From: Methylococcaceae bacterium
GTDB lineage: Bacteria > Pseudomonadota > Gammaproteobacteria > Methylococcales > Methylomonadaceae
NCBI GenBank assembly: GCA_006844585.1
Contig: SPJM01000243.1
Span: 1 to 32,108 of the forward strand
DNA length: 32,108 nt
Direction: 5' to 3'
Of this stretch, positions 1 through 32,108 are shown in pieces (position 1 is the first letter of the stretch; each line of letters opens with the position of its first letter). Below the pieces are notes generated by a model that did no database searches, was not told where the DNA came from, and saw nothing but the letters and a program-made list of their open reading frames with translations. A program made the translations under genes and the position numbers.

Positions 1-42
1 GTGATTGATTAGACAATTTAATAGTAACCGCCGCCAAAAACC

Positions 43-1842
43 ATGAGCATCGCCAAATTAAAAAAAGTAACTCTGTTCGGTTTATATACCGAAAAAGAAA
101 AACTGCTAAACAATTTGCAGGAACTGGGGTTAATGCATTTGGCGTCGCTCAAGCCGCAGGCGACGGAAATGCAGCTTAAAACACCTCCGATTCACACCTT
201 AAAAGCCTTAAAATTTCTCCTCGATTGTCCACAAAAAAGGCATCCGCAAACCGACGAGAACGATTTTGACATCGAATATTATGTACACTATGCCTTAGCT
301 GTTAAACAAAATCTCAGCGAAGCATCCGACCAACGCGATGCCTTAATCGCCCGTATCAAAGAAGTCGAACCCTGGGGTGATTTTACATTCCCGCAAGCGG
401 AGCAGCTAGCGGGCCGGAAATTTTGGTTTTATATCGTGCCGGTCGGTAAAATGGCCGCCCTGACCACGGAATTGGTCTGGCAAGTGGTGCACCGCGACCA
501 CCGTTATGCTTACCTGGTAGTGATCTCGAAACAAGAACCCGCCGCCGACCAATTCCCGGTTCCAAGAACTCATATGGGCAAACATTCCCTGTCGGATTTA
601 AAAAAACAGCTTAATGCAATAGAGCTGAAGCTGGAGGACTTAAGAGCGGAACAAGCCTCCTTGACGCGCTGGATTTATTTAATCAGTAAAAACCTGGCCG
701 CCGTCGAAAACAAAGCCGGTTTAATGGAGGCCGCTAATAATGCCCTGGACCTTGACAGTTTGACGCTGGTGCAGGGTTGGGTGGCGGAAACCGACCTGCC
801 CCGGATACGCCAATTTACTGAGCAAAACCGAATAGCCATGTTAGCGGCCGAACCCAGCGAATCCGATGCTCCCCCTACTCTTTTGGATAACCCGGCAAAA
901 CTGCAAGCCGGTGAAAAACTGATCGGTTTTTATCAAACGCCCGGTTACTGGGAATGGGACCCGGCCATTTTGGTGTTTTTTTCTTTCAGCGTTTTTTTTG
1001 CGATGATCATTTCGGATGCCGGTTATGCTTTTTTACTAGCCTTGATTATTCTTTTCAGTTGGAAAAAAATCAGCCGTTCGCCATCCGCCGATAAATTTAA
1101 AAATCTGCTGATCAGCATGACTGCCGCCGCGATGGTCTGGGGCATGTTAATCGGTAGTTATTTCGGCTTTAAACCCGCCGATTTTTCCTTATTAGGTCAA
1201 TTCAATGTTATTGACCTGCATCATTTCGACAATATGATGCGCCTGACTATCAGCCTGGGCGTCATTCATTTAAGCGCGGCCATTTATTTCAAAGCCTTTG
1301 CCGGCCGCCGCAACGCCACTCAGAAAATTGAAGCCTTCGGCTGGCTGTCGATGTTATGGGGGGGACTATTATTATGGTATCAGCAAAGTTTGGCCGCAGA
1401 CCATAGCGACTTAATGACCATAGCGGAAATTATGATCAGTCTCGGCGTCGGTTTGGTTTTCTTATTCAGCAGTCGCCGCTCGATTAAAACGCCGCTAGAC
1501 GTGTTATTGAAAATATTAGACGGATTGCGCAACCTGGCCGGAATCACCCGTTTATTCGGCGATGTGCTCAGCTATTTGCGCTTATTCGCCCTGGGTTTGG
1601 CCGGGGCGTCTCTCGCCTATACTTTTAATGACCTGGCTTTGCGCACCCGGGAAATTGAAGGCTTGGGATTGCTCTACAGTATTTTAATCATGCTGTTAGG
1701 ACATTTGCTCAATTTACTGTTAAGTTTGATGGGCGCGGTGCTGCACGGTATGCGGCTCAATTGTATCGAATTTTTTAACTGGGGATTATCTGAGGAAGGC
1801 TACCCTTTCAAACCCTTTTCCAAGAAGGATATCAAACAATGA
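43..1842 (+). CDS. ntpI: V-type ATP synthase subunit I (a subunit)
   Basis: This is the membrane stator subunit of a V/A-type rotary ATPase, which forms the ion half-channels next to the K ring. The 599-residue length is somewhat short for the family (often about 600-660). Residues 1 to about 290 are hydrophilic and helical (cytoplasmic arm). The membrane domain begins near W303 and has about seven or eight hydrophobic segments. The family signature FGDVLSYLRLFALGLAG is present, and R513 in SYLRLF is the expected essential arginine facing the K-ring carboxylate. The C-terminus has the family's H..R..IEFF pattern. The stop overlaps the start of subunit K (ATGA), so translation is coupled. The upstream flank is only 42 bases with no clear ribosome site, so the promoter and probably further subunit genes lie outside the window. 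Confidence 0.93.
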   Translation: MSIAKLKKVTLFGLYTEKEKLLNNLQELGLMHLASLKPQATEMQLKTPPIHTLKALKFLLDCPQKRHPQTDENDFDIEYYVHYALAVKQNLSEASDQRDALIARIKEVEPWGDFTFPQAEQLAGRKFWFYIVPVGKMAALTTELVWQVVHRDHRYAYLVVISKQEPAADQFPVPRTHMGKHSLSDLKKQLNAIELKLEDLRAEQASLTRWIYLISKNLAAVENKAGLMEAANNALDLDSLTLVQGWVAETDLPRIRQFTEQNRIAMLAAEPSESDAPPTLLDNPAKLQAGEKLIGFYQTPGYWEWDPAILVFFSFSVFFAMIISDAGYAFLLALIILFSWKKISRSPSADKFKNLLISMTAAAMVWGMLIGSYFGFKPADFSLLGQFNVIDLHHFDNMMRLTISLGVIHLSAAIYFKAFAGRRNATQKIEAFGWLSMLWGGLLLWYQQSLAADHSDLMTIAEIMISLGVGLVFLFSSRRSIKTPLDVLLKILDGLRNLAGITRLFGDVLSYLRLFALGLAGASLAYTFNDLALRTREIEGLGLLYSILIMLLGHLLNLLLSLMGAVLHGMRLNCIEFFNWGLSEEGYPFKPFSKKDIKQ

Positions 1843-2300
1843 ACGAACTGATGATGACATTAGGCTGGCTGGGTATCTATGCTGCAATGGCCTTTGGCGC
1901 AATCGGCAGCATTTACGGCTGCGCTCTGGCCGGTCAGGCCGCCATCGGCGCCATGCTGGAAACCGACGGCGGACACGGCCGTTACATCGGCATTTCGGTG
2001 ATGCCCTCTTCGCAAGTTATTTACGGCATTGTGGTGATGTTGACTTTGCAAAGAGAAGTCACTCCGGAAAATGCCGCCCCTTTGTTCAGCATCGGCATCT
2101 TATGCGGCCTCACTTTATTTTACAGCGCCTTACTACAAGGCCGAACTTGCGCCTCGGCGATCACCGCCATCAAAGCCAAACCGGAAATATTCGGCTTAAC
2201 CCTGGCCCCGGCCACCATCGTTGAAGGTTTCGCCGTTTTCGCATTCGTTTTTGCGTTGGTTTTAGCCGGTTCTATCCCTCAATCGCCCTTATTAAACTGA
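1839..2300 (+). CDS. ntpK: V-type ATP synthase subunit K (proteolipid ring)
   Basis: This is the rotor-ring proteolipid. It has 153 residues with four membrane helices arranged as two fused hairpins, as in other bacterial V-type K subunits (about 140-160 residues). The ion-carrying glutamate is E129, in the fourth helix (PATIVEGFAVFAF). Helix 2 contains PSSQ (S58, Q59) where Enterococcus hirae NtpK has PGTQ, and Q100 sits in a LQGR stretch like its Q110. Together with E129 these match the side-chain Na+ ligands of that ring as I recall them, so Na+ coupling is inferred. The first hairpin lacks a carboxylate, as usual for V-type rings. The start overlaps the stop of subunit I by four bases, and the stop overlaps the subunit E start by one base (TGATG). 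Confidence 0.92.
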   Translation: MNELMMTLGWLGIYAAMAFGAIGSIYGCALAGQAAIGAMLETDGGHGRYIGISVMPSSQVIYGIVVMLTLQREVTPENAAPLFSIGILCGLTLFYSALLQGRTCASAITAIKAKPEIFGLTLAPATIVEGFAVFAFVFALVLAGSIPQSPLLN

Positions 2301-2992
2301 TGACTGAAGAGCAATCCGGGGAATTTGCTTCCCACGGCGTTGAAGAGCTGATAGACCGCTTGCGTAATGAAGGCGTCGAAGCCGGTGAACAACAGGCGGA
2401 ATTGATTATCCAACAGGCCCAAAAAGAAGCCGAACAAATTAAAGCGCATGCTGCTGCGGAAGCCGATTTCATCAAGAATAACGCCAAAATGGAAGCCGAT
2501 GCGCTGATCAAGGCCGGGCAAGATGCTTTACAACTGGCCGCCCGCGACGCCCACTTGAAACTGAGAGAAACCATCATGCAACGCTTTAGCGATGAGGTGC
2601 GCAGGCTGGTCGGCAAGATCATGGAACCGGAAGCCTTTATGGAAAAATTAATCTTGCAAGTAGCGGCCCGCGTCAGTGATCAAACCGATTTACCCGCGCA
2701 AGAAAACTTCATATTAAAGCTGCCGGAAGGCGTGATCGGTATCGAAGAGTTGCGCCGCAATCCGGAAGATCTCAGCGAAGGCACTTTATCGCATTTCGTA
2801 TTATCGGTAATGGCCAATCTATTGCGCGACGGCATCGAATTAAAAACCGATAAGCAGTTCGAACGCGGCATCAAAATCTATTTGAAACAAGGCGATGTGG
2901 AAGTGGACTTGACCGATCAAGCCATTGCCGCCGTATTGTTAGAACATCTGCAACCCCGTTTCCGCGCCTTGCTGGAAGGAATCGTCAAATGA
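2300..2992 (+). CDS. ntpE: V-type ATP synthase subunit E (peripheral stalk)
   Basis: This 230-residue protein has the subunit E layout. A long charged coiled coil rich in Glu, Lys, Ala and Gln spans about residues 5-110 (around QQAQKEAEQIKAHAAAEA), followed by a mixed alpha/beta C-terminal domain that caps the A3B3 head. Subunit E links the catalytic head to subunit I as part of the peripheral stalk. The assignment rests on position in the operon and the coiled-coil plus globular layout; sequence motifs in this family are weak. Translation is coupled to K upstream (TGATG) and to the DUF2764 gene downstream (ATGA). In most bacterial operons of this kind subunit E is the first gene, whereas here it follows K. 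Confidence 0.85.
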   Translation: MTEEQSGEFASHGVEELIDRLRNEGVEAGEQQAELIIQQAQKEAEQIKAHAAAEADFIKNNAKMEADALIKAGQDALQLAARDAHLKLRETIMQRFSDEVRRLVGKIMEPEAFMEKLILQVAARVSDQTDLPAQENFILKLPEGVIGIEELRRNPEDLSEGTLSHFVLSVMANLLRDGIELKTDKQFERGIKIYLKQGDVEVDLTDQAIAAVLLEHLQPRFRALLEGIVK

Positions 2993-3705
2993 AGCAAGAT
3001 CAATATGTCATGCTGATGGCCAGTTTGCCGCCCCATGCGCCTGATTTATTCGCCGCCAAACAACCGCCGATTTCCCGCATCAAACTCAATCAACGGCTGA
3101 CCATGCTGGAGCCCGAACACCGTGAAAAATTAGATTTAATCGAAAACCTGGTTCACTGGGATCGTCTCGCCATCGCCACCAGCGACGACCAAATAATTCA
3201 ACGGGGCAAACAAACTTTAAACGCCATTAACAATGATTTGATGAAAAAAATCATTTCATGGCGATTGGAAAAACGTTCAATGGTCGCCGCCTTAAGACGT
3301 AAACAGCTAGATTTAAGCGCGCCTGAACCCGGTCAAAAATGGGGCTTTGGCGAGCGTTGCGAAACATTAGTTCAACACTGGGAAGAACCCGCTTTCGGCC
3401 TACAGCGTCAATTTCCCTGGCTGGAAGAAGCGGAGCGTTTAATGAATACAGGCAAACATCTGGATTTGGAGCGCATGCTGTTACATCAGGTTTGGGTATT
3501 TTATGACCGCCTCTCAAGTCATCATTTTTTTGATTTTGAAGCAGTGATTATCTATGTATTGCGTTGGGATGTAATCGACCGCTGGTCGCGTTATGATGAC
3601 GAGAAGGCGGCGGCTCGTTTGCAAAGTATGAGCGATAGTGGTTTAGGCGAATTCAAAACACTGTTTCCGGAAACATTAGGCGAGGAGCAAACAGCATATG
3701 GATAA
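2989..3705 (+). CDS. DUF2764-type V-ATPase operon protein
   Basis: This is a 238-residue soluble, mainly helical protein beginning with a short hydrophobic patch (YVMLMASLPP) followed by PPISRIKLNQRL. The opening and the position between E and A match the DUF2764 protein found at this place in V-ATPase operons of Chlamydia, spirochaetes and Bacteroidetes. In those operons no canonical subunit C gene is present, so this protein is the probable replacement for C/d, the rotor-to-ring adaptor; that role is inference. It overlaps subunit E by four bases and subunit A by eight bases, so it belongs to the same translationally coupled unit. I see no catalytic motif. Confidence 0.75.
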   Translation: MKQDQYVMLMASLPPHAPDLFAAKQPPISRIKLNQRLTMLEPEHREKLDLIENLVHWDRLAIATSDDQIIQRGKQTLNAINNDLMKKIISWRLEKRSMVAALRRKQLDLSAPEPGQKWGFGERCETLVQHWEEPAFGLQRQFPWLEEAERLMNTGKHLDLERMLLHQVWVFYDRLSSHHFFDFEAVIIYVLRWDVIDRWSRYDDEKAAARLQSMSDSGLGEFKTLFPETLGEEQTAYG

Positions 3706-5527
3706 TGCAAAAATCAGCGCCCATGTGATTATGGTTCAGGATGATCTGGTGACCATTAAAGCCGTTAATGATCCTGACCGCAGTATGCCGTTAAAAAAAA
3801 ATGCGGTCATTTATATTTTACCCAGCCGCACCGATAAGCGGCGACAAGAAAGGTTGAAAGCGGAAATTTTGCGGATACACGGCAATACCGCCGACGCTCA
3901 GGTCTTCGAAAGCACGTTAGGAGTCGCGGTCGGCGACCCGGTTGAACAAACCGAAGAAATGTTATCGGTGAGTTTAGGGCCCGGATTGCTAGGTCAGGTT
4001 TATGATGGCTTGCAAAACCCCTTGGAAAATATGGCGGCCGAGTTCGGCTATTTCCTACCTCGCGGCATCGACGCCGACGCCTTGGATCGTTATCAAAAAT
4101 GGTCTTTTATTTCCTGCGTGCGCAGCGGCGACAAGCTGGTCGCCGGCGACGTTATCGGCACTGTGCAGGAAGGCCGTTATACGCATAAAATCATGGTTCC
4201 GTTTGATGAGCCGGATCAAGTCGCCATCGTCTGGATCATTGAAGATAATGTCACCGTTGATACCCCCATCGCCCGCATACGCAATCTGATTACCGGCCAT
4301 GAAAAAAACCTCTCGCTGATGCAGAAATGGCCGGTTAGACAATCCATCCCCGAACATTTACTGAGAAAACGCAGCTCCCATCGGCTCTATCCTGATCAGC
4401 CGTTAATGACCACCATGCGCATTATCGATACCTTTTTTCCCATTGCGCTGGGCGGCACAGCCTGTATCCCCGGCCCGTTCGGCGCTGGTAAAACGGTATT
4501 ACAAAGTTTGATTTCGCGATTTTCTTCGGTAGACCTTGTTATCGTGGTCGCCTGTGGCGAACGCGCCGGAGAAGTGGTGGAAACCATTTCCGAATTTCCG
4601 AAAATGATCGACCCGAAAACCGGCAGCGCCTTGATGGATAGAACCATTATTATCTGCAATACTTCATCAATGCCGGTGGCCGCCCGCGAGGCTTCTATAT
4701 ACACCGGCATAACCCTGGGCGAATATTACCGACAAATGGGGTTTAACGTCTTGCTATTAGCTGACTCCACTTCGCGTTGGGCGCAGGCAATGCGGGAAAC
4801 TTCCGGACGCATGGAGGAAATCCCCGGCGAAGAGGCCTTTCCGGCCTATTTGGACTCTTCCATCCGCTCTATTTATGAACGCGCCGGAGTCATCCGCAAT
4901 AATCACGACGAAACCGGCAGCCTGACCATGATCGGCACGGTCTCCCCGGCCGGCGGCAATTTTGAGGAACCGGTGACCCAGTCTACTCTCAATACCGTCA
5001 AAACCTTTATCGGACTCAGCGCTGATCGCGCTTATAAACGCTTTTATCCCGCCGTCGACCCGTTGATTTCCTGGTCACGCTATTTAAAACAATTACAACC
5101 CTGGTTTGAAAAACACATTGAAGACGGCTGGACGCGAAAAGTTCAGGAAATGATTGAATTGTTGCATCAAGGCGATGCCGTCTTGCAGATGATGCAGGTA
5201 ACCGGCGAAGAAGGCGTGACATTGAAAGATTATATTATTTATCAAAAAGCGCTGTTCCTGGATATGGTTTATCTGCAACAAGACGCCTTTGATAAAGTAG
5301 ACGCCACATCGCCGATGAAAAGACAACAACAAACTTTCAGCGCGCTTTATCGACTTATTAATTTGAATTATGCCTTTAATGATAAAGCTCAGGCTTTGGA
5401 CTATTTCACCCGCCTGACCGGCTTATGCAAAAACTTCAATTACGCCCCGGAGAATTCGCCGGAATATCAAAACCTGTTGCAGCAGATTGAAGAATTGGCA
5501 GAGGATATGGGGGTTGTTAAACGATAA
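3698..5527 (+). CDS. ntpA: V-type ATP synthase catalytic subunit A
   Basis: This is the nucleotide-hydrolysing subunit of the V1/A1 head. It has 609 residues, close to the usual 580-600. The Walker A loop GPFGAGKT lies at residues 259-266, with K265 as the phosphate-binding lysine. The N-terminal part has SLGPGLLGQVYDGLQNPL (residues 92-109), followed by the non-homologous insertion typical of A subunits (about 115-215). The arginine and signature region LLADSTSRWAQAMRE and the GEEAFPAYL stretch are intact, so the subunit should be active. It starts inside the end of the DUF2764 gene. It is the last gene of the cluster here: no subunit B or D follows, only a repeat-bearing gap and an unrelated gene. 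That is unusual, because A is normally followed directly by B. Confidence 0.96.
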   Translation: MDNAKISAHVIMVQDDLVTIKAVNDPDRSMPLKKNAVIYILPSRTDKRRQERLKAEILRIHGNTADAQVFESTLGVAVGDPVEQTEEMLSVSLGPGLLGQVYDGLQNPLENMAAEFGYFLPRGIDADALDRYQKWSFISCVRSGDKLVAGDVIGTVQEGRYTHKIMVPFDEPDQVAIVWIIEDNVTVDTPIARIRNLITGHEKNLSLMQKWPVRQSIPEHLLRKRSSHRLYPDQPLMTTMRIIDTFFPIALGGTACIPGPFGAGKTVLQSLISRFSSVDLVIVVACGERAGEVVETISEFPKMIDPKTGSALMDRTIIICNTSSMPVAAREASIYTGITLGEYYRQMGFNVLLLADSTSRWAQAMRETSGRMEEIPGEEAFPAYLDSSIRSIYERAGVIRNNHDETGSLTMIGTVSPAGGNFEEPVTQSTLNTVKTFIGLSADRAYKRFYPAVDPLISWSRYLKQLQPWFEKHIEDGWTRKVQEMIELLHQGDAVLQMMQVTGEEGVTLKDYIIYQKALFLDMVYLQQDAFDKVDATSPMKRQQQTFSALYRLINLNYAFNDKAQALDYFTRLTGLCKNFNYAPENSPEYQNLLQQIEELAEDMGVVKR

Positions 5528-5551
5528 TTCCCATGCTCTGAGCCACTGCTT

Positions 5552-5673
5552 ATGCCGTCATACCGGCATACTCTCTAGGGCGCAAAGGGATTGCCGGTAT
5601 CCAGTGTACATAGATGTACTGATGGCCCACCATCCCTGACTTCTGGATTTCGGCAATCCCTGCCAAAATGACA
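5552..5673 (+). repeat. Imperfect palindromic intergenic repeat
   Basis: The gap after the V-ATPase operon holds a long imperfect inverted repeat. The arms at 5587-5604 and 5643-5660 are 18 bases and complementary at 16 positions. The outer flanks (GTCATACCGGCA near 5554 and TGCCAAAATGACA near 5660) extend the pairing weakly. A small perfect palindrome, GTACAT-AG-ATGTAC, lies in the loop at 5606-5619. It resembles the dispersed, miniature-element-like palindromes common between genes in gammaproteobacteria. It could also act as a transcription end for the ATPase operon, although there is no T-tract. Confidence 0.55.
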
Positions 5674-5717
5674 CTTTATGGTTTAATGAACGCCATTGGC
5701 ATAACAGGAGCATGACG

Positions 5718-7031
5718 ATGTTTAGATCAAGCCAATATCTTTTAGTATTGTTTTCAATTTACTGTCAGTGGACTTTTGCCGATCGCCCCGTACCCGATAA
5801 TCAATCACGCACCCTTTCCAATTACACCCTCAGCTATGATGAGCGACGTTTTCCTGTAGAAATCGTAGGACAATGGATTAAAGATAAGTCCATTGTACTT
5901 CTGGGCGACGGCACCCATGGCACTCGGGAGTTTTATCAATATCGCCGAGAATTAACTCAATATCTTATCTCCGAACAGGGTTTCTCAGCTGTTATCGTTG
6001 AAGGCAACTGGCCCGGCGGTCAATCCGTGAATGCATATATTCATGGGCAAACTCAAGACTCGGTCATAGATTCTATGGAAGGCTTTAAAGCTTATTTTCC
6101 CTGGGTCTGGCGAAATCAAACCATACTGGATTTAATACCATGGTTACGCGATTACAATCTAAAGCATCCGACTCGACCGCTTGGTTTTTATGGAATGGAC
6201 ATATTCAGTCTATATCCTTCCATTAACCGGGTTTTAGCCAAGCAGTCGCTTATTTCAGCAAATGATGCAAACATCATATCCGGCTTACTGCAATGTTTTT
6301 CCCCCTATCAGGAAATAGCGAACGCCTATGGAGAGCAGGTCGCCGAGAACCCTTCCCTCTCTTGTCAAAAACAGGCTGAATCCCAGTTTATCATTCTTGA
6401 GAAACTGTATAGACAACATCCCTACAACACACAGTATTTTGATTTGTTTATCAATAGTCGCGTTATTGTCGCTGCGGAACAGTATTTTAGGCTATTGCAC
6501 CAAGCGGAACGGGCGCATCTGGTTTGGAATAATCGTGAACAAACCATGAAGTCTATCGTCGATGAAATTATTCAATTCGGTCATCGCAAGGTCATTATCT
6601 GGGCGCATAATTCCCATGTCGGCGATGCTCGCGCCACCAGCGCCACGGAAATCGGCGACATCAGCATCGGTCAATTATTGCGCCAAGCCTATGGGGAGGC
6701 GTCGGTATTTTTAATGGGAGCCATCAGTCATCAAGGCGAAGTTTTCGCCGCCGGTGAATGGGGAGAACCGGGTTCGATTAAAACAATGCCGCCCGCCATA
6801 AAGGGAAGTTATTCCGCATTGTTTCATCAACTTGGACTGCCCCGTTTTATCCTCAATTTGCGAAGACTTTCTGAACATATCCTGTTTGATCGCTTTTATG
6901 AGCGCTTTATCGGCGTGGTCTATCATAACGATGAGGAAGAACGATACCATTATCAAAACGCTGTCATTCATCAGCAATTTGACGCCTTACTGTATATCGA
7001 TAAATCTCGGCCGGTAGAACCTTTGGATTAA
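5718..7031 (+). CDS. Exported erythromycin-esterase-family protein
   Basis: This protein belongs to the erythromycin esterase (Ere/succinoglycan-biosynthesis-associated) superfamily. Residues 1 to about 21 form a signal peptide ending near TFA-D, so the protein is exported. The family hallmark is LLGDGTHGTREF at residues 61-72, with the conserved HG (H67). E95 in VEGNWPGG and H297/H300 in WAHNSHVG match the other metal or catalytic positions known from EreC-type structures. The usual GE.(S/T)HG glutamate is Asp64 here. I chose ATG 5718 because AGGAG at 5706-5710 is seven bases from it but only one base from the in-frame ATG at 5712. Most members of this family are not macrolide esterases, so the substrate is unknown. 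It appears monocistronic. Confidence 0.8.
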   Translation: MFRSSQYLLVLFSIYCQWTFADRPVPDNQSRTLSNYTLSYDERRFPVEIVGQWIKDKSIVLLGDGTHGTREFYQYRRELTQYLISEQGFSAVIVEGNWPGGQSVNAYIHGQTQDSVIDSMEGFKAYFPWVWRNQTILDLIPWLRDYNLKHPTRPLGFYGMDIFSLYPSINRVLAKQSLISANDANIISGLLQCFSPYQEIANAYGEQVAENPSLSCQKQAESQFIILEKLYRQHPYNTQYFDLFINSRVIVAAEQYFRLLHQAERAHLVWNNREQTMKSIVDEIIQFGHRKVIIWAHNSHVGDARATSATEIGDISIGQLLRQAYGEASVFLMGAISHQGEVFAAGEWGEPGSIKTMPPAIKGSYSALFHQLGLPRFILNLRRLSEHILFDRFYERFIGVVYHNDEEERYHYQNAVIHQQFDALLYIDKSRPVEPLD

Positions 7032-7131
7032 ATATTTCGGTCATCGTCAGCCATACCTGTTTTTCACGCTGGAATTTCTGTGAAAATTAAACCGGCTGTG
7101 CTATTTTAAAGAAAAAATTCGGACTAAATTC

Positions 7132-8187
7132 ATGAGCCAACCGGAAATCAACGCCAGATTATTTCACTCATTTTTGTGGCTTGTTATTATTTTCTTGATG
7201 CTGGCTGTGCTTGCAATCGGCAAGGAATTCCTAATCCCCTTCGTCATCGCCATTTTTTTCTGGTATCTCATCAACGTGTTGGCGCAAACTTACGGCAAGC
7301 TCTCAATTGCAGGTAAAAAACTGCCTAACTGGCTATGTTTCACCTTATCCGGCGCAACTTTTTTAGTTCTGGTTCGGGCGCTCATTTTTCTGATTTCCAA
7401 CAATATTCATCAACTGATTGAAGAAGCGCCGGAATATCAAAAAAACCTGACATTGCTGTTCAAAAACATGTTGAATAACCTGGGCATTGATGATAAACAA
7501 CTGGTTCCGCAGTTGCTTTCAGAACTTAATTTAGGCGAAATGATGGCATTGCTGGCCACCAATATGGCAAGCCTGTTCAGCAATATGATTCTGATTACTA
7601 TCTACATGATTTTCATATTTCTGGAACAACGCTATTTTTTAAAGAAAATCGCCCGCGCTATAGAGGAAGGACCCAAGCATGATAATCTACTAAAGGTTTT
7701 TCGTTCAATCGATGCCGATATTCGCACTTATATCGGTGTTAAAACCTTAATCAGCTTATTAACGGCTGTCATTTCATACTTCATTATGAGTTTGGTGGAT
7801 CTGGACTTTGCCGACTTTTGGGCGTTAATGGTGTTCATTCTGAATTTTATCCCCAGCATCGGCTCTATCGTTGCAACCATCCTGCCATCCATGCTGGCGC
7901 TGGTTCAGTTCGATACGCTTACGCCGTTTTTTATCATTTTATTCACCATAGGGACCACGCAAATATTAATCGGTAATATCTTAGACCCTAACCTGATGGG
8001 GCACAGACTTAACATCAGCCCCTTGGTCATTGTTCTCTCCTTATTGCTTTGGGGTTTCCTGTGGGGCGTACCGGGTATGTTTCTGGGCGTACCGCTGATG
8101 GTGATGCTGATGATTGTCCTTTACAACTTTGAAGAAACCCGTTGGCTTGCACTGATGCTCTCTAAAGACGGCAGTATGCGGATGTAA
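7132..8187 (+). CDS. AI-2E family (PerM-like) transporter
   Basis: This is a 351-residue integral membrane protein of the AI-2E/PerM/YdiK family. It begins with two hydrophobic segments (about 13-45), then helices near 60-85, a soluble region at about 90-140, and a C-terminal block of five or so helices. The family's best conserved parts are visible: NFIPSIGSIVATILP, the ILDPNLMGHRLNISPLVI stretch, and GVPGMFLGVPLMV near the C-terminus. Members export small molecules (AI-2 in the TqsA case) or act as Na+/H+ antiporters in halophiles; the substrate here cannot be told from sequence. The gene ends 11 bases before the stop of a convergent small gene, leaving no room for a separate terminator. 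Confidence 0.88.
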   Translation: MSQPEINARLFHSFLWLVIIFLMLAVLAIGKEFLIPFVIAIFFWYLINVLAQTYGKLSIAGKKLPNWLCFTLSGATFLVLVRALIFLISNNIHQLIEEAPEYQKNLTLLFKNMLNNLGIDDKQLVPQLLSELNLGEMMALLATNMASLFSNMILITIYMIFIFLEQRYFLKKIARAIEEGPKHDNLLKVFRSIDADIRTYIGVKTLISLLTAVISYFIMSLVDLDFADFWALMVFILNFIPSIGSIVATILPSMLALVQFDTLTPFFIILFTIGTTQILIGNILDPNLMGHRLNISPLVIVLSLLLWGFLWGVPGMFLGVPLMVMLMIVLYNFEETRWLALMLSKDGSMRM

Positions 8188-8198
8188 GCTGGTTAGAC

Positions 8199-8465
8199 TT
8201 AAAATAAACCGTTTTCAATATTCGCCAACTCGGATTTCAGTTTGGCTAACATCATATCCATATCATCAAGCTCAGTTTGTAAGGTTTGTAAATTCCTCAT
8301 CACATTTCCACTCAACTTTTCTGATACATCAAAAGGATCACCGCTATCAAGCGCTTGACCATTCTCTGAAACAGTGGTTTCGAAAAAATGCGAATTATAT
8401 TCAAAATCCGGGGAAATCATGATGCTAACCTGGTTCTTAGCCCAGCCTTGCCTTTGACGCGCCAT
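8199..8465 (-). CDS. Small hypothetical protein with C-terminal coiled coil
   Basis: I do not recognise this 88-residue protein. It starts with a short basic stretch (MARQRQGWAK), has a polar middle, and ends with a heptad-like helical segment from about residue 57 (LQTLQTELDDMDMMLAKLK) that suggests a coiled coil. It has no signal peptide or membrane segment. An internal ATG at codon 16 (8420) is an alternative start, and neither has a strong ribosome site. It converges on the AI-2E-family gene with an 11-base gap. A paired palindromic repeat sits immediately upstream of its start. The composition looks like real coding sequence, but a spurious frame cannot be excluded. Confidence 0.5.
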   Translation of the reverse strand: MARQRQGWAKNQVSIMISPDFEYNSHFFETTVSENGQALDSGDPFDVSEKLSGNVMRNLQTLQTELDDMDMMLAKLKSELANIENGLF

Positions 8466-8486
8466 TTGGCTGCTACATATAGAAAT

Positions 8487-8548
8487 TTGGGGCGCAGGCT
8501 TTAGCCTGCATTATCGGCTACTTATGCAGGCTAAAGCCTGCGCCCCAA
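8487..8548 (+). repeat. Paired inverted REP-like palindromes (BIME-like)
   Basis: Two perfect 24-base arms (8487-8510 and 8525-8548) are exact reverse complements around a 14-base loop. Each arm is itself nearly palindromic: GCAGGCTTTAGCCTGC in the first and GCAGGCTAAAGCCTGC in the second. A REP-like unit is therefore present twice in opposite orientation, the layout of bacterial interspersed mosaic elements. The full hairpin is very stable and could end or stabilise transcripts from either side. It lies between the start of the small minus-strand gene and the 3' end of the repeat-protein gene. Confidence 0.8.
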
Positions 8549-8592
8549 TTTACCCGTTATTTAATGAGCAAGGTAAAAGTAATCTTTGACTA

Positions 8593-8991
8593 CTATTCAA
8601 TCGTAATCGAACCGCTTGAAGCCGTATTTTTGAATCCATCCGCGATAGTCACATTGCCTTTGTTAACGGATTGGTTCACAATCACCGACTTCGTCACATT
8701 CGAATCGCGCACCGCCACCGATCCGGTCGTAGCAATATTATGCTTACCTAAAGCGATTGTGGTATTGCCTTTATTGACGGATTGGTTAACGATGACAGAC
8801 TTGTTCACTTTGGCGTCTTTTAAATTAATCGAACCAGTGCTGGCTAAATTATGTTTACCTGTCGCGATTGTCGCATTGCCTTTGTTCAAGGCTTGATTGA
8901 TCAATACTGATTTTTTTACCGTCGATTGCGCAAAAGCAGATGAAGCAAAAGTAGTCGCCAATACCAAAGTTACTGTTGTTAAAGTTTTCAT
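8593..8991 (-). CDS. Secreted protein with three 37-residue repeats
   Basis: The protein has 132 residues. ATG 8991 is chosen because AGGA lies eight bases upstream and the first 22 residues then form a clean signal peptide ending AFAQ; the frame remains open 30 codons further upstream. The mature part is three tandem repeats starting at V25, V62 and V99, an exact period of 37. The core is KSVIVNQSVNKGNTTIA followed by GKHNIATTGS. The repeats are rich in Asn, Gln, Gly, Ser, Thr and Val with regularly spaced NQ and GN pairs, so each could form a strand-turn-strand unit of a beta-solenoid or an amyloid-like fibre. This recalls curlin-type proteins but lacks their exact spacing. No secretion or nucleator gene lies nearby. 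Function unknown. Confidence 0.75.
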   Translation of the reverse strand: MKTLTTVTLVLATTFASSAFAQSTVKKSVLINQALNKGNATIATGKHNLASTGSINLKDAKVNKSVIVNQSVNKGNTTIALGKHNIATTGSVAVRDSNVTKSVIVNQSVNKGNVTIADGFKNTASSGSITIE

Positions 8992-9122
8992 AATCGTTTT
9001 CCTGTGTTTGTAAAAGAAGTTGTTTTTAAAGCTTGGATATAGAATACAAACACTGGAAAAATAAGAATGTAAACGACTCACTGCCGGATTGTGAGTTATT
9101 CACTATCAGGATTGACTGAATG

Positions 9123-9140
9123 GTCAGACTGAAGTCTGAC
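9123..9140 (+). repeat. 18-base palindromic hairpin, copy 1
   Basis: GTCAGACTGAAGTCTGAC is an 8-base-pair palindrome around GA, followed by CTAC. A second copy at 18960-18977 differs only at the two paired positions 4 and 15 (A-T here, G-C there), so pairing is kept. It lies between the starts and ends of two minus-strand genes and resembles a dispersed REP-type element. Confidence 0.65.
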
Positions 9141-9192
9141 CTACAACGCAACCTACCACCGATCAAGCAAAAGACAGGCAAAGAATGGATTG

Positions 9193-9771
9193 TTATTTAT
9201 AAGCAAACCGCTGTTCCCTTTTCCGTCTACGATCATAATTATAGGTATTGTTACGATTTTCACGATGCTGTCTTTGGTTTCGATGCCCCCGGTTATCACT
9301 CTCAGCATTATCACGTCTTTGATTTCGATGCCCTCGGTTATCACTCTCAGCATTATCACGTCTTTGATTTCTCAAATCATAATTTTTGAAATATTTACTG
9401 TTTCTATCCGCATTGGATAAACGTCTATGTTCATCACGCGGTTTATGATCCCGGTTATTTTCAAACCGCCTGTAAGTATCGCGATTCCCATGACTTCCAT
9501 GATTCCCTCGATTCCCTCGATTCCCTCGATTCCGATAAATTTTATCATCACGGTAACGATGCGGTTTATACGGCTTTAGATCATATTGTTTATAAATAAA
9601 AGTCGTATGATCATGTCGTGAAGGATAATAACTGCGCGAATAAGGCTTATACGCGCCTGCGCTATAAGCTCCGGAAATCGCATAACTCGCCGAATGGCCT
9701 CGGCGGTAATGATGACATCCGCTCAACACCAATAACGAAAGCACAACCATTAATAATTTAAACTTGTTCAT
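9193..9771 (-). CDS. Arg-rich repetitive lipoprotein
   Basis: This 192-residue protein has a lipoprotein signal with lipobox LSGC (C19), so it is predicted to be lipid-anchored in the envelope. The start is supported by GGGAGG six bases before the ATG. The mature chain is highly basic and low in complexity, dominated by Arg, Asn, Asp, His and Tyr. It contains an NRGNRGNRGN run at about residues 81-91 and two perfect tandem copies of RDNAESDNRGHRNQR. The DNA shows matching 9-bp and 45-bp tandem repeats, so length may vary between strains. No enzymatic domain is visible. A structural or polyanion-binding role in the envelope is possible but unproven. Confidence 0.7.
   Translation of the reverse strand: MNKFKLLMVVLSLLVLSGCHHYRRGHSASYAISGAYSAGAYKPYSRSYYPSRHDHTTFIYKQYDLKPYKPHRYRDDKIYRNRGNRGNRGNHGSHGNRDTYRRFENNRDHKPRDEHRRLSNADRNSKYFKNYDLRNQRRDNAESDNRGHRNQRRDNAESDNRGHRNQRQHRENRNNTYNYDRRRKREQRFAYK
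9271..9360 (-). repeat. 45-bp tandem repeat, two copies plus partial third
   Basis: Two direct copies (9271-9315 and 9316-9360) are identical at 43 of 45 positions, and ten bases of a third follow. The period of 45 keeps the reading frame and encodes the 15-residue duplication in the Arg-rich lipoprotein. Confidence 0.85.
9501..9527 (-). repeat. 9-bp tandem repeat (three copies)
   Basis: GATTCCCTC is repeated three times without change, with a degenerate copy on each side. It encodes the NRG/GNR tripeptide run of the lipoprotein and keeps the frame, so copy-number changes would be tolerated. Confidence 0.85.
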
Positions 9772-9860
9772 AGGACACCTCCCAATTTGTTATCAGGATA
9801 TCCTAATGTCACTGAACCGGATGTGAATTCAAGCAAAATTATCACGAGCATTAAAAATAC

Positions 9861-11018
9861 TCAAAAACGCACAAAACTCACAATCGCCCGCCTATTCTGC
9901 GCCCGCCCCGGCGGAAAACGATTGCTTTTAACAGGTCGGCTCTCGCCGTAAGCTTTCACGCTAATCAGATCGGCGTTCACTCCTTTATCAAGCAAATATT
10001 GCTTAATCGCCTCGCCACGCTTGCGGGAAACTTCCAGGTTAGCGGCGCGGCGTCCTTTGCTGTCGGTATGACTGGCAATCACAATTTTTCCGGCCTTGGA
10101 AAATTCTTTAGCATATTGAGCAATCAAATCCAGGCGCTGCTTTTCTTTGCTGTTAAGCCGAATACTGCCCTTGCGGTAATAGAAATAACGCAACACATCC
10201 GGGCCGAATAAATCAATCCGCAGATACCCCTCCGACTCCGCATTGCCCGGCGAGACAATGCGTTGGGCGTCAACCCCTTTGTTAACAAAAAACTGCCGCA
10301 CCTGCGCCGCCCGCTTATCGAACCACTTCTTATCCGCCTTGCCGACTAAATCGGTATTGCTGAACAAAGCCACTTTCGTCTGTTTAAATTCATTTAAATA
10401 TAAAGCGATTTGATCCAGACGCTTGCCATAATCAGGCAAAACCGCCGTGCTTTTTTGATGAAAAAACAAACGGGTAAAACTCACCTGCTGACGACTATAA
10501 GGAAATAACTGACTGCGGCAAGCAATAAACTTTTCATAAGCCGGGGCGAAATTCACCGATGACGCCGCCACCCGCATTTCCCGCCCTTGCCGCACATAGC
10601 TGAAAACCGGATAACGCCAGTTAAACAACTCAGTCAGCATTTTCTCAGCCACATCATCATAAACGCTTAAGCGACCGCGCACATCAACATCGCCCACCTC
10701 TTCCAGAAAAACCGTATATTCAGCCGATTGCAGACGATCTTCCCGCCAGGGCGGAGGCTCCACCAACAAACTGGCGCGGGTAATCGGCATGCGATATTGG
10801 CGTTCCTGCAAGGAAAAGCGAAAGCGCTCTCCTCCGGATTGATAAAAACCTATCACACCGATTTGCGGAATAGTTTGCGTTAATTGACAAGCAGTTCGGC
10901 TTTGTTTGGTTTGCCACTCGGCGGACATCACCGGTACGCTGATGGTCTTGGCCGCAACCGGCAACGCCGATAAAGCCCACAGCAGCCACAAAGCCAAACA
11001 TCTGTATTTTTTATTCAT
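9861..11018 (-). CDS. MotY-like exported protein with OmpA C-terminal domain
   Basis: The 385-residue protein begins with a signal peptide (cleavage near VAA-K, residues 21-24). The next 150 residues resemble the N-terminal domain of flagellar MotY, including RTACQLTQTIPQIGVIGFY at residues 41-59. The last 90 residues are a clear OmpA/MotB-type peptidoglycan-binding domain: HTDSKG, R.AN, SRKRGEAI, GVNADLISVKAYGESRPV and GRAQNRRA. An additional, degenerate copy of this fold seems to lie at about 195-285 (SNTDLVGKADKKWFDKRAAQ), making the protein about 90 residues longer than typical MotY. ATG 11018 is preferred over an in-frame TTG at 11024. No flagellar genes are nearby, so it may be a T-ring component encoded apart or a general envelope anchor. 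Confidence 0.75.
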   Translation of the reverse strand: MNKKYRCLALWLLWALSALPVAAKTISVPVMSAEWQTKQSRTACQLTQTIPQIGVIGFYQSGGERFRFSLQERQYRMPITRASLLVEPPPWREDRLQSAEYTVFLEEVGDVDVRGRLSVYDDVAEKMLTELFNWRYPVFSYVRQGREMRVAASSVNFAPAYEKFIACRSQLFPYSRQQVSFTRLFFHQKSTAVLPDYGKRLDQIALYLNEFKQTKVALFSNTDLVGKADKKWFDKRAAQVRQFFVNKGVDAQRIVSPGNAESEGYLRIDLFGPDVLRYFYYRKGSIRLNSKEKQRLDLIAQYAKEFSKAGKIVIASHTDSKGRRAANLEVSRKRGEAIKQYLLDKGVNADLISVKAYGESRPVKSNRFPPGRAQNRRAIVSFVRF

Positions 11019-11077
11019 AAACAAATTATCGGCCGAAACCCATAATTTTTAAACCCAAATTATGATACGATAAATCC

Positions 11078-12028
11078 ATGAATGCCTCCCATGATCAAGC
11101 CTACAAACTTTTGTTTTCAGAGCCTGAATTGATAATTGATTTGTTGCGGGGGTTTGTCGATCAGGAATGGGTTAAAGAACTGGATTTTCAAACCCTGGAA
11201 AAGGTTTCCGGCAGTTTTATTAGTGATGACCTCCGCAGCCGAGAAGATGATGTTATATGGCGGGTGCGCTATCGACGCAATTGGGTTTATATTTATGTAT
11301 TGATAGAGTTTCAATCCACAATTGATCCCTTTATGGCGGTCAGATTAATGACCTATATGGGGTTGCTGTTTCAAGATTTGATCAAAACCAAGCAATTAAC
11401 AGCCGATAAAAAATTACCGCCGATTTTTCCTGTCGTATTGTATAACGGAGAAAAGCGCTGGCATGCGGCAACGGAACTTAAAGACTTAATCTCACCTATT
11501 CCCGGTGGTCTTGAAGAATATTTACCCTCGCTTAAATATCTGATTTTGGATGAAGGCGCTTATGATGTAGACCAGTTAATGCCTTTAAACAATCTTGTTG
11601 CAGCAATTTTTCGATTGGAAAATGCCAAAACTACAGAGGATATTTTAGCCGTTGTGACTAATTTGATAGAATGGCTGCAAGCGCCGGAACAAGATAGAGT
11701 TCGCCGGTATTTTAATTTATGGATTAAACGAGTCTTGTTAAACTCATTCCAAGATAAATCCCAGTTATCCGAAATCAACAATTTGATGGAGATGAAAACC
11801 ATGCTGGCAAAACGATTTCCACAATTGATTAAAGACAGTTTGGCGGAAAGTGAGGCGAAAGGCCTCATTAAAGGTGAAGCTAAAATATTAAAAAAACAGC
11901 TCACCTTAAAATTTGGTACATTGTCCGGCAGTATTGTTGAAAAAATTGATGCCGCCAATATTCAGCAATTAGATATTTGGCTGGAACGCGTTTTGACGGC
12001 AACAAAGCTGGATGAGATTTTTTTATAA
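11078..12028 (+). CDS. Rpn/YhgA-type PD-(D/E)XK protein with DUF4351-like tail
   Basis: This 316-residue protein matches the family annotated as YhgA-like transposase, PD-(D/E)XK family transposase or recombination-promoting nuclease (Rpn). It opens with the characteristic SHDQAYKLLFSEPELIIDLL. The nuclease core shows D58 (REDDVIW), then a beta strand ending in E77-F-Q79, the usual D...ExQ arrangement, so the active site looks intact. The C-terminal 45 residues (KQLTLKFG ... LDIWLERVLTATKLDEIF) resemble DUF4351. Rpn proteins in E. coli nick DNA and promote RecA-independent recombination; the family is abundant and often mobile-like, but no terminal inverted repeats or target duplication are visible here. 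It is convergent with the alpha/beta hydrolase gene. Confidence 0.82.
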   Translation: MNASHDQAYKLLFSEPELIIDLLRGFVDQEWVKELDFQTLEKVSGSFISDDLRSREDDVIWRVRYRRNWVYIYVLIEFQSTIDPFMAVRLMTYMGLLFQDLIKTKQLTADKKLPPIFPVVLYNGEKRWHAATELKDLISPIPGGLEEYLPSLKYLILDEGAYDVDQLMPLNNLVAAIFRLENAKTTEDILAVVTNLIEWLQAPEQDRVRRYFNLWIKRVLLNSFQDKSQLSEINNLMEMKTMLAKRFPQLIKDSLAESEAKGLIKGEAKILKKQLTLKFGTLSGSIVEKIDAANIQQLDIWLERVLTATKLDEIFL

Positions 12029-12049
12029 AAACAATCAATCACACATTTC

Positions 12050-12820
12050 CTACAAAAATTCCACCACCGCCTGATAAAATGCCTCCGGCTGTTGCACATG
12101 CAGCCAATGGGCGGCGTTGGGAATATGTTTAATCAGCGCATTGGGAAATAAACGGTAGACATCTTGGTCGCGAATATAGTCCGAGTCTTCTCCGCCCAAA
12201 AATAAAGCCTGCTTCGGATAGTTCAGCGCAGGCAGAGTTTCAGGAAAACCGACAATATTCGGCGCTTCAGCCAGGAATATTTCCAGATCCACCCGCCATT
12301 GATATTCGCCTTCAATGAGTTGTAGATTTTGCAGTAAAAATTGCCGGTAGTCGCTTTCGGCGATCATTGCTTGTAGATATTCCTCCGCTTGTTTGCGGTT
12401 GTTAAGGGTTTTTAAAGGGATGCTTTTCAACGCTTGCACGGTTTGATCAAAGCTGTGTTGGTAAACCGTCGGCGAAATATCCGCGACAATCAGCTTGGCG
12501 ACATGATCGGGATGCTGCAAGGCAAACCACATCGCCGCTTTGCCGCCCATGCTGTGGCCAAGTAAATGTGCTTGTTCTATATGGTGTTGATGCATGAACA
12601 CGGCGAGGTCATCAGCCATTGCCGGGTAGTCCATTTCCGCCACATGCGGCGACAGGCCGTGATTGCGCATATCCAGCAAATAGATATGATTATGCTCCGC
12701 CAAGCGCCGGGCGATGGAGCGCCAATTACGCCCTGAGGCGAAAAAGCCGTGCATGATAATCAGCGGAATGCCGTCGGCTTCCCCCATTTCTTCATAAGCC
12801 AGGGTTACGGTTTTAGACAT
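12050..12820 (-). CDS. Alpha/beta hydrolase (YbfF-like esterase)
   Basis: This is a 256-residue alpha/beta-hydrolase. The oxyanion-hole region HGFFASGRNW is at residues 24-33, the nucleophile elbow GHSMGG is at 88-93 (Ser90), and the catalytic histidine lies in AHWLHVQQPE near the C-terminus. An acidic residue in GGEDSDYI is the likely third member. The RNHGLSP segment (52-58) is typical of YbfF/BioH-type acyl esterases. ATG 12820 is preferred over an in-frame TTG six bases upstream because GGAG lies seven bases before it. The gene starts 12 bases after the stop of the DUF445 gene on the same strand, so the two are probably co-transcribed. Substrate unknown. Confidence 0.87.
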   Translation of the reverse strand: MSKTVTLAYEEMGEADGIPLIIMHGFFASGRNWRSIARRLAEHNHIYLLDMRNHGLSPHVAEMDYPAMADDLAVFMHQHHIEQAHLLGHSMGGKAAMWFALQHPDHVAKLIVADISPTVYQHSFDQTVQALKSIPLKTLNNRKQAEEYLQAMIAESDYRQFLLQNLQLIEGEYQWRVDLEIFLAEAPNIVGFPETLPALNYPKQALFLGGEDSDYIRDQDVYRLFPNALIKHIPNAAHWLHVQQPEAFYQAVVEFL

Positions 12821-12832
12821 TAACAAACTCCG

Positions 12833-13555
12833 TTAAGCGAAACTGAAAGCCGCGCCCAACAAGCCGCCGAAGATGCCGCCCCAAACTACCAGCCAGCCCA
12901 AGTGCTGTTTAATAATTTCCTGTACCATTTCTTTGACCATTTGCGGCGTTAATTCTTCTAATCGTTTGTCTATCACCGTTTCAATTTTGCCGATGATGTC
13001 TTCACCGATTTTATGGGCGTCCAGGCCGTGTTGCAAAGCTTCTGTAAAACGCGGCGATTCTACGGTGTTTTGCAGAGTGATTTTCATTTTTTCAATAAAC
13101 GGTTCGCGCAATGGAACCAAGGCCTCTTCGCCGCCCATCATTTGCAGCATGGCGCCGAATGAGGATTCCATAATTGAGCTGACCAAGCCTTCATAGATTT
13201 TATCGTAATCAACGGCATTTAATATCGGTTCCAGATTCAGGATTTGCGCGCCCTGCTGTTCTTCTTTTTGGATAAATTGTTCAATATTTTCCAGTTTGAA
13301 AAACTGTTCCATCATCAAGTTTTTAATCGATGATTTGAATTCGACAAAGCGGTTGGGGATAACGCCGGAGCCGTATATGCCGGGAATTTTTTCAAACAGC
13401 ATATGCACCGCCAGCCAGTTGGTGAATGCGCCGGATAAGGCGAAAAAGCCGATTGATTTCAACACCTCCGGATAAACCGGCGAACAATAACCGGCGGCGA
13501 TGACGATGACAGCGAGTAAATTAGTGACAAAACTTTTATTGAAAATTCTTTTCAT
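12833..13555 (-). CDS. DUF445 family membrane protein
   Basis: This 240-residue protein matches DUF445 (YheB-like) proteins. It has a hydrophobic N-terminal segment (about 9-45) with the characteristic FFALSGAFTNWLAVHMLFEK, then a long amphipathic helical region containing VVIPNRF-like (GVIPNRFVEFKSSIKNLM) and repeated paired helices. It ends with a C-terminal membrane segment (WGGIFGGLLGAAFSFA). Both ends are thus membrane-anchored with a soluble helical middle. Function is unknown. It is likely co-transcribed with the alpha/beta hydrolase 12 bases downstream and is divergent from glycogen phosphorylase across about 190 bases. Confidence 0.8.
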   Translation of the reverse strand: MKRIFNKSFVTNLLAVIVIAAGYCSPVYPEVLKSIGFFALSGAFTNWLAVHMLFEKIPGIYGSGVIPNRFVEFKSSIKNLMMEQFFKLENIEQFIQKEEQQGAQILNLEPILNAVDYDKIYEGLVSSIMESSFGAMLQMMGGEEALVPLREPFIEKMKITLQNTVESPRFTEALQHGLDAHKIGEDIIGKIETVIDKRLEELTPQMVKEMVQEIIKQHLGWLVVWGGIFGGLLGAAFSFA

Positions 13556-13747
13556 TGTTTAATTATAAAGACAAAAAAGCCGCTTATTATAAAAAATCTA
13601 TCTTATTTTGATAGAAAAACATGACTATAATTATTGAAATACCCGTTTTTTTGAGGTGAGGTACTACTGATTTCTAACGCGTAAATCGGGTATACTCAAA
13701 CAAAATAAAAAGACAATAATCTCATCTATTCCAGCAGAGGGAAACTC

Positions 13748-16246
13748 ATGCCGACCCGAATTTTTAAAAAAAGCAAACCCGCGCCCGACATTACCACATT
13801 GCCCAGCTTGGGCATGGATAAACAAAGCTTCGTCAAAGATTTTAAGCATTATTACAGCAATCGGCTGGGACGCGATGCTAATTGCCGTTCGCCGCATTAC
13901 GCTTATGAAGCTTTATCGCTGGCCATTAGCGACCGTTTAGTCGAACGTTGGAAAAACACTTATAACACTTATCGTGAAGAAGATTGCAAAACCGCCTTTT
14001 ATCTTTCTATGGAATTTTTAATGGGCCGCTCACTCAGCAACGCCATGTTGAATTTAGGCGTGGATGATGTGGTGACCCGGGCGCTTTATGATGTGGGTCT
14101 GGAAATTGAGGAATTGATTGATTCGGAGCCGGACGCCGGTTTGGGCAACGGCGGTCTGGGGCGCTTGGCGGCGTGCTTCATTGATAGTTGCGCCACCCTG
14201 CAATTGCCGGTAATCGGCTACGGCTTGCGTTATGAATACGGCATGTTTTGCCAAAGCATCGAGCATGGCGAACAAATCGAAAAACCGGATCACTGGCTGC
14301 GCAACGGTAATATTTGGGAAATTGAGCGGCCTGAATATACCCAACGCATAAAATTCGGCGGTCATACCGAAATTTATCAGGATGAAAGCGGACGTCGCAA
14401 TGTATGTTGGGTGAATACCCATGATGTATTGGCGGTGCCTTATGATTCCCCGGTGCCCGGTTATAAAAACGGCACGGTGAATACCTTACGCTTATGGAAA
14501 GCAACCGCTACTGAAGAATTTGATTTACAGGAATTTAATGCCGGTGATTATGCCGATTCCGTGGCGGAAAAAAATACCGCAGAGAATATTACCATGGTGT
14601 TATATCCCAATGACGCCAACGAAAACGGCAAGGCCTTGAGATTGAAACAACAATACTTATTGGCTTCCGCCAGTTTACAGGATGTAATCGGCCATTGGGT
14701 GGGTCGTCATGGCAGCGATTTCAGCCAGTTCGCCGATAAAAATTGTTTTCAACTGAACGATACCCACCCCAGTATTGCGGTCGCCGAATTAATGCGCTTA
14801 TTGGTGGATGTGCACGGCTTAGAGTGGGATGAATCCTGGGCTATTTGTCGGCGCACTATGGCTTACACCAACCATACCTTATTGCCGGAAGCGCTGGAAA
14901 GATGGTCAGTGGATTTGATGCAGACTTTGTTACCGCGCTTAATGGAAATCATTTTTGAAATCAATGTCCGCTTTTTAGCGGAAGTCTCCGCGCACTGGCC
15001 GGGCGACGGCAACCGCCTGGCCGCCATGTCGATCATTGAAGAAGGCGCTCATAAGCAAGTCCGCATGGCTTATTTAGCGATAGTCGGCAGCTTTTCCGTC
15101 AATGGCGTGGCCGAATTGCATTCCAAATTATTGCAACAAGGTTTGTTCAAGGATTTTTATCAATTGTGGCCGGAAAAATTCAATAATAAAACCAATGGAG
15201 TCACCCCCAGACGTTGGGTGGCGGCTTGCAATCCGGAATTAGCGGACTTTATTACCGAAACCATCGGCGACGCCTGGATTACCGATTTATCGCAATTGGA
15301 AAAATTAAAACCTTATGCGGAAGATCCCGTTTTTAGAAAAAAATGGTTTGCCTTACAGCAAAACGCCAAACAACGATTAGTGGATTACAAACGTGATGAG
15401 CATGACATCGAAGTCAATGTCGATGCCTTATTCGATGTACAGGTCAAACGTATTCATGAATATAAACGGCAGATTTTAAACGTATTACATGTCATTCATT
15501 TATATGACCGGATTAAACGCGGCGATACCGAAAACTGGACCAAACGCTGTGTTTTAATCGGCGGCAAGGCTGCGCCCGGCTATACGATGGCGAAAAAAAC
15601 CATTAAGTTTATTAATAATGTGGGGGATGTGATTAATAACGACCCTGAGGTCGGTGATAAATTAAGGCTTATTTTCCTGCCTAATTATCGGGTTTCAGCG
15701 ATGGAAAAAATCTGCCCGGGCGCTGATTTATCCGAACAAATTTCTACTGCAGGAAAAGAAGCCTCCGGCACCGGCAATATGAAGTTCATGATGAACGGCG
15801 CATTGACCATCGGCACTTTGGACGGCGCTAATATCGAAATCAGGGAGGAAGTCGGCGCAGAAAATTTCTTTTTATTCGGTCTGACTGAAAACGAAGTGGT
15901 GGAAATGCGCAAACATTATGATCCGCAGAGTTTCATAAACGACGACCCGGATTTACAAGGGGTGATGAAACTATTGGAATGCGGCCATTTTAACCAATTC
16001 GAACCCGGCATTTTTGATGACATTATCAATACCATCAAAAGCCCAAATGATCCTTGGATGACAATCGCCGATTTCCGTGGCTTTATTGATGCCCAGCGGC
16101 GAGTAGAAGCGGCTTATCAAGATAAGGAAAAATGGACGCGGATGAGTATTTTAAATACCGCCGCCAGCGGTAAGTTCTCTACCGACCGCACCATCAGCGA
16201 TTACAATGACGAGATCTGGCAATTAGACCCGGTTGAAGTCAAGTAG
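13748..16246 (+). CDS. glgP: Glycogen/starch/alpha-glucan phosphorylase
   Basis: This PLP enzyme releases glucose-1-phosphate from the non-reducing ends of glycogen. The 832-residue length is normal for the GT35 family. Signature stretches include GNGGLGRLAACFIDS near residue 135, QLNDTHPSIAV, VKRIHEYKRQ and the PLP site EASGTGNMKFMMNG with K679 as the Schiff-base lysine. All key regions are intact. The start has an AGAGGG ribosome site about six bases upstream, and a TATACT at 13691-13696 could be its -10 element. No other glycogen genes are adjacent. A short palindrome encloses its stop codon and that of the convergent amrS gene. Confidence 0.96.
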   Translation: MPTRIFKKSKPAPDITTLPSLGMDKQSFVKDFKHYYSNRLGRDANCRSPHYAYEALSLAISDRLVERWKNTYNTYREEDCKTAFYLSMEFLMGRSLSNAMLNLGVDDVVTRALYDVGLEIEELIDSEPDAGLGNGGLGRLAACFIDSCATLQLPVIGYGLRYEYGMFCQSIEHGEQIEKPDHWLRNGNIWEIERPEYTQRIKFGGHTEIYQDESGRRNVCWVNTHDVLAVPYDSPVPGYKNGTVNTLRLWKATATEEFDLQEFNAGDYADSVAEKNTAENITMVLYPNDANENGKALRLKQQYLLASASLQDVIGHWVGRHGSDFSQFADKNCFQLNDTHPSIAVAELMRLLVDVHGLEWDESWAICRRTMAYTNHTLLPEALERWSVDLMQTLLPRLMEIIFEINVRFLAEVSAHWPGDGNRLAAMSIIEEGAHKQVRMAYLAIVGSFSVNGVAELHSKLLQQGLFKDFYQLWPEKFNNKTNGVTPRRWVAACNPELADFITETIGDAWITDLSQLEKLKPYAEDPVFRKKWFALQQNAKQRLVDYKRDEHDIEVNVDALFDVQVKRIHEYKRQILNVLHVIHLYDRIKRGDTENWTKRCVLIGGKAAPGYTMAKKTIKFINNVGDVINNDPEVGDKLRLIFLPNYRVSAMEKICPGADLSEQISTAGKEASGTGNMKFMMNGALTIGTLDGANIEIREEVGAENFFLFGLTENEVVEMRKHYDPQSFINDDPDLQGVMKLLECGHFNQFEPGIFDDIINTIKSPNDPWMTIADFRGFIDAQRRVEAAYQDKEKWTRMSILNTAASGKFSTDRTISDYNDEIWQLDPVEVK

Positions 16247-16267
16247 GGTACGCCCCGCGCACCCTAC
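16243..16267 (+). terminator. Shared palindrome over two convergent stop codons
   Basis: GTAGGGT at 16243-16249 pairs perfectly with ACCCTAC at 16261-16267 around an 11-base GC-rich loop. The arms contain the TAG stop of glgP and the TAG stop (read on the minus strand) of amrS. There is no T-tract on either side, so it is either a weak two-way terminator or a REP-like element that supplies both stops. Confidence 0.55.
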
Positions 16268-17346
16268 ATTCTTACTCCTAAACGTTTTGCGCCCCAATCG
16301 CCCGGCTTGGGGTTGAATTGACCGGCGCAAGGCGTTCCGCAATGCAGACAACAACCTTTTTCGTCCAATCGCCATTCCGATAATTGATACCAATCCCGGC
16401 CGATTAATAATTCGCCGCATTGATGGCAGAAAGTGCTGTCTGCGGATTTATAATGAACATTGCCTACATAGGCATATTGCACGCCGTTTTTGATCGCTAT
16501 TTCTCTGGCTTTTAGCAAAGATTCCAATGTTGTGCGTGGTTTATCGCGCATTTTCCAATCCGGATGAAAGGCGCTGAAATGCATGGGCGCATCACGCCCT
16601 AAATTGCTGACCACCCATTGCGTCATTGCTTCCAATTCTTCTACGGAATCATTTTCGCCCGGAATTATTAATGTAGTCAGCTCCAGCCACACGGAAGTCT
16701 GGTGATAAATATATTCCAAGGTTTCCAAAACCGGCGTTAAATGCGCGCCGGTAATTTTGTGATAAAACCGTTCCGAAAAGGATTTTAAATCGATATTGGC
16801 CGCATCCATGTGCCGGTAAAATTCGATGCGCGGTTCCGGGCAGACATAGCCCGCCGACACTGCTACCGATTTCAGGCCCAGTTCGCGACAGGCTTGTGCG
16901 GTATCAATGGCGTATTCATGAAAAATCACCGGATCATTGTAGGTATAAGCCACGCTTAAACAGCCTAATTCCCGGGCTTTTTCAGCGATTGCTTCCGGCC
17001 CGGCTCTGCTCATCAAAGTATCCATTTCCCGAGATTTACTAATATCCCAGTTTTGACAAAACTTACAAGCCAAATTACAACCCGCCGTACCGAACGAGAA
17101 AACCGGGGTACCCGGATAAAAATGATTCAGCGGCTTTTTTTCTATCGGATCAACAGCAAAACCGCTGGAGCGTCCATAACTGGTCAAAACAATACCATCG
17201 CCTTGGTTTTGCCTGACGAAACACAAGCCGCGCTGGTCTTTATGCAATTTGCAATAACGCGGGCACAAATCGCATTGAATGCGTTCATCATCCAATTCAT
17301 GCCAATATTTTGTTTGTACATAGCCTTCTGCATCGGGCGTTTGCAT
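16264..17346 (-). CDS. amrS: AmmeMemoRadiSam system radical SAM enzyme AmrS
   Basis: This is a 360-residue radical SAM protein. The cluster motif is CNLACKFC at C90, C94 and C97, inside GTAGCNLACKFCQNWDIS. An N-terminal cysteine set (C25, C28, C32, C42 in CDLCPRYCKLHKDQRGLC) and a C-terminal zinc-ribbon-like set (CHQCGELL and CCLHCG) are typical of AmrS. ATG 17346 is chosen over an in-frame GTG nine bases earlier because AGGTGA lies five bases upstream of it. It is divergent from amrB and amrA, the other two parts of the same conserved module. The reaction is unsettled; comparative work has proposed a base or protein modification carried out together with the MEMO- and AMMECR1-like partners. 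Confidence 0.93.
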   Translation of the reverse strand: MQTPDAEGYVQTKYWHELDDERIQCDLCPRYCKLHKDQRGLCFVRQNQGDGIVLTSYGRSSGFAVDPIEKKPLNHFYPGTPVFSFGTAGCNLACKFCQNWDISKSREMDTLMSRAGPEAIAEKARELGCLSVAYTYNDPVIFHEYAIDTAQACRELGLKSVAVSAGYVCPEPRIEFYRHMDAANIDLKSFSERFYHKITGAHLTPVLETLEYIYHQTSVWLELTTLIIPGENDSVEELEAMTQWVVSNLGRDAPMHFSAFHPDWKMRDKPRTTLESLLKAREIAIKNGVQYAYVGNVHYKSADSTFCHQCGELLIGRDWYQLSEWRLDEKGCCLHCGTPCAGQFNPKPGDWGAKRLGVRM

Positions 17347-17515
17347 AAAAATCACCTTTTAGTAAACCTGAGCAAATACTTGTAATTTAGCACTATATAA
17401 CTTATTTTATGGATCAGTCGTTAATGCTTTTGAATGTTGACCGTTTTAAACGCTCAATATTCCATATTCCTTACCAAGACATCTCATCCGAAAACAGGCA
17501 AATAAGGAAACTAAT

Positions 17516-17543
17516 CTGATAGATTCACCGACAAAGTTATACT
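17516..17543 (+). promoter_or_regulatory. Candidate promoter of amrB-amrA
   Basis: CTGATA (17516-17521), a 16-base spacer and TATACT (17538-17543) form a plausible sigma70 promoter about 35 bases before the amrB start. The -35 element matches at four of six positions, so this is only a candidate. Confidence 0.35.
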
Positions 17544-17578
17544 TGTCGAATAACGACATTCCTTTTCAGGAGGAAACT

Positions 17579-18367
17579 ATGAGTTCAATACGACCCGCTG
17601 CTGTCGCCGGCGCTTTTTATCCCGACCAGCCAGAGATTTTAAGCGCCATGCTCAATGATTATCTGGCGCAAGCCAAACCAGCGCCTGCAAGCCCGTTAAA
17701 AGCGATCATCGTTCCTCATGCCGGTTATATCTATTCAGGACCCATCGCAGCATCCGCTTATGCACTCATTAAAGCACATAGCAAACAAATTAAACGGGTG
17801 GCGCTATTAGGCCCGTCACATCGTGTTCCATTGAATGGCGTTGCGCTTTCCGAAGCTGAATATTTTCAAACCCCCTTAGGTGATATTCCGCTGGATGTCG
17901 GAACCATTTCTGCCTTATCGAAACTCCCTTTCGCCAATTTTTTAGAGCAGGCTCACGCCCATGAACACAGCCTGGAAGTACAACTGCCTTTTTTACAAGT
18001 CTTACTGCCTGAGTTTAGTTTAACGCCAATCGTTGTCGGTAACTGCCCCGCTAATCAAATCGCCCAATTATTGGAGCCTTTCTATAACCGAGACGACACT
18101 TTGATGGTCATCAGTTCTGATTTAAGTCATTATCATGACTATTTAACCGCGCAAAAAATGGATAAGGAAACCAGCCGAAAAATCGAAAACTTGGACTATC
18201 AACATCTTGATTATGACAGCGCCTGCGGACGCGGGCCGATCAGCGGACTATTGGCGCTGGCTCAAAAACATGGTCTCAAAGTGAGAACCATCGATTTAAG
18301 AAACTCCGGCGATACCGCCGGCAACAAATTACAAGTAGTCGGGTATGGCGCTTATGTCATTGAATAA
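17579..18367 (+). CDS. amrB: AmmeMemoRadiSam system protein B (MEMO family)
   Basis: This 262-residue MEMO1-family protein is structurally related to class III extradiol dioxygenases. It opens with SSIRPAAVAGAFYP. Conserved metal-site-like residues are H47 (IVPHAGYIYSG), H81 (LGPSHR) and H184 (SSDLSHYHDY), plus EHSLEVQLPFL at 129-139. The position of human MEMO1 C244 aligns by eye with a Thr in NSGDTAGNK. ATG 17579 is the start because AGGAGG (17568-17573) is five bases upstream; an in-frame TTG 36 bases earlier has no such site. The end overlaps amrA by 23 bases, so the two are translationally coupled. Confidence 0.93.
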   Translation: MSSIRPAAVAGAFYPDQPEILSAMLNDYLAQAKPAPASPLKAIIVPHAGYIYSGPIAASAYALIKAHSKQIKRVALLGPSHRVPLNGVALSEAEYFQTPLGDIPLDVGTISALSKLPFANFLEQAHAHEHSLEVQLPFLQVLLPEFSLTPIVVGNCPANQIAQLLEPFYNRDDTLMVISSDLSHYHDYLTAQKMDKETSRKIENLDYQHLDYDSACGRGPISGLLALAQKHGLKVRTIDLRNSGDTAGNKLQVVGYGAYVIE

Positions 18368-18911
18368 AGCATTGCAACAACAATTATTGGAATTGGCGAG
18401 AAACGCCATCGGCTATGGTTTGCAGCATGGTAAATCGATGCCTATAGAAAGTTCCGATTATTCGGAGGATCTGCAGGAACTTCGCGCCAGCTTCGTCACC
18501 CTGGAAATCAAACATCAATTACGCGGCTGCATCGGCATGTTGGAAGCAGTTCGGCCTTTAGCGATCGATATAGTTGAAAACGCCTATTCAGCCGCGTTTA
18601 AAGATCCCCGCTTCCCGCCTTTGAAGCAATCCGAATTTCCTGAATTAGACATACATCTGTCTATCCTGGAACCCAGCGTTCCGATGAATTTTGACTCAGA
18701 AACGGATTTGATCAGCCAACTACGCCCCGGCATCGATGGTTTGATTCTTCAAGAAGGCGGAAGACGCGGTACTTTCCTGCCTTCGGTTTGGGAATCCTTG
18801 CCTGATCCTAACGATTTTTTACGGCATTTGAAATTGAAAGCAGGATTGCCGGTCGATTATTGGTCAGATAACGTGAAAGTCTCGCGCTATCAATGTCAAA
18901 TTATTTCCTGA
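18345..18911 (+). CDS. amrA: AmmeMemoRadiSam system protein A (AMMECR1 family)
   Basis: This is a 188-residue AMMECR1-domain protein, the usual length. The family signature LRGCIG is at residues 59-64, and the conserved SAAFKDPRFPPL and EGGRRGTFLPSVWE stretches follow. It overlaps the amrB stop, and ATG 18345 or ATG 18354 (three codons later) could be the start; neither has a strong ribosome site, consistent with translational coupling. With AmrB and the divergent AmrS it completes the AmmeMemoRadiSam trio. Human AMMECR1 is a disease-linked protein of unclear biochemistry, and the bacterial role is also unknown. Confidence 0.93.
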   Translation: MALMSLNKALQQQLLELARNAIGYGLQHGKSMPIESSDYSEDLQELRASFVTLEIKHQLRGCIGMLEAVRPLAIDIVENAYSAAFKDPRFPPLKQSEFPELDIHLSILEPSVPMNFDSETDLISQLRPGIDGLILQEGGRRGTFLPSVWESLPDPNDFLRHLKLKAGLPVDYWSDNVKVSRYQCQIIS

Positions 18912-18959
18912 TAACGCTGAAATTAGCGGTTTGAATATAGACGATGTCCGCAGCCTTTT

Positions 18960-18977
18960 GTCGGACTGAAGTCCGAC
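18960..18977 (+). repeat. 18-base palindromic hairpin, copy 2
   Basis: GTCGGACTGAAGTCCGAC pairs 8 bp around GA and is followed by CTAC, as in the copy at 9123-9140. The two copies differ at one base pair only, with both partners changed. It lies 48 bases after the amrA stop and could affect transcript ends. Confidence 0.65.
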
Positions 18978-19118
18978 CTACCGTCAATAGGCAAATGGGT
19001 AGGCAGGACTTAGGAACGGGAATGAAATAAATTGGACATTTGGCGTAGGATTTTTTTTCGTATTCAACGACTGCAAGGAAGCAGGAGGTAGAGCAACGCA
19101 TGGAGCAGTTGCCGAGGC

Positions 19119-19158
19119 GCACAAACAGGCGCATAGCCAGCTATGTAACTGTTTGTGC
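19119..19158 (+). repeat. Nested 10-bp plus 5-bp hairpin
   Basis: GCACAAACAG (19119-19128) pairs exactly with CTGTTTGTGC (19149-19158). Inside the loop CATAG (19132-19136) pairs with CTATG (19141-19145) around CCAG. The layout suggests a structured RNA or repeat. No T-tract follows on either strand. Confidence 0.6.
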
Positions 19159-19222
19159 AACGCTGAAGACGAGAAAAAAGACAAGTCAAATGTTCAAGTA
19201 ATTTCATGTACGTTCCTTAATA

Positions 19223-21961
19223 TCAGTTCACCAATTTCAAACCCGGCGGCAAGGCCTCGCCGAAGATTTGCTTTTCTTCCTTCTCGTCCAGTTCTTGAAA
19301 GGTTTCGACCATTTTGATCCAGGCATTAGGCGCTTTACTTAATCTTAACTTGTCGACAATTTGCGCGCGCAATTTATCATCTATTTCTCTGGCGCGGTCG
19401 CCGCTCATCCGCGCTATCATTGTTGCGGCAAACCCGGCTTGGGGAATTTTCTTCCAATCCACTTTCAGTAACTGCTGCAACCACGGCGCCGCCACTTCCG
19501 GGGCGATCACATTATGACTGCCGCCGTGGAAGGGAACTCTGGCCGCGATTCTGCCGACCGCCCACCAGGTTTGATGAGACTCTCCGGCTTTTTGCAACCG
19601 TTTCAACAGCCACTGCGCTAATTGAATTTTCTTCTCCACCGGCAAACGCTCCAACACCCCGGCCAAACGCACCATATCATCATAGCCGCGCGTCTTGATT
19701 TGTTTGGATACCCCGGCTTGCCTTGCCGCCGCCGGATTGAGGTATTTACTGATGTCGCTGAATATTTTTTCTTGCGCCTCGACAGGTAAACCACCGGCAA
19801 TCCTGCGCCATAAGGTCCACCATTCCGACCAATTTTGCCGTTCATTGACAAATTGCAGGCCTTGCGGATAGCTCTTCCACAATTGCGCTACCCGCCAGTC
19901 ATCTAATTCATCGCCAAAACCGGGGCGCAGACAGAAACCGGCCAGACTTAACCAGACCCGCTCATGTTGCAAACTTCTGCGACGATTTTTCATTAGCTCC
20001 AATAACACGCCAAAGAATGCTCTTAACAAAGGCGTTTCCCATTCCAGTCGGCTTATCCCCATTTGTTTTTCTATGTCCTGACGCAGACTCTTCACCGCAT
20101 TAGGATTCACTTGTTTGGATTTTGAGCCGAATACCGATTTAACTAAATCAGCAGCAGGAATAAATTGGGCGGGCAGTTGCGCGGACTCTCCGACGCTTTG
20201 TTTTTTACGGATTTGAAATTCAACATCCCAGCGCTGGCCATCTGCCTCCACCGATACGCATTGAATTTTCAAGGTGCCGACTTCGGTGTAGGTCACCGCC
20301 AATTGCACAATCACATCACTCTGATCGCTGCCTTGCAAAGCCACGGCCAACGGCGGTAAGGAGTGGAATTGATCGGAAATCGTCGCCAATTCGCCCAATG
20401 CAAATTGACCGTCGCCGCTGATCGAATAGAGATGAAAACGCACCGGTTGGCCGACCCGCAAGGCGAATTGCTGTTGGGTTAAGGTAAATTCATGACCTTC
20501 CTGACTGCCTTTCGGCAAAATACAAACGCCTTGAGTTTGTTGCTCAGCGGTTTCCACTTGAAGGAAATAACTACGCGCCGCGCCGCCGCCAATACGCAGT
20601 TTTTTATCATGTCGGGCCATCGCATAGCTGACCGCGCCATAGGCTACCGCTAATTCCGGATATTCATTATCCAGCAACACCGGTTTCTGATCACTCCAAT
20701 GCGTCAATAAGGCTATGGCTCTTTCGGTAATGGTTTTACTGCGAAAAACGCCGCCGTTCAATAACAAGGCGTCCGGCACAATGGAATCATCGCCCCGCGC
20801 TTGCTTAGCAGTTTCGCCGTGCATTTTTAAAAAGGCGGCGATATGCTTGCTGACCGCCGGTTCAGCCGCATACGGCAAGCCGAACTCGACCACCCCGCTA
20901 CGCTTTTTATCCGGCAATTCATCGAGCTTAGATAAAGGAAAAAAACCATCCAAAGCCACTTCTCGCACTTCTTCACGGCTCAATACAGTGGTTCGGGAGC
21001 CGCCGATTAATTTAGAACCGCCGCCCAATAAGGTTACATTCATTTGTTCGGGCGCATCGTCCGCCAACAAGCGTTCTTTGGCGCTACGGCATTGTTCAAT
21101 TAATTGGGTAAATTCAGCGACTGAAAGTTTATTGCCGCCGGGATTAATCCGGCTTTCCGCCATCCGCGCCAAGGTCAAGTCGATGTTGTCGCCGCCTAAC
21201 ATTAAATGATCGCCCACCCCGATCCGGTTGAGTTCCGGTTCGGCTTTAGAGGCGTCAATCTTAATCAAGGTCAAATCGGTGGTGCCGCCGCCGACATCGC
21301 AAATCAATAATAAGCGAATTTTTTGCAAGGCTTGTTTTAAATGATCGGCATGGCGTCTGAGCCAGTCGTAACAAACCGCTTGTGGTTCTTCCAGCAATCT
21401 CACATGATGTAAACCCGCTTGACTAGCCGCTTCCAGCGTTAAGGAGCGAGCTTCCTGATCAAACGAAGCCGGCACAGTGATAACGATTTCCTGCTCTTCC
21501 AGCGGCGCATCATTGAATTGATGCCCCCAAACTGTTCGCACATGGGCTAAATAACCGGCGCTGGCATCCAATGGCGAAACCTTGGCGATATCATCGCCAC
21601 TGCCCCAAGGCAATATATCGGCAGTCGGGTCTACATTGCCGTGCGATAACCAGCTCTTGGCGCTGGTCACTAAACGGCCTAAGGTTTTCGCTCCCAACAC
21701 TCTGGCCGCCGCGCCGACCACTGCTGAAGACCCCGCTGGCGAAAAACTGACATCTTCCGCCGATAATTCGCCTTCCGCCGGATGATAGCGCACAGACGGC
21801 AATAAATTATTTTTAGCCACCTCGCCCAGCGCTACTAATTGGGTGATTTCAAAAATTTTTATCGCCTGGTCGGGTTTGGCAATGGCGCTATAGGCGACTA
21901 CTGTATGGGTGGTGCCCAAGTCTATACCCACCCAGTATTTTGCTTTTTTTTGTTCCTTCAT
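19223..21961 (-). CDS. Hsp70-family ATPase with long C-terminal domain
   Basis: The 912-residue protein has an N-terminal Hsp70/actin-type ATPase (about 1-450): phosphate-1 motif GIDLGTTHT (12-20), phosphate-2 motif CDVGGGTTDL (221-230) and adenosine motif LLNGGVFRS (400-408). The following 450 residues do not look like a DnaK substrate-binding domain. They are rich in Trp and Arg (RLEWETPLLRAFFG, RRRSLQHERVWLSLAGFCLRPGFGD) and match my recollection of DUF3731, known in this subfamily. ATG 21961 is preferred over an in-frame TTG six bases upstream and lies two bases after the yqaA stop, so it is probably read from the surE-pcm-yqaA transcript. No DnaJ or GrpE lies nearby. Client and role are unknown. 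Confidence 0.85.
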   Translation of the reverse strand: MKEQKKAKYWVGIDLGTTHTVVAYSAIAKPDQAIKIFEITQLVALGEVAKNNLLPSVRYHPAEGELSAEDVSFSPAGSSAVVGAAARVLGAKTLGRLVTSAKSWLSHGNVDPTADILPWGSGDDIAKVSPLDASAGYLAHVRTVWGHQFNDAPLEEQEIVITVPASFDQEARSLTLEAASQAGLHHVRLLEEPQAVCYDWLRRHADHLKQALQKIRLLLICDVGGGTTDLTLIKIDASKAEPELNRIGVGDHLMLGGDNIDLTLARMAESRINPGGNKLSVAEFTQLIEQCRSAKERLLADDAPEQMNVTLLGGGSKLIGGSRTTVLSREEVREVALDGFFPLSKLDELPDKKRSGVVEFGLPYAAEPAVSKHIAAFLKMHGETAKQARGDDSIVPDALLLNGGVFRSKTITERAIALLTHWSDQKPVLLDNEYPELAVAYGAVSYAMARHDKKLRIGGGAARSYFLQVETAEQQTQGVCILPKGSQEGHEFTLTQQQFALRVGQPVRFHLYSISGDGQFALGELATISDQFHSLPPLAVALQGSDQSDVIVQLAVTYTEVGTLKIQCVSVEADGQRWDVEFQIRKKQSVGESAQLPAQFIPAADLVKSVFGSKSKQVNPNAVKSLRQDIEKQMGISRLEWETPLLRAFFGVLLELMKNRRRSLQHERVWLSLAGFCLRPGFGDELDDWRVAQLWKSYPQGLQFVNERQNWSEWWTLWRRIAGGLPVEAQEKIFSDISKYLNPAAARQAGVSKQIKTRGYDDMVRLAGVLERLPVEKKIQLAQWLLKRLQKAGESHQTWWAVGRIAARVPFHGGSHNVIAPEVAAPWLQQLLKVDWKKIPQAGFAATMIARMSGDRAREIDDKLRAQIVDKLRLSKAPNAWIKMVETFQELDEKEEKQIFGEALPPGLKLVN

Positions 21962-21963
21962 AA

Positions 21964-22548
21964 TCAAGAGGTTTTAAAAAATTGATAAGCGATTAATCCA
22001 ATCACTATCAGAATTACCGTCGCCCAGCCGATGCGGTCTATATACATCCGTAACTTGGATTCCAGCTTTTCTCCACCCGCCGCTAACAACAAGGCCACCA
22101 AAAAGAATCGCGCCCCTCGGCCTACGGTTGAAGCCAGGACAAAAGGCAAAAACGCCATTTGTAAAGCGCCTGCTGCGATGGTAAATACTTTGTAAGGTAT
22201 CGGTGAAAAACCGGCGATGAAAACCGCCCAAACGCCCCACTCTTGAAAAAACGCTTCCGCTAATAAGTATTTTTCCCAATAGCGGCTGGTTTGCAGCCAA
22301 TCGGAAATGCTATCAAACATAAAATAGCCGATGGCATAGCCCAGGATGCCGCCTAAAACCGAGGCGACTGTGGTTAACAAGGCTAATTGCCAGGCTTTTT
22401 TGGGTTGCGCCAAAGCCATCGGCGCTAACATCACATCCGGCGGAATCGGAAAAAAAGAAGATTCTGCAAAACTCAACGCAGCCAAATAACGACCGGCGTG
22501 ACGATGCCGCGACCAATTCAAAACTTTATCGTATAGCGGTTTGAACAT
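21964..22548 (-). CDS. yqaA: YqaA-type small membrane protein (SNARE-associated/DedA-related)
   Basis: This 194-residue protein matches the YqaA branch of the DedA/SNARE-associated (VTT) family. It opens with NWSRHRHAGRYLAALSFAESSFFPIPPDVMLAPMALA, where the E-SSFFPIPPDV stretch is the family hallmark. Several membrane segments follow (about 50-75, 105-130, 135-160 and 170-190). DedA relatives act in lipid or undecaprenyl-phosphate handling and membrane homeostasis, but YqaA function is not established. It starts in the pcm stop (TAATG overlap) and ends two bases before the Hsp70 gene, so it belongs to the surE operon. The pcm-yqaA order is also seen in some other gammaproteobacteria, where nlpD and rpoS follow. 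Confidence 0.85.
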   Translation of the reverse strand: MFKPLYDKVLNWSRHRHAGRYLAALSFAESSFFPIPPDVMLAPMALAQPKKAWQLALLTTVASVLGGILGYAIGYFMFDSISDWLQTSRYWEKYLLAEAFFQEWGVWAVFIAGFSPIPYKVFTIAAGALQMAFLPFVLASTVGRGARFFLVALLLAAGGEKLESKLRMYIDRIGWATVILIVIGLIAYQFFKTS

Positions 22549-23207
22549 TATTGTTTTCCTGATAAAAAAGGAACAAAGCTGACTTTTTCCACAATTTCAT
22601 CTTCAAAGCCTTGTTCGGTTCTAATAACTCGATGTAATTCTTGAAAGCCCTCGCCGCCCACTGGAATCACCATCACCCCGCCGACCGCGAGTTGTTGCAA
22701 CAGATTTTCCGGGATTTGCGGCGGCGCGGCGGCCGCCAAAATACCGTCAAAAGGCGCATATTCCGGCCAGCCCCAGCCGCCGTCGCTGTGTTGTAAGCTG
22801 ATATTGGTCAAACGCATTTCCCATAAATGGGCCTGCGCCTTTTTCAGCAACGGCCTGATCCTTTCAACGGAGAACACTTTATCCACCAATTGCGCCAAAA
22901 TAGCGGTTTGATAGCCGCAACCCGTGCCGATTTCCAACACCCGGCTCAACGGCTTTTTCTCCAATAACAATTCCGTCATTCGGGCGACGATGTAGGGCTG
23001 AGAGATGGTTTGGTTATGCCCTATCGGCAAGGCGGTATCTTCATAAGAGCGACTGGCTAAGGCTTCCTCGACAAAAATATGCCTTGGGGTGTCCGCCATC
23101 ACCGTTAATACTTGTTGATGGCTAACGCCTTGTTCTTGCACTCTTCTGACCATGCGCTCGCGGGTTCGCCGCGAAGTCATGCCGATGCCTTGCAATCTTG
23201 AATTCAT
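22548..23207 (-). CDS. pcm: Protein-L-isoaspartate O-methyltransferase
   Basis: This enzyme uses S-adenosylmethionine to methylate isoaspartyl residues in damaged proteins so they can revert to aspartate. It has 219 residues, typical for the family. The substrate-side signature PIGHNQTISQPYIVARM is at 61-77 (S69 in the conserved TIS), and the SAM-binding motif I, VLEIGTGCGY, is at 90-99. Motif II-like DGGWGWPEYAPFDGIL and PPQIPENLLQQL follow as expected. AGGGAG seven bases before the ATG supports the start and lies within the end of surE. The surE-pcm pair is a conserved stress-survival unit. Confidence 0.95.
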   Translation of the reverse strand: MNSRLQGIGMTSRRTRERMVRRVQEQGVSHQQVLTVMADTPRHIFVEEALASRSYEDTALPIGHNQTISQPYIVARMTELLLEKKPLSRVLEIGTGCGYQTAILAQLVDKVFSVERIRPLLKKAQAHLWEMRLTNISLQHSDGGWGWPEYAPFDGILAAAAPPQIPENLLQQLAVGGVMVIPVGGEGFQELHRVIRTEQGFEDEIVEKVSFVPFLSGKQ

Positions 23208-23211
23208 CTGC

Positions 23212-23958
23212 TCACTCCCTCATCAGCCATTGTTCAACAGCTTCTATTCGCTCATAGCGGGTTAAATCCAGTTGTAAAGGGGTGATGGATACAAAACCGT
23301 TTTTCACCGCATAAAAATCGGTGCCGACGCCAGCGTCTTGCTCACTGCCCGGCGGCCCGACCCAAAATATTTCATCGCCGCGCGGGTCTTGCGATTTGAT
23401 CACCGGCTCGGCTTTATGTCTTTGTCCCAGGCGGGTCGCTTGGTAACCTTTTAACATGGCAACCGGCACATCAGGCACATTCACATTCAACAAGGTATCT
23501 TCGGGTAAGGGATGAGCAATGACTTTTTGCATCAGTTCTACAGCCACCGTAGCTGCGGTCTCAAAGTGTTGAGGGTCGCTGGAAGCCAATGAGATGGCGA
23601 CCGCCGGCAAACCCAAAAATCGTCCTTCAGTAGCTGCAGCAACCGTGCCGGAATACAACACATCATCGCCTAAATTTGAACCGTGATTAATGCCGGCAAA
23701 TACCATATCCGGCTCTGACTGCAATAATCCGGTAATCGCCAAATGCACGCAATCGGTCGGGGTGCCGTCCACCCGGATAAAACCGTTCTCGGATTCCCGC
23801 GTCCGCAACGGCATTTCCAAGGTTAATGAGTTACTGGCGGCGCTGCGGTTCTTATCCGGCGCCACCACCGAAATTTCCGCATAGGGAGAGAGGGCTTCCG
23901 CCAAGGTCGATAAACCTTGCGCCAAATAACCATCGTCATTACTTAATAGGATGTGCAT
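23212..23958 (-). CDS. surE: 5'/3'-nucleotidase SurE
   Basis: This metal-dependent nucleotidase and exopolyphosphatase is a stationary-phase survival protein. With ATG 23958 it has 248 residues and starts exactly as the family does ([11 protein letters not shown]). Metal ligands expected from known structures are present: D8, D9, S39 (NRSAASNS) and N91 ([10 protein letters not shown]). The frame also opens at ATG 23988, which would add ten residues not seen in homologues, so I prefer the shorter start. It is four bases upstream of pcm and appears to be the first gene of a surE-pcm-yqaA-Hsp70 unit. It is divergent from the Smr-domain gene across about 60 bases. Confidence 0.95.
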
Positions 23959-24021
23959 AGCGATTGAAAAAACTATAAAATCGTCCATATTAGCAAAAAA
24001 AACCCATTCAAAGCATCCGGC

Positions 24022-24597
24022 GTGACAAAAAAAACTTTAAGCGAAGCGGATTCCGAGCTTTTCAGAAAAGCCATCGGTCCGGTCAAAACAATCAAAAAAG
24101 ATAAGTTGTTATTAAAACCGGATGAGAAGCCTCGCCCTTACCCGAAGCAACAACTTAAAGAAGCGATCAATCCGCTGGAAAACGCTGATGTCAGCGCGGA
24201 AACCGTCATGCAAGGCGATAGAATTGATTATTTAGCGCCGGGCCTGCAAAAAAATGTTTTACGCAAATTACGCAAAGGCTATTTTGGGCTGGATGCGCAT
24301 ATTGATCTGCACGGTCTCACCAGTCAAGAGGCTAAAAGACAGTTTATTCGTTTTATTCAGGACTGTCAGGAGAACGGCTGTCGTTGCGTTCATATCATTC
24401 ACGGCAAAGGTTATCGTTCACCGAATAATCAGCCGGTATTAAAAAATGACTTGAATCTATGGCTGCGGCAGCATAAAGACGTGCTGGCCTTTTGTTCCTC
24501 GCCGCCGCGAGCGGGGGGAACAGGCGCGGTATTCGTTTTATTGCGTTTAGCCGAGAAATATAGCGATTTTGAAGATGAGGAATATGAAGAATATTAA
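24022..24597 (+). CDS. Smr-domain protein (SmrA/YdaL-like)
   Basis: This 191-residue protein has a charged N-terminal extension (1 to about 75) and a C-terminal Smr domain. The domain signature IDLHGL is at 94-99, the second motif HGKG at 127-130, and the [13 protein letters not shown] stretch ends the domain. Smr domains in bacterial stand-alone proteins have DNA-nicking or RNase activity, and some act on collided ribosomes. The start codon is GTG at 24022; no better in-frame start with a ribosome site is visible. It is divergent from surE and convergent with the response regulator. Confidence 0.88.
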
Positions 24598-24691
24598 CCC
24601 GGCCTTGTCAGCGATTACGTTAAGAAAGGAATGATTCCTTATCTTTAAAGGCCTCTTACCTTATAGCGATACAATGACATAGCCGGGTTAA
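24594..24691 (+). terminator. Inverted repeat enclosing two convergent stop codons
   Basis: TTAACCCGGC (24594-24603) is the exact complement of GCCGGGTTAA (24682-24691), and each arm contains the stop codon of one of the two convergent genes. Inside, GGCCTT (24601) can pair with AAGGCC (about 24648), and AAGGAAT/ATTCCTT forms a small central palindrome. The whole stretch could act as a two-way terminator. There is no strong T-tract. Confidence 0.45.
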
Positions 24692-25905
24692 AATAAAACC
24701 ACATCCATTTCGTAACCTTCCTGATCATCCGATTCTTCAGCCGGGTTTTCCACTGTTTGAAACAATTGGTCGTGAACCGTTTGCTGACTTTCCACTAAAG
24801 TTTTCAATTGATTGATAATTAGTTGAAAAGATTCTTGGGTTTGCTTTGTGGAAGAAATCGTGTCGTGCGCTTCGGCAATCGCCACATCAACCCTGTCCAG
24901 AAGATATTGCTCCTGATCTTCTTCCAGCCCCATATGCGGCAGCCGCTGATCCAGCTCCAACAACATATTGCGCAATAATTGAATGCCTTGGGCGTTTTGG
25001 CTTTTTTGGGTTCTAATGATGCCTTCCAGCTCTTGGGTAACCGAAACAAAAAGATTATCCGCCTCTTTGGTTTGTTCAGACAATGCAGATAATGTATTGA
25101 TTTGGTTTATTTTTATATCCGAAGTACTCAACAGAGCCGGCAGCATATCTTTAATCCGCCCGTAATGTTCCATATTGTCCAGCGGCATATTCTTAACCAA
25201 TAAAGAAATGTAAGGATAATTAATCTGAGTGCGGCAATCAAAATCAAAAAACCGATTATGACTCACCAGTTTTTCCATTAGCTTGGATTCCAATGGACTG
25301 ACTTGTCCCGGCGAAGAGGTAAAAAACAAAGGCTCATCATTGGTTTGAATCAGCAAAGAGCATTTCAGTCCCATATTTCGAGTCACCGCGAAAAAATTCT
25401 CCACTAATTGCTCAACACTGCTGACATTATGGCTTTTTTCGATAAATTGAATGGATTGCCCCCAATCGCTGGAGCTGGCGATTGCCGACATTGCCGTGGT
25501 TTCAGCTTCTGCCGCGCGAGTCGATAATTGTTTGGAGTTTTCCAGATAATTAATGCAAACTCTGATTTTGGCCAACAAGGTTTCGGTTTGAAAGGGTTTA
25601 ACAATGTAATCATCAGCTCCGGCCTCGAACCCTTGCATTTGAGATTGCAAAGTTTCATTGGCGGACAGAAAAATAATAGGAATCTGCGCAGTTTTCTGAT
25701 TTGATTTAATCTGCTCGCAAACCTCATAGCCGTTAATACCCGGCATTTCCACATCCAGCAGAATCAAATCCGGCTTTTCTTCATTCAGCAGTTTCAGCGC
25801 CTCTTCACCACTATAAGCGTCAACTAGAAAGAAGCTCCCGGATAACGCTTTAGCAATAAAACTATGAGGTACTTTATCATCATCAACTACTAAAATTTTG
25901 TACAT
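24688..25905 (-). CDS. Orphan response regulator with unclassified C-terminal region
   Basis: The 405-residue protein has an intact receiver domain at 1-122: acidic pocket D8/D9/D10, phosphoacceptor D51 (LLDVEMPG), S81 (FLSAN) and K103 (VKPF). The remaining 280 residues show no DNA-binding, GGDEF, EAL, HD-GYP, PilZ or kinase motif that I can see. They contain a region around 150-260 that could be a divergent sensory (GAF-like) fold, then long polar helices (about 270-390) likely to form coiled coils. It probably acts through protein contacts. No sensor kinase is adjacent. The stop lies inside the inverted repeat shared with the Smr gene. Confidence 0.82.
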   Translation of the reverse strand: MYKILVVDDDKVPHSFIAKALSGSFFLVDAYSGEEALKLLNEEKPDLILLDVEMPGINGYEVCEQIKSNQKTAQIPIIFLSANETLQSQMQGFEAGADDYIVKPFQTETLLAKIRVCINYLENSKQLSTRAAEAETTAMSAIASSSDWGQSIQFIEKSHNVSSVEQLVENFFAVTRNMGLKCSLLIQTNDEPLFFTSSPGQVSPLESKLMEKLVSHNRFFDFDCRTQINYPYISLLVKNMPLDNMEHYGRIKDMLPALLSTSDIKINQINTLSALSEQTKEADNLFVSVTQELEGIIRTQKSQNAQGIQLLRNMLLELDQRLPHMGLEEDQEQYLLDRVDVAIAEAHDTISSTKQTQESFQLIINQLKTLVESQQTVHDQLFQTVENPAEESDDQEGYEMDVVLF

Positions 25906-26107
25906 AACATAGCTCTCAACTCAATCGGTTCAGTCATCCAGCGACTTTACTAAAATACCTAAACACGTCAACATAACTTGATCATTTGAACTCAAAGCTT
26001 AGCAGTGAAATCAGCCTTGTCAACGTTATTGACTAAGACAAGTTAAATGATCTCATTGTTTAAATTATTTCATTCCCTCTCTCATAGAATAGACCTGTAA
26101 GAACCCT

Positions 26108-26905
26108 TTAATTCAGAAAAACACTGAATAAAACGACGCCTAAAACTAAACGATAGATAACAAAAGGCATCATCCCGACTTTTTGCAGCAATTTTAAAAA
26201 CCAGCCGATAGTCAGATAAGCCACGATAGCCGAAACAGCCGCCCCGATAGCGATAAAATCCCAGCTAACCGCTTCTTCATTGGTTTGCAGCAAATCCAGA
26301 GTATGTAAACCACCGGCCAGAGCGATAACCGGAATTGACAATAAAAAAGAAAAGCGGGCCGCTTGTTCGCGCTGTAATCCCGTCAATAATCCGGCAGTGA
26401 TGGTAATGCCGGAACGCGATGTGCCCGGAATCAAAGCAATCGCCTGAAATAAACCTACCCATATGGCATCGCGCAATCCAATAGTCTCTCGCTGTTCTTT
26501 AGCCATTTTCTCTGCGCCCCAAAGCAACAGGGCAAAAACAATGGTGCTGGCGGCAATCACCAAAGGCGACCTTAAAAAGTCTTTCACCGTATCCGGTAAA
26601 GCAATCCCCACCAAGCCAACCGGAATCGTACCCAAAATCACATACCAGGCTAAGCGGGCGTCTTGACACATGCCTTTACCTAAAATTGATTTGAACCAAG
26701 CGGATACAATCGCTCCAACATCTTTACGGTAATAAGCGACCACTGCGCTCAAGGTACCGACATGCACAGCTATATCAAACGCCAACCCCTGATCTTGCCA
26801 ACCGGAAATCACCGGCAACAATATTAAATGCGCCGAACTTGAAATCGGCAAAAATTCAGTTAATCCCTGTAAAACAGCAAGTGCAAATGTTTGTAATAAA
26901 TCCAT
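26108..26905 (-). CDS. uppP: Undecaprenyl-diphosphatase
   Basis: UppP (BacA) regenerates undecaprenyl phosphate, the lipid carrier for peptidoglycan and O-antigen building blocks, at the inner membrane. It has 265 residues with about eight membrane helices. The two catalytic stretches are intact: QGLTEFLPISSSAH at residues 13-26 (E17, H26) and PGTSRSG at 160-166 (R164). It stands alone on the minus strand, some 200 bases upstream of the response regulator and next to a long gene-free region on the other side. Confidence 0.95.
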   Translation of the reverse strand: MDLLQTFALAVLQGLTEFLPISSSAHLILLPVISGWQDQGLAFDIAVHVGTLSAVVAYYRKDVGAIVSAWFKSILGKGMCQDARLAWYVILGTIPVGLVGIALPDTVKDFLRSPLVIAASTIVFALLLWGAEKMAKEQRETIGLRDAIWVGLFQAIALIPGTSRSGITITAGLLTGLQREQAARFSFLLSIPVIALAGGLHTLDLLQTNEEAVSWDFIAIGAAVSAIVAYLTIGWFLKLLQKVGMMPFVIYRLVLGVVLFSVFLN

Positions 26906-26922
26906 AATTTTAAATAGGTCGT

Positions 26923-26928
26923 ATTATA
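26923..26928 (-). promoter_or_regulatory. Candidate -10 element of uppP
   Basis: The minus strand reads TATAAT, a perfect -10 box, 18 bases before the uppP start. The -35 position at 17 bases (TTAAGC) matches poorly, so the promoter is only tentative. Confidence 0.35.
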
Positions 26929-27130
26929 TTTCTTAATTGGAAACAGCTTAACGGTCAATGTAAAAACCGAACCGGTCGGCTCTCACAGTCCCGAATCAGA
27001 AATGGGAATCGGACCATAACATGATGATTGTTAAATTTTTCTGAATCGTTAATAATCAGTTATGGTTATTGGGAAAATTTTTAGCGAGACATCTTAGACC
27101 ACAATGAAAATAAGCATTATACAAAGTTAA

Positions 27131-27170
27131 CCCCAACTTCTGTGGATAAGTCTGTGAATTTATTGTCAAA
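27131..27170 (-). repeat. DnaA-box repeat unit 1
   Basis: This holds CCAACTTCTGTGGATAAG followed by TCTGTGAATTTATTGTCA. It shares the box and both flanks with units at 27389-27429 and 27633-27672, but lacks the TTAAATTGATCA extension of the other two. Confidence 0.65.
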
Positions 27171-27388
27171 GCAGGATGTTAACAACGGATTTTAATGACT
27201 TTTTATATTTTGAGCGTTTTTTGTACAAAGCCAAGCCATTTATTTGTCTCCTATTCATTGACAAATAGTTAACAAATACACGCTAAAACCACATTCAATT
27301 AACAATAAAGCCCTGAAAGTTATTTTTTCCTAAAGCACCAACAATCCCCTCACTTATAAACCTAATAATGCTGATATTTCCCGTTATG

Positions 27389-27429
27389 CACAATTTCTGT
27401 GGATAACTCTGTGTATTGAATGTCATCAA
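27389..27429 (-). repeat. DnaA-box repeat unit 2
   Basis: CACAATTTCTGTGGATAAC is followed by TCTGTGTATTGAATGTCAT. A second consensus box in the opposite direction (TTATGCACA, 27384-27392) abuts it. TTAAATTGATCA follows about 36 bases downstream, at about 27464-27475. Confidence 0.7.
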
Positions 27430-27632
27430 GTCACTCAAGACCGCTAAAGAACAGCTTTTTAGTTAAATTGATCAATTATTACACAATGATGACCCTATAT
27501 ATTATTCAATGACTTACATGAATATTTAAGGATAAAAAAAAATTTTTTTGACTCACTTACAGCTTGACAAAAAATAATGGCTATATGTGCATAACCTTAT
27601 ACTCCAGTCCCTTGCCCATGATGTCGTTTAAT

Positions 27633-27672
27633 CACAACTTTTGTGGATAACTTTGTGAATAAAATGTCATAA
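27633..27672 (-). repeat. DnaA-box repeat unit 3
   Basis: CACAACTTTTGTGGATAAC is followed by TTTGTGAATAAAATGTCAT, in which TGTGAATAA (27654-27662) is a further consensus box. TTAAATTGATCA again follows about 35 bases downstream, at about 27706-27717. Confidence 0.7.
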
Positions 27673-27765
27673 ATATTCTTAAGTATCTGTTTTATTAAAC
27701 TTTTATTAAATTGATCAGTTTCTGAACAAACAACTTTCAAAAACGCTTCGTTTTAAATTATACGG

Positions 27766-29856
27766 CTATACCAAACCATAATTAGCAACAATTTCATCCG
27801 CTGTTAACGGCTCATGGAAAAAAAATCCTTGTAATTCATCACAACCATGTTTTGTTAAAAATTCCGCTTGGACTTTATTTTCCACGCCTTCCGCGACTAC
27901 TTTCAAACCTAAGTTGTGGGCAAGAGATATGGTTGCGGTTACGATAGCCGCATCGCCTTTATCTCCAGCGATATCATGAATAAATGATCGGTCAATTTTA
28001 AGGGTATGCGCTGGAAATCGTTTTAAATACGCGAGTGAAGAATAGCCCGTCCCGAAGTCATCTATCGCCAGTTTTAATCCTTTTTTGTTGAATTCCTGCA
28101 TAATCGCTAATGAGACCGCAGGCTCATCCATGATTGCGCTTTCGGTGATCTCAAATTCTAAAGCTGCCGGGTTAACCGCAAACTCTTGCATATGCCGCTC
28201 GATAGATGACAACAATGTATCTTGCTTAAATTGCCTGGCCGATAAATTAATTGAAACCGGTAAATCACTGTTCAAATGCTGACTCCATAGATTAATTTGC
28301 CGACAGACTTCGCATAACACCCAATTTCCTATCTCTTCGATTTGGCCCGTGTGTTCGGCAATCTCAATAAATTCCACCGGCGATACTTGACCGAGTTTTT
28401 CATTTCGCCAGCGTAGCAAGGCTTCTACGCCGACCAGCTTCCCGGTTTTGGCATCCAGTTTAGGCTGATAAAGTAGACTCAGTTCATTTTCACTGATGGC
28501 TTTACGCAAGCCCATTTCTATCTCCAGATGCCGTATATTCTTTTCTTCCAGATTTTTATCAAAAAAAGCATATCGGCCTCGGCCTTGGTCTTTAGCATGA
28601 TAAAGCGCGGTATCGGCGTCTTTGGTGAGGGCTTCAATATTATCAGCATCATTCGGAAAAATAGCGATGCCCAAACTGGTTGAGATAAACAATTCATGGT
28701 TATCCAGATTAAGAACGGTTGAAAATTGCTTTAATATTTTTTCAGCGACGAACCCGGCGGATTCCGGTTTATCGATATCCGAGAGGATGATCGCAAATTC
28801 ATCCCCTCCTAATCGGGCAATGGTTTCACGCTCCCTTAAAACAGCTTTAATACGCTTACCGACTTCGATCAATAGTTTGTCGCCGATCACATGCCCCAAG
28901 GTATCATTAATTGATTTAAAGCGATCCAAATCCAGGTAAATTAAGGCAAAAATGCGTTTATTCCGTTTTGCGCTGATAATCGCCCGCTCCATTCTTTCCT
29001 GGAACAGGGTTCTATTAGGCAGATGCGTTAAGGGATCGTAATAGGCCAGACTTTTGATTAATTCTTCTGAATCTTTACGGTCGGTAATATCATGCGCGAC
29101 CGAGACATAATGGGTAATTTGGTTAAGATTGTTTTTGATAGAGGCAATAGAATGCAAGCACCAAAATAATTCACCATTCTTTTTTCTATCCAATAATTCG
29201 CCCTGCCAGGGTCTTCCTTGGCGAATTGTGCCCCATAAATGCTGATAGGTTTCTTTTGAGGTCAAGTTAGACATCATTTTCCTAGGATTATAGCCGATAA
29301 GCTCATCTTTCTCATAGCCGGTCACTTTATACATAGCCGGATTACAGTATTCAATATTGCCTTCATAATTAGTGATCATGACCAGATTGGGACTGTATTC
29401 TATAGCCAGCGAAAACTTTTTTAATTCCTGTTCGGTGATTTCATGCTTAACAATTTCATCTTTTAATTGTTCGTTCACCTTTTTTAATTGAGATGGGCTG
29501 GGAATAATCAATATCTGCGGAATCAAACGCCATAGAAAATAGGCTGTAAAAATCGAAACGATAGCGGTCAATGCCTTAATATAAGCAGACAACCAATATA
29601 ATGGCTTCCATACAGTTACAATCGCAATTAAATGCGTTGCGCCGCACAGCAGAATGAATAATCCGAACAAATAGAATACAGTTCCAAATTGAATATCCTC
29701 CCTTTTTTTAACGATATAGAACAAGAAAAAAGGAATGGAAAAATAGGCCAAGACGATAATTAAATCAGCGAGCACATGCGACCAGAGCAATCCCGACTCC
29801 CAAAGATAACATTGGCCATGCGGCATAAATTGAGAGGGGAAAATAAGATCCGACAT
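27766..29856 (-). CDS. Ethylene-receptor-like membrane domain fused to PAS-GGDEF-EAL
   Basis: The 696-residue protein has four parts. Residues 25-117 are three membrane helices resembling the ethylene-binding domain of plant ETR1 and cyanobacterial relatives, with LAYFSIP and LLCGATHLI. D31, Y38, I41, C71 and H75 correspond to ETR1 D25, Y32, I35, C65 and H69 at identical spacing; the last two are its copper ligands. Residues 145-262 are a PAS domain, 263-435 a GGDEF domain (GGDEF 350-354) and 445-696 an EAL domain (E478, DD 599-600, K620, E656). Both catalytic motifs are intact, so it may make or degrade cyclic di-GMP. The inhibitory RxxD site reads RERE. ATG 29856 follows an AGG site; an in-frame GTG lies two codons earlier. 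Confidence 0.9.
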   Translation of the reverse strand: MSDLIFPSQFMPHGQCYLWESGLLWSHVLADLIIVLAYFSIPFFLFYIVKKREDIQFGTVFYLFGLFILLCGATHLIAIVTVWKPLYWLSAYIKALTAIVSIFTAYFLWRLIPQILIIPSPSQLKKVNEQLKDEIVKHEITEQELKKFSLAIEYSPNLVMITNYEGNIEYCNPAMYKVTGYEKDELIGYNPRKMMSNLTSKETYQHLWGTIRQGRPWQGELLDRKKNGELFWCLHSIASIKNNLNQITHYVSVAHDITDRKDSEELIKSLAYYDPLTHLPNRTLFQERMERAIISAKRNKRIFALIYLDLDRFKSINDTLGHVIGDKLLIEVGKRIKAVLRERETIARLGGDEFAIILSDIDKPESAGFVAEKILKQFSTVLNLDNHELFISTSLGIAIFPNDADNIEALTKDADTALYHAKDQGRGRYAFFDKNLEEKNIRHLEIEMGLRKAISENELSLLYQPKLDAKTGKLVGVEALLRWRNEKLGQVSPVEFIEIAEHTGQIEEIGNWVLCEVCRQINLWSQHLNSDLPVSINLSARQFKQDTLLSSIERHMQEFAVNPAALEFEITESAIMDEPAVSLAIMQEFNKKGLKLAIDDFGTGYSSLAYLKRFPAHTLKIDRSFIHDIAGDKGDAAIVTATISLAHNLGLKVVAEGVENKVQAEFLTKHGCDELQGFFFHEPLTADEIVANYGLV

Positions 29857-29895
29857 AATCACACCTGTTTTTAAGCTATTAATCTCTGACTTTTA

Positions 29896-29924
29896 ACTAT
29901 AGGGGAAAGTTTATCCTTTGTAAG
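29896..29924 (-). promoter_or_regulatory. Candidate promoter of the GGDEF/EAL gene
   Basis: On the minus strand CTTACA (29924-29919), a 17-base spacer and TATAGT (29901-29896) give a reasonable sigma70 promoter about 40 bases before the start codon. The -35 element matches at four of six positions. Confidence 0.4.
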
Positions 29925-30161
29925 TAATTGATTGAATCGCCCAAAAGTTGCGCGAAATCGTTCAAATAATACATGAGTCGCATAAAAACCACATAGAACA
30001 AACCATAATTGTGCAAAGTTACCGAATTTGCACCATCTCAATTGAACCAAAAACAAGCTTTTATGCTCCATTTTTAAGCATACGCCTGAATATTTTATCC
30101 TACCTATCCTACCCCACTGATTTATATAATTATTTTTCAAAAACACCTGCTCCACAAAAAC
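29925..30161. other. Intergenic region upstream of the nitrate transporter promoter
   Basis: No convincing gene is present: open frames on both strands lack ribosome sites and recognisable sequence. This stretch should hold activator sites for the sigma54 promoter at 30162. The best candidate is the inverted pair at 30011-30033. Confidence 0.5.
30011..30033. promoter_or_regulatory. Possible NtrC-type activator site
   Basis: GTGCAAA and TTTGCAC form a perfect 7-base inverted pair separated by nine bases. They resemble the GGTGCA and TGCACC half-sites of NtrC (TTTGCACC contains a full TGCACC), about 155-175 bases before the predicted start of transcription, a normal enhancer distance. The half-site order and spacing are not canonical. 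Confidence 0.35.
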
Positions 30162-30177
30162 TGGCACGAAGTCTGCT
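30162..30177 (+). promoter_or_regulatory. Sigma54 (RpoN) promoter of nrtA
   Basis: TGGCACGAAGTCTGCT matches the -24/-12 consensus TGGCACGNNNNTTGCW at every fixed position but one, and the GG and GC are exactly ten bases apart. Transcription should begin near 30188, just before the first leader hairpin. Sigma54 promoters on nitrate assimilation genes are normally switched on by NtrC under nitrogen limitation. Confidence 0.75.
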
Positions 30178-30190
30178 TTAAAGATTACAG

Positions 30191-30228
30191 CTTCTCAACG
30201 TAGAGAAAACACACGTCCGTTGCCGGAC
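30191..30228 (+). promoter_or_regulatory. ANTAR-type antitermination hairpins in the nrtA leader
   Basis: The first hairpin is TTCTC-AACGTA-GAGAA (30192-30207). Its six-base loop has A at position 1 and G at position 4, the signature recognised by ANTAR antiterminators. Seven bases later GTCC-GTTGCC-GGAC (30215-30228) gives a second six-base loop with G at position 4 but G instead of A at position 1; it could also close as a 5-bp stem with a TTGC loop. A terminator follows at once. The order matches the leaders controlled by NasR (Klebsiella) or NasT (Pseudomonas, Azotobacter). The regulator gene is not in the window. Confidence 0.6.
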
Positions 30229-30238
30229 TCTCAAAGAC

Positions 30239-30291
30239 AAAGGCGTCTAACCGATTTTTCCCCTCATAAAAATCAGTTGACGCCTTTTTTT
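30239..30291 (+). terminator. Leader intrinsic terminator upstream of nrtA
   Basis: Arm 30239-30259 pairs with arm 30268-30287 (AGGCGTC with GACGCCT and GATTTTT with AAAAATC, with one bulge and one mismatch) around an eight-base loop. Seven Ts follow (30285-30291). It ends 29 bases before the nrtA start and 60 bases after the predicted transcription start, so it should stop nrtA transcription unless bypassed. Confidence 0.85.
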
Positions 30292-30320
30292 GTTTGTAAC
30301 ACTTTAATAGAGATAAGAAC

Positions 30321-31712
30321 ATGAATAGATTTGGATCATTAACCGCTACGTTGCTGACTGGCGCAGCAGCGGCATTGAGTCTTACGGTTTCGTCACAGGC
30401 TCTTGCCGTTGAAGACCTGGAAAAAGAAGACTTAAAATTCGGTTTTATCAAATTGACCGATATGGCGCCGTTAGCCATTGCCTATGAAAAAGGTTATTTC
30501 GAAGATGAAGGTTTGTATGTGCAAGTTGAAGCGCAAGCTAACTGGAAAGTATTATTAGACCGAGTGATCAACGGCGAGTTGGACGGCGCGCATATGTTAG
30601 CCGGTCAACCTTTGGGCGCAACCATCGGTTTCGGCACCCAGGCGCATATTATTACCGCTTTCAGCATGGACTTGAACGGTAACGGCATCACCGTTTCCAA
30701 CGATATTTGGAATCAAATGAAACCGCATGTGCCTTTGATGGCCGACGGCAGACCGCTGCATCCGATTAAAGCCGATTCCTTAAAGCCGGTAGTGGAAAAA
30801 TACAAAGCCGAAGGCAAACCTTTTAATATGGGTATGGTTTTCCCGGTTTCCACCCATAACTATGAATTACGTTATTGGTTAGCTGCGGGTGGCATCAAAC
30901 CGGGTTATTATGCGCCGCCGCAAGATACCAGCGGGCAAATTGATGCAGACGCATTATTATCGGTAACGCCACCACCGCAAATGCCTGCGACTCTGGAAGC
31001 GGGTACGATTTATGGCTACTGCGTCGGCGAACCGTGGAATCAACAGGCGGTTTTCAAAGGCATCGGGGTGCCGGTTGTCACCGATTATGAAATCTGGAAA
31101 GACAATCCAGAGAAAGTTTTCGGGGTCAGCAAAACATGGGCGGATAAATATCCAAACACCCATATGGCGGTCGTTAAAGCCTTAATCCGCGCTGCCATGT
31201 GGTTAGATGCGGATAACAACAAAAACCGTCCGGAAGCGGTAAAAATCCTGTCTGAAAGTAAATATGTCGGCGCCGATTACGATGTTATCGCCAACAGTAT
31301 GACCGGTACTTTTGAATACGAAAAAGGCGACAAGCGTTCCTTGCCGGATTTCAACGTATTCTTCCGTTATAACGCCACTTATCCATTCTACAGTGATGCG
31401 ATCTGGTATTTAACGCAAATGCGCCGTTGGGGACAAATAAACGAATTCAAGCCTGATTCCTGGTACATGGACATTGCGAAAAAAGTTTATCGCCCTGACA
31501 TCTATATGGCGGCGGCTAAAGAGTTAATCGCCGAAGGCAAAGCCAAAGCCAGCGACTTTCCGGGCGCAGGCGAAACCGGCTTTAAACCGCTTCAAACACA
31601 CTTTATCGACGGCATTAGTTACGACGGCATGAAACCAAACGAATACCTGGCCAAATTCTCCATCGGTCTGAAAGATAAGCAAAAAGTCGTCGGCGGAAAA
31701 ATTGTCGAGTAA
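30321..31712 (+). CDS. nrtA: Nitrate-type ABC transporter substrate-binding protein (NrtA/CmpA family)
   Basis: This 463-residue periplasmic binding protein of the NrtA/CmpA/SsuA class has a signal peptide cleaved near ALA-V (residue 29). The mature part begins with [30 protein letters not shown], the typical opening, and includes [18 protein letters not shown] and [12 protein letters not shown], both conserved in NrtA/CmpA. It has no lipobox, unlike the cyanobacterial proteins. Substrates in this family are nitrate/nitrite or bicarbonate. Nitrate is favoured here because the gene sits behind a sigma54 promoter and an antitermination leader, the pattern of nitrate assimilation operons. NrtB follows after a 197-base spacer carrying a strong hairpin. 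A NasS-like sensor role is unlikely because the protein is exported. Confidence 0.9.
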
Positions 31713-31739
31713 TCTTTAAATCAAAAAAAGAAAATATAT

Positions 31740-31792
31740 CGCGCGGTCAAGGGTGAAGGTTTTGTTTTATAAAACGCAACCGTGACCGCGCG
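31740..31792 (+). repeat. Strong hairpin between nrtA and nrtB
   Basis: CGCGCGGTCA (31740-31749) pairs perfectly with TGACCGCGCG (31783-31792). The inner sequence can extend the stem through GGTT/AACC and a GTTTTATAAAAC palindrome. No T-tract follows on the plus strand, so it looks more like an RNA-stabilising or partial-termination element that lowers nrtB relative to nrtA than a full terminator. Confidence 0.65.
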
Positions 31793-31909
31793 AAGAAAAT
31801 AGCTCTCGTAGGGACAATATGACAAGGATGTTTCTTTATATCAATAAATAACATACGGAAAATTAACTCAGGGCATTCCGGCGTGCGGATATGCGTATAG
31901 GTAAGAAAA

Positions 31910-32108
31910 ATGAGTAACAAATTAATCAAGTTTTTTAATATAACCGGGTTAACCTGGTTTGTGCCGTTCGTCAGAATCGCTGCCGGTGATAACCCACAAC
32001 AACAACTACGTCAATTATGGTTAATCATGGGCGTGCCTATCGTCGCCTTTTTTGTCTTTTTAGCTTTGTGGAGCGCTTCGGCTCAACAAATCAAAACCAG
32101 CTTAGGCG
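31910..32108 (+). CDS. nrtB: Nitrate ABC transporter permease NrtB (partial)
   Basis: The open frame starts at ATG 31910, 197 bases after nrtA, and runs off the window edge after 66 codons. The N-terminus contains AAGDNPQQQLRQLWLIMGVPIVAFFVFLALWS, which is the typical start of NrtB/CmpB permeases: a (D/E)NP.EQL element followed by the first membrane helix and a QIKTSLG stretch. It is expected to form the inner-membrane channel working with NrtA and an ATPase (NrtC/NrtD) encoded further on. An AGG about ten bases upstream may act as ribosome site. Only the first membrane segment is visible. Confidence 0.85.
   Translation, partial: MSNKLIKFFNITGLTWFVPFVRIAAGDNPQQQLRQLWLIMGVPIVAFFVFLALWSASAQQIKTSLG

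Follow-up and report, generated by a model that had tools for sequence, protein, structure and literature searches.

The stretch of DNA analysed here (the window, 32,108 nucleotides from a Methylococcaceae bacterium) carries a gene for a protein in which an ETR1_N-type ethylene-binding domain (EBD) is followed by PAS, GGDEF and EAL domains (Table 1). Pfam confirms the open reading frame and the domains reported for it in a first-pass annotation of the sequence, in which the minus strand of the gene had gone unstated. Elsewhere in the window, a run of V/A-type ATPase genes recognized by Pfam comprises V_ATPase_I, a proteolipid with two ATP-synt_C stretches, one gene without a Pfam match, DUF2764 and the catalytic subunit. 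The strongly folded leader of an NMT1-like gene (which starts at 30321) is attenuator-like, with a 5-bp stem closed by a 6-nt loop, a 5-bp stem closed by a 4-nt loop, and a long stem followed by U7; we presume that it might exert NasR/NasT-type control over a transporter of the nitrate type. An Rfam search over the whole window, this leader included, returned nothing at gathering scores.

Table 1. Features of the window (residue numbers refer to the 696-aa EBD-PAS-GGDEF-EAL protein)
Feature	Position	Strand	Basis and remarks
Whole gene, EBD-PAS-GGDEF-EAL protein, from ATG	27766..29856	-	696 aa; alternative GTG start at 29862 (27766..29862)
ETR1_N-type EBD, residues 8-120	29497..29835	-	Pfam ETR1_N 23-116; own EBD profile 8-120
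Predicted membrane helix 1, residues 21-51 (D31, Y38, I41, P42)	29704..29796	-	AlphaFold, block pLDDT 90-98
Predicted membrane helix 2, residues 58-83 (F67, I68, C71, H75)	29608..29685	-	AlphaFold and alignment
Predicted membrane helix 3, residues 87-117 (K94 = ETR1 K91)	29506..29598	-	AlphaFold and alignment
C71...H75, predicted Cu(I) ligands (= ETR1 C65/H69)	29632..29646	-	Alignment; ligand role of C65/H69 from the available part of PMC11819568
Predicted signalling helix, residues 121-138, joining EBD to PAS	29443..29496	-	AlphaFold
PAS domain, residues 148-257	29086..29415	-	Pfam (PAS_9 match 157-259)
GGDEF diguanylate cyclase domain, residues 271-427	28576..29046	-	Pfam E=6.2e-49 and alignment; GGDEF intact; I-site RERE (RxxE)
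EAL phosphodiesterase domain, residues 450-683	27808..28509	-	Pfam E=3.2e-72 and alignment; 9/9 catalytic residues
Leader of NMT1-like gene	30175..30320	+	Strongly folded, z=-4.68
V/A-type ATPase gene run	43..5527	+	Pfam

The first-pass annotation had called for a profile search of the N-terminal part, and hmmscan against Pfam places this part in the ethylene-receptor N-terminal family (ETR1_N, PF25487; E=1.4e-35; 121.9 bits, above the curated cut-off of 27; profile positions 2-95 of 97 covered). The GGDEF motif is unbroken at residues 350-354, and the EAL set, whose catalytic residues we take to be those of RocR-type EAL domains, is complete (E478, N537, E569, E572, D599, D600, K620, E656 and Q676, or ENEEDDKEQ). 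The fusion of an EBD to PAS-GGDEF-EAL with both catalytic motifs whole, as originally proposed, is thus borne out by Pfam, the alignment and the AlphaFold model, and a kinase-type output as in plant and cyanobacterial ethylene receptors is absent from the protein according to Pfam, GGDEF-EAL standing in its place. These sequence data support an ETR1_N-family sensor fused to an apparently active GGDEF/EAL enzyme, which likely has both c-di-GMP synthesis and breakdown activities. The Pfam E-values, together with the conserved relatives described below, exclude a chance resemblance.

Alignment with the N-terminus of Arabidopsis ETR1 (39% identity over the domain) pairs D31, Y38, I41, C71 and H75 with ETR1 D25, Y32, I35, C65 and H69, and the five pocket positions and their numbering had been given correctly in the earlier annotation. 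The same alignment pairs P42, F67, I68 and K94 with P36, F61, I62 and K91, and all eight of the ETR1 residues that we take to form the pocket (D25, Y32, I35, P36, F61, I62, C65 and H69) are identical in the window protein. In the available part of PMC11819568 seven ETR1 residues are described as required for ethylene binding and C65 and H69 as the copper ligands.

An AlphaFold model of residues 1-139, built with 56 aligned sequences (mean pLDDT 88.6), contains the four helices listed in Table 1; confidence is low in residues 1-12, with pLDDT under 50 at 1-3 and 6-12. The modelled fold corresponds to the three expected membrane helices and a linker helix. A sequence search of the EBD against solved structures gave zero matches up to E=10, and a Foldseek comparison of the model with the PDB listed 116 matches up to E=10, the best 50 of which include no match at E<=0.001; hence we claim no structural parallel.

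Judged by sequence, the sensor half and the enzyme half each belong to known families. The PAS-GGDEF-EAL half aligns with positions 41-621 of 623 of the DibA model (E=1.4e-180), with a score of 601.7 bits versus a curated cut-off of 980; the DibA, PRK10060 and DosP models describe PAS-bearing GGDEF-EAL c-di-GMP enzymes, and the window protein falls below the curated cut-offs. To our knowledge, the sensors of these three are not of the ETR1_N type. On the sensor side, AzoEtr1 of Azospirillum brasilense (EBD-PAS-histidine kinase) likewise has an EBD followed by a PAS domain, with D35, C75 and H79 corresponding to D31, C71 and H75, but it works through a histidine kinase and a response regulator, where the window protein has GGDEF-EAL. 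High-affinity ethylene binding and an effect on biofilm are reported for AzoEtr1, whose D35A and C75A variants do not rescue (PMC11819568, available part). SynEtr1/UirS (Slr1212) of Synechocystis is also a bacterial EBD protein, although with a GAF photosensor and a histidine kinase output, and the accessible portions of PMC6682694 and PMC5812497 report that its EBD binds ethylene. Arabidopsis ETR1, which has the eight pocket residues and K91 in common with the window domain, differs from it in its kinase-type output.

A scan of named genomes gave at least 536 confirmed relatives, 80 of which were kept (Cyanobacteria, Proteobacteria, Verrucomicrobia and others). A second set, from the host's order, comprised the 140 best-scoring listed places (the host genome aside), to which four from two congeners were added; another eight on the list, of lower score, and all unlisted places were left out. 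Removal of six duplicates from 227 EBD proteins left 221, whose domains were assigned with profiles based on the fetched proteins and that of the window; apart from the window protein, nine GGDEF proteins were re-checked with Pfam, and the kinase-type assignments rest on our own profiles. The outputs are histidine kinase in 73, GGDEF-EAL in 57, GGDEF only in 5 and no assigned output in 5 proteins of the order set, and 63, 9, 1 and 7, respectively, in the named set, with the window protein as one more. The statement in the first-pass annotation that plants and Synechocystis couple this domain to a histidine kinase stands, but a GGDEF/EAL output is not unusual among the relatives, as GGDEF and EAL occur together in 67 of the 221 EBD proteins and GGDEF without EAL in six more. 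After regrouping by lineage, in which six named Methylococcales-type loci were transferred to the order group, a GGDEF output is found in 68/147 proteins of the host's order (74 histidine kinases, 5 without an assigned output) versus 5/74 outside it (62 histidine kinases, 7 without an assigned output), a contrast that is indicative, since the two sets were sampled differently and kinship is uncorrected.

The putative copper ligands are nearly invariant among the 221 proteins (His in 221, Cys in 220), and the other pocket positions are conserved to a similar degree (Y32 in 220, I35 in 206, F61 in 221, I62 in 220), in a sample gathered partly by His/Cys motifs or best profile score. The bacterial forms carry a PHGxCxxW motif (217/221) with a single Cys, at the position of ETR1 C6, whereas ETR1 has both C4 and C6.

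Eleven relatives (693-701 aa) align with the window protein over nearly full length (50-54% identity over 676-689 aa). Their mean identity to it is 0.59 in the EBD and in GGDEF, 0.52 in PAS, 0.47 in EAL and 0.44 in the linker. All 12 proteins share, without exception, the eight pocket residues as well as K94 and the GGDEF motif. Three of the eleven (L138, L139 and L141) have a degenerate EAL set together with an intact EBD pocket and GGDEF. Two further proteins close to this group, L160 and L163, end after GGDEF. Across 76 aligned GGDEF-bearing proteins (three of them from the family of genome G352, see below) every one of the 76 has an unbroken GGDEF motif, twice as GGEEF; 65 have a complete EAL set, 5 a degenerate one and 6 none. 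Of the outputs, c-di-GMP synthesis is thus the one that varies least. Assembly or frameshift effects may account for some of the 11 incomplete EAL cases; in L117, for instance, the frame reaches the end of its stretch. At L257 (4561-7082, minus strand), in the one-contig genome of the congener G157, a 515-aa EBD-PAS-PAS-GGDEF frame overlaps a frame with the end of GGDEF and EAL, that is, the gene is split or frameshifted.

On a tree of the EBD the output label changes 14 times, and at least six of these changes are forced by well-supported branches. This rules out a single origin of the fusion without later swaps, and the joining of an EBD to c-di-GMP enzymes is recurrent through domain swapping. 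The place of the window protein itself in this tree is unsure because of the few columns and its long branch (0.69). A division into clades of opposite polarity, which had been built on regex-based counts of GGDEF variants and I-sites, was rejected; these counts ('AGDEL' in 18) depended artefactually on the place where the regex matched and were superseded by the alignment-based counts. As regards the genomic neighborhood, five neighbours of the gene in the window were tested, and none has a counterpart in 17 compared relative loci at E<=1e-10. In nine relative loci the gene has an NAD synthase frame close by, together with a frame of 1165 aa that Pfam does not recognize (search carried out on L148), a neighborhood that says nothing about function.

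Positions 25 and 91 of ETR1 change together. The pairs found in the 221 proteins are D/K (201), D/R (5), E/K (3), N/D (7), N/E (4) and H/L (1), i.e. Asp or Glu with Lys or Arg in 209/221, Asn with Asp or Glu in 11 and His with Leu in one. On a tree built without columns 25 and 91 there are three changes at each position, and two independent pairs of changes lie on well-supported branches, both concordant, which is too few for significance. The window protein has D/K, the form found in ETR1 and AzoEtr1 according to the available part of PMC11819568, which also cites a model where D25 keeps H69 in position and forms a bond with K91, a residue involved in output; the paired change fits this modelled contact. 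Asn at position 25 is accompanied by Asp or Glu at position 91 in 11/11 cases (e.g. L221, L217, L258 and L259), in both kinase and GGDEF-EAL proteins; such receptors may have a different ligand or signal.

The host genome (3.68 Mb in 376 contigs, 97.35% complete, estimated contamination 4.04%) contains one ETR1_N match and one match to subunit A of pMMO/AMO. The host's order includes Methylobacter and Methyloglobulus. In genome family f1 identical proteins are shared with Methylobacter MAGs (G223, G131 and G243) and with Methyloglobulus (G096); in family f4 genome G103 shares an identical protein with a Methylococcaceae MAG. The suggestion in the first-pass annotation that the host might be a methanotroph is favoured by the pMMO/AMO subunit A gene and by the kinship with Methylobacter and Methyloglobulus, but the best NCBIfam name for subunit A is bacterial AmoA (402.5 bits, cut-off 290), although the joint methane/ammonia model is passed as well; methanotrophy of the host is for this reason likely and only inferred. 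Because the genome contains 37 GGDEF-matching and 8 PilZ-matching stretches, c-di-GMP is probably in use in this organism.

ETR1_N is found in 131/251 genomes (32/48 genera) of the host's order and in 29/398 genomes (18/213 genera) of a sample of the phylum that includes the host genome; the corresponding figures for AMO are 207/251 and 4/398 genomes. Within the order, ETR1_N occurs in 115/207 AMO-positive versus 16/44 AMO-negative genomes, a weak link (p=0.03, kinship uncorrected), and the congeners G143 and G179 have AMO and no ETR1_N match, which speaks against the explanation that we prefer. In the family of G437, which lies outside the host's class and probably holds alphaproteobacterial methanotrophs, ETR1_N is present in 7/11 AMO-positive versus 21/138 AMO-negative genomes (Fisher p=0.0008, kinship uncorrected, three AMO-positive genera); the 10 receptor loci of these seven AMO-positive genomes include no GGDEF output (9 kinases, 1 EBD only), which also weighs against the preferred explanation. 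The family of G352, presumably ammonia oxidisers (the AMO search covered G352 alone), shows no enrichment, with ETR1_N in 5/81 genomes. Enrichment therefore tracks the groups that resemble methanotrophs rather than AMO itself. Four of the five loci of the G352 family were fetched: three encode EBD-PAS-GGDEF-EAL proteins (L274, L275 and L276, assigned by Pfam) and one a kinase, so the c-di-GMP output extends beyond methanotrophs.

We propose, with a probability of roughly 0.6, that the window protein is a Cu(I)-dependent membrane ethylene receptor that controls c-di-GMP. This explanation rests on the identity of all eight pocket residues, their conservation in the 11 relatives, the AlphaFold helices, the catalytic motifs and the taxonomic enrichment; copper, ethylene, signal path, polarity and physiological role are inferred. 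By analogy with ETR1, SynEtr1 and AzoEtr1, the three-helix N-terminal domain would hold Cu(I) via C71 and H75, and ethylene would bind to that copper. The signal would pass through the D31-K94 contact and helix 3 to the helix 121-138, and from there through PAS to the GGDEF-EAL pair. The receptor without ethylene would be in the signalling state and favour c-di-GMP synthesis, and ethylene would switch it off or tip it to breakdown, whereupon c-di-GMP and attachment would decrease. In a methanotroph, such a receptor could give warning of ethylene, which methane monooxygenase would turn into toxic epoxyethane; the toxicity of ethylene to methanotrophs through epoxyethane is described in the available part of PMC11507031.

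For c-di-GMP itself, the polarity is a guess by analogy, the argument being that ethylene and receptor disruption act alike: both lower biofilm in Azospirillum (PMC11819568, accessible text), in Synechocystis the same effect as that of UirS loss is ascribed to ethylene (PMC5812497, accessible text), and slr1212 is negatively regulated by ethylene according to the portion available of the review PMC7700396. It stays a guess because the end effect on biofilm differs between species, ethylene lowering it in Azospirillum and raising it in Synechocystis (PMC11819568, same portion). The same text describes pocket mutants of AzoEtr1 and SynEtr1 as non-functional, and pocket mutants that signal yet fail to turn off for plants.

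Several other explanations have to be weighed against an ethylene receptor. It is unlikely that the EBD is now a mere membrane anchor or dimeriser and that PAS is the working sensor: a PAS domain does lie between EBD and GGDEF in 75/76 proteins (L038 has GAF in its place) and the window EBD sits on a long branch (0.69), but among the orthologs conservation is higher in the EBD than in PAS (0.59 vs 0.52), the eight pocket residues are kept in 12/12 proteins, and the AzoEtr1 pocket mutants are non-functional as described in the part of PMC11819568 cited above. A very improbable and strongly disfavoured possibility is an artefact, i.e. chance resemblance or a contaminant contig; the 376-contig assembly with its 4.04% estimated contamination and the fact that 0/5 tested neighbours recur in 17 relative loci would be in keeping with it, but the match to the curated ETR1_N family has E=1.4e-35, and full-length relatives are found within the same genome family.

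The remaining two explanations retain the copper and differ in the signal. Cu(I)-site chemistry allows other small gases, and the EBD might sense one of them (CO, acetylene or propene), with ethylene as a mimic; we regard this as rather improbable, given that the pocket has the same residues as in ETR1 and that ethylene is a high-affinity ligand of AzoEtr1, a related receptor (PMC11819568, available part). We find equally improbable a membrane copper gauge, in which Cu(I) is held but the signal coupled to c-di-GMP is the copper supply itself, in an organism whose main enzyme would need copper. In favour of such a gauge, the predicted copper ligands are conserved (His 221/221, Cys 220/221, in the partly motif- or score-picked sample), and ETR1_N is enriched in the host's order and in the AMO-positive genomes of the G437 family. 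Ammonia oxidisers also need copper, however, and the putative ammonia oxidisers are not enriched (5/81); furthermore, Y32, I35, F61 and I62 are about as conserved as the copper ligands, and a characterised bacterial member binds ethylene, as reported in the available part of PMC11819568. The count in the putative ammonia oxidisers bears on the proposed ethylene receptor as well. AMO also oxidises ethylene, so the role proposed here predicts enrichment in ammonia oxidisers too, and the 5/81 runs counter to this prediction.

The available part of the review PMC7700396 mentions many proteobacteria and cyanobacteria with ethylene-binding domains and varied outputs, some of them not found in plants. 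In the open-access literature, as far as its incomplete coverage goes, we found no description of an EBD-GGDEF-EAL protein and no report of ethylene receptors in methanotrophs. The word 'receptor' is absent from the text of PMC11507031, and in the accessible parts of PMC6515357, PMC10653868, PMC8396549 and PMC12172448 'ethylene receptor' is confined to reference lists or to a table entry on a plant.

We tentatively suggest, as a possibility that is still doubtful, that receptors dedicated to ethylene are retained in separate lineages of aerobic methanotrophs because these cannot avoid ethylene as a toxic co-substrate of their methane monooxygenase, and that in the Methylococcales-type lineage of the host, in which roughly half of the examined receptors feed into c-di-GMP (GGDEF output in 68/147), ethylene would decide whether a methane-oxidising cell remains attached or departs. 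The pairing of positions 25 and 91 agrees with a modelled contact that is said to take part in receptor output, in a domain for which no solved structure was found here. If the proposed reading is true, c-di-GMP would be a simple reporter for ethylene perception by a bacterial EBD, and the protein would represent kinase-free ethylene signalling, in which a plant-type sensor acts directly on a bacterial second messenger. It would also provide a specific, testable sensor behind the ethylene sensitivity of methane oxidation, which is reported for soils and rice fields in the available part of PMC11507031.
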